From Planctomyces sp. SH-PL62 (GTDB lineage: Bacteria > Planctomycetota > Planctomycetia > Planctomycetales > Planctomycetaceae), in the NCBI GenBank assembly GCA_945893045.1, contig CAMDEA010000023.1:1-64000 (forward strand): 64,000 nucleotides of DNA, written 5' to 3'. Below the pieces are notes generated by a model. The model was given only the letters and a program-made list of their open reading frames with translations. It searched no databases and was not told the DNA's origin. The position numbers and the translations under genes are program-made. Of the stretch, positions 1 through 64,000 are shown piece after piece. Each line of letters starts with the position of its first letter. The stretch's first letter is position 1.

Positions 1-26
1 TTCAAAATTGCCGAGGCAATTTTGAA
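1..26. repeat. perfect inverted repeat at window edge
   Basis: Twelve-base arms (1-12 and 15-26) are exact reverse complements around a 2-base centre. It is AT-rich against the GC-rich surroundings. The element may continue beyond the window edge, so its family cannot be set. Confidence 0.6.
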
Positions 27-51
27 TTTTGAACGCACGACCCTTTCGCAT

Positions 52-744
52 TCACTTTCGCCAAGCGAGCGTCCAATGACGGTCGGATGTCTGTTGAACG
101 GCATCAGCGGTGATGCCCCCATCGACCGCCAATTCGCGCACCTCAGCCAGCGACAACGCCGCGTGGAGTGAGTCGCGAAAGAGTTGCTGCGAATGCGCGT
201 TTTCCTGACCCGCGTAAGTCGCGACCAAATGATCGACCTCGGCCAGTGATTGCGGCCGCAGCAGATCGCGAACGTAAAGCAGACCGCTGGGACGCAGGAC
301 TCGCAGCATCTCCGTGAAGACGGCGCGCGGTTCCGGGATGTGATGCGCGATGCTGTTGGAGATCACCACGTCAAACGCAGCCACTCCGTAGGGCAATTTC
401 TTGGCGTCGATCTGCTCCGCTTGAATGCGGCGCGTGAGGCCCGCACGTGCGATATTGATGTCGGCGAGCTTGAGCATCTCGGCCGCTAAGTCGATCGCGG
501 TGATTCGACACGCGACCTCGCGGCGACACAGTTCGATTGGAATCAGCGCGGTGCCGGTGCCGACATCGAGCACGTTCAGTGGCCGCTGGGCGTCAGTGAG
601 TCGCGCCTGCCATCCGCACTCGTTCGCGAACGTCAGCAGATCATCGACGAAGACGCGATTGACCGTGCTGTGATCCATCGAGTCGTAATCGCGAGCGTCC
701 TCGATCGTGTCCATGACTTCGGGTTCCAGGCGTCGCGTAAGCAT
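52..744 (-). CDS. class I SAM-dependent methyltransferase
   Basis: Encodes 230 residues with the Rossmann-type methyltransferase fold. The SAM-binding glycine-rich motif I reads VLDVGTGTALIPIEL near residues 58-72, followed by the acidic strand end ITAIDLAAEML. Motif IV is DVVISNSIAHHI, and a post-motif segment reads EMLRVLRPSGLLYVRDLLRP, as in Methyltransf_11/25 enzymes of the UbiE/BioC type. The substrate cannot be read from the sequence. The protein is cytosolic, with no signal peptide or membrane segment. It is transcribed away from the next gene, with about 250 bases between them, so it appears to be a single-gene unit in this window. The start is the ATG at 744; the following residues already belong to the conserved N-terminal helix, so a much shorter form is unlikely. 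Confidence 0.85.
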   Translation of the reverse strand: MLTRRLEPEVMDTIEDARDYDSMDHSTVNRVFVDDLLTFANECGWQARLTDAQRPLNVLDVGTGTALIPIELCRREVACRITAIDLAAEMLKLADINIARAGLTRRIQAEQIDAKKLPYGVAAFDVVISNSIAHHIPEPRAVFTEMLRVLRPSGLLYVRDLLRPQSLAEVDHLVATYAGQENAHSQQLFRDSLHAALSLAEVRELAVDGGITADAVQQTSDRHWTLAWRK

Positions 745-990
745 GGATCACTCCGAGCGTGTGTGATGCGAGACGTGTGTGTTGGACTCAGGGGGACAGT
801 TTTGCGTGGCAAGCGGCGTGTGCCAATTGTGCCGGGATGTGGCCAATCCGCCTCACGAATTGTGGTTCAAAGTCCACGCGACGGATCGACCAGCGTGGTA
901 GGTTTGACCGTTGGGTGGAAGTCCCTCCGTCTGGCGACAGGTGCCGGATGATGTGGGATTCTCACAAGCCTTCGGATCAGGAGAATCGAA

Positions 991-1878
991 ATGTTCGGAA
1001 CACGTCGCACACAACTGGCGATGTTGCTGGCCGGAGTGATAGTGCTCGCGCAGGCGACTCCGAGTGAAGCCGGATTGGGGTTTCTGTTCGGCGGCAGTCA
1101 TGGCTCGTCTGGCGGCAGCAGCGGCGGACATTGGTTGGGCAGTCACGGCGGCTCGTCCGGTGGAAGCTCAGGCGGCCTGTTTCATTTCGGCTGGCACGGC
1201 AGCAGCGGCGGCTCATCGGGCGGGAGCTCCGGCGGTTCATCGGGTGGCAGTTCCGGAGGCTCATGGGGCGGCAGCTACGGCGGGTCCGGTGGAATGGTTT
1301 ATGGCAGCGGGCCATTAGTCGATGGCTACATGGTTCCGACCGGTGCGTATCAAGGCTATGCCCCGATGATGGGCCAAGGCATGACGCTGCCAATGGCCCA
1401 GATGCCGATGAATGCCGCGGCTGGAGCCAACATCGCCGGACAGCAAGCACTCGGCAACGTTCAGGTGGAAGGGGTGACTGGGTCGTTGGGCATGACCTAT
1501 CACCTGCCCTCGAAACGAGTCAATTCGGACAAACACCCGCGCGTGGGTTTGCTGGAAATCAGCGTCAGCGACGACCTGTTCAACAGCCTCAAGGCTGGCG
1601 AGGAAATCAAAGTCAGCGTCGAGGACGAAGCCGGCCACTTTGACGAATTGGAAGGCTACTTCGGCGACGACGACAAATGGCACTTCGAATCGCAGCCGTT
1701 GAATACCGGCATCCCGCACATCTACGACGTGAAGTTTGAATTGGTCCGCATGGATAAAAAACGGGAGCGCAAAGGGGACAAGTTCATCGAGACGGAGGTT
1801 GAGAAGAAAGTCCGCGACCTGGGAATCCGCCGTCTGCGACTCATCCCCAGCCGCACCGTTTATTTGAGCTATCCGTAA
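991..1878 (+). CDS. secreted Gly/Ser-repeat protein of unknown function
   Basis: Encodes 295 residues. The N-terminus is a Sec signal peptide (basic MFGTRRTQ, hydrophobic LAMLLAGVIVLA, then a small-residue cleavage region before residue 28). Residues about 30-105 are a low-complexity tract of tandem GGSSGG units with interspersed His and Trp. A Met/Gly/Ala-rich linker follows to about residue 160. The C-terminal 135 residues look like a compact acidic beta-rich domain with many charged residues and end in LIPSRTVYLSYP. I do not recognise this domain. The layout suggests an exported protein with a flexible surface linker and a folded module. The gene stands alone and is followed by a palindromic element and a hairpin terminator. 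Confidence 0.75.
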   Translation: MFGTRRTQLAMLLAGVIVLAQATPSEAGLGFLFGGSHGSSGGSSGGHWLGSHGGSSGGSSGGLFHFGWHGSSGGSSGGSSGGSSGGSSGGSWGGSYGGSGGMVYGSGPLVDGYMVPTGAYQGYAPMMGQGMTLPMAQMPMNAAAGANIAGQQALGNVQVEGVTGSLGMTYHLPSKRVNSDKHPRVGLLEISVSDDLFNSLKAGEEIKVSVEDEAGHFDELEGYFGDDDKWHFESQPLNTGIPHIYDVKFELVRMDKKRERKGDKFIETEVEKKVRDLGIRRLRLIPSRTVYLSYP

Positions 1879-1888
1879 TTCCCTCTTT

Positions 1889-1963
1889 GGCGAGCGGGGC
1901 GGCGTCAATGTAGCAGGCACATTCCAAAGTGAATGCCATTGGACTGATGCCGCCCCGCTCGCC
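1889..1963. repeat. palindromic element, GGCGAGCGGGGCGGCGTCA family, copy 1
   Basis: Nineteen-base arms at 1889-1907 and 1945-1963 are reverse complements with one mismatch (1948). The same arm sequence recurs at 40945-41028 and 47577-47651, so this is a dispersed family. The copy lies just after the stop codon of the preceding gene. Confidence 0.85.
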
Positions 1964-1979
1964 ATTGATGATGATCAAT

Positions 1980-2014
1980 CGCCCGGCTGTGCCGATCACG
2001 CCGGGCGTTTTGTT
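1980..2014 (+). terminator. intrinsic terminator
   Basis: The stem CGCCCGGC (1980-1987) pairs perfectly with GCCGGGCG (2000-2007) and is followed by TTTTGTTT. It would end transcription of the Gly/Ser-repeat gene. Confidence 0.65.
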
Positions 2015-2076
2015 TGCGCTTGTGAGGAGGGCCTGGCTGACGTGGAACAGGCCGTTCGGTCGATTCCTCTTCAGCC

Positions 2077-2673
2077 ATGATTTCCGCAACGGCCCCCATT
2101 TCTCCGGCGTCTCTGCGACCCACCGAAACTGTGTGGGCACGCTGGCCCTGGCTGCGCCGAGCCGTCTCGGTCGGACTCATTCTGCATTTGCTCGCGCTGG
2201 TGATTGCACCGCTGGCGGTCGCTCCGACATCGCCGCTCTGGCAGCGAAGTTGGTTGGCCTTCCGGCCGTACCTCGAAGGGCTGAACCTCAATCACGGTTA
2301 TCACTTCTTCGCACCGGAGCCGGGTCCAAGTCACCTCGTCCGCTACGAACTGCGCTTCGAGGACGGCCATCTCGAACAGGGACTCTTTCCGAACGTGCAG
2401 CAGCAACCGCGACTGCGCTATCACCGCCACTTCATGCTCAGCGAGTTCTTGAACAGTCTCGCGATCGACGACAGCCGTCGCGAAGTCTTCGACGCCGTGA
2501 CGCGTTCCTACGCCGATCATCTGCGACACGAGCATCACGCCGCCGAGGTGACGCTCTCCTTGCGGCGGCATTATGTCCCCGGGCCGCAGCATGTCACGTC
2601 AGGCAAACGTCTGAATGACGTCTCGCTGTTCGCCGAGCGGCCGTTAGGCACGCACGGCTTGGAGAGGCGGTGA
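2077..2673 (+). CDS. membrane-anchored protein partnered with HTTM protein
   Basis: Encodes 198 residues. One transmembrane segment lies near residues 30-50 (SVGLILHLLALVIAPLAVAP). The rest is a soluble domain rich in aromatic residues, with the segment LNHGYHFFAPEPGPSHLVRY near residues 72-91. The stop is three bases before the start of the HTTM-domain gene, so the two are almost certainly co-transcribed and probably work together in the membrane. I recall small proteins with a GYxFFAPxPG motif next to HTTM proteins in planctomycetes, but I cannot name a biochemical function. The start is the ATG at 2077. Confidence 0.75.
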   Translation: MISATAPISPASLRPTETVWARWPWLRRAVSVGLILHLLALVIAPLAVAPTSPLWQRSWLAFRPYLEGLNLNHGYHFFAPEPGPSHLVRYELRFEDGHLEQGLFPNVQQQPRLRYHRHFMLSEFLNSLAIDDSRREVFDAVTRSYADHLRHEHHAAEVTLSLRRHYVPGPQHVTSGKRLNDVSLFAERPLGTHGLERR

Positions 2674-2676
2674 ATC

Positions 2677-3789
2677 ATGCTCGTGCGACTGCGCTGGCTG
2701 CTGGAATTGGCGACCACATTCGTCCGCGACGCGGTGGCGGCGACATCGAATGCTTGGAACAACTTCTGGTTCAAACCCGCCGATCCGACGACGCTCTGTC
2801 TGATTCGAGTGCTCGCCGGCTTGATGCTGTTCTACACGCACGCGGTCTGGACGCTCGACCTGGAAGCCTTCTTCGGCGAACAGAGTTGGCTGTCGCGCGA
2901 AGTGATCGCCCAGGCGAATCGGGACGGATATTCGTGGAGCGTGTTGTCCTGGTGTCGTAGTTCGACCGCGTTATGGACCATGCACATCGTCGCGCTCACG
3001 ACGTTCGCCTTGCTGACCGTCGGCTTGTGGACGCGAGCGGCGGCCGTGCTCGCCTTCGTCTTCACGGTTTCCTACGCCCAGCGCACTCCGGGAGCGCTGT
3101 ACGGCCTCGATCAAGTCAACGGCTTGCTGTCCTTGTACCTGATGATTGGCCCTTGCGGCTCGCGATTCTCGGTCGATGCCTGGCGAGTACGCCGCGTCGC
3201 TCGACAAGTAGCTCGACTCTCTGAGTCGAGCCAGATCGGCCAAGCGGCTCGACTCGGAGAGTCGAGCTACGTCACCGCCAACCTGGCGATCCGCCTGATA
3301 CAGTGTCACCTCTGCGTGATCTATTTCTTCGCAGGGCTTTCCAAACTTCAGGGCTTGTCGTGGTGGACCGGCTTCGCGTTTTGGGGAGGCATCGCCAATC
3401 AAGAATATCAAACGCTCGACCTGACCTGGCTGGCCGATTGGCCGCTGGTCATCAATGCTCTGACGCACCTGACCGTCGCCTTTGAGCTGTCGTACTGCGT
3501 GCTGATCTGGAACCGCTGGACGCGCCCACTGGTCTTGCTGGTCGCGGTCGGCCTGCATCTGGGGATCGTCTTCGCGCTGGGCATGCCGACCTTCGGCTTA
3601 GCGATGCTCATTGCGAATGCCTCGTTCATCAGCCCCTCCCTGATCCGCACGCTGATTGACGGTCCCGCCCGGCGTAGCGCAGGCGGCCCGCCTGCATTCG
3701 GGCAGCAAACGCCCGCCGCGTTGTCACCAGCCGCCCCGAATTTCCCACGTCGCAGAAAGCGGGACGCAGAGTTTCATACGCCCGGTTAA
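2677..3789 (+). CDS. HTTM-domain membrane protein (gamma-carboxylase-like)
   Basis: Encodes 370 residues with several hydrophobic segments typical of the HTTM fold shared with vitamin K-dependent gamma-carboxylase. After an amphipathic N-terminus, FWFKPADPTTLCLIRVLAGL (residues about 28-47) begins the first membrane helix. GPCGSRFSVDAWR and QCHLCVIYFFAGLSKLQG are conserved-looking turns, the latter including the family's KL pair. The reaction is unknown in bacteria. Residues about 178-198 (VARLSESSQIGQAARLGESS) are encoded by an in-frame palindromic insertion at 3208-3270. The C-terminal tail from about residue 328 is low-complexity, and 3663-3716 looks like another repeat-derived stretch. 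It follows its small membrane partner by 3 bases. Confidence 0.8.
   Translation: MLVRLRWLLELATTFVRDAVAATSNAWNNFWFKPADPTTLCLIRVLAGLMLFYTHAVWTLDLEAFFGEQSWLSREVIAQANRDGYSWSVLSWCRSSTALWTMHIVALTTFALLTVGLWTRAAAVLAFVFTVSYAQRTPGALYGLDQVNGLLSLYLMIGPCGSRFSVDAWRVRRVARQVARLSESSQIGQAARLGESSYVTANLAIRLIQCHLCVIYFFAGLSKLQGLSWWTGFAFWGGIANQEYQTLDLTWLADWPLVINALTHLTVAFELSYCVLIWNRWTRPLVLLVAVGLHLGIVFALGMPTFGLAMLIANASFISPSLIRTLIDGPARRSAGGPPAFGQQTPAALSPAAPNFPRRRKRDAEFHTPG
3208..3270. repeat. GTAG-headed palindromic doublet inside HTTM gene
   Basis: Arms at 3208-3232 and 3246-3270 are reverse complements with one mismatch. They begin with GTAG and end with CTAC, and each arm is itself an imperfect hairpin. The length is 63 bases (21 codons), so the host frame stays open. 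The translated residues are repetitive and hydrophilic inside a membrane protein. Confidence 0.85.
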
Positions 3790-3850
3790 GATTCGGCCCC
3801 GGATTCCTTGGGGTCAGCCACTCGAAGTGACGGCTCCAAGTTTTGCAGCC

Positions 3851-3915
3851 ATTCGCGCTCGATTTCATTCGCGCGGCAGCCTTGACTGTCCGCGCGAATG
3901 AAACGGAGCGCGAAT
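3851..3915. repeat. intergenic palindromic element
   Basis: Twenty-six-base arms at 3851-3876 and 3890-3915 match with two mismatches. It lies upstream of the PSD1 gene that starts at 3939, so it would be in the 5' untranslated region or near the promoter. Confidence 0.8.
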
Positions 3916-3938
3916 AGGACTAGGTCTGAGACTTCACC

Positions 3939-6746
3939 ATGAAACGCTGGCCGCTCGTGTTACTGCTAAGCGCCGTCATTGGGCGTGGTGAAGTCCGCTT
4001 AATCGACAAGGCGACCGCTCAAGAGAAGCCAGCCGTGACGGTGCCAGTCTCAATTTTTGAGAAAGACATTCGGCCTGTGCTCCAGGCGAAGTGCGGGAGA
4101 TGTCACGGTGAGGATGTTCGCAAAGGGGAACTGGCTCTGCACACTCCCGCCGGGATCCGGAAAGGGAGCGAATCGGGTCCGATCCTTGTGCCTGGGCAGT
4201 CGGAGAAGAGTCGGCTTTATGAAATGGTGCGCGACGGCGAGATGCCGCCGGACAAAAAGAATCCGTTGACCAAAGCCGAGGTAGAAATCATCCGCCGTTG
4301 GATCGACGGCGGTGCTCGGTTTGAAAACGAGACAGCGACGAAACCAGAAATCACTCAGCACGACATCGTGCCGATCCTGTTGCTGCGCTGCACGGCCTGC
4401 CACGGCCGGCAAAAGCGTGAGGGGGAACTCGATCTGCGAACTCGCGCGGCGATGTTGCGCGGCGGGAAATCGGGACCGGCATTCGTCTCCGGCAAGCCGG
4501 ACGAAAGTCTGATTCTCAAACGCCTCCAACGTGAAGAGATGCCCCCTCGGCAACGGCTGGTCGAGGCGATGGTCAAGCCGATGGAAGCGACTGAAATCGA
4601 GAAACTCACCCGCTGGATCGCGCTCGGAGCACCGGAGGTGGCCGACGAACCCGATGTCGCAGGGACTCCCGCTGATCCGCTGGTGAGCGCCGAGGATCGC
4701 GAGTTCTGGTCGTTTCAACGTCCGCAAAAAGTGACGGTGCCGGATGTGGCGCACGCGGCTCGCGTGCGAAACCCAGTCGATGCGTTCGTCCTCCAAAAGC
4801 TCGCCGAGAAAGGTCTCTCGCTGTCGCCCGAAGCCGATCGACTGACTTTGTTACGACGAGCTGCGTTTGATCTCACAGGGCTGCCACCAGAGCCGGCCGA
4901 AGCTGCAGCCTTCTTGGCAGATGCTGATCCGCGAGCCTACGAGAAACTGATTGACCGCTTGCTCGCTTCGCCGCGCTACGGCGAGCGTTGGGGCCGGCAT
5001 TGGCTGGATGTTGCCGGCTATGCCGACTGCGAAGGCCGACGCGAACAGCATCTGCCTCGGCCGTCCGTGTGGCGGTATCGCGATTATGTGATCCGCTCGT
5101 TCAACGCCGACAAGCCGTATGACCGCTTCTTGCAGGAGCAACTCGCGGGGGACGAACTCGCCGACTACGAACACGCGCCGGAGATCACGCAGGAGATGGA
5201 AGACAACCTCGTCGCGACGGCGTTCCTGCGCATGGCTCCCGATCCGACATGGGCCAACCTCACCGGCTTCGTTCCCGATCGGTTGGAGGTCATGGCCGAT
5301 TCGATGGACGTGCTCGGCTCCGGCGTGATGGGGCTGACGTTCAAGTGCGCTCGCTGCCACAGCCACAAGTTCGATCCCATCCCGCAGCGCGATTACTACC
5401 GCTTGGTCGCGATCTTCAAAGGAGCCTACGACGAACACGATTGGCTCAAGCCGCAGCTCATCGGATACGGCGGCGCGTTGAGTGCCAGTTTCGGCGAACG
5501 CTACTCGCCGCACGTCACAACGGCCGAACGCCAACGAATTGACGAACACAACGCCGCGATTCAACGCGACATCGACACGCGCAAAGGTGGCCCGCAAACG
5601 CCGGCGACCGCGAAGCAGATCAACGAACTCAACGCGAAGCGCTTACCGGAATCACGCCTCTTCACCCTCTGGGATCGTGGTGAGCCGTCGCCAACTTACA
5701 TCTATCGGCGCGGCGACTACCAGAATTCCGGAACGCTGGTCGCGCCCGGCCCTCCCGCTGTGCTGGCTGATCGGGAGACGACATTCGAGATTGTTCCACC
5801 GTGGCCCGATACGAAATCCACCGGTCGCCGATTGGCGTTCGCGCGCTGGCTGACGCAACCGAATTCCTCCGCAGGCGGACTGACCGCGCGCGTGATGGTC
5901 AATCGAATTTGGAAACATCATTTCGGTCAGGGGCTTGTGAAGAGCGTGGGCAACTTCGGAAAGACCGGCGACCGGCCATCGCATCCCGAACTGCTCGATT
6001 GGCTGGCTCAGGAGTTTGTCCGCCAACGTTGGAGCCTGAAGGAGATGCACCGGCTCATGATGACGTCGAGCGTTTACCGGCAGGGAGGTCAGAGGGGGAG
6101 AGAGGGAGAGGGGGAGAGGGGGAGAAATACAAACAACGCTGCCGACGATCCGTCTCCCTCTCCCCCTCTTCCGCCCGACGCCGACAACCGGCTGCTTTCG
6201 CGGATGCCGCTGCGGCGCATGGAAGCCGAACTCTTACGCGATTCGTTGCTGCTCGTGGCGGGGCAACTCGACGAGACTCGTTTTGGCCCGGGCGACGCAG
6301 TCACTGTGCGACCGGATGGGCTGGTGCTCTCCGGCAAGCGGCGCAGTGTCTATGTGCAACAACTCCGCAAACACCCGGCCTCGTTGCTGGAGAGTTTTGA
6401 TCTCCCCGCCATGAATCCGAATTGCTTGCAACGGGCCGAGTCTCTGGTCGCACCGCAGGCGTTGCATCTGATGAACGATGCCACCGTTCGAGAACTCGCT
6501 CGCCAATTCGCTGACCGAGTGCAGCGCGAAGCGGGCGATGATTCGGCACGCCAAGTTCAGCGAGCCTATTGGATCGCGCTGACTCGTCCGCCGAGCGACG
6601 AAGAACTCACAAACTGTTTGCAGACGCTGACGTCTTTGACCGAGCAATGGACGAAACAAGTTTCCGCCGCCGAGGCTTCGCGAAAAGCGTTGGCGACTCT
6701 GTGCCACACGATCATGAACTCGGCATCGTTTCTGTACGTCGATTGA
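3939..6746 (+). CDS. PSD1 / planctomycete cytochrome c-type protein (DUF1549-DUF1553)
   Basis: Encodes 935 residues with an N-terminal Sec signal (MKRWPLVLLLSAVIG). Two cytochrome c-like modules follow, with heme motifs CGRCH near residues 52-56 and CTACH near 150-155. The DUF1549 (PSCyt2) domain starts near residue 285 (NPVDAFVLQKLAEKGLSLSP) and includes the typical PRYGERWGRHWLDVAGYADC. DUF1553 (PSD1) fills the C-terminal part (MVNRIWKHHFGQGLV, LLDWLAQEF). Families of this type are exported and very expanded in planctomycetes; a role in periplasmic electron transfer or sugar/sulfated-glycan breakdown is suspected but unproven. It is followed by a DUF1501 gene, the usual pair. A purine-rich low-complexity insert at 6091-6169 adds about 26 residues near positions 718-743. 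Confidence 0.9.
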   Translation: MKRWPLVLLLSAVIGRGEVRLIDKATAQEKPAVTVPVSIFEKDIRPVLQAKCGRCHGEDVRKGELALHTPAGIRKGSESGPILVPGQSEKSRLYEMVRDGEMPPDKKNPLTKAEVEIIRRWIDGGARFENETATKPEITQHDIVPILLLRCTACHGRQKREGELDLRTRAAMLRGGKSGPAFVSGKPDESLILKRLQREEMPPRQRLVEAMVKPMEATEIEKLTRWIALGAPEVADEPDVAGTPADPLVSAEDREFWSFQRPQKVTVPDVAHAARVRNPVDAFVLQKLAEKGLSLSPEADRLTLLRRAAFDLTGLPPEPAEAAAFLADADPRAYEKLIDRLLASPRYGERWGRHWLDVAGYADCEGRREQHLPRPSVWRYRDYVIRSFNADKPYDRFLQEQLAGDELADYEHAPEITQEMEDNLVATAFLRMAPDPTWANLTGFVPDRLEVMADSMDVLGSGVMGLTFKCARCHSHKFDPIPQRDYYRLVAIFKGAYDEHDWLKPQLIGYGGALSASFGERYSPHVTTAERQRIDEHNAAIQRDIDTRKGGPQTPATAKQINELNAKRLPESRLFTLWDRGEPSPTYIYRRGDYQNSGTLVAPGPPAVLADRETTFEIVPPWPDTKSTGRRLAFARWLTQPNSSAGGLTARVMVNRIWKHHFGQGLVKSVGNFGKTGDRPSHPELLDWLAQEFVRQRWSLKEMHRLMMTSSVYRQGGQRGREGEGERGRNTNNAADDPSPSPPLPPDADNRLLSRMPLRRMEAELLRDSLLLVAGQLDETRFGPGDAVTVRPDGLVLSGKRRSVYVQQLRKHPASLLESFDLPAMNPNCLQRAESLVAPQALHLMNDATVRELARQFADRVQREAGDDSARQVQRAYWIALTRPPSDEELTNCLQTLTSLTEQWTKQVSAAEASRKALATLCHTIMNSASFLYVD
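6091..6169. repeat. purine/pyrimidine inverted repeat inside PSD1 gene
   Basis: A run of AGAGGGGGAGAGAGGGAG type (from 6091) is mirrored by a TCTCCCTCTCCCCCTCT stretch (6153-6169) on the other side of a short non-repetitive loop. It is translated in frame as Arg/Gly/Glu-rich then Pro/Ser-rich sequence, unlike the flanking DUF1553 domain. Confidence 0.65.
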
Positions 6747-6756
6747 GGCTGGTCAC

Positions 6757-6841
6757 GGGGTCGGGAGTCTTTTTCATGCCGCCGATAACAGACACAACAT
6801 TCAAAGCTCAAGAAGGCGGCATGAAAAAGACTCCCGACCCC
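6757..6841. repeat. perfect 27-bp inverted repeat that carries a start codon
   Basis: Arms at 6757-6783 and 6815-6841 are exact reverse complements (GGGGTCGGGAGTC... outward) with a 31-base loop. The right arm holds an ATG at 6821 and the next six codons of the DUF1501 protein; the left arm holds an alternative in-frame ATG at 6776. A second GGGGTC-ended element lies at 18485-18552. Confidence 0.9.
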
Positions 6842-8260
6842 TTCACTCGCCGCAGCTTCTTCACCAGCGTTGGAGCCGGTCTGCACGGGGCTGCGTTGCT
6901 GCATCTCTTCGGCCGTGATTCGTTCGCGAACGAACCGCGTGTGGCGACCGATTTGAGAGCACGGCCGACGCATTTTTCGGCGAAAGCGAAGTCCGTCATT
7001 CAGCTTTTTATGAATGGTGGTCCTAGCCAAATGGACCTGTTCGATCCAAAAACGGAACTCGACCGGCATCACGGCGAGGCGTACTTCAACAAGATCGCTG
7101 GTGAAGTCGAGAACGTGGCCGACGCCGGTGCGCTCATGCGTAGTCCGTTCAAGTTTGCGAAACATGGCGAGTGCGGCATGTCGGTCTCAAACGCGCTGCC
7201 GCATCTGACGAAGCACGTCGATGACATCGCGCTGATCCGGTCGCTGTTCACGACGAACATCACGCACGAACCGGCGCTCTACATCATCCAGAGCGGGCAC
7301 ATGCCGTCAGGGTATCCGACACTGGGTTCTTGGGTCGTGTACGGACTCGGCTGCGAGTGCCAGAACTTGCCGGCGTACGTGGTGCTGGACGATCCGCTGG
7401 GGCTGCCGATCAACGGCGTCGAGAATTGGCACGCGGGCTTCCTGCCGCCGACCTTTCAGGGAACGCGGTTCCGTTCGACCGGTTCGCCGGTACTGAACCT
7501 GCGGCCGGAAACCGCAGACCCACCGGAGATCGCGCGTCTGCAACGCGACCTCTTGAATCGGCTCGACCGACTCCATCAACGGCAACGGCCGAGCCAGCCG
7601 AATCTCGACGCACGCATCGCCAGCTACGAACTCGCCGCGCGGATGCAGATGTCTGCGACCGATGCGCTCGACCTGTCACAAGAAACTCGTCAGACGCAGG
7701 AACTGTACGGCATCGGTCGCGAGCCGACTGATTCCTATGGCCGGCGTTGCCTGATCGCTCGGCGCTTGGTCGAGCGCGGCGTCCGCTTCGTGCAGCTCTT
7801 CATCAACGCTCAAATTTGGGACAACCACACGGGACTCGCCACCGACATGAAGGCCGCCTGCGATCGCACCGATCTGCCGATCGCCGGCCTGTTCTTCGAT
7901 CTGAAGCAACGCGGGTTGCTCGACGAGACGCTGCTCATCTGGGGCGGCGAGTTCGGCCGCTTGCCGATCGCTCAACTTCCGAAAGACAAAGACGAACGCA
8001 AAGCCGGCCGCGACCACAACAAGAACGCCGCCTGCTGCTGGCTCGCCGGTGGCGGTGTGAAGGGCGGCACGACTTACGGCTCGACCGACGATCTTGGTTT
8101 CGCCGCGGTGGAAAAACGAGTCAGCGTTCCCGACTGGCACGCCACGATCTTGCACCTGCTCGGCATGCACCACGAAGACCTGTTCGTCAACGAGCACGGC
8201 CTGAAAGAAAAACTGACCGGCGTGCAACCCGCCCGCGTGGTTCGCGAGATTCTGGCCTGA
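6821..8260 (+). CDS. Tat-exported DUF1501 protein
   Basis: Encodes 479 residues from the ATG at 6821. An in-frame ATG at 6776 would add 15 residues. I prefer 6821 because AAGAAGG lies just upstream and a Tat signal follows at once: TRRSFFTSVGAGLHGAALLHLF at about residues 9-30. The DUF1501 domain shows VIQLFMNGGPSQMDLFDPK near residue 50, RSLFTTNITHEPALYIIQSG in the middle, and GGEFGRLP with GRDHN in the alkaline phosphatase/sulfatase-like C-terminal half. DUF1501 proteins are exported partners of PSD1 proteins and have a sulfatase-like fold; their substrate is unknown. The gene lies 74 bases after the PSD1 stop, and its first codons lie within a palindromic element. Confidence 0.88.
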   Translation: MKKTPDPFTRRSFFTSVGAGLHGAALLHLFGRDSFANEPRVATDLRARPTHFSAKAKSVIQLFMNGGPSQMDLFDPKTELDRHHGEAYFNKIAGEVENVADAGALMRSPFKFAKHGECGMSVSNALPHLTKHVDDIALIRSLFTTNITHEPALYIIQSGHMPSGYPTLGSWVVYGLGCECQNLPAYVVLDDPLGLPINGVENWHAGFLPPTFQGTRFRSTGSPVLNLRPETADPPEIARLQRDLLNRLDRLHQRQRPSQPNLDARIASYELAARMQMSATDALDLSQETRQTQELYGIGREPTDSYGRRCLIARRLVERGVRFVQLFINAQIWDNHTGLATDMKAACDRTDLPIAGLFFDLKQRGLLDETLLIWGGEFGRLPIAQLPKDKDERKAGRDHNKNAACCWLAGGGVKGGTTYGSTDDLGFAAVEKRVSVPDWHATILHLLGMHHEDLFVNEHGLKEKLTGVQPARVVREILA

Positions 8261-8321
8261 GCCTCATCTTGCCCCATCCGGGCAACCGATATCACCGGAA
8301 AAGTCTGTCATAGGATCGGCT

Positions 8322-9236
8322 ATGTGCCTTGCTGCGCGCGTTCAAAACTTGATGCGTTGTCGGCGTGTCCGTTGGACGACATCATCGGTGGGGCGGTCGT
8401 TCGTCGCGCTGGGGATGCTGCTGATGCCCTGGCTCAATGGCTGTGCGACTCATCGAGCACTTCGCCAACACACCGCAGCCGCCAACATCACCGTCGCTGA
8501 TATCTATTATCAGCAAGTCCTGAACAACGTGGCGTGCTTCGCATCAAATCCGATGGCGATGCCCTCGTTCTCGATGGTGACCGCGGGAACGGTGAACATC
8601 GAAGATCAGCAGGGGGCCAGCTTCAATCCCACCTACAGCCCGACGCTGACGCGGATGTCGCAAGGTGGTGGCGCTCTCCCGATTCTCTCGCTGCTCTTCG
8701 GAGTGTCCGCGACGCGATCCGTGACCGAGAATTGGTCGACCACTCCGGTGACCGATTCAGACAACATCCGCCGCCTGCGTTGCGCGTTTCAAATCATCGT
8801 TGGCGCGGGGAATTCCGAGTGTGATCACTGTCAGGATCGGCTCAAAGGTTTCTTCGTCGGGGGAACGGAATCTTACGAGTGCATGTTGCCGCTGGGCTGG
8901 TACTGCGTGGGCGGCAAAGAGGATGTCCCCAAGGACGCTTGCCATGTCGGACAGTATTGCGACACCTACGTTTGGGTGATGCCTGAGGGCGTGGATGGGC
9001 TGACTCGGTTCACCATCACTGTGCTCGACATCGCGACGGGCGAGATTCACGCTCCCCAACGCTCCGTGGTGAAGACGTACAAGGGGGAGCCTAAGCCTGA
9101 GAACCTGGAAACCACACAGGTCACGTCGCAAGAACTCGACGAGGAGGCCCTCAAGGATGCCTCGAAGTTCATGCTGGATCGCGATCGTCCGGAAACGCAG
9201 AACATGAATCGCGGACTCTTCTTTGTGCCACGGTGA
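8322..9236 (+). CDS. putative lipoprotein, function unknown
   Basis: Encodes up to 304 residues. A basic N-terminus (RCRRVRWTTSSVGR) precedes a hydrophobic stretch SFVALGMLLMPW and a lipobox-like LNGC near residue 41, so it is probably a lipoprotein. An ATG at 8352 would give a shorter, more normal signal peptide and may be the real start. The mature part has several Cys residues, including CDHCQDR and an ECMLPLGWYCVGG region, and no domain I know. The sequence after the lipobox (HTAAANITVADIYYQQVLNN) resembles other planctomycete outer-envelope lipoproteins in general style only. It is a single gene between the PSD1/DUF1501 pair and the MNT-HEPN unit. Confidence 0.7.
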   Translation: MCLAARVQNLMRCRRVRWTTSSVGRSFVALGMLLMPWLNGCATHRALRQHTAAANITVADIYYQQVLNNVACFASNPMAMPSFSMVTAGTVNIEDQQGASFNPTYSPTLTRMSQGGGALPILSLLFGVSATRSVTENWSTTPVTDSDNIRRLRCAFQIIVGAGNSECDHCQDRLKGFFVGGTESYECMLPLGWYCVGGKEDVPKDACHVGQYCDTYVWVMPEGVDGLTRFTITVLDIATGEIHAPQRSVVKTYKGEPKPENLETTQVTSQELDEEALKDASKFMLDRDRPETQNMNRGLFFVPR

Positions 9237-9292
9237 TTGCGGCAGAGCGCCGGACAGTCTGTGGCGAACTGTGAGATTCCCATGCGAACTTC

Positions 9293-9320
9293 TTGAGGCG
9301 GACACCGGATGCGATAGACT
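9293..9320 (+). promoter_or_regulatory. possible sigma70-type promoter for MNT-HEPN unit
   Basis: TTGAGG (9293-9298) and TAGACT (9315-9320) are spaced by 16 bases, about 60 bases before the GTG start at 9380. This is a consensus-like reading only. Confidence 0.3.
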
Positions 9321-9379
9321 CACCCCCGCAGTTGGCCGTTCGCAATCCGCTGTCGCTTCCGAATTTCAGAGAAACCACC

Positions 9380-9673
9380 GTGATCGCCAATCGTCAAGAT
9401 TTGTTGAGCTGCTTGAGCTTGGCGAAGCCGTCACTTGAACGCGAGTTTCCGTTACATCGGCTGGCTCTCTTCGGCTCATGGGCGCGCGAGGAAGCATCGG
9501 CTCAGAGTGACGTGGATGTCCTGGTCGAGGTTGATCCAAGTATCGGCCTGAGGTTCATCACTCTGGCGGAGCGGCTGGAAGCTTTGCTGGGAAGACGAGT
9601 GGACCTCGTCTCGCGACGCGCGATTCAACCGCGATTGTGGAAGCTGATCGAACCGGAGTTGATTGATGTCTAA
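9380..9673 (+). CDS. MNT-type nucleotidyltransferase (antitoxin family)
   Basis: From the GTG at 9380 it encodes 97 residues, the usual length of MNT antitoxins; a TTG at 9293 would add 29 residues that look non-conserved. The nucleotidyltransferase core reads LALFGSWAREEASAQSDVDV followed by LVEVD, giving the GS...DxD metal/nucleotide site. A later segment reads LLGRRVDLVSRRAIQPRLW. In the type VII HEPN-MNT system the MNT protein AMPylates a tyrosine of the HEPN RNase and silences it. The gene overlaps the HEPN-NHL gene by 8 bases, so translation is likely coupled. Its active-site residues are all present. Confidence 0.85.
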   Translation: MIANRQDLLSCLSLAKPSLEREFPLHRLALFGSWAREEASAQSDVDVLVEVDPSIGLRFITLAERLEALLGRRVDLVSRRAIQPRLWKLIEPELIDV

Positions 9674-10985
9674 ACGCGATCCACAGATTTTGGTCGCGGA
9701 TGTCCGACTCGCGATTGAAAAAATCGAACGCTATCTCACCGGACTCAATCACGATCAGTTTCTGGCGGATGACCTGCGAAAGGATGCCGTCGCACGCAAC
9801 CTGGAGATCATCGGTGAAGCCGTGCGACAGATGCCGGAAGGTTTCCGGCAAGCTCATGCGGATGTTCCGTGGCAACAAATTGCCGGGCTACGAAACCGAA
9901 TTGTTCACGACTACTTCGGTCTCGACTGGGAAATCATCTGGCATGTTACTCAAACCGAACTCGCAGTCTTGAAAGCCCAATTGCCGAAAGACCCTCTCGT
10001 CGTCGGCTCCGGTGAGTTTCGATATCGAGTCGCTGTCGATTGGCCCCACTGGCCCGACGACTGGAACATGATCGAGGTCGTGGGAGTCGCCACCGATTCG
10101 CAGGATCGCGCGTTCGTCCTCAGCCGAGGCGAGCATCCGGTCACGGTCTTTGATCGCGAGGGCCGATTCCTGTCTTCATGGGGCGAAGGATTGTTCTTGC
10201 GTCCGCACGGCATCACGGTGGCTCCCGATGATACGGTGTTCTGCACCGACGACTTCGGACACACCGTGCGGCAATTCACCACGGACGGCAAGCTGCTGAT
10301 GACGTTGGGAACTCACGGACAACCGTCTGACACCGGCGCGACGAGCATCGACTATCGCACGATCCGACACGCCGGGCCGCCATTTCACTTTCCGACAAAC
10401 GTCGCATTGGCTCCATCCGGTGAGTTGTTTATCTCCGATGGCTACGGCAACGCGCGCATTCACAAATTCACGGCAGAGGGGCGATTGCTGCACTCATGGG
10501 GAGAACCGGGAACTGGTCCGGGACAGTTTCAAATCCCGCATGGCATCGCCATCGACCGACAGGGGACGGTGTATGTGGCCGACCGCGAGAACAGTCGGTT
10601 GCAACTCTTCTCTCCTGACGGCGACTTTCTGACGGAGTGGCCGGACATCGCTCGGCCGTGTGAAGTGGCGATCGACAACGACGGCCGAGTGTTCGTGGCC
10701 GAGGTGGGCTATCGCGCGGGGATGTGGCCGGGCACGATTCCGCCGCATCTGAATGCGACCGGAGGCCGAGTCAGCATCTTCGATTCGCGAGGCCAACTGC
10801 TCGCACGTTGGGGCGGCGGAGACTCCCCGTGTGCTCCGGGAGATTTCTTTGCCCCGCACGACATTTGGTTTGATTCGCGCGGGGATCTGTATGTCTCCGA
10901 AGTTGTCCGCGCTGCATCTGGCAACGTGAAGCCGCCGGTCGGCGACTATCACACGTTGCAGAAGTTCGAGCGGCTGCCGTCGTAG
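9666..10985 (+). CDS. HEPN (HepT-like) domain fused to NHL beta-propeller
   Basis: Encodes 439 residues. Residues 1-108 are a HepT/DUF86 HEPN domain: [20 protein letters not shown], then [19 protein letters not shown], with the catalytic RX4HXY motif at Arg76, His81 and Tyr83. Where HepT proteins normally end (VLKAQLPK), the frame runs directly into [16 protein letters not shown], which looks like the start of a separate secreted or cytosolic NHL-repeat protein. At least five NHL-type repeats follow (for example [20 protein letters not shown] and [20 protein letters not shown]). The HEPN half would be an RNase toxin controlled by the overlapping MNT gene. TTG codons near the junction could start a separate NHL protein. 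The stop codon lies in a GTAG palindromic element. Confidence 0.85.
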
Positions 10986-11033
10986 CCGAGTCGCTCTGCG
11001 GCTCGGATCGGCGTCGCGGAGCGACGCCGCTAC
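10982..11033. repeat. GTAG-headed palindromic doublet between convergent genes
   Basis: The element opens with GTAGCCGAG and closes with CGCCGCTAC, with imperfectly complementary arms. The TAG in its head is the stop codon of the HEPN-NHL gene, and the gltD stop lies two bases beyond its other end. It could act as a bidirectional terminator. Confidence 0.7.
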
Positions 11034-11034
11034 G

Positions 11035-12519
11035 TTACGGCAACTGCGTATTTCCCATCAAGAACCGATCGCACTCGCGGGCACATTCGCGGCCCTCGTT
11101 GATGGCCCAGACAATCAGGCTTTGCCCGCGGCGGCAGTCGCCTGAGGCGAACACGCCGGGAATGCTCGTCGTGTACTTGCCGTAGTCCGCTTTGAAGTTG
11201 GAACGCGGGTCCAACTCGATGCCCAGTTGATCGGCCAGCAACTTCTCTGGGCCGAGAAAGCCCAGAGCCAGGAAGACGAGATCGCATTCAAATTCGACTT
11301 CCGAACCTTCGATGCGAGTGAACGGCGCGCCGCCTTTGACGGGCTTGGACCAATCGACTTTCACCGTCGTCAGCGACTTGAGATTGCCGTTCGCGTCGCC
11401 ATTGAATCGAACCGTGTCGATCGCAAACGTACGCGGATCGGCACCGAATTTCGCTTCCGCCTCGGCGTGGCCGTAATCGACTCGGAAGATGCGCGGCCAT
11501 TGCGGCCACGGGTTATTGCCGGCTCGATCGTCGGGCGGCTGCGGGACGATTTCAAAGTTCAACAGGCTGGAGCAACCCTGTCGCATCGACGTGCCGAGGC
11601 AGTCGTTGCCCGTATCACCGCCGCCAATGACGATGACTTTCTTCCCCTCGGCATTGAGAAACTTCCCGTCACGCAGATCGGAGTCCAACAGACTCTTCGT
11701 GTTGGCGTGCAGGAACTCCATCGCAAAGTGGACCCCCTTGAAATCCCGGCCAGGGATCGGCAGATCGCGCGGCTTGGTCGCTCCGGTCGCCAGCACAATC
11801 GCGTCGTTCTCCTCGCGCAGGTGAACGGCGTCGATGTCCTTGCCGACTTCGCAGCTCGTCACGAACTTCACGCCCTCGTCGGCCAGCAAGTTGACGCGCC
11901 GCTGCACGACCCACTTTTCGAGCTTCATGTTCGGGATGCCGTACATCAGCAACCCGCCGATCCGATCCGCTCGTTCGTAGACCGTGACGGAGTGCCCCGC
12001 TCGATTGAGCTGCGCCGCCGCTGCCAGCCCGGCCGGCCCGGAGCCAATCACCGCGACCTTCTTCCCCGTCCGAGTCTTCGGCGGCTCGGCCGTCACCCAG
12101 CCTTCGTCAAATCCCTTGTCGATGATCGAGCACTCGATGTTCTTGATCGTCACCGCCGGCGACGTGATCCCCAGCACGCACGAACCTTCGCACGGGGCCG
12201 GACAGACTCGCCCGGTGAACTCCGGAAAGTTGTTCGTCTTGTGCAGCCGATCAAGCGCCTCGCGCCAGTGCCCGCGATAGACGAGATCGTTCCATTCCGG
12301 GATGAGATTGTTGACGGGGCATCCCGCCGCCATGTTGGCGATCAATCCGCCGGTGTGGCAGAACGGCACGCCGCAATCCATGCACCGCGCCCCCTGCTTG
12401 CGGAGATCCTCCTCCAGCATGTGATGATGAAACTCACGCCAATCCAAAATCCGCAACGCCGGATCACGATCCGTCGGCAACTGCCGATTGAATTCCATAA
12501 AGCCCGTTGGCTTACCCAT
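11035..12519 (-). CDS. gltD: glutamate synthase small subunit
   Basis: Encodes 494 residues, normal for GltD. It passes electrons from NADPH via FAD and iron-sulfur centres to the large subunit. The N-terminal cysteine region reads [15 protein letters not shown], then [20 protein letters not shown] and [16 protein letters not shown], the ligands of the 4Fe-4S clusters. The first dinucleotide site is [17 protein letters not shown] near residue 154, and the second is [20 protein letters not shown] near residue 290. The C-terminus has [19 protein letters not shown], which closes over FAD. It lies 122 bases after gltB on the same strand, so the two form a gltBD operon with gltB first. The start is the ATG at 12519. 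Confidence 0.96.
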
Positions 12520-12641
12520 CGCACTGACTCACTTTCTCGAATGTCGGTCTCTGTCTGTTTTCAATCCGTCCGATCCGCGTTCACTCCACAAAGTTCGCGA
12601 TGCCGGGCGAACACGGATTTCACGGATGACACGGATTCAAG

Positions 12642-15600
12642 TCACACCTGTCCTGCCGCCGTCGCCACAACCTTGGCGGTTTTGGCCGGAGCTTCTTTCG
12701 CCATTTCCGCCAAAGCACGCTTGTAATCGACCGGCATGACCTTGAGGAAATGGTTCAGTTCGGTCTTCCAGTTGGCGAGGATGCGTTTGGCGACGTCGCT
12801 GCTGGTGTAGTTGGCGTGATTCGTGATGAGCCGTTTGAGGTCGGCGATGTCGGAATCGGCTTCGAGTTTTTCCAACTCAACCATTTCCGGGTTGCAATTG
12901 GCTTTGAATTGAGCGTGCGGGTCATAGACGTAGGCGATACCGCCGCTCATGCCGGCGGCGAAGTTGCGGCCCGTCGGGCCGAGCACCACCGCTCGGCCGC
13001 CGGTCATGTATTCGAGGCCGTGGTCGCCGCAGCCTTCGACGACCGCTTCGGCTCCGCTGTTGCGGACGCAGAAGCGTTCGGCGGCGACGCCGTTGAAGTA
13101 CGCTTCGCCGGCGATCGCTCCGTAGAGCGCCACGTTGCCGATGATGATGTTCTTGTCGGTCTCGTAGGTGACCGCTTTCGGCGGGTAGATGATGACGCGA
13201 GCACCGCTGAGTCCCTTGCCGACGTAGTCGTTGGCGTCTCCTTCGAGTTCCAGCGTCACGCCATGCACGGCCCAGGCTCCGAAGCTTTGGCCGGCGTGGC
13301 CGGTGAACTTCAGATGGATCGTGTCGTCGGGCAGGCCGTTCGCGCCCCAGCGTTTGCTGACTTCGTGAGAGAGCGTTGTGCCGGTCGCTCGGTCGGTGTT
13401 CACGATGCGGAGTTCTTTCCGCAGCTTCGTGCCGTTCGCGATCGCCTCGCGACAAATCGGGATCAGCGTCGTCTGGTCGAGCGTGAATTCCAGACCGTGC
13501 CGTTGCCCCACTGAGCAGTACGTCCCGACATTCTCGTGTGGCTTGCGAGCCATCATCAGGATCGGTGAGAGGTCGATCCCCTTGGCTTTCCAGTGATTGA
13601 TCGCGGCGTCGGTCTCCAACAGATCGACTCGGCCGACGAGTTCATTCATCGTGCGGATACCGAGCGAGGCCATGATCTCGCGGCATTCCTCGGCAGCCAT
13701 GAAGAAGTAGTTGATGACGTGCTCCGGCTGCCCGTTGAATTTCTTGCGCAGCTCCGGGTCTTGCGTCGCGATGCCGACGGGGCAGGTATTGAGATGACAC
13801 TTCCGCATCATGATGCAGCCGAGCACGATCAACGGCCCGGTTGCGAATCCGAACTCTTCGGCTCCCAACATGCACGCAATCGCGATATCGCGGCCGGTCT
13901 TCAACTGGCCGTCGGTCTGCAAGCGAACGCGGCTGCGGAGGTCATTCATCACCAGCGTTTGGTGCGTCTCCGCGATGCCGAGTTCCCACGGCAGGCCGGC
14001 GTACTTGATCGACGTCAGCGGACTCGCGCCCGTGCCCCCTTCGGTGCCGGCGATCGTGATGTTGTCGGCGTGACCTTTCGCGACTCCGGCTGCGATCGTG
14101 CCGACGCCCACTTCGCTGACCAGCTTCACGCTGACGCGCGCCGACGGGTTCGCGTTCTTCAAGTCGAAGATGAGCTGAGCGAGATCCTCAATCGAATAGA
14201 TGTCGTGATGCGGCGGCGGACTGATGAGTCCGACTCCGGGCGTGCTGTGCCGAGTCGCCGCGATGATCTTGTCAACTTTGTGGCCGGGGAGTTCGCCCCC
14301 TTCGCCGGGCTTCGCTCCCTGAGCGATCTTGATCTGCAACTCGTCGGCATTCGTGAGATACCAGCTCGATACACCGAACCGACCGCTGGCGACTTGTTTG
14401 ATGGCCGAGCGTCGCGAGTCGCCGTTTGCGTCGGGGATGAACCGCTTGTAGTCCTCGCCCCCTTCGCCGGTGTTGCTCTTGCCGCCGATGCGGTTCATCG
14501 CGATCGCGAGCGACTCGTGAGCGTCCGCCGAGATCGACCCGTAACTCATCGCGCCGGTGCAGAAGCGCTTGACGATTTCCGCAGCCGGTTCGACTTGATC
14601 GAGTGGAATCGGTGTGAGACTGGACTTGATCTTCAACAAGCCTCGCAGGAAACACGCCTTGTGAGTGTCTTCATTCACAATCTGCGCGAAGCGTGTGTAC
14701 GAAGTCTTGTCGCCCGTCCGCGCGGCGTTCTGAATTTCGGCGATCGTGAACGGGTTCCAGGCGTGCTTCTCGCCGGTCTTCCGCCAATGGAACTCGCCGG
14801 GGTTCGGCAGCACCGATGCCGACTGTCCTTCGCGCGGCGGATATCCGACCTCGTGCCGCTGCATCGCTTCGATGCCGAGCACTTCAAAATCCACTCCCTT
14901 GATGCGGCTGGCCGTTCCCGCGAAGCAGTAATCGACGACGCTCTCGTTCAGACCGAGCGCCTCGAAAATCTGAGCACCCTTGTACGACTGCAACGTCGAG
15001 ATGCCCATTTTGCCCATGACCTTGAGCATCCCCTTCTCGACCGCTTTGCGATACGCGGCGACGATCTTGTCGTCGGTCCAATGATCGCCGAGTGTCCCCT
15101 CCTCACGGCATTGCCGCAGCGCCTCGAACGCGAGATACGGATTGATCGCGTCCGCTCCGTAGCCGACCAGCAAGCAGTGATGATGCACTTCGCGAGCCTC
15201 GCCGGTCTCGACGATGATGCCGATGCGCGTCCGCAATTCGTGCCGCACGAGATGCTGATGCACCGCACCGACCGCCAGCAGCGAAGAGACCGGCACTCGT
15301 TCCGGTCCTGTCTTGCGATCCGAGAGCACGATCAAACTGAAACCACTCTCGATCGCCTGCATCGCTTCCTGGCAGATGCGTTCGAGACACCAGCGCAGAC
15401 CCGGATCGCCCTGCGAACGCGGGAACGAGATGTCGATCGTCTTCGTTTTCCAGTGGCGATAATTGAGGTGCCGAATCGACGCCAACTCTTCATTGGTCAG
15501 GATCGGGTTCGGTACGACCAGCCGATGACATTGCCGCTCGGTCGCATCGAGCAGATTGCCTTCCGGTCCGATGAAGCACTCCAGCGACATGATGACTTCT

Positions 15601-17234
15601 TCGCGGATCGAATCGAGTGGCGGGTTCGTGACCTGCGCGAAGAGCTGCTTGAAGTAGTCGTAGATCAATCGCGGCTGATCGCTCAGACACGCCAACGCCG
15701 CATCATTCCCCATCGAACCGAGCGGGTCTTTCTTCGTCTCGATCATCGGAATCATCATGAATTGCAGCGTCTCGGTCGTGTATCCGAACGCCTGCATTTG
15801 CTTGAGCAGCGTCGCCTCGTCGTAACGCGGCGGCACGTCGGCCTTCGGCAGTTCCGAGAGCTTGATCCGCTGACTGGCGAGCCATTCGGCATACGGCCGC
15901 TTGGCGGCGACCGACTGCTTGATCTCTTCATCGGGGATGAGGCGGCCTTGCTCGAAATCGACGAGGAACATCTTGCCCGGCTGCAAGCGTCCCTTGATCG
16001 CGATGTTCTCCGGCGCGATGTCGAGCACTCCGACCTCGGAGGCCATCACGACCTTGTGGTCCTTCGTGACGTAGTACCGGCTTGGCCGCAGTCCGTTCCG
16101 ATCCAGCACCGCTCCGATGTATTGCCCATCGGTGAACGAGATCGACGCTGGCCCATCCCACGGTTCCTGCAACGCCGAGAAGTATTCGTAGAACGACCGC
16201 TTCTCCTCCGACATCGCGTGATGATTCTGCCACGCTTCCGGGATCATCATCATCACCGCTTCGGGCAGCGATCGCCCGGCGTGATAGAGCAACTCCAGTG
16301 CGTTGTCGAAGTTGCCGGAGTCTGAACAGTGTGCCTCACAAATCGGAAACAGCTTTTGCAGATCGCCCGCGAACAGCTCCGACTGCATGACTCCCTGCCG
16401 AGCGTACATCCAATTGACGTTGCCGCGGAGCGTGTTGATCTCGCCGTTGTGAGCCATGAAGCGGCACGGCTGAGCGCGATCCCAGCTCGGAAACGTGTTC
16501 GTCGAGAACCGCGAGTGAATCATCGCCAGATGGCTCGTGTAGTCCGGATCGCGCAGGTCCGGGAAATACGGCATCACTTGGCTCGGCATCATCATCCCCT
16601 TGTAGATGATGATCCGCGTAGACAACGAACAGACATAAAACAGCAACGCCTGCGTCAGCTTCGATTCGTCCCGCAGCCGGTGACTGGCGATCTTGCGGAT
16701 GATGAAAAGCTGCCGATCAAACTCCGCCTGATCGATCCCCTCTTTCGCACCGACAAAAACCATTTCCATCGCCGGCTCGCGTGACCGCGCCGATGGCCCA
16801 ATGTCCGCCGCGTCGGCGTTCGTCGGCACATGCCGCCAGCCGATCAGCGATTGGCCTTGTTCGGTGATGATCTCGTTGACGGTTTTCTTGCAGACTTTTC
16901 GCTCAGCCGGATCGGTCGGCAGGAAGACAATCCCCGCTCCGTATCGACCGCGTGCCGGCAGCGCGGCTTTCAATTCCGTCTTCGCGATCTTCTCCAGGAA
17001 CTCATACGGCAACGCGGTGAGGATGCCGGCTCCGTCGCCGGTGTTCTCTTCGCAGCCGCACGCTCCGCGGTGAGTCATGCGGCGCAGCATCTCGTCCGCG
17101 TCATCGACAATCTGCCGAGATCGCTCCCCCTTGATGTGCGCGACGAAGCCGACGCCGCAAGCGTCATGCTCGAAGGCCGGGTCATACAAACCTTGTTTCT
17201 TGGGCCAGCCGTTGCTTTGAAGTTGAATGGACAT
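12642..17234 (-). CDS. gltB: glutamate synthase large subunit
   Basis: From the ATG at 17234 it encodes 1530 residues, typical of GltB; an upstream frame extension of 29 residues is not conserved-looking. The N-terminal glutamine amidotransferase domain starts at the cysteine in FEHDACGVGFVAH near residue 24, which becomes the mature N-terminus and nucleophile in this family. The FMN-binding synthase domain contains ISPPPHHDIYSIEDLAQLIF. The 3Fe-4S motif CIMMRKCHLNTCPVG has the expected C-x5-C-x4-C spacing. The C-terminal GXGXG beta-helix domain is present (VVEGCGDHGLEYMTGGRAVV). The enzyme makes two glutamates from glutamine and 2-oxoglutarate. It is followed by gltD, and a LysR-type regulator lies upstream on the same strand. 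Confidence 0.96.
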   Translation of the reverse strand: MSIQLQSNGWPKKQGLYDPAFEHDACGVGFVAHIKGERSRQIVDDADEMLRRMTHRGACGCEENTGDGAGILTALPYEFLEKIAKTELKAALPARGRYGAGIVFLPTDPAERKVCKKTVNEIITEQGQSLIGWRHVPTNADAADIGPSARSREPAMEMVFVGAKEGIDQAEFDRQLFIIRKIASHRLRDESKLTQALLFYVCSLSTRIIIYKGMMMPSQVMPYFPDLRDPDYTSHLAMIHSRFSTNTFPSWDRAQPCRFMAHNGEINTLRGNVNWMYARQGVMQSELFAGDLQKLFPICEAHCSDSGNFDNALELLYHAGRSLPEAVMMMIPEAWQNHHAMSEEKRSFYEYFSALQEPWDGPASISFTDGQYIGAVLDRNGLRPSRYYVTKDHKVVMASEVGVLDIAPENIAIKGRLQPGKMFLVDFEQGRLIPDEEIKQSVAAKRPYAEWLASQRIKLSELPKADVPPRYDEATLLKQMQAFGYTTETLQFMMIPMIETKKDPLGSMGNDAALACLSDQPRLIYDYFKQLFAQVTNPPLDSIREEVIMSLECFIGPEGNLLDATERQCHRLVVPNPILTNEELASIRHLNYRHWKTKTIDISFPRSQGDPGLRWCLERICQEAMQAIESGFSLIVLSDRKTGPERVPVSSLLAVGAVHQHLVRHELRTRIGIIVETGEAREVHHHCLLVGYGADAINPYLAFEALRQCREEGTLGDHWTDDKIVAAYRKAVEKGMLKVMGKMGISTLQSYKGAQIFEALGLNESVVDYCFAGTASRIKGVDFEVLGIEAMQRHEVGYPPREGQSASVLPNPGEFHWRKTGEKHAWNPFTIAEIQNAARTGDKTSYTRFAQIVNEDTHKACFLRGLLKIKSSLTPIPLDQVEPAAEIVKRFCTGAMSYGSISADAHESLAIAMNRIGGKSNTGEGGEDYKRFIPDANGDSRRSAIKQVASGRFGVSSWYLTNADELQIKIAQGAKPGEGGELPGHKVDKIIAATRHSTPGVGLISPPPHHDIYSIEDLAQLIFDLKNANPSARVSVKLVSEVGVGTIAAGVAKGHADNITIAGTEGGTGASPLTSIKYAGLPWELGIAETHQTLVMNDLRSRVRLQTDGQLKTGRDIAIACMLGAEEFGFATGPLIVLGCIMMRKCHLNTCPVGIATQDPELRKKFNGQPEHVINYFFMAAEECREIMASLGIRTMNELVGRVDLLETDAAINHWKAKGIDLSPILMMARKPHENVGTYCSVGQRHGLEFTLDQTTLIPICREAIANGTKLRKELRIVNTDRATGTTLSHEVSKRWGANGLPDDTIHLKFTGHAGQSFGAWAVHGVTLELEGDANDYVGKGLSGARVIIYPPKAVTYETDKNIIIGNVALYGAIAGEAYFNGVAAERFCVRNSGAEAVVEGCGDHGLEYMTGGRAVVLGPTGRNFAAGMSGGIAYVYDPHAQFKANCNPEMVELEKLEADSDIADLKRLITNHANYTSSDVAKRILANWKTELNHFLKVMPVDYKRALAEMAKEAPAKTAKVVATAAGQV

Positions 17235-17290
17235 GTCTAAATCTCGTCTAATTTTTGAAAGCTGATTTTGCGTTTGTGTCATTGACCTCT

Positions 17291-17366
17291 CCGTGCTCCG
17301 GCCCTGCCATCCGTGCGGCAACCCATTGATTTGTAGTAACGCACGGATGGCAGGGCCGGAGCACGG
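17291..17366. repeat. perfect 27-bp inverted repeat upstream of gltB
   Basis: Arms at 17291-17317 and 17340-17366 are exact reverse complements around a 22-base loop. It occupies most of the space between the LysR gene and gltB, so it may affect read-through into gltB. Confidence 0.88.
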
Positions 17367-17377
17367 AAAAGAAACCG

Positions 17378-18346
17378 TCAGGTCGCGACTGCCTGGGCCG
17401 ACTTGGCTCGGCCGTTTTTATGAGTGCTGGCTCGATCGACCGGTGGCAGCGAATCGGCCGGTGCTTGGAGCAGTTCTTTGAATTTGCTGGCCGCTGTCGA
17501 GAGTGACTTGTGTCGCCGATGAATCACACCGATCGGCCGATGCCACGCAACATCCTTGAGGTGCAGTGCCACGAGCGTCCCCGCTTCGACTTCACGCTGC
17601 ACGGTTGGTTCGGGGAGGATCGACACGCCGGAACCGATCTCGACCGCGCGTTTGATGTTCTCGATGTTGTCGAACGAGTGGACGACGTTGACCGAAACTT
17701 TGTCGTTCTTCAGCCAGCGGTCGATCTGGCGGCGAATTTTCAGTTCCTCCGTCAGCCCGACGAAGTTCTCGCCTTCCAGCGCCTGCACCGAGACTCCCGA
17801 TTGCTCGCGTCCCTCTTCGACCAGCTTGTGGTCCGGCGGAACGATCAGCACCATCGGCTGACGCTGCCACTCCTGAGCTTTGAACTCGCCCCCTTCTTTC
17901 GGAAACGAGACCAAGCCCAAGTCCGCTTCGTCCGCCAAGACGCGGCGGTAGACCTCATCGGGATGCAAGTAGTCGATCCGCAGTTCGGCATCCGGATACA
18001 GCTCGCGGAACCGAGCGACATAGCGATCCATCTCCGACAACCCGACCGAATAGATCGCGGCGATGCGCACGCGGCCGACGACCTTATCGACCATCTTCCG
18101 CACGCGATCTTCCAACTTGCGAAACTCGTCCAGCAGCGTCCGACAGCCTTCGTGATAAACAACTCCCGCCGGCGTCAGTTCAAACGGCCGCTTGCCGCGA
18201 TCAATCAGTTGCACGCCGAGCCGCTTCTCCAACGCCGCAATCGACTGGCTGACCGACGATTGCGTGACTTCCCGCTCGGCCGCGGCTTTTGAGAAGCTGC
18301 GCAGCGCGACGACATCACAAAACAGCTCGACGTTGGGCAACGGCAT
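17378..18346 (-). CDS. LysR-family transcriptional regulator
   Basis: Encodes 322 residues. The winged helix-turn-helix is at residues about 5-63: VALRSFSKAAAEREVTQSSV, SQSIAALEKRLGVQLIDRGK, then FELTPAGVVYHEG. The effector-binding domain follows (VGRVRIAAIYSVGLSEMDRY, then RIDYLHPDEVYRRV). This is the usual LTTR arrangement of a DNA-binding domain and a two-lobed sensor. The gene lies upstream of gltB in the same direction, separated only by a palindromic element. In Bacillus gltAB is controlled by the LysR protein GltC, so control of gltBD is a possible role but only an inference from position. The ligand cannot be predicted. The C-terminal 35 residues are Ser/Ala/Lys-rich and probably unstructured. 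Confidence 0.9.
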   Translation of the reverse strand: MPLPNVELFCDVVALRSFSKAAAEREVTQSSVSQSIAALEKRLGVQLIDRGKRPFELTPAGVVYHEGCRTLLDEFRKLEDRVRKMVDKVVGRVRIAAIYSVGLSEMDRYVARFRELYPDAELRIDYLHPDEVYRRVLADEADLGLVSFPKEGGEFKAQEWQRQPMVLIVPPDHKLVEEGREQSGVSVQALEGENFVGLTEELKIRRQIDRWLKNDKVSVNVVHSFDNIENIKRAVEIGSGVSILPEPTVQREVEAGTLVALHLKDVAWHRPIGVIHRRHKSLSTAASKFKELLQAPADSLPPVDRASTHKNGRAKSAQAVAT

Positions 18347-18484
18347 GAAGCACGACCTACCCGCCTCAGCGGGTCTATTATCACAATGGCTAATACAGCA
18401 TCCTGCCGGCCATAAATCCAGGGCGGCAAATTAGCCCGTGATTTCGGGACCGTCAAGAAACAGGCGGAGATACTCGGACTCCCA

Positions 18485-18552
18485 GGGGTCAGGCACTTCG
18501 GAATTTCGGAATTGGCCGAGACCAATTCCGAAATTCCGAAGTGCCTGACCCC
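18485..18552. repeat. perfect 31-bp inverted repeat, GGGGTC...GACCCC family
   Basis: Arms at 18485-18515 and 18522-18552 are exact reverse complements with only a 6-base loop, so the hairpin would be very stable. It shares the GGGGTC ends with the element at 6757-6841. It lies just after the stop of the small Tat-signal gene on the minus strand. Confidence 0.9.
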
Positions 18553-18557
18553 GCGGC

Positions 18558-18866
18558 TTACGAGCGCCAGACGGTCATGGCAAAGGCGGGAGCGTCAGAG
18601 TTCTTCAACGGGAACGAGCTCACCCGGCGGCAGTGCATGATGTCGCCGAGGCAATCACCGGCCACCAACGTCATCACGGCGGGAGTCAAGCGCGGGTCGG
18701 AGTATCGGACGCGAATCAGTTCCAGCCAATGAGCCAACTCGACGCGGAGCGGATCGGGCTTCTCCGGAGTCGGTGGTTTCGGATCATCGGCCAATCCGAC
18801 AGCAGCAGCCGGCAATGCCGCAACGGCGGCGATCGACTTGGCGAATTCTCGGCGAGAGACGGACAT
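18558..18866 (-). CDS. small Tat-signal protein, function unknown
   Basis: From the ATG at 18866 it encodes 102 residues; an earlier in-frame ATG at 18890 adds 8 residues ahead of the signal. The N-terminus is a Tat signal, SVSRREFAKSIAAVAALPAAA, followed by a Pro-rich linker (DPKPPTPEKPDPL). The mature part is about 70 residues of helix-forming sequence ending SSFPLKNSDAPAFAMTVWRS. Small Tat proteins ending with a 'PLKNxDxPAF' motif accompany exported oxidoreductases or amidases in planctomycetes and Bacteroidetes, from memory; this needs a profile search. No such partner is adjacent here. The gene sits between two palindromic elements. Confidence 0.65.
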   Translation of the reverse strand: MSVSRREFAKSIAAVAALPAAAVGLADDPKPPTPEKPDPLRVELAHWLELIRVRYSDPRLTPAVMTLVAGDCLGDIMHCRRVSSFPLKNSDAPAFAMTVWRS

Positions 18867-18896
18867 CGCGGAACCTTCGGTACGCGGCAACGGAAA

Positions 18897-18950
18897 GTAG
18901 ACCGGTCACTCCGTGACCGGAATGTTCGAGTCACGGAGTGACTCGTCTAC
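18897..18950. repeat. GTAG...CTAC palindromic doublet (GTCACTCCGTGAC type)
   Basis: It opens with GTAGACCGGTCACTCCGTG and closes with GGAGTGACTCGTCTAC. Both halves form their own hairpin. It is nearly identical, with one base different, to the copy at 54846-54899, including the TTTGC that follows. Confidence 0.9.
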
Positions 18951-18969
18951 TTTGCTCCTGTAGTTCGCC

Positions 18970-20028
18970 TCACACGAGGCAGTGGGTCGGATCAGCCAGA
19001 TAGAACATCGCCGCCAAATCGTTCGGATGATCCAAGGAGACCAGCGGTCCCGGAGTAATCACCTCCATCGGCACGGTATCGACCTTCTCGCCGTTGCGAG
19101 CGATGAACTGGCCAATGATCAGCGACGTGCGGTGAATGCGGCAGACGGGGTTCACTGTCGTCGCGGCCAGTACACCGTTCTGCACGGCTTCAAGTCCTTC
19201 TTTCTGGCCGTCCACCGCGACAATCTTCATGTCTTTGTGGATCGTCCCTTTGATAGCCGGCGCGGCGGCGAGGGCCATGTCATCGCTGTGGAAGAACGCG
19301 CCGGCGATCGGCTCCTTTTCTTGTTCCAGCAACGACTCGAACGTGTTCCGAGCCTTCTCCTTCTTCCAATCGCACCAGCGAACTTCACCCCCCACGACTT
19401 TTACGTCGGAGAACTTCTTGACGATGTTTTCAAAGCCTTGCTTGCGTCCCTGCGCTCCGCTGTGAGCGCTCAGACCGCCGATGTGAATCACCTTGCCTTT
19501 GCCGCCGATTTTCTCCATCAGATAACCGACGCTCTTCTCGGCCATGTCCACATGATTGGGAGTGACTTCGCACCAGACGCCGGTGTCGCGCATCTTGTCC
19601 ATATCGACCAGCAACGTGTCCATCGAGATGACCGGCACGCCGCGCTGTTTCAACTTCTTCACCGGAGCCGCCAGCGAATCAATCTGCACCGCTTGGAAGC
19701 AGCAGAAATCCCATTGCTTGTGAACGATCGCGTCGATCTTGTTGCGTTGTTTTTCGGGATCGAACTCACCGTCGAACCATTCGATCTCGATGTCGAGCAG
19801 TTGGCCCCACAACTCGGCCGTGGTTTTTCCGAGCGCGCACCAACTGCTCTGCAAACCCGCATTGGAAAACGCCGCTCGCAGGCGTTTCCGTCCCGGTTGA
19901 CCGGCGCTGCTCGCGTTGACGGGAGCTTGCTGATCTCGCTGCGAGCAGCCGGCGATCCCTAAGCCAACACCGATGCCGGTTCCAGTCGCCAGTCGTTCCA
20001 GAAAGTCGCGCCGAGTTGTATCGCTCAT
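18970..20028 (-). CDS. periplasmic sugar-binding-protein-like lipoprotein
   Basis: From the ATG at 20028 it encodes 352 residues; an upstream extension to 20217 does not look coding. The N-terminus has a Tat-like RRDFLERLATGTGIGVGLGI followed by AGC, suggesting a lipoprotein. The mature part is a type 1 periplasmic-binding fold (Peripla_BP_4): KRLRAAFSNAGLQSSWCALG at its start, a hinge segment KQRGVPVISMDTLLVDMDKM, GGKGKVIHIGGLSAHSGAQG, and AGAFFHSDDMALAAAPAIKG. These match ribose/xylose-type ABC substrate-binding proteins. No permease or ATPase gene lies nearby, so it may serve a transporter encoded elsewhere or act in signalling. The ligand is unknown. Confidence 0.85.
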   Translation of the reverse strand: MSDTTRRDFLERLATGTGIGVGLGIAGCSQRDQQAPVNASSAGQPGRKRLRAAFSNAGLQSSWCALGKTTAELWGQLLDIEIEWFDGEFDPEKQRNKIDAIVHKQWDFCCFQAVQIDSLAAPVKKLKQRGVPVISMDTLLVDMDKMRDTGVWCEVTPNHVDMAEKSVGYLMEKIGGKGKVIHIGGLSAHSGAQGRKQGFENIVKKFSDVKVVGGEVRWCDWKKEKARNTFESLLEQEKEPIAGAFFHSDDMALAAAPAIKGTIHKDMKIVAVDGQKEGLEAVQNGVLAATTVNPVCRIHRTSLIIGQFIARNGEKVDTVPMEVITPGPLVSLDHPNDLAAMFYLADPTHCLV

Positions 20029-20232
20029 GTTGAGTTGTCTCCGCAAAAGTCGAGGATGCTGGGAGGCGGCATCGTGACCTGTGCGAATCAGAAAGACAAA
20101 TGCGGGTCGCCAACATTTCTGGGGGAACGCGATGGGAACGAGAGTCTTTCTCAGGTCGGCCTTATTGGAGTTGTGGGACGAGTTTTTGAGCGACCGGGCG
20201 AACTGAAAGTGAACCAACGAGCGGCGTCCTTG

Positions 20233-20352
20233 TTATTCCCCAGAGGCAGACACTTCGACCGTGAGCCACTGGCCGCAGCCATCGCCGACGAACGGTCTCC
20301 CCACCGCGTCGTCGCGAACTCGATTCGGCTCCGAACATTCGTCGCAGATCAC
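20233..20352 (-). CDS. tiny zinc-ribbon-like ORF, possibly a remnant
   Basis: A GTG at 20352 preceded by AAGGAGG at 9 bases spacing opens a 39-codon frame. It starts VICDECSEPNRVRDDAVGRP and ends DGCGQWLTVEVSASGE. The spacing matches the N-terminal zinc ribbon of the three downstream paralogues (CECG...VGR...CPECG), except that the first cysteine of the second pair is replaced. It could be a mini-protein or the broken front end of another family member. The rest of 20029-20389 shows nothing else I can support. Confidence 0.4.
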   Translation of the reverse strand: MICDECSEPNRVRDDAVGRPFVGDGCGQWLTVEVSASGE

Positions 20353-20389
20353 GGTGATGAGCCTCCTTGAATTCCAGTTTTGCGATGAG

Positions 20390-21007
20390 TCAGACGTCCC
20401 AATTGGTCCCGAACCAGTGACAGCACACCAGACTGTGTTGAGTTCGGCCATCTCGATCGGCATAGGTGACTTCGTAAAACTTCGCGTGCTTGCCCTGCCC
20501 CCAACCTCGCGTGAAAAACGCTCCTTGGAACGGACGCCAGGAAATGCTTTGGGCGGCCCCGTCATAGCTCGCGATATCGCTGCGAATCCGATAGCGGCAG
20601 AATTGGTCATACATCACGAAGTAGGCCAAGGCACCGGCAACGGCTCCCAAGACCTGCATTTGCTGCGGTGAAAACTTCAAACTCGCATACACCAGCCCGC
20701 CCCCAATGAGCGCCACAACCCCGATCGCTCCACCAACGAACAGAAGCCGTTTGGTTCCGCCCGTGCTTCCGGCGGATTTCTTCCGCGATTTCTTTTTGGC
20801 CGAGCCGCTCGCGCTTTTGGAACGCCGACGTACGGGAAGTGGTTCGCCCATTGGTTCCTGGTCGGTGTCGCCGAATTCGGAGTGATCGTCGTCCGCTTCC
20901 GGCACTTGGATGAGCGTCCCGCAATCGCGGCACTTGAACCGCTTGCCGGCTTTGCCGTCGCTCACGCGATAGCCTTTTCCGCATTCACAGGTGACCTCAA
21001 TCGCCAT
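20390..21007 (-). CDS. zinc-ribbon membrane protein, paralogue family member A
   Basis: Encodes 205 residues. Residues 1-40 are an MJ0042-like zinc ribbon: VTCECGKGYRVSDGKAGKRF followed by KCRDCG, giving two CxC/CxxC knuckles. A linker of about 40 residues is rich in Arg, Ser and Lys. Two hydrophobic segments follow: LLFVGGAIGVVALIGGGLVYASL near residues 86-108 and MQVLGAVAGALAYFVMYD just after. The C-terminal domain has conserved-looking aromatic residues (SISWRPFQGAFFTRGWGQG, SLVCCHWFGTNWDV). It is the first of three neighbouring genes with the same ribbon but different membrane domains. The function is unknown; the ribbon would face the cytoplasm. Confidence 0.8.
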   Translation of the reverse strand: MAIEVTCECGKGYRVSDGKAGKRFKCRDCGTLIQVPEADDDHSEFGDTDQEPMGEPLPVRRRSKSASGSAKKKSRKKSAGSTGGTKRLLFVGGAIGVVALIGGGLVYASLKFSPQQMQVLGAVAGALAYFVMYDQFCRYRIRSDIASYDGAAQSISWRPFQGAFFTRGWGQGKHAKFYEVTYADRDGRTQHSLVCCHWFGTNWDV

Positions 21008-21064
21008 TAGGAGTTCCCGTCGTCATAGACCGGTTGAAACAACGCCAACAGTTGAAGAAACCCA

Positions 21065-22015
21065 TCAGGACTTGGACAGCGCGGATCGGCACATCGAGAG
21101 CAGCCCGGCATAGCGGACTAGGACGAAAATCCCGAGGCCACCCGCCACGACTCCCAACATTCCGCTTCCCATGCCTCCGATGTCGGGAGGAATCTCGCGA
21201 GTTCGAACGAGACTCATGAGTCCGAGTTGCACGATCCACAACGTGAGAGACACCAGTCCCAACCAAAGCACACTGGCCGCTCTGTCGGCGATGTCCCGCA
21301 GTTCCAGGAATTCGCCGAGTCCTTTCAGGAACACGAGGAAGCAGACGAAACTTCCGACACCCAGCAGATTGGCCAACAGCGAGAGTCCGGGAGCCTGGCC
21401 GCGCTGCGCGATCGCGACGAGGACCGCGAAACCGTCGAACACCAAAGACAACAGAACGCCGCCACTGCCGGGAATCTGCGACGGAGCCGACAGGCAGAGC
21501 AGCTTGCCGACAATCATCAGCCCGGCAGCGACCACCATCGCCAATCCAGACAGGATCACCAGGGGCGATCCCACCCCCGGCTGCCCAGCTTGAGACAACA
21601 TCACCATCGAGCAGAGGCCGATCATCGCGATCACGCCGATCAGCAGCCCGTAGTACATCCAGGTGATCCCCAGCGGCACGGACGATTGATGGAACGCCGA
21701 CTTGGCTCGGCGGCCTGCGGCTCGTTCCTTTTTGAGCGCCGATTTCGACTTGCGCGACTCCGATGACACTTGCTTGGAACCGGCGTCCTTTCGACTCGAC
21801 GCCGCAGCGTGGCCGTCCGTCGTTGGCGAGCTGGGCGTATCCGAACCAACGCTTGGCTGCAGAACGGCACTCGCTCTCGGTGCGGGTTCGATGGCGATGC
21901 TCGCTTCGACCACTTGAATCCTCGCCCCGCATTCGGGGCACTTCACATTGCGTCCCGCGGAATTATTCGTGACGCCAAACTCTCGACCGCATTCGCAGGT
22001 GACATCAATCGCCAT
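21065..22015 (-). CDS. zinc-ribbon polytopic membrane protein, family member B
   Basis: From the ATG at 22015 it encodes 316 residues; the frame extends upstream but the ribbon defines the start. The zinc ribbon reads MAIDVTCECGREFGVTNNSA then NVKCPECGARIQV. A long polar, basic linker reaches residue 115. Then come six or so hydrophobic segments (GITWMYYGLLIGVIAMIGLC, VILSGLAMVVAAGLMIVGKL and others). It ends VLVRYAGLLSMCRSALSKS. That tail is shared with the small membrane protein at 25310-25537, so the last membrane segment plus tail is a reused module. It lies 58 bases upstream of member A on the same strand, in a probable operon. Confidence 0.8.
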   Translation of the reverse strand: MAIDVTCECGREFGVTNNSAGRNVKCPECGARIQVVEASIAIEPAPRASAVLQPSVGSDTPSSPTTDGHAAASSRKDAGSKQVSSESRKSKSALKKERAAGRRAKSAFHQSSVPLGITWMYYGLLIGVIAMIGLCSMVMLSQAGQPGVGSPLVILSGLAMVVAAGLMIVGKLLCLSAPSQIPGSGGVLLSLVFDGFAVLVAIAQRGQAPGLSLLANLLGVGSFVCFLVFLKGLGEFLELRDIADRAASVLWLGLVSLTLWIVQLGLMSLVRTREIPPDIGGMGSGMLGVVAGGLGIFVLVRYAGLLSMCRSALSKS

Positions 22016-22079
22016 GTTGAATTCCTCCGAGTGTGTTTTGTTACCGAGCGGTCCGGTGACGCACTCAGCTTCGAGAAAA

Positions 22080-22781
22080 TCAGGGGGCATTCCCCGACGG
22101 TTGCGTCCGCTGCAACTGGCGAAGCGCTTGCAGGATCACGCGGGATTGTTCCTCGGTCAGATACTGGCCGGTACGAATCTTCTTGTCGGTGTGCAGAACG
22201 ATCTCGTGGTATTCCTCCCCACCACGACCGGTTATGTGCTGATCCTGAATCTCCACCACATCCCTCCAATCGAAGTGCTGAGTTCTGCCGAGGCCGCCCA
22301 CGCCGGTGAAAACGGTTTCTTGGCCTCCTTGAATGGTGATTTCAATTCGCCCACCAAGACGCATCGCGCCCAGGCAGGCAAGCACCAATAAGCCAGCCAG
22401 AGGCAGAGGCAGAAGCCAAAGGGAGGAGGAAGGGGTTTGTTGGCGTAATACAGCCCACAACAGTCCAAGCCCGATGAAGCCATTCAAAGTGCCCAACATC
22501 AGGAACGGTAACGCTTCGGTCACTGATCGAGTCGATGCCACGAGACGCCAGCCATGCTCGGTGACTGCCAATGAGAGGCCAGGCGCAAGCGACCGATGTT
22601 CAGAGGCCTGATTCTCCGGAGCGTTGGTCAGATCCTTCGTGGTTCGCGCCAGTTCGTCGGAGATAACCGCAGCGAGCACTCGGACCCACGACCCGCATTC
22701 GGGACACTTCACGTTGCGCCCCACGGAGTCATTCGTGACGCCAAACTCTCGACCGCATTCGCAGATGACATCCATCGCCAT
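22080..22781 (-). CDS. zinc-ribbon membrane protein, family member C
   Basis: From the ATG at 22781 it encodes 233 residues. The first 35 residues (MAMDVICECGREFGVTNDSV, then NVKCPECGSWVRV) are nearly identical to those of member B, and the DNA of this part is also very similar, so the duplication or conversion is recent. The rest differs: two membrane segments (LPFLMLGTLNGFIGLGLLWA and LLPLPLAGLLVLACLGAMRL) and a C-terminal domain of pleckstrin-homology-like style (RIEITIQGGQETVFTGVGGL, WRDVVEIQDQHITG). It lies 64 bases upstream of member B. The function is unknown. Confidence 0.8.
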   Translation of the reverse strand: MAMDVICECGREFGVTNDSVGRNVKCPECGSWVRVLAAVISDELARTTKDLTNAPENQASEHRSLAPGLSLAVTEHGWRLVASTRSVTEALPFLMLGTLNGFIGLGLLWAVLRQQTPSSSLWLLPLPLAGLLVLACLGAMRLGGRIEITIQGGQETVFTGVGGLGRTQHFDWRDVVEIQDQHITGRGGEEYHEIVLHTDKKIRTGQYLTEEQSRVILQALRQLQRTQPSGNAP

Positions 22782-22815
22782 TGGAAGTTCTCCGAGTCTC
22801 TTCTCTGTGTTCTCT

Positions 22816-22852
22816 GTGCCTCTGTGTTTGAAGTTTTGAAACACAGAGGCAC
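22816..22852. repeat. short inverted repeat upstream of zinc-ribbon gene C
   Basis: Perfect 14-base arms, GTGCCTCTGTGTTT and its complement (22816-22829, 22839-22852), with a 9-base loop. The surrounding 'tctctgtg' repeats add low complexity. It lies 5' of member C. The rest of the gap to 23009 shows nothing. Confidence 0.75.
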
Positions 22853-23009
22853 GTAGTTCGCATCTCACGCGGTGCGGATCGCGACCAACCGGCCAAAATC
22901 CTTGCCTCGTGAATCAATGCCCGTTGCTGCTTTCCTCCCGACAGAATTTGAGAATAAGCCGAGGCTTCATTCGGGATCTGTGCCGCTACCGGCGCGAGCG
23001 TGACGGGAA

Positions 23010-24062
23010 TCAAGGCCGAGGCGTGACGTCCCACACTTTCACCGTCTTGTCGGAACTGGAGGATGCGAGACGATTCCCGTCCGGGCTGAAGACCACGCTA
23101 TGGGCTGGTTGATTGTGCCCCTTGAGCTGGACTGTCTCCTGACCGCTCGTGGCATCCCACACCTTGACCTCTCCACTCAGAGCTGTTGAGGCCAGACGCT
23201 TTCCGTCTGGGCTAAAGGCCAAGCTCCCGACCAGGTCGGGCTTCCCATTTAACATCACAAGTTCCTGACCGCTCGTGGCATCCCACACCTTCACTGTTCG
23301 ATCCAGACTTGCCGATGCCAGCCGTTTCCTGTCCGCGTCAAATGCGGCGGCCGTGACTCGGTCGGTACGCAATTTCAACGTGAGCGTTTCCTGACCACTC
23401 GTGGCGTCCCACCCCTTGACCGTTCCGTCGTGATGAGCGGCCAGCAGACGAGTCCCATCCGAACTGAAGACCAAGCGCTGAACCGGAGAGGTGTGCGCTT
23501 TGAAGGCCAGCATCTCTTGGCCGCTCGTGGCGTCCCAAATTTTAACCATCAGATCGGTGCCGGACGCCGCGAGCCTTTTTCCATCGGGGCTATAAACCAG
23601 GCTACTCACCCAGCCGGTGTCCCATTTCCACTGGCGCGACTCCTGACCGCTCGCGGCGTCCCACAGCCTGATTGGTTTGGACGAATTCGCCTCGGCGAGC
23701 CATTTCCCATCCGGGCTAAAGGCCAGAATTGTGATCGCTGCTCTTTGTGCCCTGAGCGTGAGCATCTCCTGACCGCTCGTGGCGTCCCACACCTTCACCG
23801 TCAGATCGCCAAGACTGGTGGCCGTCGCCAGTCGCTTCCCGTCCGGACTAAACACCACACCCATGACTGTGGCCGTGTGGCCTTTCAACGTGAGCGTTTC
23901 CTCGCGGGCTGACGTGACAGTTTCCACCCCGTCGTCCACGCAGCCCATCAGCGAACTGACGAGAGCTATGCCGACCATGACCCAGCCGATCGCGGCAGAG
24001 AATCCCGCCAGGCAGGAACTCCTGCGAAACCAACGTGTGCGATGTGTGGTGCATTTCCCCAT
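23010..24062 (-). CDS. WD40-repeat lipoprotein
   Basis: Encodes 350 residues. An N-terminal hydrophobic segment (FSAAIGWVMVGIALVSSLMG followed by Cys) forms a lipobox, so the protein is probably anchored to the periplasmic face. The mature part has seven WD40 repeats of about 42 residues. They are very alike, with units such as VVFSPDGKRLATATS and VKVWDATSGQE repeated at the DNA level too. A seven-bladed propeller of this kind usually serves as a scaffold. The high similarity between repeats suggests recent internal duplication. It ends SDKTVKVWDVTPRP. A second copy of this tail lies just upstream at 24099-24163. Confidence 0.85.
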   Translation of the reverse strand: MGKCTTHRTRWFRRSSCLAGFSAAIGWVMVGIALVSSLMGCVDDGVETVTSAREETLTLKGHTATVMGVVFSPDGKRLATATSLGDLTVKVWDATSGQEMLTLRAQRAAITILAFSPDGKWLAEANSSKPIRLWDAASGQESRQWKWDTGWVSSLVYSPDGKRLAASGTDLMVKIWDATSGQEMLAFKAHTSPVQRLVFSSDGTRLLAAHHDGTVKGWDATSGQETLTLKLRTDRVTAAAFDADRKRLASASLDRTVKVWDATSGQELVMLNGKPDLVGSLAFSPDGKRLASTALSGEVKVWDATSGQETVQLKGHNQPAHSVVFSPDGNRLASSSSDKTVKVWDVTPRP

Positions 24063-24098
24063 GCTGGCAGCTTTCCTCTCCTGATGAACTCGACGCCG

Positions 24099-24163
24099 TC
24101 ACTCCGCCCGTGGCGTGACGTCCCAAACCTTCACCGTCTTATCGTTGCTTGCGGAGGCCATCT
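24099..24163 (-). pseudogene. remnant of a WD40 gene 3' end
   Basis: Read on the minus strand, this stretch encodes ASASNDKTVKVWDVTPRAE and a TGA stop. It matches the tail of the WD40 gene ending at 23010 (SSSSDKTVKVWDVTPRP) in protein and DNA. It overlaps, in another frame, the last codons of the membrane-protein gene at 24131-25006. This indicates a second WD40 gene whose body was lost by recombination. Confidence 0.6.
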
Positions 24164-25006
24164 TCGACACCACTTCCACAGCAACCGGACCATCACGATC
24201 AAGAGGCCGACTCCGAGAGCCACAAATAGGGAGCCAACCAATAGGGCGGCAATTCCAGTAACAGGTGCTCCGTTCTTCACGGCCATGTGCTGAGTCAGGA
24301 TCGCATGGCCGCCGAAAATGCAGAAGAATGCCGCGACAAGTACAACTCCGACGAAATAGAAGATGAGTCCGAGGGTTTGCCCGAATCGCGTCAATGCCGT
24401 GCTTTCGACCCAGCTTGGTGATCCATCCGCAGGCACCCTGCCGTCATTTTCCGTCACACGTCTGCGTCCGCTCCAGAATGAGATGGCCCAACGCACGGCG
24501 AGCGTCATGGCAACTCCAGAACCTAACACCACCGTCAGGGCGGTCTGCGGGGAGAGCCGATCGGGAATTAGAAAGAGGGCGAGAACAGCGCCGCTGAAGC
24601 CGGCCAGGAGAAAGAGAAGAATCGCCAAAGGATGATCTTCGTGAAAGCGGCGATGACCACCTGGAATTGCGTCGTCGAGCGTTTGAAGGATCGCCGGAAG
24701 ACAATTGTCGAGGCGGACCACCGTCACTTTTCCGATGTCGGTCTTGATGACCAGATTGCTCCCGGTTTTCAAAGGGCGGATGTGAAAGCTTCGAATGTCG
24801 CTCAGCGAGCAACTGAACCACGGCAAAGCCCATCCCAGCAAGAACGGAGCTCGAATGGCGCAGCTCTGCAAATGAATCATGCTCGCCGCTCGGTCCACGA
24901 TGACCGACATCGGCCTGCCTTTCCGATCGTCGGCTTGCCAGACCAGGGAATCGGCGGAGAACTCCGGCGCGTCGGACTCACGCCGCTGGGTGCGTTTGTG
25001 TTTCAT
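24131..25006 (-). CDS. membrane protein of unknown function, 3' end replaced
   Basis: Encodes 291 residues. An N-terminal soluble region of about 110 residues reads DSLVWQADDRKGRPMSVIVD and has no known motif, though the strands suggest a PH-like or similar small beta domain. Four hydrophobic segments follow, including LAILLFLLAGFSGAVLALFL, TALTVVLGSGVAMTLAVRWA and VGVVLVAAFFCIFGGHAI. The last residues (RWPPQATIRR) are read from DNA that belongs to a WD40 gene tail in another frame, so the native C-terminus was probably lost and the current stop is accidental. It belongs to the same minus-strand cluster as the zinc-ribbon genes. Confidence 0.7.
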   Translation of the reverse strand: MKHKRTQRRESDAPEFSADSLVWQADDRKGRPMSVIVDRAASMIHLQSCAIRAPFLLGWALPWFSCSLSDIRSFHIRPLKTGSNLVIKTDIGKVTVVRLDNCLPAILQTLDDAIPGGHRRFHEDHPLAILLFLLAGFSGAVLALFLIPDRLSPQTALTVVLGSGVAMTLAVRWAISFWSGRRRVTENDGRVPADGSPSWVESTALTRFGQTLGLIFYFVGVVLVAAFFCIFGGHAILTQHMAVKNGAPVTGIAALLVGSLFVALGVGLLIVMVRLLWKWCRRWPPQATIRR

Positions 25007-25067
25007 GGATGGACTCGGTGAAGAAAACCAGTGTGCGTCGTGGCTGTGAACCCGACCACGGCCCCGC

Positions 25068-25268
25068 TCAGTCGAATTCCTTTTCGGCTCGCACGGACTC
25101 GTCAGTAATCTTGGCGATGCGGATGGCGGCTTTGATCGAGCGTTCCATCCAGGCGGGTTCCTGCCCGTCTTCGACTCGACAAGCTGCGATGTAGGCCGCG
25201 TAGATCGTCGCCGCCGCAGTCACGATGGCTTGTTCGCTGGGCTGCAAGGAAAGATGCGTTTGCTTCAT
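25068..25268 (-). CDS. small conserved-looking protein, 66 aa
   Basis: From the ATG at 25268 (GAAAGGA upstream as ribosome-binding site) it encodes 66 residues. It is mostly helical: SEQAIVTAAATIYAAYIAAC in the first half, then SIKAAIRIAKITDESVRAEK, ending in an acidic tail. The longer frame to 25598 overlaps another gene and is not credible. There is no signal peptide and no recognised domain. It follows the two-helix membrane protein at 25310-25537 by about 40 bases on the same strand, so the two may be co-transcribed. Confidence 0.65.
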   Translation of the reverse strand: MKQTHLSLQPSEQAIVTAAATIYAAYIAACRVEDGQEPAWMERSIKAAIRIAKITDESVRAEKEFD

Positions 25269-25309
25269 GACAGAGTCCTTTCGAGACGAGAGTGATTGAT
25301 CGACTTGCC

Positions 25310-25537
25310 TCAGCCATTGGACAGCGCGTAGCGACAGGTGGAAAGCAATCCCGCGTAGCGAATGACGAAGAGGATTCCAGCGACCAGCAGGACGAGCATC
25401 ACCAACAAGACACCCAGGCCGGCAATGATGGGAGGCAGCGCTCGGGCCTGTGCGGCCAAGGCAAATCCGACTTGCACGGCCAAGAGCACAACAATCCCGA
25501 TCCCCAGCAGGAGGACAACTTCGCTGCCAAGACGCAT
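25310..25537 (-). CDS. small two-helix membrane protein, related to member B tail
   Basis: From the ATG at 25537 it encodes 75 residues with two long hydrophobic segments (EVVLLLGIGIVVLLAVQVGF and LGVLLVMLVLLVAGILFVI). The C-terminus, VIRYAGLLSTCRYALSNG, matches the end of the zinc-ribbon protein at 21065-22015 (VLVRYAGLLSMCRSALSKS). It therefore seems to be a free-standing copy of that terminal membrane module. An ATG at 25570 would add 11 residues with no conserved look. The function is unknown. Confidence 0.7.
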   Translation of the reverse strand: MRLGSEVVLLLGIGIVVLLAVQVGFALAAQARALPPIIAGLGVLLVMLVLLVAGILFVIRYAGLLSTCRYALSNG

Positions 25538-25707
25538 TGTAGATGCCCGTCCGCGCTCCGGCCCCGACATCGGGACTTTGCTCAGTTAAAGCGGCCACGA
25601 CCTTGGTCTCCGGCGATCGTGCCCAACGGATTTCAGAATTCCTGTCGGGCAGGAGTGTGATTCGGGCATTTAGGCGTCAGGTGTGTCGCTCAGGTCCGTT
25701 GGATTCT

Positions 25708-25735
25708 GCTTGGCGAATCGGCTGATTCGCCAAGC
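25708..25735. repeat. short perfect palindrome
   Basis: GCTTGGCGAATC (25708-25719) and its exact complement (25724-25735) enclose a 4-base loop. It lies about 75 bases before the DUF350 gene; it could be an operator or a hairpin. The rest of 25538-25810 shows no gene. Confidence 0.6.
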
Positions 25736-25810
25736 CGGCGATCTTGGGAGAGGCTTCGATGAGCTTCGCACGACCGAATTGTCACCTTCCTTTTGTCGGA
25801 GGTCTCCTGC

Positions 25811-26059
25811 ATGTCACCGTCATCCATTCTGGCATCAATTCCCGTAGAAACGCAGGCGCTGATCAATGCGTTGATGGCCACTGCGGCATTCGGAGTCGTG
25901 GGAATCGCGCTGATGCTGGTCGGCTTCAAGGCGTTTGAATTGGTCACTCGGCGGCTGGATATTGAGAAGCAACTTGAGGACCGCAACATTGCGGTCGGCG
26001 TTGTCGTGGCCGCGATGTTGCTGGGGGTGAGCGCGATTGTGATCGTCTCAATGCTGTAG
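25811..26059 (+). CDS. DUF350 (YjfL-like) membrane protein
   Basis: From the ATG at 25811, with GGAGG eight bases upstream, it encodes 82 residues. Two hydrophobic segments flank a polar loop: LMATAAFGVVGIALMLVGFK, then FELVTRRLDIEKQLEDRNIA, then VGVVVAAMLLGVSAIVIVSML. The KQLEDRNIAVGVVVAA segment is typical of DUF350. E. coli YjfL has two copies of the domain; this protein has one. It opens a four-gene unit with a YjfM/YgiB-like lipoprotein, an ATP-grasp ligase and a potassium channel. In E. coli yjfL-yjfM-yjfC are likewise adjacent. The biochemical role of DUF350 is unknown; a part in an envelope modification system is likely from context. Confidence 0.85.
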   Translation: MSPSSILASIPVETQALINALMATAAFGVVGIALMLVGFKAFELVTRRLDIEKQLEDRNIAVGVVVAAMLLGVSAIVIVSML

Positions 26060-26072
26060 CCGAGTTCGCCAG

Positions 26073-26216
26073 AGCTTGTTGAAGTTCTCGCCACTTGGGC
26101 TTGTCCCAGTGGTTCCCGCGCTTCTGCACTACTCAAAAAAACGCGGAGACTTCGGTAGTGCAGAAGCGCGGGAACCACCCTGGCAAGCAGGGTGGCGGAG
26201 TTTTTTTCAACAAGCT
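26073..26216. repeat. composite palindromic element with GTGGTTCCCGCGCTTC arms, copy 1
   Basis: Inner 24-base arms at 26109-26132 and 26155-26178 are exact complements. Two smaller hairpins flank them, and outer 11-base arms (26073-26083, 26206-26216) close the whole structure. The related copy at 44981-45117 has the same inner arms and layout but different outer arms. It lies between the DUF350 and lipoprotein genes of one operon. Confidence 0.85.
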
Positions 26217-26254
26217 CGCGGCTACCAACGGATCTCCACTGGAGGAATCTTGTC

Positions 26255-26599
26255 ATGAAACGAAGTACGAAAGTTGCGCTGACCCTGCTGGTTCCTGCCA
26301 TGACCGCGTTTGGTTGTGGAGGCCCGACCAACACGATCCATGCGCCGCATTCTCAGCAGTCGGCGAGCGACTGCGACGTCCCCGCAAAACCGGGTGAGCC
26401 GCCAAAACCCAAGTGCCCGCCCGCGACTTCCTCCAGTCACGGTTCGCACTACGGGTCATCGCACCGATCGTGGTTCGGCCCGACCTATAGCGGCTCGCAC
26501 TCCGGGTCCGCCACTTCGTCACATAGTTCGAGCGGATCGAGTCATGTGTCGCACGGCGGATTTGGCTCGTCGGGTTTCCATTTTTCGGGAGGCTCGTAA
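26255..26599 (+). CDS. small Ser/Gly/His-rich lipoprotein (YjfM/YgiB-like)
   Basis: From the ATG at 26255, preceded by GGAGG, it encodes 114 residues. The signal peptide KRSTKVALTLLVPAMTAFG is followed by a lipobox Cys. A short region with two cysteines (SDCDVPAKPGEPPKPKCPPA) recalls the start of the mature part of the E. coli lipoproteins YgiB and YjfM (DUF1190). The C-terminal 60 residues are Ser/Gly/His-rich low complexity ending in FGSSGFHFSGGS. The assignment rests mainly on its place between DUF350 and the ATP-grasp gene, the same place as in E. coli, and on composition. Its stop overlaps the next start by one base (TAATG). Confidence 0.7.
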   Translation: MKRSTKVALTLLVPAMTAFGCGGPTNTIHAPHSQQSASDCDVPAKPGEPPKPKCPPATSSSHGSHYGSSHRSWFGPTYSGSHSGSATSSHSSSGSSHVSHGGFGSSGFHFSGGS

Positions 26600-27726
26600 T
26601 GCGTCGCGTGACTGCTCCACCGCGCTTGAATTGGCGTCGCGATGTCGAAGAGCTGGGCTTCACCTACCACACAATCGACGGCGATGTGTATTGGGACGAA
26701 GCGGGTTGGTACGAGTTCTCGCTGGCGGAGATCGAGGAGATCGAAGCGGCCACGAACACGTTGCACGAGATGTGTTTGCAAGCAGTCCAAGTCGTACTTG
26801 ATGAAGATCGCTTCGACGAGTTTCGGATTCCCTCAAAGTTTCGCGAGTGGATTCGCGCAAGCTGGGACAACGACGAGCCGACGGTCTATGGACGCTTCGA
26901 TCTCGCCTACGATGGCCGGACGCCGCCCAAACTGCTGGAGTACAACGCGGACACTCCGACGGCTTTGTTCGAGGCGGCTGTCGTGCAATGGCAATGGCTG
27001 GAGGCCGTGCATCCCGAACTCGATCAGTTCAATAGCTTGCACGAGCAACTGATCGACGCTTGGAAATATCTGCGCGATCACGGCCTGAAACGGCTCAGCT
27101 TCGCGGCGACCGAGGGGCACGAGGAAGACTTCGGGAACATCACCTACCTGCGGGACACGGCCGCTCAAGGGGGCATCGTCACGGACTATCTCGATGTGTC
27201 TGCCATCGGCTTCGACTCGAAACGCCGGACGTTCGTCGGGGCAGACAACGTGCCGCTCGACTGCCTGTTCAAGCTCTATCCGTGGGAATGGATGCTCGGC
27301 GAAGAGTTCGCGACCCACTTGCTGACGTCGAAGACACACTGGATCGAGCCGCCCTGGAAAATGCTGCTCTCGAACAAGGCACTGCTGGTTCTATTATGGG
27401 AGCTGTTTCCGACTTGTGAGTACCTGCTGCCCGCCGCGTGGGAACCGCTCACGGAGGATTTTGTTCGCAAACCAATTCTGTCTCGCGAGGGGAGCAACAT
27501 TCAGCTCGTCCGACGCGGGCAGGTGCTGCAAGAAACGGAAGGTCCGTACTCCGAAGAAGCAGTGGTCTATCAAGCGTTTCATCCGCTGCCGAACATGGGA
27601 CGCGGACATGCCGTCCTCGGAAGCTGGATCATCGGCGACGCCGCGTGTGGACTGGGCATTCGCGAAGACGAGAACCCGATCACTCACAACACCAGCCGCT
27701 TCGTCCCGCATCTCATCCGAGGCTAA
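26599..27726 (+). CDS. glutathionylspermidine synthase-like ATP-grasp ligase (YjfC/YgiC)
   Basis: Encodes 375 residues, the length of YgiC/YjfC. These proteins keep the ATP-grasp synthetase half of glutathionylspermidine synthase and lack the amidase half. Recognisable parts include YGRFDLAYDGRTPPKLLEYN near residues 95-114, DTPTALFEAAVVQWQWLE just after, and LLSNKALLVLLWELFP near residue 255. The C-terminal lobe has VRKPILSREGSNIQLVRRG, the ATP-grasp lysine and glycine-rich loop region, and VLGSWIIGDAACGLGIRED. The substrate is not glutathionylspermidine as far as is known; peptide or lipoprotein amide ligation has been proposed from genomics. It is translationally coupled to the lipoprotein gene before it. 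Confidence 0.9.
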   Translation: MRRVTAPPRLNWRRDVEELGFTYHTIDGDVYWDEAGWYEFSLAEIEEIEAATNTLHEMCLQAVQVVLDEDRFDEFRIPSKFREWIRASWDNDEPTVYGRFDLAYDGRTPPKLLEYNADTPTALFEAAVVQWQWLEAVHPELDQFNSLHEQLIDAWKYLRDHGLKRLSFAATEGHEEDFGNITYLRDTAAQGGIVTDYLDVSAIGFDSKRRTFVGADNVPLDCLFKLYPWEWMLGEEFATHLLTSKTHWIEPPWKMLLSNKALLVLLWELFPTCEYLLPAAWEPLTEDFVRKPILSREGSNIQLVRRGQVLQETEGPYSEEAVVYQAFHPLPNMGRGHAVLGSWIIGDAACGLGIREDENPITHNTSRFVPHLIRG

Positions 27727-27757
27727 GTCGGATTCGTCCCTTGGCGAAAGTGAATCC

Positions 27758-28546
27758 ATGCCCAAAGTCGCGAGCATTCTCAAAGCAGCCGACCCGTGGC
27801 TCAAGTTCCTGATCCTGGCGGGGACGGTCGCTTACCTCGTCGAGATTTCCACGGGAGCCAGCGCGACGGAAACCGCCCACCCGGTCTTTTGGTGGTGGCA
27901 ATGTTTCATCGCGGTCTGCTTCACCGTCGAGTACGTCCTGCGCTGGGTCGATGACGCGCAGGATCATTACGGCTGGCACTACCCACACTCGGCGTTGGGA
28001 TTCATCGACTTGATTTCGATCGCACCATTCTGGATCGGCTTCTGTCTGCCGGCCGACTGGCTGCATCTCATTCGCACATTGCGAGTCTTTCGGCTGCTCA
28101 AGTTCTTTCGCTACTCGCGTTCTCTGCAACTGGTCGCGTTGGGTTTCTATCGAGCCGCTCCGGCGCTGCAACCGCTGTGCTTTTCAATGTCGGTGATTGG
28201 GATTTTCTGTTCGGTGGCCGTCTTCGAGACCGAACACGTGGCGCAGCCCGACAAGTTCACCAACCTGTTCGATGCCGTGTACTTCACCATGGTCACGGTG
28301 GCGACCGTCGGGTACGGCGATCTCAGCCCCGTGACGACCTTGGGACGAACCATCGTGATGTTCACATTCATCTCCGGCCTCGCCGTCTTTGCGGGCATTC
28401 TCGGTGTGCTTGGTTCGAGCTTCTTCAAAGTCATGGAAGAGGAAATCGACCCCCTCATCGACCCGCTCGAAGAATTTCGAAAGGAGCGCGAGCGGCAACT
28501 CATCCGCTGGCCCGACCCGGACGCCGAAGTGGCGACCCCAGGTTGA
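27758..28546 (+). CDS. voltage-gated-type potassium channel
   Basis: From the ATG at 27758 it encodes 262 residues; the longer open frame overlaps the ligase gene and is not real. It has six membrane segments of the VIC superfamily. The S4 helix reads IRTLRVFRLLKFFRYSRSLQ, with basic residues at every third place, so it could sense voltage. The selectivity filter is TVATVGYGDLSP near residues 183-194, the potassium-type TVGYGD. The final helix reads VMFTFISGLAVFAGILGVLG. The C-terminal tail is short and charged and has no nucleotide-binding or RCK domain. It is the last gene of the DUF350 operon, 31 bases after the ligase stop. Ion channels next to such ligases are known from comparative genomics. 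Confidence 0.88.
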   Translation: MPKVASILKAADPWLKFLILAGTVAYLVEISTGASATETAHPVFWWWQCFIAVCFTVEYVLRWVDDAQDHYGWHYPHSALGFIDLISIAPFWIGFCLPADWLHLIRTLRVFRLLKFFRYSRSLQLVALGFYRAAPALQPLCFSMSVIGIFCSVAVFETEHVAQPDKFTNLFDAVYFTMVTVATVGYGDLSPVTTLGRTIVMFTFISGLAVFAGILGVLGSSFFKVMEEEIDPLIDPLEEFRKERERQLIRWPDPDAEVATPG

Positions 28547-28575
28547 ACGGTTGCCGCGAGCCGTGAATCACCGGC

Positions 28576-29196
28576 TCACTGGCCCTTGGACAATTCGTGG
28601 ACCAGGATTTTTCGGATCAGGTTCAGCTTGCGTTCGACGGTGCGCGTCGTGCGTCCGCTTTTCGCGGCGATCTCGTCGTTGGTGAAGCCTTCAAGTTTCC
28701 ATTCCGCCAGGCGTGTGAGTTCTTCGCTGTTCAACGCACGCATCCAGAGGTCGTATTGCTCCGCCACTTGCGCGGCGAATTCGGGAGTTGGCTCGCGGCT
28801 GATGATCTGGTCCACGGCGGAGCGGTCGGCGTCGGAGTCGCCGCGCGGTTCGGCCGCGCGGAAGTTTCCACCACGCTTGAGCCGATTCTGGTCCCGTTGC
28901 AGATGCAGCAGCTTGTGAATCGTGATGCTGACCAACAACCGCCATAGCCCCTGCCGGTCGCTCAGTTCAGGAAATCGCTGGTTCTCCACGCCTCGGCAAA
29001 AGCTGGCGAAGGCGCTCAGAGCGATGTCTTCGGCATCGGCGATCCGGCGATCGGTGGTTCGCATTCGCTCTTGGGCTAAGCGCACCAAGCGTTCAAAGAA
29101 CACATCCCACAGCCGCTGCGCCGCCAGATCATGCCCGGCCTCCAACCGTCGCAGCCACTCCGTGACTTCCGTGACCGCAGCATCTCCAGAAAGCAT
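28576..29196 (-). CDS. ECF-type RNA polymerase sigma factor
   Basis: From the ATG at 29196 (a GTG lies one codon before) it encodes 206 residues. Region 2 contains DAEDIALSAFASFCRGVENQ and WRLLVSITIHKLLHLQRDQN, which would read the -10 element and help melt DNA. A variable linker follows (RSAVDQIISREPTPEFAAQV). Region 4 is ELTRLAEWKLEGFTNDEIAA, then KSGRTTRTVERKLNLIRKIL, the helix-turn-helix for the -35 element. No anti-sigma factor gene is adjacent. Instead a Ser/Thr kinase gene is divergent, with about 210 bases between them, and such kinase-linked ECF factors are common in planctomycetes. Phosphorylation by that kinase is a reasonable inference. Confidence 0.9.
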   Translation of the reverse strand: MLSGDAAVTEVTEWLRRLEAGHDLAAQRLWDVFFERLVRLAQERMRTTDRRIADAEDIALSAFASFCRGVENQRFPELSDRQGLWRLLVSITIHKLLHLQRDQNRLKRGGNFRAAEPRGDSDADRSAVDQIISREPTPEFAAQVAEQYDLWMRALNSEELTRLAEWKLEGFTNDEIAAKSGRTTRTVERKLNLIRKILVHELSKGQ

Positions 29197-29407
29197 CACG
29201 GTTTCCTCAAAGTGTTTTGAACGGAGGCCATTCGACAGCGGTTCGATTATGGTGTCCCGCGAATTCCGATGCGACGTCCGCAGCCATGCAGTTCAACAAA
29301 TCTTTCTCGCGTGTGTCGCGATTCGTGTAGTCTATGAATGAAGTCCACACCACGCTCACTGGTTTGCCGGATGATCGGCGAATGGGCCTGGAGCAGAGGA
29401 ACTGGCG

Positions 29408-30928
29408 ATGAGTGACGAAGTCTCCGAGTCGATCGCGACGGCGCGCAGAATCAATACTCGGTGTGACGAGTTCGAGCAGGCGCTGTCGGCCGGGCAGGCA
29501 CCCGTAATTGAAAGTTACCTGAGCGGACTGCCGCCGCGGGAACGCGAGTCGCTGCTGCTCGAACTGCTCGGTTTGGAGGCCGATTTTCGCGTCATGCGGC
29601 GCGAACCTCTGTCGGTCAGTGACTACGCGACTCGATTTCCCGAACTGGCGGTCGCGCAGATTGCGGCCATTCTCGAAGGGTCTCGGCTCAACGACGATGC
29701 TTTGATTGGACGCAAACTTCACGTCTATCAGTGCGTCTCGCTGGTCGGCGCGGGAGCGATGGGGCGCGTCTATCTGGCTCTGCATGACGATCTCCGGCGG
29801 CATTGTGCCCTGAAGATTTTGTCCCCTCGGCGCGGTGCTTGTGACTCGGAATTGATCGCTCAGTTTCTTCACGAGGGACAAGCGGCGGCGGCATTGATTC
29901 ATCCCAACATTGTCACGCTGCACGCGGTCGGTCAGTTGGGAGGCATGCATTTTCTGGAGATGGAATACGTTCCAGGACAGTCGCTCCAGCAGTTGATTCG
30001 CGAGGAAGGACCGCTGCCAGCCGACCGAGCCTTGCGGCTGGCCACGATGGTGGCGGACGGATTGGCCGCCGCGCATCGAGCCGGGATCGTGCATCGCGAT
30101 GTGAAACCAGACAACGTGCTGCTGACACGATCGGGAATCGCGAAGCTCGGAGACTTTGGTCTCGCCAAGCGGCGACTGCCCACCGAAGTGACTTCGCCGG
30201 ACCAGGTGATCTGCGGAACTCCCAACTACATGGCTCCGGAACTTCTTCAGGGACAAGGAGCCTCGCCGGCCAGCGATGTGTATGCGCTGGGACTCTGCCT
30301 GTTCCAGATGCTGATCGGCCGCTTGCCGTGGCGCGAAGTTTCGTTCGCGGAGCTGGTTCGATGCGGGCGCACCGAGCCGGTTCCGAATGTCCACGACTTG
30401 CGGCCGGAGTTGTCGCTGGAGGTGGCCGAGTGCGTGGCTCTGCTGACGGCGGCGAATCCGAGTGAAAGACCGGCGGACGCGGCGGCAGCCTCGCTGTTGT
30501 TGCACGCCGTGCTGGGTCTGGAACGTGATCTCGAATCGTTGCTCATCGAAGCCTTCGGCAATGAAACCACGGTGACTTGGGTCCGCAACGGCGAGAATTA
30601 CTGTGTCACGCGGCAGTTGCCGGGAGATCGCAAGCAGCGGGTCCTCCTGGAACCGACTTCGCACGCCGCCAACGAGCGAGTCCTGCTTTTGTATTCGATC
30701 TGTTGCCCCGCGACTCCAAGTTTCTACGAGCAAGCCCTGTTGCAAAACGCGGTCGTCCTGCACGGCAGTCTGGCGATTCGCGAGATCGACGGGCAAAAAA
30801 TGTTCGTGGTGATCAACGCCTATCCCCGCTCGACCGTTGCCCCGGAAGAGATTCGCCGCAGCGTTCTCGAAATCGCGGCTCAGGCCGATCAGGTCGAACA
30901 GCGACTCACCGGGCATGACCACAACTGA
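29408..30928 (+). CDS. Hanks-type Ser/Thr protein kinase
   Basis: Encodes 506 residues. About 95 helical N-terminal residues precede the kinase domain, as in other planctomycete kinases that pair with ECF factors (SGLPPRERESLLLELLGLEA). The kinase domain (about residues 100-350) shows the glycine loop LVGAGAMGRVYLALHD, the VAIK-like ALKIL lysine, the catalytic loop IVHRDVKPDNVLL, DFGLAKR, and GTPNYMAPELLQGQ in the activation segment. There is no obvious transmembrane helix, so it is cytosolic. The last 130 residues (VTWVRNGENYCVTRQLPGDR) form an extra domain that recalls CesT/YbjN-type chaperone folds, a weak guess. The gene is divergent from the ECF sigma factor. Confidence 0.9.
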   Translation: MSDEVSESIATARRINTRCDEFEQALSAGQAPVIESYLSGLPPRERESLLLELLGLEADFRVMRREPLSVSDYATRFPELAVAQIAAILEGSRLNDDALIGRKLHVYQCVSLVGAGAMGRVYLALHDDLRRHCALKILSPRRGACDSELIAQFLHEGQAAAALIHPNIVTLHAVGQLGGMHFLEMEYVPGQSLQQLIREEGPLPADRALRLATMVADGLAAAHRAGIVHRDVKPDNVLLTRSGIAKLGDFGLAKRRLPTEVTSPDQVICGTPNYMAPELLQGQGASPASDVYALGLCLFQMLIGRLPWREVSFAELVRCGRTEPVPNVHDLRPELSLEVAECVALLTAANPSERPADAAAASLLLHAVLGLERDLESLLIEAFGNETTVTWVRNGENYCVTRQLPGDRKQRVLLEPTSHAANERVLLLYSICCPATPSFYEQALLQNAVVLHGSLAIREIDGQKMFVVINAYPRSTVAPEEIRRSVLEIAAQADQVEQRLTGHDHN

Positions 30929-31129
30929 CGATGCCAGCATTGTCGGTCAGACTTTCCAGCCTGACCCGCGTGTAAAAAGAATTCGTCAGCCGAGGGGACG
31001 GTAAGTCTGTCTTTGCGAAGATTCGTGGGCACTCCCTTGGCAGACTCGTTCGACATTTTTGGTTCATCAGCCGATAGTTCGCCCGTTCCGAAATGGATGG
31101 CCCCGACGCTTTCTAATTCTTGACGCCGC

Positions 31130-33826
31130 ATGACCACGACTACTTCCGCGATCAATGCCAACCATCTGGAATCTCTCCGCAGTCGCATTGCCGAAATTCG
31201 CGAGCGTGGCCGGAAGCAATTCGAGCATGGTGCGGGTGGCGTGCAGACGGCAACAACGCTGTCGGATGGCTTTCGAGCGTTTGTTATCGAGCAATGGCTG
31301 GAAGCATTGTCGATCGTTCCGCCGGAGGTGGCGGAGAAATTGGCTCGGCGTTCGGCGCTGGTTGCGGTGGGTGGGACGGGGCGTGGCGAGTTGGCTCCGT
31401 ATTCCGACATCGACTTGATGTTTTTGTACGAGCCGTCGGTCGGCGATGAGTTCAAGCAGGTCACGAACCGCTGCCAGCACAGTTTGTACGACGCGAAGCT
31501 GGACCTTGGTCGCAGCGTCCGCACGCCGAGCGAAGCGATCGCGATGGCTCTGGGCGATTCGAGCATTGCGACCTCTCTGCTGGAGATGCAGTCGCTGTGG
31601 GGGTCGGAAGATTTGATCGCCAAGCTTAAACGGAAGTTTGAGCGGACCGTCGTACGACGGCGGCGGCGAGCCTTCTTTGAGTCCGCCATCGCCAATCGCG
31701 ACGCGGAGTTGGCCAAGCATGGCGGAGCGGTGCAGCAGCTCGAGCCGGATATCAAATGTTCGCGCGGCGGCTTGCGCGATCTGCATTTGCTGCGGTGGGT
31801 CGGCTTCGCGTGGTATGGAGTTGCCGACATTGACTCGCTGCGACTGAACGGGGCGCTGACGAGCGACGATGCTCGGCATCTGATCTCCGCGCAGGAATTC
31901 CTGATGAAGATTCGACTGGACCTGCACTTCGCCGCGGGCAAGCCGCAGGACCGGCTGACTCGGGAAGAGCAACTGCGGATCGCGGAGAAGCGTGGCATTG
32001 CCGCGAGTCCGGCGCAGCTTCCGGTCGAACGCTTTATGCAGGAGTACTTCCAGCACACATCCTTGATCTCGGCGGTGGTCGCGCGATTTATCGCGCGGCA
32101 TCGCCGAATGCCGCTGAAAGATTGGCTGCTCGACCGGTTGTTGATGCGGAAACAGGACGGGCATTTCTTGGTTGGTCACTTGCGATTGGATGTCTCGGCA
32201 GGGCGGCTGGATGTGGTGTGTTCCGATCTGCACAGCGTCCTGCGGCTATTTCTGACGGCGGCGCGGAAGCGTGTGTCGATCGCGCCGCGAGTGCTCGAAC
32301 GCATTCGCCAGGCGGCCCCCAAACTGGGCGGGACCGTCGATTCCGAATGTTCGCGACTGTTCCTGGAGATCCTCGAACCGCGCGGCTACCTGGGCGCGAC
32401 GCTGCGGGCGATGCACGACACCGGCGTGCTGGAAATCGTGTTGCCGGAATTCGCTCGCGTCCGTTGCCTGCTGCAATTCAACGCCTATCACAGCTACACC
32501 GTCGATGAGCACACGCTGCGAGCCATGTCGATCGTTGAATCCTTGGAAAAGGTCAATAGTCCGATCGGAGCCGCGTACCGTGAGGTCAAACTCAAAGCCG
32601 TGTTGCACCTCGCGATGTTGCTGCACGATATCGGCAAGGGAGGGGTCGAGGATCACTCGGACGTTGGACGCGGCATCGCCGAAAAGATCGCCGTCCGTTT
32701 CGGTCTGCTGGAGACGCAGCGCGAACTGCTGATGTTTCTGGTCCACAAGCATCTGGTCATGGCGGATGTCGCGTTCCGGCACGACATCGCCGACCCCGGT
32801 GAACTGGCGAGATTCAGCCACCTAGCCGGCAGCCCCGAGCGGCTGACGATGCTTTACGTGCTGACCGTGGCCGACATCTCCGCCGTCGGCCCCGACATTT
32901 GGAACGATTGGAAGGCGGGGTTGCTCACTGATCTCTACAACCGGTCGATGCTGATTCTCAGCGGCAAACATGCGAAGTTCCTGGAAGAAGAACGACTCGA
33001 CAAAGTCCGCGAGCATGTCACGACGACATTGATCCCCAACAGTGCGGCCGATGAGGAGCGGCAACAACTCGCCCACTGGTTCGATCAGCATTTGAAGCAG
33101 TTCCCGCCGCACTATTTGCTCGGCACGCCGCGCAACCGCATCGCCTCCGACTTGGAAATCATCCGCCGCTTGCAGCCGGGGCAAATCGTTGTGACAGCGA
33201 CTCACGATGCCGGGACCGACACGGTCGAGTATCGCATCGTGCTCGATCGGCAGCACTCGGAAGGCTGCTTCCACCGCATCGCCGGCACGTTGACGTCGCA
33301 GCGGTTGGAGATCCTGTCCGCTCAAATTTGCACGACGACGGACGGCATCGTCGTCGACGTCTTTGACGTCCGCGATACCGACTTCACCGGTCCGGTCCCG
33401 CAGGAACGAATGGATGCCGTCGGCGAAGCGATCGGCCGCGTGCTCCGCAAGGAAGTCAAAGTCGATGAGATGTTTCAGCGCTCACGCCGCTTCGATTGGG
33501 GGACCGCGAAAGCTCCGATCAGCGATCTGTCCAACCGCGTGACGATCGACAACGACTCGTCCGACCGCTGCAACATTGTCTGTGTCTTCGCGCATGACCG
33601 GCCGGGCTTGCTCTACACGATCAGCCGCGCGATCTTTCGGTTGGAGTTGTCGATCGACCTGGCCAAGATCGCTACGCACCTCGACCAGGTGCTGGATGCG
33701 TTCTACGTCACCGATCGTGCGGGGAAGAAAATCACCGACGCCGGTCGACTCGCGGCGATTCAGCACGAACTCAACAACACGCTCGCCGAGTTCGACGCCA
33801 CCGGTCACAAGCGGTTCGTCAGTTAG
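31130..33826 (+). CDS. glnD: bifunctional PII uridylyltransferase / uridylyl-removing enzyme
   Basis: Encodes 898 residues, typical of GlnD. The nucleotidyltransferase domain has VAVGGTGRGELAPYSDIDLM near residues 76-95, with the DxD metal site. The GlnD helical domain follows, then the HD hydrolase domain with LHLAMLLHDIGKGGVEDHSD near residues 488-507. Two ACT domains end the protein: VEYRIVLDRQHSEGCFHRIA and IVCVFAHDRPGLLYTISRAI, which bind glutamine. The enzyme uridylylates PII when glutamine is low and removes UMP when it is high. It lies 200 bases after the kinase gene and is probably a separate transcript. No PII gene is in the window, but gltBD lies 14 kb away. Confidence 0.95.
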   Translation: MTTTTSAINANHLESLRSRIAEIRERGRKQFEHGAGGVQTATTLSDGFRAFVIEQWLEALSIVPPEVAEKLARRSALVAVGGTGRGELAPYSDIDLMFLYEPSVGDEFKQVTNRCQHSLYDAKLDLGRSVRTPSEAIAMALGDSSIATSLLEMQSLWGSEDLIAKLKRKFERTVVRRRRRAFFESAIANRDAELAKHGGAVQQLEPDIKCSRGGLRDLHLLRWVGFAWYGVADIDSLRLNGALTSDDARHLISAQEFLMKIRLDLHFAAGKPQDRLTREEQLRIAEKRGIAASPAQLPVERFMQEYFQHTSLISAVVARFIARHRRMPLKDWLLDRLLMRKQDGHFLVGHLRLDVSAGRLDVVCSDLHSVLRLFLTAARKRVSIAPRVLERIRQAAPKLGGTVDSECSRLFLEILEPRGYLGATLRAMHDTGVLEIVLPEFARVRCLLQFNAYHSYTVDEHTLRAMSIVESLEKVNSPIGAAYREVKLKAVLHLAMLLHDIGKGGVEDHSDVGRGIAEKIAVRFGLLETQRELLMFLVHKHLVMADVAFRHDIADPGELARFSHLAGSPERLTMLYVLTVADISAVGPDIWNDWKAGLLTDLYNRSMLILSGKHAKFLEEERLDKVREHVTTTLIPNSAADEERQQLAHWFDQHLKQFPPHYLLGTPRNRIASDLEIIRRLQPGQIVVTATHDAGTDTVEYRIVLDRQHSEGCFHRIAGTLTSQRLEILSAQICTTTDGIVVDVFDVRDTDFTGPVPQERMDAVGEAIGRVLRKEVKVDEMFQRSRRFDWGTAKAPISDLSNRVTIDNDSSDRCNIVCVFAHDRPGLLYTISRAIFRLELSIDLAKIATHLDQVLDAFYVTDRAGKKITDAGRLAAIQHELNNTLAEFDATGHKRFVS

Positions 33827-33877
33827 TTCTAATTCCCAAGCTCGGTGCAGTGTTCTGCATTCGCCGTTACCTCCGGC

Positions 33878-34252
33878 TCAAGGATTGTACCCGTTGGGCC
33901 ACATCTCCAGGGTCGAAGCATAGACCTCTCTGAACGCCAAGTGGCTCGCCAGCAATGCTAAGAAACAGGCACATACCAGCCAGGTCGTGTAAACCGCTCC
34001 GCCATGCCGAAGACCGACGCTGTAGTGGGAGCACGCCGCGCCGATGATCGCCCCCAATCCAACCGCTGCAGTCATCAGGAGCAGGAAGAACAGGACGCTC
34101 ATGCTGACGGACCAAATGGAGTTGATCGTGAGTCCGAGGGGCCAACCGTTGGCCCACCCCGGATTGAAGCCCAAGCTGAAGCCGAAACCTACTTCACACG
34201 CAAGGGCGCAGAGCGACCATTCTGCGATCGTAAGCCATCTGTTCGGGGCCAT
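33878..34252 (-). CDS. small polytopic membrane protein, function unknown
   Basis: From the ATG at 34252 it encodes 124 residues; an ATG at 34285 is also possible. Three hydrophobic segments are clear: LTIAEWSLCALACEVGFGFS, VSMSVLFFLLLMTAAVGLGA with IIGAACSH, and YTTWLVCACFLALLASHLAF. No domain is recognised. It is convergent with glnD, whose stop is 51 bases away, and follows the DUF1080 gene on the minus strand by 44 bases, so it could be the last gene of that transcript. Confidence 0.65.
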   Translation of the reverse strand: MAPNRWLTIAEWSLCALACEVGFGFSLGFNPGWANGWPLGLTINSIWSVSMSVLFFLLLMTAAVGLGAIIGAACSHYSVGLRHGGAVYTTWLVCACFLALLASHLAFREVYASTLEMWPNGYNP

Positions 34253-34296
34253 TCTCCCAAGTCTCCGCTCGCGACCTGCCGCCAAACACAGCAGAG

Positions 34297-35304
34297 CTAT
34301 TTCTTCTCAACAACCCAAATGTTGCGGAAGCGAATCGGGTTGCCGTGATCTTGAATGTAGATCGGGCCGGGTTCCGCACCTTCAGCGACAGGTGCGGCGG
34401 TAGTGGCCTTCGGTAGCTCGACGTCTTTGTGAATTTGCACGCCGTTGTGCGAGACCGTCAGCTTGGCGTTGGTCGTCTTCTTGCCATCCGCATCGAAGCG
34501 GGCCGCAGTGTAGTCAGCGTCGTAGGTCTGCCAGACCAGCGGCGGCAGGCACATATTCACGTCGGGCTTCTTGATCGTGTAGATCCCGCCGCATTCGTTG
34601 TGCTCGCCAGAGAGGCCGAAGCTGTCGAGGATCTGCACCTCGTAACGGCCCTGCATGTAGCAGCCGGAATTGGCTCGGCCCTGACCGCGGCCAGCCGGCA
34701 CGTACGACAGCAGGAACTCCATGTGCAACGAGAAGTCTTGAAACTTCTGCTTGCTGGTGATGCCTTGCGACATCAGGCCATCGACGAACTTCTTGGGATC
34801 AGTGAAAGCGTCTCCCGACTTACCATCGAACAGCACGACCGCCCCCTCCGGTGCCTTCTTGCCAATCGTTGGGCTTTTGCGATCGACACGCTTCATCTCA
34901 CCCACCGCTTTGCCATCCGAGTTTTTGATGGAGGCAATCCCGTCTTTGATCGTGGCCGAACCCTTTTCACCGTTGAACGTCGCGACGCCGTCCTTCGCGC
35001 TGCCATCGACTTCGACCTTTTCGTTCTTGTCCCAACCAGCGCCCGGCAATCCACCGGCGTACGCCACTGCGTGGAACTTGCCGTCCCCCAGCGCGATCAC
35101 TTGCAGACCCCACTTCTGCTTATCGTCCTGACCGCCGAGCTGCCCTTCGTACTCGCCTTGAATGGCGAAATCGGGATCTTGCTTCGCTTCCTCAACGGTG
35201 ATCGCGGCGATCCCCTTCGAGTCCGCGGCGTTCGCGACCAACCACGCAGACGCGACGACAACGCTGAAACCAAGCAGCACGGCAGGACGAAGGAATGTTC
35301 GCAT
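34297..35304 (-). CDS. secreted DUF1080 (3-keto-disaccharide hydrolase-like) protein
   Basis: From the ATG at 35304 it encodes 335 residues. A Sec signal peptide (LLGFSVVVASAWLVANA) is followed by a segment of about 130 residues (GEYEGQLGGQDDKQKWGLQV) that is common in the longer planctomycete members. The DUF1080 domain covers about residues 150-335, a concanavalin-like beta-sandwich: GAVVLFDGKSGDAFTDPKKF, DFSLHMEFLLSYVPAGRGQG, NSGCYMQGRYEVQILDSFGL, and IYIQDHGNPIRFRNIWV at the end. Members have been linked with hydrolysis of 3-keto-glycosides. It would act in the periplasm. Its promoter must lie in the 388-base gap upstream. Confidence 0.88.
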   Translation of the reverse strand: MRTFLRPAVLLGFSVVVASAWLVANAADSKGIAAITVEEAKQDPDFAIQGEYEGQLGGQDDKQKWGLQVIALGDGKFHAVAYAGGLPGAGWDKNEKVEVDGSAKDGVATFNGEKGSATIKDGIASIKNSDGKAVGEMKRVDRKSPTIGKKAPEGAVVLFDGKSGDAFTDPKKFVDGLMSQGITSKQKFQDFSLHMEFLLSYVPAGRGQGRANSGCYMQGRYEVQILDSFGLSGEHNECGGIYTIKKPDVNMCLPPLVWQTYDADYTAARFDADGKKTTNAKLTVSHNGVQIHKDVELPKATTAAPVAEGAEPGPIYIQDHGNPIRFRNIWVVEKK

Positions 35305-35692
35305 GAGGCAGGCTCCCTGTGAGGTTTTGGAATCGAACCAACGGGGCGGCATTGTGGGTCCAGCGTCTCAAAAAGGCAAAAGGCTGACACGGACCTGATA
35401 CGCCAGTTTTGAAGTTTCGCATTTCGTCGGAAAGGAGACGCAAAATCTTTGTCACGACTTGCTGAGCACTGGCCGAGGCCACTCCGCGCGGCCCTGAGTC
35501 TGATCCACTGGCGACTTGACCAAAGCCAAGCCCCGGCCGAATAACTCGACGCCATCGCGGCAGACCAGACCCTCACCGGGCCAGTCCGCGGTTGGGCACT
35601 CTTGCCTGTCTGTGTTGCACGTGATTGGATGACGAATCTTCAAGACGGCCGAGGGCGGCCATTCTCCGTTCACGTTTTCAGGAGTCATCGTC
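35305..35692. other. 388-base divergent intergenic region
   Basis: It lies between the divergent DUF1080 and SGNH-hydrolase genes and must carry promoters for both. I see no convincing gene, palindromic element or terminator in it. The open frame on the minus strand from 35931 overlaps the SGNH gene and has arginine-rich shadow composition. Confidence 0.5.
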
Positions 35693-36526
35693 ATGCCGAA
35701 GTTTCTTGCCCGCAGCCTGTCTGTCGTTTTGGGAGTGGCCATTCTGTTTTCGGCTGGAACAGATTTCATCCAGGCCGAGCATGAAGGGAAGCTGCAAATC
35801 CTGTTGCTCGGTGACAGCACGACGATCGGGAGTGTCTGCCGTGTGACGCATCGCGATGGGCCGCACTTGGAGGACGTGATTCGTTTGCTGCTGGCGGCCG
35901 AGAAAGATTTGCCGCCGGCCAACGTCCTCAATCAGGGACGCGACGGCGAGTTCATTCACGGACTGCTGACCGGCGGACGCTACGAACGCGAGATCGCCAA
36001 GCTGCCTGGCATTGACTACGTCTTCATTCGTTACGGCTTGAACGACAACAGCAAACGTGAGGACTTCGCGAACAACTTTCCGAAGGACTTCCGCGACTTG
36101 ATTGCTCGGCTGCACAGGGACTTTCCGCAGGCCAAGATCTTTCCGACGACGATCATCCCCTATCTCGCGCCGGAGAATGACACGCGGATCAACGGGCTGA
36201 TCAAGCAAGTCGCCGAAGACGAGAAGCTGCCGCTGTTCGATGTCTACACGCGGTATCAAACGGAACTGACTCACGGGCCGAACATGCTCAACTACCGCCG
36301 CTATGCACTCGATAAGATTCCGGAGCAGCATCGCGAGTGGGTCAAGCCGTTCGTGCAAGGGAACTCGATCGTCGTGATAGACAATCGGCTCGACGCCCAC
36401 TTCCGCGACCTGCCCGGCTGGTTCGGCGACCGGCATCCGAATCTCGCCGGCTATCACGTCATCGGCGATGAAACCGCCAAGTTCCTCGCCAAGCAGATTC
36501 GCGAACGGCCGAAGACTTCCAAGTAA
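35693..36526 (+). CDS. secreted SGNH/GDSL-family hydrolase
   Basis: Encodes 277 residues. A Sec signal peptide (SLSVVLGVAILFSAGTDFIQA) is followed at once by block I, ILLLGDSTTIGS, with the catalytic serine near residue 42. Block II glycine lies in NVLNQGRDGEFIHGLLTGG. Block III is FIRYGLNDN, with the oxyanion asparagine. Block V is GDRHPNLAGYHVIGDE, which supplies the Asp and His of the triad. The family hydrolyses esters of sugars or lipids; here the substrate is unknown, possibly an acetyl group on a polysaccharide. It is divergent from the DUF1080 gene, and both may act on the same exported glycan. A GTAG-type palindromic element follows it. Confidence 0.88.
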   Translation: MPKFLARSLSVVLGVAILFSAGTDFIQAEHEGKLQILLLGDSTTIGSVCRVTHRDGPHLEDVIRLLLAAEKDLPPANVLNQGRDGEFIHGLLTGGRYEREIAKLPGIDYVFIRYGLNDNSKREDFANNFPKDFRDLIARLHRDFPQAKIFPTTIIPYLAPENDTRINGLIKQVAEDEKLPLFDVYTRYQTELTHGPNMLNYRRYALDKIPEQHREWVKPFVQGNSIVVIDNRLDAHFRDLPGWFGDRHPNLAGYHVIGDETAKFLAKQIRERPKTSK

Positions 36527-36548
36527 CGTCCGTCGCTCGAAGCACAAA

Positions 36549-36599
36549 GTCGACGAGTCACTCCGTGACTCGAATCAAGTCACGGAGTGACTCGTCTAC
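36549..36599. repeat. GTAG...CTAC palindromic doublet (degenerate head)
   Basis: The same GAGTCACTCCGTGACTCG core as at 46917 and 54846. The left head reads GTCG instead of GTAG, while the right end keeps GTCTAC. It lies between convergent genes. Confidence 0.85.
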
Positions 36600-36616
36600 T
36601 TTGCGGCATCGCATCG

Positions 36617-37966
36617 CTAGGCAATGAGTCCCGGAATCACCTTGCCGCCGTTGACCAGCGGCACGGGGCGGCCCAGCGGGTCGTCGTATTCGCGGTCGGC
36701 GTCGATGCCGAGCAGCGTATGGATCGTGCGCAGCAGATCGGCCACGCTGATCGGATCGCTAGTCGGATACGCGGCCTGCTTGTCGGTCGAGCCGATGATT
36801 TGGCCGGGCTTCACTCCACCACCGGCGAACAGGATGCACTGGGCCATCGACCAGTGATCGCGGCCCGCTTGCGCGTTCACGCGCGGAGTGCGGCCCATTT
36901 CCCCCATCATCACGACCAGCGTGCTATCGAGCAGGCCGCGTTGTTCCATGTCGGTGATGAGCGCGGCAAACATCTTGTCGGCGGGAGGAATCAGGTCATT
37001 GACCAAGCTGGGGAAGCAATTGAAATGGACGTCCCAACCCGGACCATCAATGCCGACGAATCGGCAACCCGCTTCGATCAAGCGTCGGCCGAGCAACGCG
37101 CTCTGGCCAATCTGCGTCATGCCATAGGCTTCGCGCACGTTGGCGGGTTCCGACTGAATGTCGAACGCCTTGCGAGCTTCCGGCGACGTGATGAGGTCGC
37201 GAGCTTTTTGGTAATAGGTGCTCATCGCGGCGGCTCGGCCGGTACGAGGTTGGCGTTGTTCGAGACCCGCCAGCAGTTTTTGACGCAGCGCGGAACGCTG
37301 GCTCGACACGCCGTCGATCTTGGCGAGGTCGCGGACTTCGAAGTCCGGCTGACTCGGATCGGCCTCAATGACGAACGGAGAGAACTCGGCCCCGAAGAAG
37401 CCCGGTCCGCCGGCCGACATCGGATGCGGCATGTTGATGTATGGCGGCACGGTGCCGCTGCTGCCGAGTTCGCGCGCGACGATTGATCCAAGCGACGGAA
37501 ACAGCTCATTGGTCGGGATCGGATACTCGCCGTCGGCGAACGCGGCGCGCCGGCCGGTCATGACGTAGTGATAACCGGTCGCGTGTCCGTTATCGGCGTG
37601 GCTGTGGCTGCGGACGACGGTGAACTTGTTGGCGATCTTCGCACAGTTCTGGCAGTGCTCGGTGAAGATCACACCTGGCAACGCGGTCGAGATCGGCTCG
37701 AACGGCCCGCGAATCTCGGACGGAGCCTCCGGTTTTGGATCCCACATGTCCTGTTGAGGAGGACCACCTTCCAAAAAAATGAACAGGCACGACTTGGCTT
37801 TCGCCTCGCGGACTCGTTCGGACTTGTTGGCCTCTTCCGCGCGCAGAAGTTGCGGCAGCGTCAGGCCACCGAACAGGCTGGTCGCTCCGAGCCGCAGTGC
37901 GTGCCGTCGAGTCAGGCCGTCGCAGAAACGATGGCCGGAATTGCGAAATGCGAAGTTCAACATCAT
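36617..37966 (-). CDS. Tat-exported DUF1501 protein
   Basis: Encodes 449 residues. The Tat signal is LTRRHALRLGATSLFGGLTL near residues 18-37. The DUF1501 body shows CLFIFLEGGPPQQDMWDPKP, VVRSHSHADNGHATGYHYVM, VGIDGPGWDVHFN, and VVMMGEMGRTPRVNAQAGRD followed by HWS; these are the metal-site-like residues of the sulfatase/phosphatase fold. The protein is exported folded. It pairs with the PSD1 gene at 39182-41668, but here a Uma2 gene and a pseudopilin-like gene lie between them, so the pair is not adjacent as in the first locus. The substrate is unknown. The start follows the Met-Met pair at 37966. Confidence 0.9.
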   Translation of the reverse strand: MMLNFAFRNSGHRFCDGLTRRHALRLGATSLFGGLTLPQLLRAEEANKSERVREAKAKSCLFIFLEGGPPQQDMWDPKPEAPSEIRGPFEPISTALPGVIFTEHCQNCAKIANKFTVVRSHSHADNGHATGYHYVMTGRRAAFADGEYPIPTNELFPSLGSIVARELGSSGTVPPYINMPHPMSAGGPGFFGAEFSPFVIEADPSQPDFEVRDLAKIDGVSSQRSALRQKLLAGLEQRQPRTGRAAAMSTYYQKARDLITSPEARKAFDIQSEPANVREAYGMTQIGQSALLGRRLIEAGCRFVGIDGPGWDVHFNCFPSLVNDLIPPADKMFAALITDMEQRGLLDSTLVVMMGEMGRTPRVNAQAGRDHWSMAQCILFAGGGVKPGQIIGSTDKQAAYPTSDPISVADLLRTIHTLLGIDADREYDDPLGRPVPLVNGGKVIPGLIA

Positions 37967-37987
37967 TCAGACTCCTACAAGTGGTCG

Positions 37988-38647
37988 CTATCTCGTCGGC
38001 CGGCGCAATTGACCGGCATCAAACAACTCTCGAACAGAAACTCGGAATCCCGGTAGTACGTCGCCGCAGTCCAGTTCATCGGCATCGGTCAGCGTTTGGC
38101 AATCCACTTCGGACGTGTAAACGCGCACGACTCGCTCGATAGGATAGAGATACCACACCAACTCGACACTCGCCGCGAAATAGTCTTTGAGTTTCCGCTT
38201 CATCTCGCCGCGCGTATTTCCAGGGCTGATCGCTTCGACTGCGAGGCTGATGGTCCAGTCGGGCATCGGCGTATTCGGGTCCGCATCGGATGGAATGTTG
38301 TCCCACGAAATGAAGGCCACGTCCGGAAACCGAATCTGCTCTTCTTCCAACGAATACGGCCCATCGGCACCGGTCAAGATGCCAAGCGGATTCGTCTCTA
38401 GGTACTTGGCGATTTGAACTCCCAGCCAAAACGCCAATCGCGATTCGCGGTGTCCCATCGCTTTCTCCACCAATACGCCGTCCACGAGTTCGCACAACCT
38501 CTTGTCATCGCCATCGCAGAGTCGCAGTACGTCTTCAGAGGTCGCGGTGCCTGGCGCAGGGTGAGCCAGTACGCGCTCCAACGGGACATCACCTAATCGG
38601 TGGAGCATGTCCGCCAACGAGTCAGATTGTGGAAGAGTCGCGATCAT
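37988..38647 (-). CDS. Uma2-family (DUF820) putative endonuclease
   Basis: Encodes 219 residues. The core matches the PD-(D/E)XK-like Uma2 family: CELVDGVLVEKAMGHRESRL near the start, IRFPDVAFISWDNIPSD, LAVEAISPGNTRGEMKRKLK with the E...K of the active site, and ASVELVWYLYPIERVVRVYT. These genes are abundant in cyanobacteria and planctomycetes and often occur alone; their role is not established. Compared with most members it has an N-terminal extension of 40 residues. It lies 21 bases upstream of the DUF1501 gene on the same strand, so it is likely translated from the same transcript. Confidence 0.88.
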   Translation of the reverse strand: MIATLPQSDSLADMLHRLGDVPLERVLAHPAPGTATSEDVLRLCDGDDKRLCELVDGVLVEKAMGHRESRLAFWLGVQIAKYLETNPLGILTGADGPYSLEEEQIRFPDVAFISWDNIPSDADPNTPMPDWTISLAVEAISPGNTRGEMKRKLKDYFAASVELVWYLYPIERVVRVYTSEVDCQTLTDADELDCGDVLPGFRVSVRELFDAGQLRRPTR

Positions 38648-38750
38648 CGAACGAGGATGTCACCTTTCATTATTTTGCACTGAATACCGGGGGATCAACA
38701 CCGCTGAAAACATGAGAAACGATCTCGCAGATCGAGATAACCTTCATCGA

Positions 38751-39164
38751 TCAATCAGGCCAAATCTCAGACGTCACATCCCAGAGTTCTTCGTCAATGT
38801 TGAGTTTGCCGTCGTCGTCTCGTGTCCGCTGCCGATGAACGATGTCCTGATCCAATCCATCGCCACCGGGTTTACCATCACGTCCGAAGCTTGTCAGTGA
38901 GATGACACCCATCTCATCCACCGAATACAGAAGCGTTCTACCCCATCCGTCAGTGACTTGATTCGTGTGTCCGTCGAGCTTCGGCAGTTCAGACAAATCT
39001 CGCGGATAGTCACGCTGCGATTTCATGTGCATTTGAATTCGCATCATCGTTTCGCCAATCGCCGTTACGGTCATGTCGTCGGGCGGGACAGTCTCGATGA
39101 ACAATCCCACGAGGGCCAACCCAGCGCACATCACAACGACAGAACGAGGTTTCGGAGCGGTCAC
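38751..39164 (-). CDS. GspG-like C-terminal domain protein
   Basis: From the GTG at 39164 it encodes 137 residues. An N-terminal hydrophobic segment (SVVVMCAGLALVGLFIETV) acts as an anchor or signal, and a periplasmic domain follows. VTDGWGRTLLYSVDEMGVIS followed by LTSFGRDGKPGGDG matches the calcium-binding C-terminal part of type II secretion pseudopilin GspG. The prepilin peptidase site (G then FTLIE) is missing, so it is probably not a pseudopilin but a single-anchor protein with the same domain. Such proteins are frequent in planctomycetes. It lies 17 bases downstream of the PSD1 stop. Confidence 0.75.
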   Translation of the reverse strand: MTAPKPRSVVVMCAGLALVGLFIETVPPDDMTVTAIGETMMRIQMHMKSQRDYPRDLSELPKLDGHTNQVTDGWGRTLLYSVDEMGVISLTSFGRDGKPGGDGLDQDIVHRQRTRDDDGKLNIDEELWDVTSEIWPD

Positions 39165-39181
39165 AATGTTTGAAGTCTAAC

Positions 39182-41668
39182 TCAATGGTTGTAGAGAAAC
39201 TCTTTTGTATTCAGCACGGCCCAGAGTACATCTTCGACCGCTTGATGCCGATTCGTTCCGGCGGCCTCGAAGGCGGAGGCCATCAGAGTTTTTTCTTCGG
39301 CGGTGGGGAAGCGGGTGAGAGTGCTCAGGTAGATTTCATCGACCAGTTCGTCGTTGGACTTGGGAGTCGCGGCGAGTTTGCGGGCCAGGCCGTGGCGGTG
39401 GGACAGCTTGGCGTGGACTTCGGGAGAGTTCAGCAGGTGCAACGCCTGCGAGATGCTGGGTTCGTTGCTCCGTTCGCATTCGCAGACGGTGGCTCTCACG
39501 GGGCGGCCGAAGATGCGGAAGAAGTACGACGGCATGCGATTGTCCCAAACTTGGATTGAACGGACTCCGTCGGGCCAGCCGTTGAATTTTTCGGGGACGC
39601 CAGTCGTCTGGCTGATCGCATCGAGCAGCACTTCGGCCGGCAGCGTCTTCGGCCGAGCGTGCGAGAAGTGCTGGCGGTCATCGCGGTTCAGATCAGTCGC
39701 TGATCCGAGCTGATAAGCTCGCGACAGCAGCAGCGTGCGGGTGAACGTCTTGAGGTCGTACTTCACTTCTTTGAGATGCGCTTCGAGCGCGGCGAGCAGC
39801 GGTTCGTTGGTCGCGGGATTTGTCGCGCGGTTGTCGTCGATGGGTTCGACGAGTCCTCGGCCGAAGTAATGCGACCAGAGTCGATTCGCAATCGCCTTCG
39901 TGAAGAACGGGTTGTCGGAGGCGGTCATCCAGTTGGCGAGCACGACTCGGCGGTCGATCACGTTTGTGAAGTCCGCAGTTGTCGCGCCGAGCGCTCGCGC
40001 CGGGACGAGTTCGCCGGTGCGCGGATGCTTCTGATCGGTTCCCGCGCGAGCGACGATCGCATCGGTGCCGTCCGGCAATTTCTTGACCACCGTGCCGGAG
40101 AAGAATCCGGCGAGCCCCGCGTAGTCGTCTTGGCTCCAGCGTTCGCTGGGATGGTGATGACACTGAGCGCACTCGATCCGCACGCCGAGAAACAATTGAC
40201 TGATCGCTCGGCTGGTCACTTCCGGCGAGTCGAGCGATTTGAAGAACGAAGCCGGACTTTCACTTTGTGTCGGTCCTTGAATCGTGAGAATCTCGTGGAC
40301 CATTTCGTTGTACGGTCGGTTCGCCGTGAACTGCTTGCGCAACCAACGAGTCAGCCCGACCGTTCCCTTCGGGGTGATCTTCAGTGTGTCAGCCTTCAAC
40401 AGGTCAGACCATTTCATCGCCCAGTACTCGGCGTACTCCGGGCGTTGCAGCAGGGCATCGACGAGCTTCGCTCGTTTGTCGGCTGACGCATCGCCGATGA
40501 ACGCGCGAGCTTCAGTGGCCGTGGGGAGCGTGCCGATCACGTCGAGGAACGCACGCCGGATGAAGGTCGCGTCGTCGATCGGTTCGCTGGGAGGAATGCC
40601 CAGCCGAGTCAGTTTGTCTAAGACATGCTTGTCGATGAAGTTGTTCTCGGCCGGCCGAACAAAAGTGCTTCCCGGTCGCGGCATCACGGCTCGGCACACA
40701 GCGACGTGTCCGAGATACCGCACGAGAATCGCCGCCTCGCCGGGCACATCGCTGGCTTGCAGCAGGCCGCGCGAATTTACGTCGGCGATGTGCGTGGCAT
40801 TCGAGATGTAATCGGCTTCGACCGTTGCACAGCGTTTGCCGCCGAGGTCGTCGATGGCGGTGACTCGTAACTGTTGCGAGCCGTTCGCCGCGATGACGAC
40901 TTGGGCCGGCTCGACGTCGATGCCGACGATTTGCCGCTCCGCATCTGGCGAGCGGGGCGGCGTCAGCCCCACGGTTGTCGCTGCGTTGTTCGTTGCCACC
41001 GGGGGGCTGACGCCGCCCCGCTCGCCAGTCGCGGTGAATGTCGCACCTTCGGCGATCCAGCGTCGCAAGCGATGTTCGGCCGCGCTGCCGAGTTCAATCT
41101 TCCGTCCGCCGCCATGCGGCACGGTTGCTGTTCCTTTCAGCAGCAAGAGGCTCTTCGCCGGTTCCGTCAACGACACGCGTCGGCCCTTGGCTTCTTTGAA
41201 GAGCGCGTCGTAATCAGCCGCCGCGTCGAAGCCAAACAGGCTGAGTTTGAATCCGTTTTGGCCTTCCGCTTTCCCGTGGCATCCGCCGGCATTGCAGCGT
41301 CCTTTGGTCAGAATGGGGACGACCTCATAACTGAACGAGACGGGCACCGGCTTCTGCAAGCCGGAAACGGTGATCGGCACGTTGAGGGTCTTGTCGCCGA
41401 ACTTCACATTGAGCTGCGTCGTCCCTTCCGTTGCGGGCCGGAGAAGTCCGTCGGCTGCAATGCTGGCAATGGCCGGAGCCGCAATCTCGTAGCGAGCCTC
41501 GCGGGTCACATCGCGTCGCCGCTCGCCATCGACTTCCGTGACGAGGATCTGCTGCGAAGCTTCTGGCCGGTCGAGGGAAATCGTCGTCGGGCTGACCTGC
41601 AACTCTGCCGCGCGGCAGAAGCTTCCCAGCGACAGGACAACCATCACCAAGGTGTTGCGAACGCTCAT
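39182..41668 (-). CDS. PSD1 protein with Ig-like domain (DUF1549-DUF1553)
   Basis: Encodes 828 residues. A signal peptide (LVMVVLSLGSFCRAA) precedes a bacterial Ig-like (BIG2) domain near residues 22-105 (QVSPTTISLDRPEASQQILV). Next comes FSYEVVPILTKGRCNAGGCH, a cytochrome-like CxxxCH variant. A second Ig-like stretch lies near 250-330. DUF1549 follows (NFIDKHVLDKLTRLGIPPSE, YAEYWAMKWSDLLK), then DUF1553 (ANRLWSHYFGRGLVEPIDDN). CAQCHHHP is an additional heme-like motif between them. Residues about 214-241 (GERGGVSPPVATNNAATTVG onward) are encoded by an in-frame palindromic insertion at 40945-41028. It is an exported partner of the DUF1501 protein downstream. Confidence 0.9.
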   Translation of the reverse strand: MSVRNTLVMVVLSLGSFCRAAELQVSPTTISLDRPEASQQILVTEVDGERRRDVTREARYEIAAPAIASIAADGLLRPATEGTTQLNVKFGDKTLNVPITVSGLQKPVPVSFSYEVVPILTKGRCNAGGCHGKAEGQNGFKLSLFGFDAAADYDALFKEAKGRRVSLTEPAKSLLLLKGTATVPHGGGRKIELGSAAEHRLRRWIAEGATFTATGERGGVSPPVATNNAATTVGLTPPRSPDAERQIVGIDVEPAQVVIAANGSQQLRVTAIDDLGGKRCATVEADYISNATHIADVNSRGLLQASDVPGEAAILVRYLGHVAVCRAVMPRPGSTFVRPAENNFIDKHVLDKLTRLGIPPSEPIDDATFIRRAFLDVIGTLPTATEARAFIGDASADKRAKLVDALLQRPEYAEYWAMKWSDLLKADTLKITPKGTVGLTRWLRKQFTANRPYNEMVHEILTIQGPTQSESPASFFKSLDSPEVTSRAISQLFLGVRIECAQCHHHPSERWSQDDYAGLAGFFSGTVVKKLPDGTDAIVARAGTDQKHPRTGELVPARALGATTADFTNVIDRRVVLANWMTASDNPFFTKAIANRLWSHYFGRGLVEPIDDNRATNPATNEPLLAALEAHLKEVKYDLKTFTRTLLLSRAYQLGSATDLNRDDRQHFSHARPKTLPAEVLLDAISQTTGVPEKFNGWPDGVRSIQVWDNRMPSYFFRIFGRPVRATVCECERSNEPSISQALHLLNSPEVHAKLSHRHGLARKLAATPKSNDELVDEIYLSTLTRFPTAEEKTLMASAFEAAGTNRHQAVEDVLWAVLNTKEFLYNH
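40945..41028. repeat. palindromic element inside PSD1 gene, GGCGAGCGGGGCGGCGTCA family, copy 2
   Basis: Perfect 26-base arms at 40945-40970 and 41003-41028. The element is 84 bases, 28 codons, and keeps the frame. The same arms form intergenic copies at 1889-1963 and 47577-47651. The encoded peptide is Gly/Pro/Thr-rich and lies between domains. Confidence 0.92.
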
Positions 41669-41785
41669 GCTGTGAGTACCCCAATTCGGTAGGACGCAAA
41701 CATCGGCTTCCTTTTATGCCTGGCGGCAATCGGCTGCAACATCGCTGTCACTTCCGGCGTCGGGCCTCGATGACGTTTGGGGACG

Positions 41786-43795
41786 TTATTCACGCACGAC
41801 CGTCGTGAAGGTGGGGAGCATCGTTTGCTTGTCGGTCGAGAGATAATACGGCAGCGGCTGGCTGAAGGCGAAACTTTGAAGTTGCTCGAACATGCTTTTG
41901 CGAGCGGCTTCGGCGGTGAATTCCCCTTTGACGCTGATGGTTCTGGGAGCGAACTCAAAAGGGTGTTTCCACAGCGACTCGTTCTGATTGGTGGCCCATT
42001 CGAGGTTGAGCATTGCCTTTGTCCCTACGACGGAAGGCGTAGCACCGCCGCCGATCGGGCCGCGCATGAAGGAATCGAACTTGCCCGCCGCGGCTTCGTT
42101 GTACGAGACCTTGAAGACGACCGATTGATTGTCCGCCAACTCAAAGCCCGCAGCTTCGAGGATCTCGCGGTACGTTCCCTCCAGCGTCTTTTTCGTTTCC
42201 TCGGGAGTTCCAAAGAGGAGCTTTTCGACTTTCACGTCGAGGCTCACCTTTTGGCTCGGCTTAATCAGCGCATCGAGAGAGTTGTTCGTCGACAGCGATT
42301 GAGCCAACGACAAGAACTTCGCATCGAACGGCAGCAGAGAGAATTTCGCCTTGTTCACTTTGCCGCTGATGGTGAGAAATCCGCCGGGCACCGGTAGTCG
42401 GCGATTCGTATTGTCCAGGCTGTATTCGTTCGGGGCCGTGAACAGCGACCACACCAAACGTCCGCTGACGAGATCAATGGCCACGGTTCCGCCTAAGAGC
42501 AACGCGCTGGCGTCGGGGAACCAATCAATCGTTGGGCCTGTGTAGAGCAGGCCGGGCACGAGATTCCTGAAGCTGGCGGGATAACGATGCTCCTGCACTT
42601 CGTTACTGGTCGCGGTGTCGAGCACCACGATCCGGCATACGTTATATCCACCCATCGCGACCGCGATCTTGTCACCCAACGGAGAGAACCCCGCCGCTTC
42701 AACCGAGTCAGTCCCCTTCCCGCTCATCAGTTTTTTCGCGACGAGCTGACAGGTCTGCGTGTCGTAGATCACCAGTTCACCGCGCACCGCTCGCGAATAA
42801 CTGGCGAGGTATCGCCGGCCGTGGCTGAAGACGGCATTGCGCGGTTCCAACAAATTGTCGTCACCAGATTGCAGCAGTTGCTCGCCTGAATTGAGATTAA
42901 ACACGCGCAGTCGATGCGGGGCATTCTTATCCCCCTGTTTACCGGTCGTGATGGTGACGACGCGATCTCCCGGTAGAAAATCGGCGAACGCCAGATTCAT
43001 GCCCGCGACATCAGCTGAGATCTGACGCACGAGCTGACTGGTCTCCAACGACCAGATTTCCAGCTTCGTGTTGTTCTCCTTATCGACGACCTTGCCCAAC
43101 AGGTACTTGCCATCGGAACTCAGCCGCCGCTCGGGCGGGCTCAGCGGTCCGGTCTTGCCATTGAACGTGTGCAGCTTTTGGCCCGTCGTGAGATTCCAAA
43201 CCTGGCCGCCGCGCACTTCGGCTCCAACTTCGAGGTCCATGACGAACGGACTGAGCGACCTTGGAAACAAGACCTCGGAAGCGCTCCCAAAGACGTCCAC
43301 TTTCGCTTTCCATTCTTCTGGCCACTCGATTGGCAGAGCGACCGGGTCAGCTTTGACCGTCCAAGCGACATCAACCGGTGTGCTGGCGGTTGACGCAGCG
43401 GTGCTCGACGTCGGTGTGCCTGGAACACTCGCGGATGACGGAGTCGCTGCGTTGGCATTCGGCAACGCCGGCGCAGCCCCGCTCACGGGTGGTGCGGGCG
43501 GAGCCACATCCGCTGGATTATTCGGCCCTCGCATCGCGAAGAAGAAAAGAACGCCCGCGATGACCAAGAATCCGCCACCGATTCCAATCAGCAGCCACGG
43601 TGTCTGAGACTTAGCGGCCTTCTTCTTTTTCTGACCGGAGGCTTTGCGAGGTCGCGGTGCCGGTTCCGGTTCCTCGTCGTCCGACGGTACGGTGAGCACC
43701 TCTTTGCATCCCGGACATCGCACTCGTTTGCCCGCCTTCTCATCGCTGACGGCAAAGGACTTGGAACACGAGTCACACTTCACGCGAATCGACAT
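41786..43795 (-). CDS. zinc-ribbon, single-helix, beta-propeller-like protein
   Basis: From the ATG at 43795 it encodes 669 residues; the longer frame upstream is not coding in appearance. Residues 1-35 are a zinc ribbon (VKCDSCSKSFAVSDEKAGKR then VRCPGCKEVL), the same type as in the 20-23 kb cluster. A charged linker leads to one membrane helix (LLIGIGGGFLVIAGVLFFFA). The large exported part has propeller-like repeats (VWNLTTGQKLHTFNGKTGPL, SSDGKYLLGKVVD, FSHGRRYLASYS), as in WD40 or quinoprotein-like folds. A final domain of about 150 residues follows (AGFELADNQSVVFKVSYNEA). The function is unknown. It is 117 bases upstream of the PSD1 gene on the same strand. Confidence 0.8.
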   Translation of the reverse strand: MSIRVKCDSCSKSFAVSDEKAGKRVRCPGCKEVLTVPSDDEEPEPAPRPRKASGQKKKKAAKSQTPWLLIGIGGGFLVIAGVLFFFAMRGPNNPADVAPPAPPVSGAAPALPNANAATPSSASVPGTPTSSTAASTASTPVDVAWTVKADPVALPIEWPEEWKAKVDVFGSASEVLFPRSLSPFVMDLEVGAEVRGGQVWNLTTGQKLHTFNGKTGPLSPPERRLSSDGKYLLGKVVDKENNTKLEIWSLETSQLVRQISADVAGMNLAFADFLPGDRVVTITTGKQGDKNAPHRLRVFNLNSGEQLLQSGDDNLLEPRNAVFSHGRRYLASYSRAVRGELVIYDTQTCQLVAKKLMSGKGTDSVEAAGFSPLGDKIAVAMGGYNVCRIVVLDTATSNEVQEHRYPASFRNLVPGLLYTGPTIDWFPDASALLLGGTVAIDLVSGRLVWSLFTAPNEYSLDNTNRRLPVPGGFLTISGKVNKAKFSLLPFDAKFLSLAQSLSTNNSLDALIKPSQKVSLDVKVEKLLFGTPEETKKTLEGTYREILEAAGFELADNQSVVFKVSYNEAAAGKFDSFMRGPIGGGATPSVVGTKAMLNLEWATNQNESLWKHPFEFAPRTISVKGEFTAEAARKSMFEQLQSFAFSQPLPYYLSTDKQTMLPTFTTVVRE

Positions 43796-43857
43796 AAGGT
43801 TTTCCCAAAAAAGATCGTCGGAAGACGAGGGCAGCGTAGGCCGCGCGGCAGGGAACC

Positions 43858-44865
43858 TCAATCGTCTCTCGCGGCGAGCGCGATCGCGCCGTGTACGACA
43901 ACCTCTTCGTCCAAAGCCGCCGGGACCAGCCGGATCGAATCGGCTAGCGGTGGAAAAACGAAACGCCGAACTTGTCGGAGCAGCGGCTCGAAGAAAAGTT
44001 CCTCGCCCATCAGCGAGACTCCGCCGCCGATCACGACGACACGCGGCGAGAGCAGCGTCACCATCTGTGCGATCCCCCAACCGAGCGCGACGTGGCCCTG
44101 ATGCAACGCCGCTTTCGCAATCTGGTTTCCGTGCGCGGCAGCCTGCGCGATTTGCTTGGCCGTCAGTTGCTCAACATCGCCGAGACATCGGCAAAGCAGA
44201 TCGTCGGTGTCATCTTCGGCGGCGGACCAATTGACGTCGATGTCTGTCGAAGCGAACCCACCGGCCGCAATCAGCGGATGCCGAACTTGTCCGGTGACGA
44301 GCGCTCGCGCCGCTGCTTCGATGCCCGGCCCGGCGGCAAGCGATTCGACGGTTGTATCCGGATCTTCCGCGAGCGGACCGGGGCGCAGATGCCCGATCTC
44401 GGCGATGGCGAGTCGCCCGGCTCCTTGCGATCGACCGTCGATGACTAATCCGCCGCCGATGCCCGTGCCGACCGTGATATAGAAGACTGTCCCGTGTCCG
44501 CGTCCCGCGCCGTAGGTCGCTTCCGCCAGCGCGGCGACGTCGCAGTCGTTGCCCAATCGCACGGGAACGCCGAACGCTTCGCGAGTCCAATCGACGATCG
44601 GGAAGTCAGTCCAACCCTCGACTTGATGGCTGGTGATAACTCGGCCAGTCGCCGAGTTCACCGGGCCGCCGAAGCCGTAGCCGATGCGTTCAATCGGGTA
44701 TTTGTCGAACAGTAGGCGTCCAGCTCCGATAATCTGCTCGCGAATCCCGTCCGCTCCGCGCGCGCGTTCGACAGTTCTCCGTTCCAGTGCGATCAACGGC
44801 GGACCGTCGCCTGTGCCGACTCCAAGTTGCAATTTCGTGCCACCAATTTCGATGCCGAGGAACAT
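43858..44865 (-). CDS. ROK-family sugar kinase-like protein
   Basis: From the ATG at 44865 it encodes 335 residues; the upstream extension is not conserved-looking. The phosphate-binding motif FLGIEIGGTKLQLGVG is at the N-terminus, with VRLGNDCDVAALAEATYGAG and ITVGTGIGGGLVIDGRSQGA in the middle, and VVVIGGGVSLMGEELFFEPL near the end. These are ROK features, so a hexokinase-like kinase or a regulator lacking the HTH is expected. It has GHLRPG at the metal-ligand position, but the usual CxCGxxGCxE zinc motif is absent; the place is taken by PLAEDPDTTVESLAAGPG. It is a single gene, convergent with none, upstream of a composite palindromic element. Confidence 0.88.
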   Translation of the reverse strand: MFLGIEIGGTKLQLGVGTGDGPPLIALERRTVERARGADGIREQIIGAGRLLFDKYPIERIGYGFGGPVNSATGRVITSHQVEGWTDFPIVDWTREAFGVPVRLGNDCDVAALAEATYGAGRGHGTVFYITVGTGIGGGLVIDGRSQGAGRLAIAEIGHLRPGPLAEDPDTTVESLAAGPGIEAAARALVTGQVRHPLIAAGGFASTDIDVNWSAAEDDTDDLLCRCLGDVEQLTAKQIAQAAAHGNQIAKAALHQGHVALGWGIAQMVTLLSPRVVVIGGGVSLMGEELFFEPLLRQVRRFVFPPLADSIRLVPAALDEEVVVHGAIALAARDD

Positions 44866-44980
44866 GGCTGTCTCGCTGAGGAAAGTTGTGCGCGGACTGT
44901 ACGAGCGCCGCGCGGGTTTGGGAAATCGGCTGTCGGCTGTCGGTCCGCGACAGAATCGGTATTCTGCCACACGACGTCAG

Positions 44981-45117
44981 AGCGTGTGGCATTCCCGCCA
45001 CCGACCTTGCGTCGGTGGTTCCCGCGCTTCTGCACTACTCTCGAAACAACTCGAGGCTGGCGTAGTGCAAAAGCGCGGGAACCACCGAGATGAACTCGGT
45101 GGCGTGACAAACACGCT
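44981..45117. repeat. composite palindromic element with GTGGTTCCCGCGCTTC arms, copy 2
   Basis: Inner arms at 45015-45038 and 45062-45085 (one mismatch), flanking CCACCGA/TCGGTGG hairpins, and outer AGCGTGT/ACACGCT ends (44981-44987, 45111-45117). It lies 20 bases before the McsB start, so it would be part of its leader. Copy 1 is at 26073-26216. Confidence 0.85.
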
Positions 45118-45137
45118 CGCACGGAAGGAGACCGATC

Positions 45138-46205
45138 GTGGATTTGGATGCACTTGCTCAACACTGTGGCGAATGGCTGCGCGGCACGGGGCCGGAATCG
45201 GACATTGTCATGTCCAGCCGGATTCGGCTGGCTCGCAACCTGGCCGACTTCCCGTTTCCCAGCAAAGCCGATGAGGCCGCGAAGGCCGAGATCGTCGGAC
45301 TGATCCGCGATCGCGTCAGCGTGCTGCCGTTGCGGCACAATTTGGAGTTCCTGCCGGTCAGCGACATGGATTCGTTGGATCGGCAGTTCCTGGTCGAACG
45401 GCAGCTCATCAGCCGCGAGCATTCCGAAGCCGCCGGCCCGCGCGGCGTCGCGGTCAGCGATGAGGAAAACATCAGCCTGATGGTCAACGAGGAAGACCAT
45501 CTGCGGATGCAAGTCATTCACAGCGGCTTCGCGCTCGACGACTGCTGGCAAGAGATCAATCGCATCGACGACCTGCTCAGCCGCGAAGTGACATTCGCCT
45601 TCGACGATCGCTTGGGCTATCTGACCGCCTGCCCGACGAACGTCGGCACCGGCATTCGCGTCAGCGTGATGCTACATCTGCCGGGGCTGGTGCTCACGAA
45701 AGACCTTCAGAAAGTCTTTCAGGCGTTGCAGCGGCTGCGGCTGGCGGTGCGCGGCTTGTACGGCGAGGGCAGTCAAGCGATGGGCGACTTCTATCAAGTC
45801 TCCAACCAAGTCACGCTCGGCCACAGCGAAGAGTCGTTGATTCAAATGGTGCAGGAGGTCATCCCGTCGATTCTGAAGTACGAACGACGTGCTCGCGAAA
45901 CGCTGCTGCACGACAACCGTGAAGGACTGCACGATCAGATCTCACGAGCGTTCGGCATCCTGAGCAGCGCGCAGACCATCACCTCAGAGGAGACTCTGCA
46001 TCTGTTGTCGAGCGTGCGGCTGGGAATCAACCTCGGCCTGATCGGCAAGCTGGAGATTCCGACGATCAACGAGCTGCTGATCACAACTCAGCCGGCGCAT
46101 CTGCAAAAGGTGCGGCAGCGGCAGTTGGAATCCGCCGAACGCAACGTCGCCCGCGCGACGCTGCTGCGACAGCGGCTAGGCACGCGACCGCACGAGCAGA
46201 ACTGA
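45138..46205 (+). CDS. mcsB: protein arginine kinase McsB
   Basis: Encodes 355 residues, the normal length. It phosphorylates arginine residues in proteins and in Firmicutes marks them for ClpCP. The ATP-guanido phosphotransferase fold shows IVMSSRIRLARNLADFPFPS near the N-terminus, the NEED loop LMVNEEDHLRMQVIHSGF near residue 113, and the catalytic cysteine in LTACPTNVGTGIRVSVMLHL near residue 165. The C-terminal part has RRARETLLHDNREGLHDQIS. The GTP/ATP-binding arginines are present. In Firmicutes mcsB sits with ctsR, mcsA and clpC; none is adjacent here, as is usual for planctomycetes. Two Hsp20 genes lie 2 kb downstream. The start is the GTG at 45138. Confidence 0.93.
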   Translation: MDLDALAQHCGEWLRGTGPESDIVMSSRIRLARNLADFPFPSKADEAAKAEIVGLIRDRVSVLPLRHNLEFLPVSDMDSLDRQFLVERQLISREHSEAAGPRGVAVSDEENISLMVNEEDHLRMQVIHSGFALDDCWQEINRIDDLLSREVTFAFDDRLGYLTACPTNVGTGIRVSVMLHLPGLVLTKDLQKVFQALQRLRLAVRGLYGEGSQAMGDFYQVSNQVTLGHSEESLIQMVQEVIPSILKYERRARETLLHDNREGLHDQISRAFGILSSAQTITSEETLHLLSSVRLGINLGLIGKLEIPTINELLITTQPAHLQKVRQRQLESAERNVARATLLRQRLGTRPHEQN

Positions 46206-46214
46206 TGCGCTCTT

Positions 46215-46286
46215 TCCGCGCTCGTAGTGACCGCATTTATGCGGTCTTCCCAGAGACCCGATAAATCGGGTCACTACGAGCGCGGA
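46215..46286. repeat. palindromic doublet with GTAGTGACC arms
   Basis: Perfect 18-base outer arms at 46215-46232 and 46269-46286, containing GTAG (46224) and CTAC (46274). Each arm continues into its own hairpin (ACCGCATTTATGCGGT and ACCCGATAAATCGGGT). It lies between convergent genes, ten bases after the McsB stop. Confidence 0.85.
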
Positions 46287-46290
46287 CGAA

Positions 46291-46884
46291 TCACTCCGCT
46301 GGCTGTCCAGTGAAGTAGTTGGGCTCGTTACCGGGCCGCCATTTGATATTGCAGCCGATGCTCGGTCGTTGGCCCTCTTCGATGGCATGTCCCGCCAGAA
46401 CTGCATCGCACGCGGCGCGCAGGTGTGAGCCGTTCACGGGGACTCCGTTGGTCGGCCGGCTGTCGTCGAACTGGCCGCGATAGACCAGACGCTGCGAACC
46501 GTCGAACAGGAACAGGTCCGGCGTGCAGGCCGCTCGATAGGCTTTCGCGACCGACTGTGTTTCGTCGAACAAGTACGGAAACGCATACCCGGCCGATTCG
46601 GCTTCGGTTTTCATCTTGTCGGGGGCGTCGGCTGGATACGCCTTCGCGTCGTTCGGGTTGATTGCCACGATCGCGATCCCCTGAGCTTGATACTCGCGAG
46701 CGAACTTGGCGAACTCCGGCCGGATGTGAACCACGAATGGGCAATGGTTGCAGATGAACGCGACCAGCAAGCCTTTCGAGCCTTTGAACTCTTTGAGCGA
46801 GACGACTCGCCCATCGACATTCGGCAGAGAGAAATCGGGAGCCACGGTTCCCAGCGGCAACATGGTGGAAGCGGTTTTGACCAT
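46291..46884 (-). CDS. thioredoxin-like (redoxin) protein
   Basis: From the ATG at 46884 it encodes 197 residues. The AhpC/TSA-like redoxin fold starts MLPLGTVAPDFSLPNVDGRV and has the active site LVAFICNHCPFVVHIRPEF near residue 44, a CxxC of the form CNHC. IAIVAINPNDAKAYPADAPD and YLFDETQSVAKAYRAACTPD are typical of the YfkN/ResA-type planctomycete thioredoxins, with the cis-proline replaced by CTPD. There is no signal peptide, so it is cytosolic. It may reduce disulfides or peroxides. It lies on the same strand as coaD, 80 bases downstream, with a palindromic element between them. Confidence 0.9.
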   Translation of the reverse strand: MVKTASTMLPLGTVAPDFSLPNVDGRVVSLKEFKGSKGLLVAFICNHCPFVVHIRPEFAKFAREYQAQGIAIVAINPNDAKAYPADAPDKMKTEAESAGYAFPYLFDETQSVAKAYRAACTPDLFLFDGSQRLVYRGQFDDSRPTNGVPVNGSHLRAACDAVLAGHAIEEGQRPSIGCNIKWRPGNEPNYFTGQPAE

Positions 46885-46916
46885 CAGAAGTCTCCTTAAG
46901 TTTCGTTGCGAGAAAA

Positions 46917-46967
46917 GTAGCCGAGTCACTCCGTGACTCGATTCGAGTCACGGAGTGACTCGGCTAC
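46917..46967. repeat. GTAG...CTAC palindromic doublet, perfect 24-base arms
   Basis: Arms at 46917-46940 and 46944-46967 are exact complements (GTAGCCGAGTCACTCCGTGA...). The TAG in the right end, read on the minus strand (46966-46964), is the stop codon of coaD. Confidence 0.92.
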
Positions 46968-47485
46968 TGTGGTTGTCGATCGGGGTATTTCGCCAGCAGC
47001 GGTGCAATGATCTCGCGCGGCAAAAACGATTTGAGTTGCTCCGCCGTGTTGCCTCGCCCCAGGCTGGCGATCTGCTTGATGAGGCTGCTGGAGATGTGCG
47101 AATACTTTTCACTAGCCATCAGGAAGACCGTTTCGATGGCCGGATCCAGAGCACGGTTGGCCAACGTCATCGTGAATTCGAGTTCGATATCGGTCAGCGT
47201 TCGCACACCGCGGAGCATCACGGCCGCTCCGCACTCACGCACGAAGTTCACGGTCAGTCCCGCGAAGCACTTCACTTCGACGTTCTGAAGCGGAGCGAGG
47301 ACTTGCCGGCACATCGACTCCCGTTCTTCCGGAGTCAGGAGCGGATTCTTTTCCGGGTTGAGTCCGATCCCCACAGTCAGCTTATCGAACAGACCCGCCC
47401 CACGGCGGATGATGTCGAGGTGCCCCAGCGTGAGCGGGTCAAAGCTGCCGACGTAAACAGCGTGATGCGGATTCAACTCGGACAT
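46964..47485 (-). CDS. coaD: phosphopantetheine adenylyltransferase
   Basis: Encodes 173 residues, slightly longer than the usual 160. The enzyme transfers AMP from ATP to 4'-phosphopantetheine, the fourth step of coenzyme A synthesis. The nucleotide motif AVYVGSFDPLTLGHLDIIRR carries the (T/H)xGH site. VMLRGVRTLTDIELEFTMTL and FLMASEKYSHISSSLIKQIA are the other conserved blocks. It is hexameric and cytosolic in other bacteria. The stop codon belongs to the GTAG palindrome that follows. The start is the ATG at 47485. It is a housekeeping gene with no sign of transfer. Confidence 0.96.
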   Translation of the reverse strand: MSELNPHHAVYVGSFDPLTLGHLDIIRRGAGLFDKLTVGIGLNPEKNPLLTPEERESMCRQVLAPLQNVEVKCFAGLTVNFVRECGAAVMLRGVRTLTDIELEFTMTLANRALDPAIETVFLMASEKYSHISSSLIKQIASLGRGNTAEQLKSFLPREIIAPLLAKYPDRQPQ

Positions 47486-47576
47486 GATCCCCTTTCGGCC
47501 TCACTTGGCGGGAGTCAGCGTTCATGGCAGCAGCTTAGCCAATGCTCTCCAACCGAGCGAATCTCGTGAGACTTTC

Positions 47577-47651
47577 AGGCGAGCGGGGCGGCGTCAGCCC
47601 CCCGGTTGAGTTCAACGCGGAACCGAGGGGCTGACGCCGCCCCGCTCGCCT
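47577..47651. repeat. palindromic element, GGCGAGCGGGGCGGCGTCA family, copy 3
   Basis: Perfect 25-base arms at 47577-47601 and 47627-47651. It lies in the 340-base gap between divergent coaD and the first Hsp20 gene. Apart from promoters, I see nothing else in that gap. Confidence 0.92.
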
Positions 47652-47825
47652 GTCTGACTCATGCAACCTTGGCAGTCGAGTCGCCCGCCTGCCAATGTGC
47701 GACTTGGCAGGTAACTGCCTTTCTGAAAAGACCTTGAGAGCCGCAAACCCAACTCGCGAAACACTCGGCACACTCTTTGCCTTTGCGACGAACGGCTACT
47801 TTCATCTGTCAATCGGAGAACAATC

Positions 47826-48269
47826 ATGGCCCTCTTCCGTTGGGGACACAGTTGGGACGCCTTTCACGATCTGGAACGGGAAGTCGATCGCCTGCTGCAA
47901 AGTGTGAATCTGTCGTTCCAGGGTTTGCGATTCGGACGCCAGTACCCGCCGGTCAATTTGTACGAACTGCCGACTGAGTACCTCATCACTGCCGAACTGC
48001 CGGGGGTCAAATCCGAGGAGTTAGAACTGACGATCGCCAACGGCGTGCTCTCCCTGACCGGTCGTCACGCCAGTCCGGAAGGGACGGCCGAGGAACGTTT
48101 CCGCCGCCAAGAGCGTCCACGCGGAGTCTGGCAGCGATCCATCTCGCTTCCCGATCGCGTCAAGGCAGACAGCCTCTCGGCCGAGTTCGTCAACGGCATC
48201 TTGAAAGTGCATCTGCCCAAGGCCGAAGAGGTCAAACCTCGCCAAATTCCCGTTGCGTTCGGAACCTAG
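47826..48269 (+). CDS. Hsp20 small heat-shock protein
   Basis: Encodes 147 residues. The alpha-crystallin domain covers about residues 40-140: YELPTEYLITAELPGVKSEE, LELTIANGVLSLTGRHASPE, RQERPRGVWQRSISLPDRVK, and ADSLSAEFVNGILKVHLPKA with the GIL motif. The C-terminal extension is short and contains RQIPVAF, an IxI/V-like anchor. It is an ATP-independent chaperone that holds unfolding proteins. A second Hsp20 gene lies 117 bases downstream in the same direction, so the two form an operon with a palindromic element between them. Heat-shock control is likely but I do not see a CIRCE element. Confidence 0.95.
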   Translation: MALFRWGHSWDAFHDLEREVDRLLQSVNLSFQGLRFGRQYPPVNLYELPTEYLITAELPGVKSEELELTIANGVLSLTGRHASPEGTAEERFRRQERPRGVWQRSISLPDRVKADSLSAEFVNGILKVHLPKAEEVKPRQIPVAFGT

Positions 48270-48288
48270 CCAGTGACATTTGAGGTAA

Positions 48289-48352
48289 CCGCGTTTCGCC
48301 AGAACGCGGGCGATTTACGACATCTTCACTCCCGCGTTCTGGCGAAACGCGG
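48289..48352. repeat. perfect 22-bp inverted repeat between Hsp20 genes
   Basis: Arms at 48289-48310 and 48331-48352 are exact complements (CCGCGTTTCGCCAGAACGCG...). In the leader of the second Hsp20 gene it could form a hairpin that alters mRNA stability. Confidence 0.88.
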
Positions 48353-48386
48353 CGACGAATTTCCAATCGTTTCCACGAGGCTTGTC

Positions 48387-48785
48387 ATGACCACCGAACT
48401 GACTCAAACCGCCAAGAACGGAAACACTCCGGCTCCGCATCCGCCGGTTGAACGATTGGTCTTCACCCCGCCGATCGACATCTACGAGACGGATGAAGGA
48501 CTGGTCCTACGAGCCGACTTGCCCGGCGTGTCGCTCGACACTTTGGAACTGCAAGTGCAGGACAACAAACTGACGTTGTTCGGCCGCATGGAGCAGGTCG
48601 TGCCAGAAAACGCTCGGTTGCTGCACCAGGAATACGAGACCGGAGACTTCCTCCGATCATTCATCCTGAGCGACGAAGTCGATCACCAACACATTGCCGC
48701 CAAACTCAACAATGGCGTGTTGGAAGTCGTCCTCCCAAAGGCTGACAAACCCCAGCCACGACGGATTCCAGTGGCCACGTCCTGA
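48387..48785 (+). CDS. Hsp20 small heat-shock protein
   Basis: From the ATG at 48387 it encodes 132 residues; an upstream open frame passes through the palindrome and is not real. The alpha-crystallin domain: [20 protein letters not shown] near residues 31-50, [40 protein letters not shown], and [14 protein letters not shown] with the GVL motif. The end PRRIPVATS gives an IxV-type motif. It differs strongly from the first Hsp20, so the two probably form mixed or distinct assemblies. It is followed by a strong intrinsic terminator. Confidence 0.95.
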
Positions 48786-48831
48786 CCGAGTTCGGTTTTC
48801 AACCGAGAACCGCATGTCGACGGCATCAAGA

Positions 48832-48862
48832 AGCCCGGCTCTAAAAAGCCGGGCTTTTTTAT
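48832..48862 (+). terminator. intrinsic terminator after Hsp20 operon
   Basis: AAGCCCGGCT (48832-48841) pairs perfectly with AGCCGGGCTT (48848-48857) around a 6-base loop and is followed by a T run. This is the cleanest terminator in the window. Confidence 0.9.
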
Positions 48863-48983
48863 GCGCGATCCCGACCCGCCGCACGGCTTGCCTTGTGAGA
48901 TGCGAGGGACTCGTCAGGCAACTAAACTCGTGCCATAAATCGGCCGCCTCAAGGCGGGACTACGAACTTGGAAGGAGCCGCTC

Positions 48984-51900
48984 ATGAACGCGCCGCGTCC
49001 GTTTGCTCATCTGCATTGCCACTCACAGTACTCGATGCTTGATGGAGCCAATCGCTTGCCGGACCTCGTGGCCAAGGTGAAGGCCGAGGGAATGAACTCC
49101 GTCGCGATCACCGATCACGGGAATTTGTACGGGGCATTTGAGTTCTACGAACTGTGCCGCGAAGAAGGGATCAAGCCGATCGTCGGCTACGAGGCGTATG
49201 TCGCTCCCGGCAATCGCCGCGACCGCGGGGCGACGAAGATGAAGGAGGCCAGCTTTCATCTGACGCTGCTGGCGATGAATAAGACCGGGTACTTCAACCT
49301 CGTCAAGCTGGCTTCGATGGCGTACCTCGAAGGCTTTTATTACCGGCCGCGCATCGACAAGGAAATCTTGAAGGCTCACAGCGAGGGGTTGATTTGCCTG
49401 TCCGGCTGCGCGGCGTCGGAGTTGTCGCAGTATCTGCTCGGCGAGCGGATGGACGATGCCAAGAAACTGATCGAGTGGTACATCGCGACGTTCGGCGACC
49501 GCTTCTACATGGAGATTCAGAACGCCGGCTTAGAGATTCAAAAACAGTGCATGGACCCGACGGTGGATCTGGCTCGGAAGTATGGGCTGCCGCTGGTCGC
49601 GACGAATGACGCGCACTACCTCAACAAGGAAGACGCCGCCGCTCACGACGTGCTGCTGTGTGTCAGCACGCACACGACGGTCAACGACGAGAAGCGGATG
49701 CGGATGAACTGCGATCAGTTCTACGTCCGCTCGCCGGAGGAAATGTACGCGGCGTTTCCAGGCTTCGACGAAGCGGTGAAGATGTCGCAAGTCATTGCCG
49801 ACCGTGTCGATATCCAACTGGATCGGAACCCGCGGCACTATCCGAAGTTTGCTCCGCCGGACGGGCTGACCGACACTGAGTATCTCCGCAAGCTCTGCGA
49901 AGAACGTCTGCCGCTGCGCTACGGCGACGAACTTTCCGAAGTGCATCGCGCGCGGCTGCATTTCGAGTTGGCCGTTATCGAGAAGATGGGCTACTCGTCG
50001 TACTTCCTGATCGTGTGGGACTTCGTGCGGTTCGCGGAAGAGAACGACATTCCGGCGGGGGCGCGCGGGTCAGCGTGCGGAGCGATCGTCGCGTACTTGC
50101 TTGGCCTCAGCCACGTCTGCCCGTTGAAGTACGACTTGCTGTTCGAGCGATTCCTCGATCCCAGCCGCACCGAGCCGCCGGATATCGACATCGACTTCTG
50201 TTGGAATGGACGCCAGGCGGTCATCGACTACACCAAACGCAAATACGGCGCGGCCAACGTCGCGCAGATCGGCACGTTCGGCACGCTCAAGGCCAAGCTG
50301 GCGATCCGCGATGTCGGCCGAGCACTCGGCGTCCCGCTGGTGCGCGTCAACGAAATCGCCGGAGCCGTGCCGGATGAACTCAACATCAAGCTCAAAGATG
50401 CGATCGAGCAGTCGCCCGACTTGAAGGAGGCTTACAACTCAGATCCCGAAATCAAGAAGCTGCTGGACATCGCCCAAAGGCTGGAAGGCTTGTCGCGCAG
50501 TGCCGGCACGCACGCGGCCGGGGTCGTCGTCAGCGACGCGCCAATCGTCAATTACATCCCGCTGCAAACGATCTCCGGACGCGAAGACGTCGTCACGCAA
50601 TGGGATGGCCCGCACGTCGAGAAGGCCGGCCTGCTCAAGATGGATTTTCTCGGCCTGCGGAACCTCACGATCCTGCACAAGTCGGTGCAGAACGTGAAGA
50701 AGCACAAGGGCCTGGACATCAACCCGATCAAACTGCCGCTCGACGATGAGGCCACGTTCGCGCTGCTGCAACGGGGCGAAACGAAAGGCATCTTCCAGTT
50801 CGAGTCCGGCGGCATCCGCGACCTGCTCACGAAGATGAAGCCGGACAAATTCGCCGACATTATCGCCACGTCCGCGTTGTACCGCCCCGGCCCGCTCGAA
50901 GGGGGCATGGTCATGGACTACGTCGATGTGAAGCACGGCCGCAAAGCGCCGAGCAAATACCATCCGCTGGTCGATGAGGTGCTCGCCGAAACCTACGGCG
51001 TGATGGTCTACCAAGAGCAGGTGATGCGGATTCTGAACCGCGTCGGCGGCATCGAACTGGCCGACGCCTACAAATGCATCAAGGCGATCAGCAAGAAAAA
51101 AGAAAAGATCATCTCCAGTTACTATGAGGCTTACGTCAAAGGGGCGGTCGAACGCGGCGTGTCCGAGCGGCTCGCGCAAGACCTCTTTGAACTCATCAAG
51201 AAGTTCGCCGGCTACGGCTTCAACAAATCACACTCGACGGCGTACGGCGCGCTCTCGTACCAGACGGCGTACCTGAAAGCTCACTTCCCAACCGAGTTCA
51301 TGGCCGCGCTGCTGACCTGCGGCATGGACACCTCGTCGCGAATCAGCGAACACACCGATGACGCGCGGCGCATGGGCATCACGGTCCTGCCGCCGGACAT
51401 CAATCGGTCCGAGTTGGAATTTACGGTGGCCTCCGACAATTCACTGAGCTTTGGCCTCGGTGCGATCAAGGGCCTCGGCGAACAAGCGGTCCTCGCAATC
51501 GTCGCCGAACGCCAAGCCAACGGTCCGTACAAAGACATCTTCGCTCTGGCCGAGCGGCTCGACCCAAAAGTCATCCAAAAGGGAACGCTCGAAATTCTGA
51601 TTAAGGCCGGAGCACTCGACTCACTCGGCCCGAACCCCGCCCAGCACATGGCCGCCGTCGAACGCGCCGTCGCCGGTGCCGCTTCTCGGCAGAAGGACAA
51701 ACAACGCGGACAGAAGAATCTCTTCGGCGGCGATGACGATGAGGCTCCAGCATCAACCGCCAACGGGCAACCGGCCGGAACGACGTCGCTGCCCGAAGCA
51801 CCCGCTTGGACGCACTCGCAACGGCTGGCCGCTGAAAAGGAAGTCTTTGGCTTCTACCTCACCAGTCATCCGCTGACCCAGGTGGCCGACAAGCTCGAAA

Positions 51901-52532
51901 AGCACGCGACGCACACCAACAAACAACTGGGCGATATGGAAGACGGCAGCGAAGTGCTGATCGGTGGGATGATCGCCAGCATCAAGAAAGCTCAAACGAA
52001 AAAGCCCAGCCGCAACGGGCACAGCAAGTACGTCAACTTCGATCTCGAAGACCCGACCGGCATCGTCCGCTGCATCATGTGGCCCGAAGACTTCGCCCGC
52101 CTCGGCGACAAAGTCCTGCCCGAAGCGGTCGTGTTCCTCAAAGGCAAAGTCGATCGCCGCAGCCGCGAACCCAACGTGATCGTCAACCAACTCTTCACCA
52201 TCGAAGAAGCCGACAAGAACTTCACAAGCCAAATCGCGATCAACTTCAAACGCGGCCTGCACGGCGAACGGGAGATGACGCGAACCAAACAAATCCTCGA
52301 AAGCCATCCCGGTAAAACCGACGTCATCCTGATCGTGGACACGCCGGACCCCAACGACTCGCACCAACACCTGCGCTACGTCCTCAGCACCTCGAGCCAA
52401 TTCAAGGTGAGCTGCAACGCCGACCTGCAATCCGAACTCCATACGCTCCTTGGCCGTGAACACATTCAGCTCATCACACCGCCGAAAGAAACGCGGATGC
52501 GAAGCGCGGGGGCGACGTCGATTGGGAGATAG
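48984..52532 (+). CDS. dnaE: DNA polymerase III alpha subunit
   Basis: Encodes 1182 residues, normal for DnaE1. It is the replicative polymerase catalytic subunit. The PHP domain opens the protein (FAHLHCHSQYSMLDGANRLP). The polymerase core has PAGARGSACGAIVAYLLGLS and the catalytic acidic motif EPPDIDIDFCWNGRQAV near residues 398-414. GYGFNKSHSTAYGALSYQTA and AHFPTEFMAALLTCGMD mark the C-terminal part of the thumb and fingers. A helix-hairpin-helix region and an OB fold (SEVLIGGMIASIKKAQTKKP) complete it. RBS GGAAGGAG lies eight bases before the ATG. It is a monocistronic housekeeping gene. Confidence 0.97.
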   Translation: MNAPRPFAHLHCHSQYSMLDGANRLPDLVAKVKAEGMNSVAITDHGNLYGAFEFYELCREEGIKPIVGYEAYVAPGNRRDRGATKMKEASFHLTLLAMNKTGYFNLVKLASMAYLEGFYYRPRIDKEILKAHSEGLICLSGCAASELSQYLLGERMDDAKKLIEWYIATFGDRFYMEIQNAGLEIQKQCMDPTVDLARKYGLPLVATNDAHYLNKEDAAAHDVLLCVSTHTTVNDEKRMRMNCDQFYVRSPEEMYAAFPGFDEAVKMSQVIADRVDIQLDRNPRHYPKFAPPDGLTDTEYLRKLCEERLPLRYGDELSEVHRARLHFELAVIEKMGYSSYFLIVWDFVRFAEENDIPAGARGSACGAIVAYLLGLSHVCPLKYDLLFERFLDPSRTEPPDIDIDFCWNGRQAVIDYTKRKYGAANVAQIGTFGTLKAKLAIRDVGRALGVPLVRVNEIAGAVPDELNIKLKDAIEQSPDLKEAYNSDPEIKKLLDIAQRLEGLSRSAGTHAAGVVVSDAPIVNYIPLQTISGREDVVTQWDGPHVEKAGLLKMDFLGLRNLTILHKSVQNVKKHKGLDINPIKLPLDDEATFALLQRGETKGIFQFESGGIRDLLTKMKPDKFADIIATSALYRPGPLEGGMVMDYVDVKHGRKAPSKYHPLVDEVLAETYGVMVYQEQVMRILNRVGGIELADAYKCIKAISKKKEKIISSYYEAYVKGAVERGVSERLAQDLFELIKKFAGYGFNKSHSTAYGALSYQTAYLKAHFPTEFMAALLTCGMDTSSRISEHTDDARRMGITVLPPDINRSELEFTVASDNSLSFGLGAIKGLGEQAVLAIVAERQANGPYKDIFALAERLDPKVIQKGTLEILIKAGALDSLGPNPAQHMAAVERAVAGAASRQKDKQRGQKNLFGGDDDEAPASTANGQPAGTTSLPEAPAWTHSQRLAAEKEVFGFYLTSHPLTQVADKLEKHATHTNKQLGDMEDGSEVLIGGMIASIKKAQTKKPSRNGHSKYVNFDLEDPTGIVRCIMWPEDFARLGDKVLPEAVVFLKGKVDRRSREPNVIVNQLFTIEEADKNFTSQIAINFKRGLHGEREMTRTKQILESHPGKTDVILIVDTPDPNDSHQHLRYVLSTSSQFKVSCNADLQSELHTLLGREHIQLITPPKETRMRSAGATSIGR

Positions 52533-52625
52533 ACAAGATGCCGTCCAATGATCGCCCTCTTTCGACGTGAAACGGCTTGTCGTATGCTGGCTGCCGTTGG
52601 CTCGGACGCGGACGGAGAATGAATC

Positions 52626-53054
52626 ATGAGCACACTTCTCGAAATCGAAGCGGCTGCGGACACACTGCCGCCTGAGCAACAGGCGGAGTTGGTGACGTTT
52701 CTCTCCGCGCGGCTGGCGCACACGAACGGTTCGTCGGAAGCTAGTGGCGACGGTTCAGTTGATTTGGAACAAGAGTTTTCTCGGTTGATTCAGCAGTGGC
52801 GGGCCGAGACAGCGTTCTCGTCGTCGCTGACCGAAATGGCGGGGCATCCGGCGTACCAGCGCGTCATCGGCATGGGGCGTTTGGCGTTGCCGATGATCTT
52901 TCGCGAGTTGGCTTCGGAACCCGATCATTGGTTTTGGGCATTGAAGGCGATCACCGGTTGTGATCCGGTTCCGCCATCCCATCGTGGGAATATCGAGTCA
53001 ATGGCTGCCGACTGGCTTGCCTGGGGCCAGTCGCGGGGATACGTCCAACCGTGA
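52626..53054 (+). CDS. first protein of an overlapping two-gene unit
   Basis: Encodes 142 residues. The N-terminal 30 residues (LLEIEAAADTLPPEQQAELV then TFLSARL) look like the helical start of VapB/DUF2281-type antitoxins. The rest reads HPAYQRVIGMGRLALPMIFR, ELASEPDHWFWALKAITGCD and NIESMAADWLAWGQSRG, which is helical and conserved-looking. I do not know a domain name for it. The gene's stop overlaps the start of the next gene (GTGA, 4 bases), so the products are translationally coupled. The pair has the organisation of a toxin-antitoxin or a sensor-enzyme unit, though this is inference only. It lies 94 bases after dnaE, and is not a usual neighbour of it. Confidence 0.75.
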   Translation: MSTLLEIEAAADTLPPEQQAELVTFLSARLAHTNGSSEASGDGSVDLEQEFSRLIQQWRAETAFSSSLTEMAGHPAYQRVIGMGRLALPMIFRELASEPDHWFWALKAITGCDPVPPSHRGNIESMAADWLAWGQSRGYVQP

Positions 53055-53485
53055 GCCATCCCTTCGACACCAATTTTCCGCGATTGGCATTGAGCGGATA
53101 TGCCATCACGAGTCCGCCGAATCGACACTACAACTGCATTGCGTGGGCTGCGGAAGACGAGACGCGATGGTGGTGGCCTGATGCTTCCGAGTGTGGTTAC
53201 TGGCCCGATGGCGTCTCTCGTGAATGGACGACCTCGGCTTTCATCGCGGCCTTTGCGACGCTCGGCTATGCCGCGTGTGAGACAAGCGAATTGGAAGATG
53301 GCATCGAGAAGGTTGCGTTGTACGCCGCGAATGGCCGCCCGACTCATGCGGTTCGACAACTTCCTGACGGTGCTTGGACCAGCAAGTGCGGTCGAGCAGA
53401 AGACATTCGCCACACTTTGGATGGCTTGGCAGGTGACGTCTATGGGGAACCTACGATACTGCTCGCACGCCAGCGGTCACGTTAG
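53051..53485 (+). CDS. second protein of the two-gene unit, Cys/His protein (DUF7689-like)
   Basis: From the GTG at 53051 it encodes 144 residues. Notable parts are ITSPPNRHYNCIAWAAEDET near residues 18-37, WWWPDASECGYWPDGVSREW, AFATLGYAACETSELEDGIE, KVALYAANGRPTHAVRQLPD and GAWTSKCGRAEDIRHTLDGL. A conserved-looking Cys (in YNCIAW), His (in PTHAVRQL) and Asp/His later in the chain could form a papain/NlpC-like active site, but I can only propose this. From memory, proteins with YNCIAWA and PTHAARQL are assigned to DUF7689 and occur in bacteria and fungi. It has no signal peptide. Cotranslation with the gene before it is indicated by the GTGA overlap. Confidence 0.7.
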   Translation: MSHPFDTNFPRLALSGYAITSPPNRHYNCIAWAAEDETRWWWPDASECGYWPDGVSREWTTSAFIAAFATLGYAACETSELEDGIEKVALYAANGRPTHAVRQLPDGAWTSKCGRAEDIRHTLDGLAGDVYGEPTILLARQRSR

Positions 53486-53539
53486 AAGCGTCGATTGTTG
53501 TCAGAGGTAGTGAGCGCACTCACTTTGGGGATCGACAAT

Positions 53540-54865
53540 ATGGGAGCATTCAGACGACGTGATTTTCTCCGTGCGTGTGCAGCCGGAAGTGTCGCAGCTT
53601 GGCTTCGAGGGGCAGCGGCCGCAACGACGCCAAACGATGTGATTGAGCAAGCTCGGTTGCTTGGCATGGAGGTGCTCAAGCCGAGTACACGCGATTTGGA
53701 ACATGGTTTGGCGTTGCATGCGAAGTCGGTGGTCTTCGATGTGTATGGCTTCTCGCCGAATGCCGCCGTCGATGGGGAGCGGTTGGCTGAAGCCGTGCGG
53801 GCCGGAGCGTCGGACATCGAGTTGCAAGACCTCGAAGAAGATATGCGGATGACTCGGTACGTCACCGACGCGGCCGAGCGGGCGGAATACTTGCAGGCGT
53901 GGGAAGCCTCCGGTGTGACGTGCGTGTTTCAGAATGCCGGAGAAGAGGGATCGAGTCCGCTGCGTCTGTTGAAACGGCTCGCGCGGTTTACCTACGCGAC
54001 CGATCATTTGCGAGATGTCGTCGGCAAGGCGGTCACGCCGGATGACATCGTGACCGCGAAGCAGCAAGGGAGGCGGTGTCTGTACTTCACTGGCAATGGA
54101 ATGCCGCTGACGGGGGATGCGGTTTCGGTGGCGGATGAGTTGCGGTACGTGTGCACGTTTTTTGAACTCGGAGTCCGAATGATGCACGTGACGTACAACC
54201 GCCGGAACTTGTTGGGAGACGGCTGTGCGGAGACGGCCAACGGCGGCCTGAGTGATCTCGGCCGAGCGGCGGTGGCCGAGATGAATCGCGTTGGCGTGAT
54301 CGTCGATGTCGCTCACAGCGGTTGGCGGACGAGTCTTGAAGCTGCGCAGGTCTCGAAGAGACCGATGGTCGCGAGTCACACGACCTGCGCGGCGTTGCAG
54401 CAGCACATCCGCGCGAAGCCGGATGAAGTCATCAAGGCGATCGTCGATGGCGGCGGCTTGATCGGCATTTGTGCGATCCCGCATTTCCTCGGCCGAACCG
54501 GAGACATCGCGGCGCTCTTGGATCACGTCGATTACGTCGTGAAGAAGTTCGGCATCGACCACGTCGGCATCGGGACCGACATCGGCTATCGCTCGCGGAA
54601 CGATTCCGCCGAACTGAAGAAAATCCCGCCGCGTGCCAAGCGTCGCACACGCTATGAAGCACTCTGGCCGGACGATGCGTTTCTGCCGGGGGCCGAGGAG
54701 GCGAAGCGGTATCCGAAGTCGAAGTCGCTGGCTTGGACGAACTGGCCGCTGTTTACTGTGGGCCTTGTGCAGCGCGGCTACTCGGACGAGCAGATCGAAA
54801 AGATTCTCGGCCTCAACATGCTGCGAGTCGCGCGGGCGAATCACAGTAGACCGGTCACTCCGTGA
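53540..54865 (+). CDS. peptidase M19 (membrane dipeptidase)-like Tat protein
   Basis: From the ATG at 53540 it encodes 441 residues. The Tat signal is FRRRDFLRACAAGSVAAWLR. The M19 TIM-barrel shows MHVTYNRRNLLGDGCAETAN, GVIVDVAHSGWRTSLEAAQV, VASHTTCAAL, and DHVGIGTDIGYRS, with the metal-site histidines of the middle strands. The first metal motif of renal dipeptidases (DGHND) is replaced by VVFDVYGFSP near residue 75, so the HxD pair is missing; either the site is altered or it is a non-peptidase relative. It is exported. The last residues (SRPVTP) and the TGA stop come from the GTAG palindrome at 54846-54899. The next gene follows on the same strand after that element. Confidence 0.82.
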   Translation: MGAFRRRDFLRACAAGSVAAWLRGAAAATTPNDVIEQARLLGMEVLKPSTRDLEHGLALHAKSVVFDVYGFSPNAAVDGERLAEAVRAGASDIELQDLEEDMRMTRYVTDAAERAEYLQAWEASGVTCVFQNAGEEGSSPLRLLKRLARFTYATDHLRDVVGKAVTPDDIVTAKQQGRRCLYFTGNGMPLTGDAVSVADELRYVCTFFELGVRMMHVTYNRRNLLGDGCAETANGGLSDLGRAAVAEMNRVGVIVDVAHSGWRTSLEAAQVSKRPMVASHTTCAALQQHIRAKPDEVIKAIVDGGGLIGICAIPHFLGRTGDIAALLDHVDYVVKKFGIDHVGIGTDIGYRSRNDSAELKKIPPRAKRRTRYEALWPDDAFLPGAEEAKRYPKSKSLAWTNWPLFTVGLVQRGYSDEQIEKILGLNMLRVARANHSRPVTP

Positions 54866-54899
54866 CCGGAACGTTCGAGTCACGGAGTGACTCGTCTAC
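54846..54899. repeat. GTAG...CTAC palindromic doublet giving a C-terminus
   Basis: The same sequence as 18897-18950 with one base changed. Its first 20 bases are read as the last codons of the M19-like gene, ending in TGA within the hairpin. It ends 30 bases before the next gene. Confidence 0.92.
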
Positions 54900-54928
54900 T
54901 TTGCAGACAGATTTGATCGGGAGACACC

Positions 54929-56260
54929 ATGAGACTGCAACTTGATCGTCGCCAGTTTTTGATCGGTTCGGCGGCCGGTTTGGGTTCCTGCCTGTTGTCG
55001 CCGTTGTCGGCCGAGCCGCTGCGCCGGCCGCGTGTGGCGGCGATCTTCACCGTGTTTCGGTTTCGGTCACATGCTTTCAACCTCCTGGAAAACTTCTTCA
55101 AGCCGTATCTGTTTAGCGGCAAGCTGGTCGATCCGGGAGTCGAAGTTGTCTCGATGTTCGCCGACCAGTTTCCCGACGGTGACATGGCTCGCGAAGTTTC
55201 CAAGCGATTCAACATCCCGCTGTGCCCGACGATTGAAGACGCGCTGACGTTGGGAACCGGCGGATTGGCGGTGGATGCGGTGCTGTCGGTGGTCGAGCAT
55301 GGGGAGTATCCGACGAACGCTCGCGGCGTCGTGATGTACCCGCGCAAAGAGTTCTTTGACCAAGCGGTGCGTGTCATGCAGCGGTCGAATCGCTTCGTGC
55401 CGTTTTTCAACGACAAGCATTTGTCGTATCGCTGGGACTGGTCGAAGGAGATGTACGATGTCGCGCGAAGCTGCGGCATTCCGTTGATGGCCGGCAGTTC
55501 GGTGCCGCTGGGTCAACGCCGTCCGGGCCTCGACTTGCCGCCGAATGCGGACATCGAAGAGGCCGTGGCCGTTCACGGCGGCGGTATTGAGGTCTACGAC
55601 TTTCACGGCTTCGAATTGCTGCAATCGTTCGTCGAGGCTCGGCGTGGCGGCGAGACCGGCATTGCCTCGGTCGAGTTCTTGACCGGTGAGGCGTTGGCTC
55701 GCGCGGCGATCGCCGGCCGTTGGTCGCGTGAACTCGCTCAGGCCGCGATGCAAGCGGAAGTGTCGATGAGCGAGCAGCCGCGCGGGCTTAACAAAACCAA
55801 CGGCCCGGCTGTTCCAGAAATGGAACCAAGCCACGGCCTGTTGCTGACCTACCGTGACGGACTTCGCGCAACGGTCCTCAAGGTGGGTGGCAGCGCGAAC
55901 CGCTGGAACTTCGCGTGCCGGCTGAAAGGCGATCCGAAGATTCAAGCGACGGCGGTCTTCAATGGCCCTTGGGGGAATCGGAATTTCTTCAAAGCGCTCT
56001 CGCACTCGGCGCAGCATTTCTTTCGCGAGCGCCGAGCGCCCTATCCAGTCGAACGGACATTGCTCGCCAGCGGAGTGCTCGACGCGGCGATGTGGTCGCG
56101 TGAACTGAACGGTCAACGAATCTGCACACCCAATTTGGAGTGGTCGTACTCGCCGACGGATTTTTCAGCGTTCCGAGAAAGCGGCGCGAGCTGGCAGGTA
56201 CTGACTCGCGACACGCCGGAGGTGAAAGTCTTCGAGCCGGGCGATGCAGGATTGAAGTGA
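54929..56260 (+). CDS. Tat-exported protein of unknown function
   Basis: Encodes 443 residues. The signal reads LDRRQFLIGSAAGLGSCLLS, a Tat type with a weak lipobox. The start of the mature part, RVAAIFTVFRFRSHAFNLLE, and later VVSMFADQFPDGDMAREVSK look like a Rossmann-style start, but no dinucleotide glycine motif is visible. Further conserved-looking pieces are SNRFVPFFNDKHLSYRWDWS, CGIPLMAGSSVPLGQRRPGL and HGGGIEVYDFHGFELLQSFV. I recall close relatives in planctomycetes annotated only as hypothetical or oxidoreductase-like. It follows the M19-like gene on the same strand, 63 bases apart, so the two may be co-transcribed and act together in the periplasm. Confidence 0.8.
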   Translation: MRLQLDRRQFLIGSAAGLGSCLLSPLSAEPLRRPRVAAIFTVFRFRSHAFNLLENFFKPYLFSGKLVDPGVEVVSMFADQFPDGDMAREVSKRFNIPLCPTIEDALTLGTGGLAVDAVLSVVEHGEYPTNARGVVMYPRKEFFDQAVRVMQRSNRFVPFFNDKHLSYRWDWSKEMYDVARSCGIPLMAGSSVPLGQRRPGLDLPPNADIEEAVAVHGGGIEVYDFHGFELLQSFVEARRGGETGIASVEFLTGEALARAAIAGRWSRELAQAAMQAEVSMSEQPRGLNKTNGPAVPEMEPSHGLLLTYRDGLRATVLKVGGSANRWNFACRLKGDPKIQATAVFNGPWGNRNFFKALSHSAQHFFRERRAPYPVERTLLASGVLDAAMWSRELNGQRICTPNLEWSYSPTDFSAFRESGASWQVLTRDTPEVKVFEPGDAGLK

Positions 56261-56291
56261 AGCCGGCCATGGCTGGTTTATTTATGAAATT

Positions 56292-56385
56292 GGGTGGCAC
56301 GTCCTGACCATCGGGAAGGGCGTGGGGAACGCAACAAATCACCGAACACTCCACGCCCTTCCCGATGGTCAGGGACGTGCCACCC
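56292..56385. repeat. 34/35-base inverted repeat after the 54929 gene
   Basis: Arms at 56292-56325 and 56351-56385 match with a single extra G in the right arm. The 25-base loop separates them. This is the longest arm pair in the window. It lies between genes, about 85 bases before the UvrA paralogue. Confidence 0.9.
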
Positions 56386-56468
56386 ACGGCGGAATGTTGA
56401 TTACGTTCCAAACACCTCGCCTATCGCGCAATGCTGCTTCACACCAGTGAGGCTGCTATCTTCACAAT

Positions 56469-59051
56469 ATGTCACACATCGAATTGCGAGGCGTTCGCGT
56501 TCACAACCTCCAAGGCATCGACGTGAGTTTGCCGCTCGGCAAGCTGATCGCGATCACCGGAGTCAGCGGAGCGGGCAAGAGTAGCCTCGCGTTCGACACG
56601 CTCGTGGCCGAGGGGCGGCGGCGGTACATCGAGACGTTCGCGCCGTCGGCTCGGCAATTCTTGGAACGGATCGAGCGACCGGATGCGGATGCTCTGGAGA
56701 ATTTGCCGCCGGCCATCGCGTTTCATGCGGATGCGTCGTTTGATTCTCGTGCAACGCTGGGCACGATCACCGAGACGGATGATTTGCTGCGAATGTTGTT
56801 TGCTCGACTGGGCGAAGCGTTCTGTTCGCAGTGCGACGTGCCGCTGGTTGTTCATTCTCCGGACGATGCCTGCCGCGAGCTTCAGTCGCTGCCGGAAGGG
56901 ACGAAATTCGTCGTCGCGTTTCCCTCGGAGAAGAGCGGCGCCGCGATCGCGAATTGGCGGCAGCTTGGGTTCGTGCGGACGATGGAGATTCCTGAATCTG
57001 AAATCTCAAATCTGAAATCTCAAATTTCAAATCCGAAATCTCAAATGCTCGTCGTCGTCGATCGCCTCGTGGCCAGCCGCGGCGATTCGGCTCGCACGCT
57101 CGAAAGCATCGAGCAGGCATACGGTCACGGTGACGACCGTTGCGTCGTGATGTCGGAAGCGGAAGCGAATCCTGCAGAGGATACGGCGCTGATCGAATCG
57201 GAGGGTCGGCGCTGGCAACTCGCGCTGTTCTCGCGACGATTGATCTGCGGCGTGTGCGAGTTTGAATTCCCAACTTTGGAGCCGGACTTATTCAACTTCG
57301 AGAGTCCGCTCGGAGCGTGTGCGAGTTGCAGCGGGCAGGGAAGAATCGCAGCTTCTGAAGCGAAGTTGCCGAAGTCAAAAGCTCGGTCGAATCCATCGGG
57401 GTCGGCGGCCTCGGCGTCGATGATCGAGTGCCGGGATTGCCGAGGCTCGCGGTTGAGCGGGGCGGGGCGGAGCGTGCGATTGCTGGTCAGTAGGACGGGC
57501 ACTCTTGCCCGTCGTGTCGAGGAGACGGGCAGGAGTGCCCGTCCTACGATTGTTGAGCTGCGCCTGATGCAGCTCACAGAACTGGCGGCGTTTGTCGCCA
57601 GACTCTCGAACGCAATTCCGCCGGACGATCGGTCACTGGTCGCGAATGTGCTGGGTGAGTTGTCGGCGCGGTTGCAGATGCTGCTGGATCTCGGCTTAGG
57701 GCATCTGTCGTTGGATCGCTCACCGCGCACGCTGTCGCGCGGTGAACGCCAGCGGGCGCGATTGGCGGGAGTATTGGCGACGCGGTTGGACAACGCGCTG
57801 TACGTGCTCGATGAACCATCGGGGGGATTGCATCCGCTCGATGCCGAGCGTGTGTTGGCGGCGATTCGGCGATTGCATCAAGCGGGCAATACGGTGATCG
57901 TCGTCGAGCATTCGCAGACGTTCGTCGATGCGGCCGATGAAGTGCTCGAACTTGGACCAGGTGCGGGGCGTGAAGGGGGGCGAGTGGTCAGTTTACGTAG
58001 CCGTCTCGCTCCGCCAGACGAGCCGGCGGCGTCAAACGCTCCTCAAGTCGATCGACCAGCAGAATCCGTTGGCGGTTCGGCTCGTCTCGCGGAGCGAAAC
58101 GGCTATGTACTCGCACTCGCCGGTGTGACGTTGCATAACCTCGATCATATTGACGTGGAGTTCCCTCTGAATCGGTTGTGCGTTGTGACGGGCGTCAGCG
58201 GCAGCGGGAAGAGCTCGCTGATTGAGCACACGCTTTATCCGGCGCTCTGCCAACGATTCGGGATTGCGTGCTCGGTTGATCCGGTCGGCGGCTTCACCGC
58301 GTTGACTGGTACGGAACAAATTGGCGAAGTCGTCTATCTCGATTCGTCGCCGATTCGGCGATCGGCGCGGACGAACGCGGCGACGATGCTGTCTCTGCTG
58401 GCCGAGATTCGGCAGCTCTTCGCGCAAACGACAGAAGCGAAGGTGAAGAACTTCACGGCTCGGCATTTCAGCTTCAACGCGAGCGACGGCGGACGCTGCC
58501 CACGTTGCCGAGGACTCGGCGCGGTCGAGATCGACATGCAGTTCCTCGCGAATCTGACGGTCGTTTGCCCGGAGTGTCACGGCTCGCGGTTTCAACGCGA
58601 GTTGCTCGACGCGAAGCTGCGCGGGTTGTCGATCGCCGAGGTACTCAATCTCTCCGCCGACGAAGCCTTCGCGTTCTTTCGCGGTCAGCCGCAACTGCAA
58701 CGGCGGTTGAAGTCGCTGAAGGATGTTGGGCTGGGCTATCTGCCTCTTGGCCAATCGGCGAGCACACTGTCTCGCGGCGAATGTCAGCGGTTGAAGCTGG
58801 CGACGTTGCTGGCCAACCGCTCGCGAAAGCGGACGCTGTTCCTGATGGATGAGCCGTGTGCCGGCCTGCATGCGCGCGACATCGCAGTCTTGTTAGAGTG
58901 CTTTCGCCGGCTGATCGAAGTCGGCCACTCGCTGATCGCAATCGAGCATCGGCCGGAGTTCATCTCCGCAGCCGATTGGTTGATCGAACTCGGCCCCGGA
59001 GCCGGTGACGCGGGTGGGAAGATCGTCCAATTTGGAGTGCGACGACCCTAG
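56469..59051 (+). CDS. divergent UvrA-type ABC ATPase
   Basis: Encodes 860 residues; canonical UvrA has about 940. Both ATPase halves are present: Walker [15 protein letters not shown] and [14 protein letters not shown]; Walker B with [13 protein letters not shown] and [13 protein letters not shown]. Both signature motifs are LSRGE, not the usual LSGGE. Zinc modules CGVCEFEF...CASC and CPRCRGLG...CPECHGSRF are present. Compared with UvrA, the insertion domain between the first zinc module and [11 protein letters not shown] is almost lost. Three foreign in-frame inserts interrupt it: residues about 176-193, 341-360 and 510-546. The last codons lie in a hairpin. It may be a UvrA paralogue with a role other than canonical excision repair, or a decaying repair gene. 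It is not in an operon. Confidence 0.85.
56994..57045. repeat. AT-rich direct-repeat insert in UvrA paralogue
   Basis: Iterations of AAATCTCAAAT and AATCTGAAATCTC run through this stretch, giving the peptide [17 protein letters not shown] in frame. Its base composition is unlike the flanking GC-rich gene. Confidence 0.75.
57490..57547. repeat. GTAG...CTAC palindromic doublet in UvrA paralogue
   Basis: Arms at 57490-57513 and 57524-57547 match with one mismatch, starting GTAGGACGGGCACTC and ending GTGCCCGTCCTAC. Each arm can also fold alone. The translated peptide reads [20 protein letters not shown]. Confidence 0.9.
57997..58106. repeat. second GTAG-headed palindromic insert in UvrA paralogue
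   Basis: Arms at 57997-58024 and 58079-58106 match with three mismatches (GTAGCCGTCTCGCTCCGCC...). The 54-base loop is not palindromic. It lies in the linker between the two ABC halves, where an insert would do least harm. Confidence 0.8.
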
Positions 59052-59062
59052 TCGTCGCTTTT
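59039..59062 (+). terminator. hairpin terminator overlapping a stop codon
   Basis: GCGACGAC (59039-59046) and GTCGTCGC (59051-59058) form a perfect 8-bp stem with loop CCTA, followed by TTTT. The TAG stop of the UvrA paralogue (59049-59051) is in the loop and stem. Confidence 0.65.
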
Positions 59063-59117
59063 CATCACGCGAGAATCATTGTTCGACATTTCATCCACAA
59101 CCGATCCGTTTTGAAAA

Positions 59118-59137
59118 GCTGCGACTTGGGTCGCAGC
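59118..59137. repeat. small hairpin before nadB
   Basis: GCTGCGAC and GTCGCAGC form an 8-bp stem with a TTGG loop, 24 bases before the nadB start. It may be regulatory or another repeat fragment. Confidence 0.45.
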
Positions 59138-59161
59138 AGTCCAAAGAGCTGAAAGTTCACC

Positions 59162-60787
59162 GTGAATCGACTGCAATTGCCTTTGAAACGTCGCTACTTG
59201 GTCCGCTTTGATCCGAAGCGCGTGCCGCACGTCTTTGCCGACGTGCTGGTGATCGGCGGCGGGATTGCGGGCATTCGCGCGGCGTTGGCCGTGGACCCGC
59301 GACTGACGACGGTCGTTGTGACGAAGGACGCGCTCGATCAATCCAACAGCGCGTACGCTCAGGGCGGAATCGCCGGAGTGCTCGACCCGCTGGACGACGT
59401 GGCGAATCATGCTTCCGACACGATGGCTGCCGGCAAAGGGTTGTGCGATGAAGCAGTCGTCAACATGGTTGTCCACGAGGCTCCCGAACGGATTCGCGAA
59501 CTGGTCGCGTTCGGAGCCAACTTCGATTTGAAAGACGGTGAGATCGCGCTGACTCAAGAGGGCGGACACAGTCATCGCCGAGTTGCTCACGCACTGGGTG
59601 ACGCGACCGGCAAGGAAGTCATGCGGGCGATGATGGCACGGGTCCGCTCGGCCGAACACGCTCAGGTGTGGGAGCAGACGGCGACGCTCGATCTGCTGAC
59701 TTATGAAGGCGTGTGCCGCGGAGCGATCGTGTGGAATGCTCTGCACGGCAAGACGCTGGTTTGGGCCAAGCAGACGATTCTCTGCACCGGCGGGGCAGGG
59801 CGGCTCTATCGCGAAACGACCAATCCCGACATCGCCACCGCCGACGGCCACGCGCTGAGCTTCCGCGCGGGAGCCGAACTCCGCGACATGGAGTTCATGC
59901 AGTTTCATCCGACGGTGCTCTATATCGCCGGCAGTTCGCGGCATCTGATCAGCGAAGCGGTGCGCGGTGAAGGAGCCTATCTGCGAGATTGCTTCGGCCA
60001 TCGCTTCATGGGGGATTATCACGCTGCGTTGGAGCTCGCCCCGCGTGACGAGGTCAGCCTGGCGATCACGCGACAGATGGAAAAGACGAAGCACTCGTGC
60101 GTGTATCTCGATCTCACGCACCTGCCGAAGCCGCTGGTTCAGGAACGCTTCCCGCACATCGGCCGTGTCTGCGCCGGGTTCGGCCTGGACATCACCGCCG
60201 ATCAAATCCCCGTGCGTCCGGGTGCTCACTACATGATTGGCGGACTGACAGTCGATCTCGACGGCCGCACAACTCTGCCGGGGTTGTGGGCGGCGGGTGA
60301 AGTGACGTCGAGCGGCTTGCACGGCGCGAATCGGCTCGCCTCGAATAGCTTGCTCGAAGGATTGGTCTATGGCTTGCGCTGCGGTCGCGGTGCTTCGGAG
60401 ATCGCGATTGCGCAGCCCGATCACTTCGCCGCGTTCCCGCTGCGAGCCGACGGAACGCACGACACAAAAGAGGATCACGACCTCAACCTGACCGACCTGA
60501 CGAACTCACTGCAAAGTCTGATGGGGCGTCACGTCGGCATCACACGCGACGCCGCCGGCTTGAAGGAAGCGCTCACGCAGATCGACTTCTGGGACCGCTA
60601 CGTTTCGATCCGCGAGTTCACGCAGCTCAAAGGCTGGGAACTGCAAAACCTGTTGCTGATCGCGCGGTTGATGGCCACCGCCGCCGCCACTCGCACCGAA
60701 AGCCGAGGCGTCCACTTCCGCGACGACTTCCCGCTGACTGACCCGCAACAAGCGAGTCACATCGCACTGGTGGCGAGCGCAAAGTAA
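59162..60787 (+). CDS. nadB: L-aspartate oxidase
   Basis: From the GTG at 59162 it encodes 541 residues, normal for NadB. The enzyme oxidises L-aspartate to iminoaspartate, the first step of NAD synthesis from aspartate. The FAD motif is VLVIGGGIAGIRAALAVDPR near residues 24-43. Conserved blocks of the succinate dehydrogenase/fumarate reductase flavoprotein family follow: NSAYAQGGIAGVLDPLDDVA, HSHRRVAHALGDATGKEVM, MEFMQFHPTVLYIAGSSRHL, and HGANRLASNSLLEGLVYGLR. The C-terminal helical domain is present. The TAA stop is the first three bases of the palindrome at 60785. No nadA or nadC is adjacent. Confidence 0.94.
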   Translation: MNRLQLPLKRRYLVRFDPKRVPHVFADVLVIGGGIAGIRAALAVDPRLTTVVVTKDALDQSNSAYAQGGIAGVLDPLDDVANHASDTMAAGKGLCDEAVVNMVVHEAPERIRELVAFGANFDLKDGEIALTQEGGHSHRRVAHALGDATGKEVMRAMMARVRSAEHAQVWEQTATLDLLTYEGVCRGAIVWNALHGKTLVWAKQTILCTGGAGRLYRETTNPDIATADGHALSFRAGAELRDMEFMQFHPTVLYIAGSSRHLISEAVRGEGAYLRDCFGHRFMGDYHAALELAPRDEVSLAITRQMEKTKHSCVYLDLTHLPKPLVQERFPHIGRVCAGFGLDITADQIPVRPGAHYMIGGLTVDLDGRTTLPGLWAAGEVTSSGLHGANRLASNSLLEGLVYGLRCGRGASEIAIAQPDHFAAFPLRADGTHDTKEDHDLNLTDLTNSLQSLMGRHVGITRDAAGLKEALTQIDFWDRYVSIREFTQLKGWELQNLLLIARLMATAAATRTESRGVHFRDDFPLTDPQQASHIALVASAK

Positions 60788-60845
60788 CCCGAAGCGTCAG
60801 CGAGGGAGAGTTCACGCATCTGACCCTCGCTGACGCTTCGGGTTA
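60785..60845. repeat. perfect 22-bp inverted repeat between convergent genes
   Basis: Arms at 60785-60806 and 60824-60845 are exact complements (TAACCCGAAGCGTCAGCGAG...). The left arm begins with the nadB stop TAA. The right arm, read on the minus strand, encodes the last codons of the convergent isomerase-like gene. Confidence 0.92.
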
Positions 60846-61654
60846 TTTGGGCACGCGCGAAAGCTGGCGATCGTTTGCCGCGCGGCTTCGTCGGAGTCCG
60901 GCAACGGCAGTACCTCGGCCGAGAGATAGCCGTCGTAGCCGATGCGCCGCAACGCCGAGATGATCGGTGACATCGGAGTGTGTCCAAAGCCGACCGCTCG
61001 GCGATTGCTGTCTGCGAAATGCACATGCCCGACCAGCGGGCCGGCCTCGATCAGAGCGTCAGCAATGTCGTGTTCCTCGATATTCATGTGAAACAGATCG
61101 CACAGCAGCATGACGTTCTTGGCCTTCAGCGAGCCGATCAACTTCACGCCGTCGGCCACGGACTTGATCAAGTTGGTCTCGTAGCGGTTCAGCGGTTCGA
61201 TCAGCAGCGTCGTACCGTGATGAGCCGCTCGCGGCGCGAGTTCATCCAACGCTTCCGCCAGCCAGACCAGATGCTGCTCGTGGCTGAGTCCCACTTCGGC
61301 TCGCCCCTGCATCGAACCGATGATCGCGGGGGCACCGAATGATCCAGCGATGTCGATGATCTCGCCGATGAATGCGCACGCTCGCCGTCGCACTGCTTCA
61401 TCGTGATCGGTCAGTCGCAGTTTATGCACGACCCAACCCGCTCCGGTTCCCATCGCCGCCAGCTTTAATCCGTGACGATCGAGACAACTTCGCAACAACG
61501 TCACATCCAACTCCGCTGCCGAGCGCGGAAACACTTCGACGGCATCGAATCCTAACTCAGCCGCCAGAGCACAGCCGGCCGCCAAGTCGTGCCAGAATAC
61601 AAACGGCCCGCCGGACGCTTCCGGAACCAGAGAAATCGTGACTGCGGATCGCAT
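60812..61654 (-). CDS. sugar phosphate isomerase/epimerase-like protein
   Basis: Encodes 280 residues with the AP-endonuclease-2-type TIM barrel. Motifs: AELGFDAVEVFPRSAAELDV, LKLAAMGTGAGWVVHKLRLT, TLLIEPLNRYETNLIKSVAD with the metal-binding Glu, LLCDLFHMNIEEHDIADALI with the Asp and His, and VGHVHFADSNRRAVGFGHTP. These are typical of hydroxypyruvate isomerase and other planctomycete sugar isomerase-like enzymes. The exact substrate is unknown. The last ten residues, NPKRQRGSDA, come from the palindromic element at 60785-60845, so the original C-terminus was probably shorter. It is convergent with nadB. Confidence 0.88.
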   Translation of the reverse strand: MRSAVTISLVPEASGGPFVFWHDLAAGCALAAELGFDAVEVFPRSAAELDVTLLRSCLDRHGLKLAAMGTGAGWVVHKLRLTDHDEAVRRRACAFIGEIIDIAGSFGAPAIIGSMQGRAEVGLSHEQHLVWLAEALDELAPRAAHHGTTLLIEPLNRYETNLIKSVADGVKLIGSLKAKNVMLLCDLFHMNIEEHDIADALIEAGPLVGHVHFADSNRRAVGFGHTPMSPIISALRRIGYDGYLSAEVLPLPDSDEAARQTIASFRACPNNPKRQRGSDA

Positions 61655-61828
61655 GGGATGGTGCTCGTGATGTCAGGCGGTTGAACCGCGTCGCCTCGCG
61701 ACGTGCGCGCTGGATTGTGTCCATCCGCGCGGCGTTGTCGAGCGAGCTGCAGCGATCGGGAGTTCGGCTTCCACTCCCCAAATTCACCGACTATAAACCC
61801 GCCCCACGTCGCGGCCCCGCGATGTTCA

Positions 61829-61901
61829 GCCGCCGTAGCTCAGTTGGCAGAGCGACGCTTTCGTAAAGCGTAGGTCCTCGGTTCGAATCCGAGCGGTGGC
61901 T
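61829..61901 (+). tRNA. tRNA-Thr (anticodon CGT)
   Basis: Seventy-three bases fold as a cloverleaf. The acceptor stem GCCGCCG pairs with CGGTGGC (one G-T pair), the D arm is GCTCAGTTGGCAGAGC, the anticodon stem ACGCT/AGCGT has the loop TTCGTAA with anticodon CGT, and the T arm is CTCGGTTCGAATCCGAG. The discriminator is T at 61901. CCA is not encoded. It reads the ACG codon. Confidence 0.96.
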
Positions 61902-61934
61902 CTAAAAGACAATGTTTCCGCGTGAAATCAACGG

Positions 61935-61965
61935 CCCCGCCTCCTCAGGGGAAGGTGGGGTTTTT
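61935..61965 (+). terminator. terminator after tRNA-Thr
   Basis: CCCCGCCT (61935-61942) pairs with AGGTGGGG (61953-61960) with one G-T pair, followed by TTTTT. It lies 33 bases after the tRNA. Confidence 0.65.
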
Positions 61966-62015
61966 CGTTGGCGGGTGCGTTCGAGGGATCGGAGCCGGAT
62001 CACAAGGAGGTGATG

Positions 62016-63794
62016 ATGCCCGTGCGAATGGCAAGATCTGTCGCTGTCGTTGGCCTGACGTTGTTGCTCACCAGTTCGCTGGCGGTGTCGCAGACAAGCA
62101 AGCCAAAGCAGATCAATCTGGTTGATGAGCCTTCGATCGCTTACCAGGCTCCCGAAGATTTTCCTCCCGGCCGTTGGGGTGAATTCCAAAAGCAGGCGGA
62201 GCAACTCTGGACGACACATCCGGACCATCCGTTCGCGGCGCGAGCGATGTTCGATTGGTTGCTCGTTGCGGCGTCTCGGCAGATGCCGCCGGCGGAGATT
62301 GAGCGCGTCCAGTTCGAGTTGCTCCTGCAGCACCCGACCAGCGTTTATTCGCGGCATGTGGTAGCCGTGGCGAATCCTCAAGAACTGCGCAAGCGGTTGA
62401 CGACGCGGTTTGACGAACGGCAAGAACTGAATGAGCAATTCCTGTCGCAGTTTGGCCGATTGGTGTTGGTTGGCTTCAGCGTGCATGGGCCGGCGTGGGT
62501 CACGACGGATGATTTCGGAATTCAGAGTTTGCTCTCGGCTCGCATCGCCAAATTGGGCGGCTTGACCGGGTTGCTCGAATCGAAATTCGAGGCGGCTCCC
62601 GCCGAGACCAAAAAGATTCTTGCCGCCGGCTTGGATGACACCGTGCCTGCCGTCGATCGTTACGTCCGGTTGGGTGAGTTTGGACTCAACAAATCGGCGC
62701 GGCTGATTCAACGCGCGCTGTGGATTCAGCTTTCTGAGGACGAACAGCAGCAGCCACTCGTGCAAGCGGCGTTGGCCGAGCAACGGCTGCGGGAAGGACG
62801 ATGGGATCTCGCCCTCCCCATTGCCGAGCGCTTACGGAAGCACGAGCCGCATAACTCGCGCTGGTTACTGTGGACTGGATGCTGTCTCGTGGCGGCTGGT
62901 CAGGATGCGGAGGGGTTGCGCTGTCTGAAACAAGTCGTGAAGTTGGATGCGAAGTCGGACGCGGGGGCCGTCGCCGCGCGATTGATTCCGGTGATCAACT
63001 CGTTGACTCAAAGCGAAGCGGACTACGCCGCCGTCTTGGACGAATTGACCAATCGAGTGGTCCAGGAATCGCCGCAGGCGCTGTCGCTCGAAGCGGCGTT
63101 TCTGGCGAAGGATGGTGAACCGATTCGGATGCAGATCCAATTCGAAGGGCCTCGGTTCCGCATGGTTTGTTGGAAAGGCAAGCGTCCCCGCGCCGGGTTC
63201 CAGAGCGGCCCGGAGAGCTGCAAGTTTTTCACGGATGACGAAGCGACCGTTCTGGAACTCATGGGACGCCAGTATCAGCCGGCGGTCATGATTCAGTTCA
63301 TCGAGTCGCCGGCTGGCTTGGCCAAACACATGACGAGCAACCTCGTCACCGCGCCTCCCGACCTGAGAACCACAGTGCGGTCGTTTCTGGAGTCTCCCGC
63401 CCTGGTGAACGGTGGCTGGCAAACACTCCTGCGCCGGCGACGAACGGTGGGAACCTTTGTGACTCCGGTCGAAGTCGCCGGCGGCGGTCGGACACTTCTC
63501 TGGCTGAACGTTGACCTGCTGCAATTGAAGGTCAATGAAACTCTTTGCCGCTTGTCGGACGAGGGGAAACTCAAAGACCTCGACTTCGAGGAGACTCATG
63601 TGGACAAAGTCCGGTGGGGAAAACTCGGTGAGGTGGCTCTCCCGAAATTGGATTGGCCGAACTACCCCGAGCGCCGCGTCGGCACCGACGACATCGCCGG
63701 CCTGATGCGGTTGATGTCGCTGATGACGAAACTCTTCAGCTTCGAAGAACCATCGGCCACGGCTCAGACCGAGGGATCTTCCTCGAAGCGCTGA
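62016..63794 (+). CDS. secreted protein of unknown function
   Basis: From the ATG at 62016, with AAGGAGGTGA just upstream, it encodes 592 residues. The signal peptide is VAVVGLTLLLTSSLAVSQT. The first half is helical and repeat-like (WGEFQKQAEQLWTTHPDHPF, WDLALPIAERLRKHEPHNSR then WLLWTGCCLVAAGQDAEGLR), resembling TPR-type helix pairs. The second half is a mixed alpha/beta domain with no motif I recognise (FEGPRFRMVCWKGKRPRAGF, KVRWGKLGEVALPKLDWPNY). It is probably periplasmic. The gene starts downstream of the tRNA terminator and is followed closely by the partial gene at the window end, with which it probably forms an operon. Confidence 0.78.
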   Translation: MPVRMARSVAVVGLTLLLTSSLAVSQTSKPKQINLVDEPSIAYQAPEDFPPGRWGEFQKQAEQLWTTHPDHPFAARAMFDWLLVAASRQMPPAEIERVQFELLLQHPTSVYSRHVVAVANPQELRKRLTTRFDERQELNEQFLSQFGRLVLVGFSVHGPAWVTTDDFGIQSLLSARIAKLGGLTGLLESKFEAAPAETKKILAAGLDDTVPAVDRYVRLGEFGLNKSARLIQRALWIQLSEDEQQQPLVQAALAEQRLREGRWDLALPIAERLRKHEPHNSRWLLWTGCCLVAAGQDAEGLRCLKQVVKLDAKSDAGAVAARLIPVINSLTQSEADYAAVLDELTNRVVQESPQALSLEAAFLAKDGEPIRMQIQFEGPRFRMVCWKGKRPRAGFQSGPESCKFFTDDEATVLELMGRQYQPAVMIQFIESPAGLAKHMTSNLVTAPPDLRTTVRSFLESPALVNGGWQTLLRRRRTVGTFVTPVEVAGGGRTLLWLNVDLLQLKVNETLCRLSDEGKLKDLDFEETHVDKVRWGKLGEVALPKLDWPNYPERRVGTDDIAGLMRLMSLMTKLFSFEEPSATAQTEGSSSKR

Positions 63795-63888
63795 GCGTGC
63801 CGCTGCTTGGCACGACGAGAGGCTGGCGATGGAGACCCGCGCTGCCCAGAATCCTTCGCGGCAGGACGATTCGCGGAAGGGGCGGCAC

Positions 63889-64000
63889 ATGACTTGGGGT
63901 TCCCATCTGGATCGGTTTGCGGACAGGTTCAGCGATCGGCTGAATCCCTTGTTGGTGAAGGAAGTTCGCCAGGCGCTCAAAGGCCGGCTGTTTCTGATCA
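63889..64000 (+). CDS. partial gene, probable membrane transport protein N-terminus
   Basis: Only the first 37 codons are in the window. From the ATG at 63889, with GGAAGGGG upstream, the peptide reads HLDRFADRFSDRLNPLLVKE then VRQALKGRLFLI. An in-frame ATG at 63829 would add 20 residues. NPLLVKEVRQALKxR is a common start of planctomycete ABC-type permease or polytopic membrane proteins, from memory. It is in the same direction as the preceding gene, about 95 bases away. Confidence 0.6.
   Translation, partial: MTWGSHLDRFADRFSDRLNPLLVKEVRQALKGRLFLI

Follow-up and report, generated by a model that had tools for sequence, protein, structure and literature searches.

In-frame joining of a type VII-like MNT-HepT cassette to an NHL propeller gene in a planctomycete operon: a probable captured passenger

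Introduction

Positions 9380 to 10985 of the DNA analysed here raise the question of whether a HEPN toxin that continues without a stop into an NHL propeller is a new kind of sensor toxin or two genes joined by some other event. The window (the whole stretch analysed, 64,000 nucleotides of Planctomyces sp. SH-PL62) had been described in an earlier note, made from the letters and their open reading frames, as carrying a working type VII toxin-antitoxin core whose propeller might sense a ligand or target the RNase; a lost stop codon was given as the simple alternative. Class I HEPN/MNT pairs are defined by the motifs RX4HXY and GSx10DxD (PMC7641770), and MntA is described there as transferring AMP to the tyrosine of the HEPN motif, by which the RNase is blocked (PMC7641770).

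Layout and motifs of the locus

The following features were delimited at the locus:

9380..9673, plus strand: MNT (MntA-like) gene with GTG start and GSx10DxD (Pfam)
9666..10985, plus strand: HEPN-NHL fusion open reading frame, 439 aa (ORF calling and Pfam)
9666..9989, plus strand: HepT-like HEPN part with RX4HXY at R76-H81-Y83 (Pfam)
9981..9983, plus strand: in-frame TTG, a possible internal start for a free propeller, without a clear ribosome-binding site
9987..10004, plus strand: junction KDPLVV, replacing the HepT end and the first residues of the propeller
10005..10982, plus strand: NHL propeller, 326 residues, with five invariant residues (Pfam)

The MNT frame terminates at TAA 9671-9673, and its start at GTG 9380 is supported by the resemblance of the sequence directly upstream to that of the copy in G006, a genome of the same genus. 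The HEPN frame opens at ATG 9666, overlaps the MNT gene by 8 nt and is stop-free through 10985 (439 codons). All three Pfam scores exceed the gathering scores: HepT-like (PF01934) with 99 bits (cut-off 23.5) and NHL (PF01436) with 72.9 bits in three stretches (cut-off 20) were recorded in the fusion frame, and NTP_transf_2 (PF01909) with 38.8 bits (cut-off 21) in the MNT protein. R76, H81 and Y83 of RX4HXY are all present in the HEPN part, and the MNT protein carries G32-S33 followed, after ten residues, by D44-x-D46 (counted on the translation). The description given in the earlier note was thereby confirmed with respect to the MNT gene overlapping an in-frame HEPN-NHL frame, the complete RX4HXY motif and the GS...DxD site, and the propeller of about 325 residues said to follow the HEPN domain without a stop was measured at 326. 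The fusion protein, with a mass of about 49 kDa and 439 aa, is unlike the usual small stand-alone form of HepT, a form that is no formal criterion of the class. A promoter scan of positions 8200-11100 returned none, and one terminator-like site was observed in the same interval against 2.6 expected by chance.

The pair shares with the HepT/MntA systems of type VII (PF01934/PF01909; PMC7641770) the MNT gene in first position, its overlap with the HEPN gene and both motifs, and differs from them in the 326-residue propeller at the C terminus of the toxin; the likeness is one of sequence alone. The NCBIfam models NF047751 (HepT) and NF047752 (MntA) gave 46.5 and 44.3 bits, respectively, both below the equivalog cut-off of 60, and the pair is therefore termed type VII-like only. 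The type VII core claimed in the earlier note stands as far as the HEPN and MNT motifs and the Pfam families above cut-off are concerned, but the name itself had to be weakened. The MNT protein matches the PADLOC models PDC-S09 (best 1.5e-21), a label for candidate defence genes only, and no PADLOC model matched the fusion protein. The work that demonstrated the modification employed Shewanella HepT bearing a His6 or FLAG tag at its C terminus (PMC7641770), so a C-terminal extension need not block modification, although the propeller is far larger than a tag. Judged from the motifs, a working toxin-antitoxin pair with the propeller as passenger would be expected.

Empty site and origin of the fusion

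The neighbourhood of the fusion was compared with that in relatives by means of the following features:

3939..6746, plus strand: PSCyt1/PSCyt2/PSD1 gene of the operon that apparently received the cassette (Pfam)
6569..8260, plus strand: DUF1501 gene, the start probably lying further inside (Pfam)
8322..9236, plus strand: gene left of the insertion, lipoprotein-like by reading, collinear in G002 and G004
9237..10002, plus strand: insert of about 765 bp that G002 and G004 lack (blastn gap)
11035..12519, minus strand: right flank, GltD-like oxidoreductase gene, collinear in G002, G004 and G008

Window positions 6001-14000 were aligned by blastn with nine loci of relatives. In G002 and G004 (same genus) the matches run up to 9236-9238 and resume from 10003, with about 25 bp between them; there, 7 bp separate the stop of the lipoprotein-like gene from the NHL ATG, and no MNT-HepT intervenes. 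G008 has the right flank and the DUF1501 gene in common with the window, and the lipoprotein-like gene is absent at the site (blastn). The GC content of the insert is 0.56 versus 0.60 for the window.

A search of 59 relatives was performed with the fusion protein as the query. Among the matches listed, the propeller occurs without HEPN in seven genomes of the genus (G002, G004, G008, G005, G011, G006 and G007; 83-94% identity), with its own ATG in all seven (from the in-frame translation for six, from the DNA for G011), and the HEPN half stands without a propeller in G006 and G007 (81% identity in each across the domain), where HepT ends in a stop of its own and is preceded by a separate MNT gene. 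HepT and NHL lie at unrelated loci in the relatives found. In the blastn alignments, similarity to HepT stops at 9987 and similarity to NHL starts at 10003, or at 9986 in the case of G008. HepT ends with TVN-stop in G006 and TAS-stop in G007, and the propeller begins with MNDQDVF in G004; in the fusion, the HepT end and these first residues are together replaced by KDPLVV. From these alignments the HepT stop and the NHL start are taken to have been lost together in the lineage of the window, and the fusion is read as the product of a lineage-specific insertion of the MNT-HepT block.

The unrelated loci of HepT and NHL in the relatives found are also the reason for invoking an insertion and not merely a lost stop. 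Simple stop loss between adjacent HepT and NHL genes was rejected, since the two are not neighbours there. The lost-stop alternative of the earlier note is correct in that the HepT stop has gone, but the NHL start has gone too. Relatives with separate HepT and NHL genes and a stop between them, which the earlier note had named as evidence against a fused architecture, were not what was encountered; in the relatives found, the genes stand apart in the genome.

That an error of assembly or base calling joined or corrupted the region is very improbable. Such an error would be favoured by the fragmented assembly (251 contigs, 89.25% complete) and by the fact that a second genome of the species was not seen, but both flanks are collinear with G002 and G004, with the cassette alone extra, the frames agree, stop and start are both replaced, and a related cassette with an empty site exists in another genome. 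The collinear flanks, together with the lack of room for a stop plus the native NHL start, make an artefact of assembly unlikely. A one-base sequencing error as the sole cause was rejected, as the NHL start is missing as well.

Related cassettes

Related cassettes were sought with the G006 region as the query against 12 genomes of the genus. Contig G007:C14 matches the sequences that flank the MNT-HepT pair of G006; these two matches are separated by 17 bp, versus 700 bp in G006. The G006 insertion occupies L038:3078-3777 (G006:C391), and the empty site in G007 is found at L089:2706-2722 (G007:C14). At the G006 site HepT and a convergent gene on the other strand have overlapping stop codons, the CTA of the target side overlapping the TAA of HepT. 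The MNT-HepT pair of G007 itself is located elsewhere, on C49, and its flanks gave short, weak matches in other genomes. Three members of the genus thus carry related cassettes, each at a different place, and for two of these places a relative has the empty site. On this basis we infer that the MNT-HepT cassette is mobile. A profile search of contigs with a HepT alignment yielded two confirmed loci, apparently G006:C391 and G007:C49, for HepT only.

Outside the two genes, the cassette copies resemble one another over no more than a few bases preceding the MNT start. The 134 bp preceding MNT in the window had no match elsewhere in the 12 genus genomes, and no target-site duplications were seen by eye at the window's site or at that of G006. 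The cassette may lack a stop of its own, but the HepT ends of G006 and G007 equally allow an alignment in which they have the stop in common. At synonymous sites, MNT and HepT stand much further from the copies in G006 and G007 (dS 1.7-1.9 or saturated) than the propeller stands from its counterparts in G002 and G004 (dS 0.46 and 0.59).

A stretch of about 100 bp, L038:4454-4552, accounted for most of the listed matches of the search with the G006 region. It was found in all 12 genus genomes, often on both strands at one spot, and has the appearance of an interspersed, partly palindromic repeat spread across the genus.

Occurrence of the architecture

The fusion protein is matched in 166 of 170 genomes of the family, and among the matches listed only that of the window spans both halves (up to 10 candidates per genome were scored here, weaker matches lying outside the listing). 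In a sample of the class, HepT matches at 1e-12 were obtained from 45 of 397 genomes, 61 matches in all (G006 lies outside this sample); family and class samples each contained one genome per species. The open frames of the 60 class matches other than the window's comprise at most 316 codons, and the frame of 316 codons owes its length to an upstream overhang. At most 20 residues follow the domain in all 36 HepT homologues examined, which consist of 35 of these 60 matches plus G006; two of them, L069 and L070, were flagged as containing TGA. In the remaining 25 matches the open frame does not exceed 162 codons, which is too short for HEPN plus propeller.

The same fusion in other planctomycetes, for which the earlier note had suggested a search, was accordingly not encountered: no second HEPN-NHL fusion was present among the matches listed for the 59 relatives, the 170 genomes of the family and the 397 of the class (overlapping samples, with a limited number of candidates scored per genome). 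Viral contigs gave one pattern match and no relative of the fusion. Recurrence of the architecture was dismissed as a candidate reading, as it was not seen among the matches listed for the relatives, family genomes, class genomes and viral contigs searched. The fusion appears, on the evidence of these searches, to be a real but so far one-off chimera and no established new kind of sensor toxin.

Fusions of HEPN RNase domains to further domains are known. WD40 repeats are fused to HEPN in Dictyostelium C6orf70 proteins (PMC3710099) and in oyster TRADD-N proteins (PMC8195603), and the fusions of DUF86/HepT in a survey table comprise MNT, a nuclease and a methylase (PMC3710099). The proteins with repeats resemble the present one in joining HEPN to a further domain, but they belong to other HEPN families and carry WD40, not NHL, repeats (PMC3710099, PMC8195603). 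The words NHL and propeller are absent from the main text of the HEPN survey (PMC3710099). In the library searched there was no paper combining HEPN with 'NHL repeat' or 'NHL domain', and none of the papers listed on in-frame insertion of toxin-antitoxin genes looked relevant.

The propeller and its gene context

The operon is ordered PSCyt2/PSD1, DUF1501, lipoprotein-like gene, NHL. By collinearity this order is common to G002 and G004, and it is the same in G008 apart from the lipoprotein-like gene, which stands between DUF1501 and NHL in the window, G002 and G004 and is not there in G008. The lipoprotein-like gene gave no Pfam or NCBIfam match. Genes for PSCyt2/PSD1 and DUF1501 adjoin relatives of the propeller at all five loci scanned with Pfam (the window, a paralogue on contig C33 of the same genome, G005, G006 and G007), and from this conserved context it follows that the propeller already belonged to a distinct gene set prior to fusing. 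Within the genus, PSCyt2/PSD1, DUF1501 and the NHL propeller recur together as a set whose order varies (window 3939-8260; L087, L043, L045, L046). A literature search on DUF1501 together with DUF1553 in Planctomycetes found nothing. The paralogue, at G000:C33:37186-38148 in the genome of the window, is a second propeller with 69% identity that lies beside DUF1501 and PSD1 genes of its own; no such copy was present among the matches listed for G002, G004 and G008.

When solved structures were searched with the propeller profile, Thin and TRIM71 ranked top by summed repeats, and the lyase (PAL) domain of peptidylglycine alpha-amidating monooxygenase (PAM) was matched at 1.9e-32 (3fvz) in one stretch over several blades. 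Residues R154, H181, Y260, H292 and H398 of the fusion are invariant in 18 of 18 family members, which had been chosen from the best matches. By reading, H181, H292 and H398 would occupy equivalent places of alternating blades. The PAL site uses three His, one Tyr and one Arg residue, and the His residues bind metal. We presume, by register only, that the five invariant residues resemble this site; Y260 falls near PAM 654 and H292 near PAM 690 by matched ranges only. A PAL-like propeller is a lead and no finding, because the placement relies on ranges; no source for the PAM residue numbers was found in a literature search. The fusion shares the NHL-type propeller with the PAL domain (PDB 3fvz, 5wm0), and the five residues may be a further point in common; the two differ in the junction with HEPN.

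Some TRIM71/Brat-type NHL propellers bind RNA. Their presence among the nearest solved relatives, and the fact that both halves of the fusion are intact, in frame and separated by about six residues, could point to a propeller that works as a control or targeting domain, a ligand, metal or partner altering the RNase activity, the AMPylation or the location of the toxin. The overall pI of 5.30 of the propeller speaks against a basic RNA-binding surface as in propellers of that type and gives no hint of RNA binding. Counting also against a control domain are its single occurrence among the family and class matches and the retention of the presumed active-site residues, which, like the low dN/dS reported below, is as expected if the old job was kept. 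We regard such a role as improbable. The sensing or targeting function suggested in the earlier note found no comparative support, there being no other fusion among the matches listed and the propeller having a conserved context of its own.

Selection on the parts

The dN/dS of the propeller is 0.062 versus G002 and 0.068 versus G004, and 0.066 between G002 and G004. Unique changes were counted where the other two of the three sequences and G008 agree; 10 nonsynonymous and 28 synonymous ones were obtained in the propeller of the window, against 1 and 30 in those of G002 and G004 pooled. Fisher's test gave p = 0.017 for the pooled comparison and p = 0.09 and 0.08 versus each sister alone, the comparison being post hoc and based on few changes. 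A cruder count gave nonsynonymous to synonymous ratios of 21:37 in the window and 7:25 and 8.7:39 in the sisters. The propeller is constrained, yet it has changed faster on the branch of the window than in the sisters, and it may therefore be acquiring another role or giving up its former one. For MNT and HepT, comparison with the G006 or G007 copies gives a dN/dS of about 0.07 wherever dS is unsaturated, a value that covers mostly the time before the fusion.

The faster amino-acid change is open to two uses. It would fit recruitment of the propeller, in which its ligand or metal state, or partners from the PSCyt/DUF1501 set, would gate the HEPN RNase or the AMPylation by MNT; the chance of this is slim, but if it were true a type VII toxin would be tied to a metabolic function and the faster change would be its mark. 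It would equally fit a neutral or mildly harmful accident in which the toxin, the propeller or both are disabled and the frame decays while the C33 paralogue covers the function of the propeller. An accident of this kind is unlikely. It is favoured further by that 69% identical paralogue in the same genome and by the fact that the searches brought up the fusion in no other genome, but the frame contains neither stop nor frameshift, the propeller shows a dN/dS of 0.06-0.07 to G002 and G004, and every motif and invariant residue has been retained. A decaying propeller is thus disfavoured by its constraint (0.062-0.068), and the faster change on the branch keeps decay as a rival.

Proposed origin and significance

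The reading that we prefer, and consider probable from the sequence comparisons, is one of capture: a mobile, type VII-like toxin-antitoxin cassette would have taken up the final gene of an operon, which it now carries as a C-terminal passenger. A compact MNT-HepT cassette would have entered the operon at the border of its last gene, NHL, and the insertion would have removed the HepT stop together with the NHL start, so that HepT is translated in frame into the propeller. The HEPN domain would still be an RNase toxin, restrained by the overlapping MNT through AMP on Tyr83. The propeller would still fold and keep its older job, possibly a metal-dependent, amidating-lyase-like one, and would act either as the C-terminal passenger of the toxin or from the internal TTG start. 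If the propeller is made only from the toxin-antitoxin message, loss of the cassette would cost the propeller as well. Points against this capture are that the C33 propeller, at 69% identity, could cover the function, that the propeller has changed faster on the branch of the window, and that MNT and HepT fall below the NCBIfam cut-offs.

What would be new here is the capture of an adjacent propeller by the toxin of a type VII-like pair, the underlying type of pair being already known. The locus offers a clean snapshot of how an in-frame join can integrate a toxin-antitoxin cassette into a host operon, the empty site being kept in close relatives. The propeller, possibly amidating-lyase-like, appears to recur as a partner of PSCyt/DUF1501 genes in planctomycetes. 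Should the chimera be functional, it would show one way in which a toxin-antitoxin pair can anchor itself, its loss costing a host gene, and how toxins gain domains.
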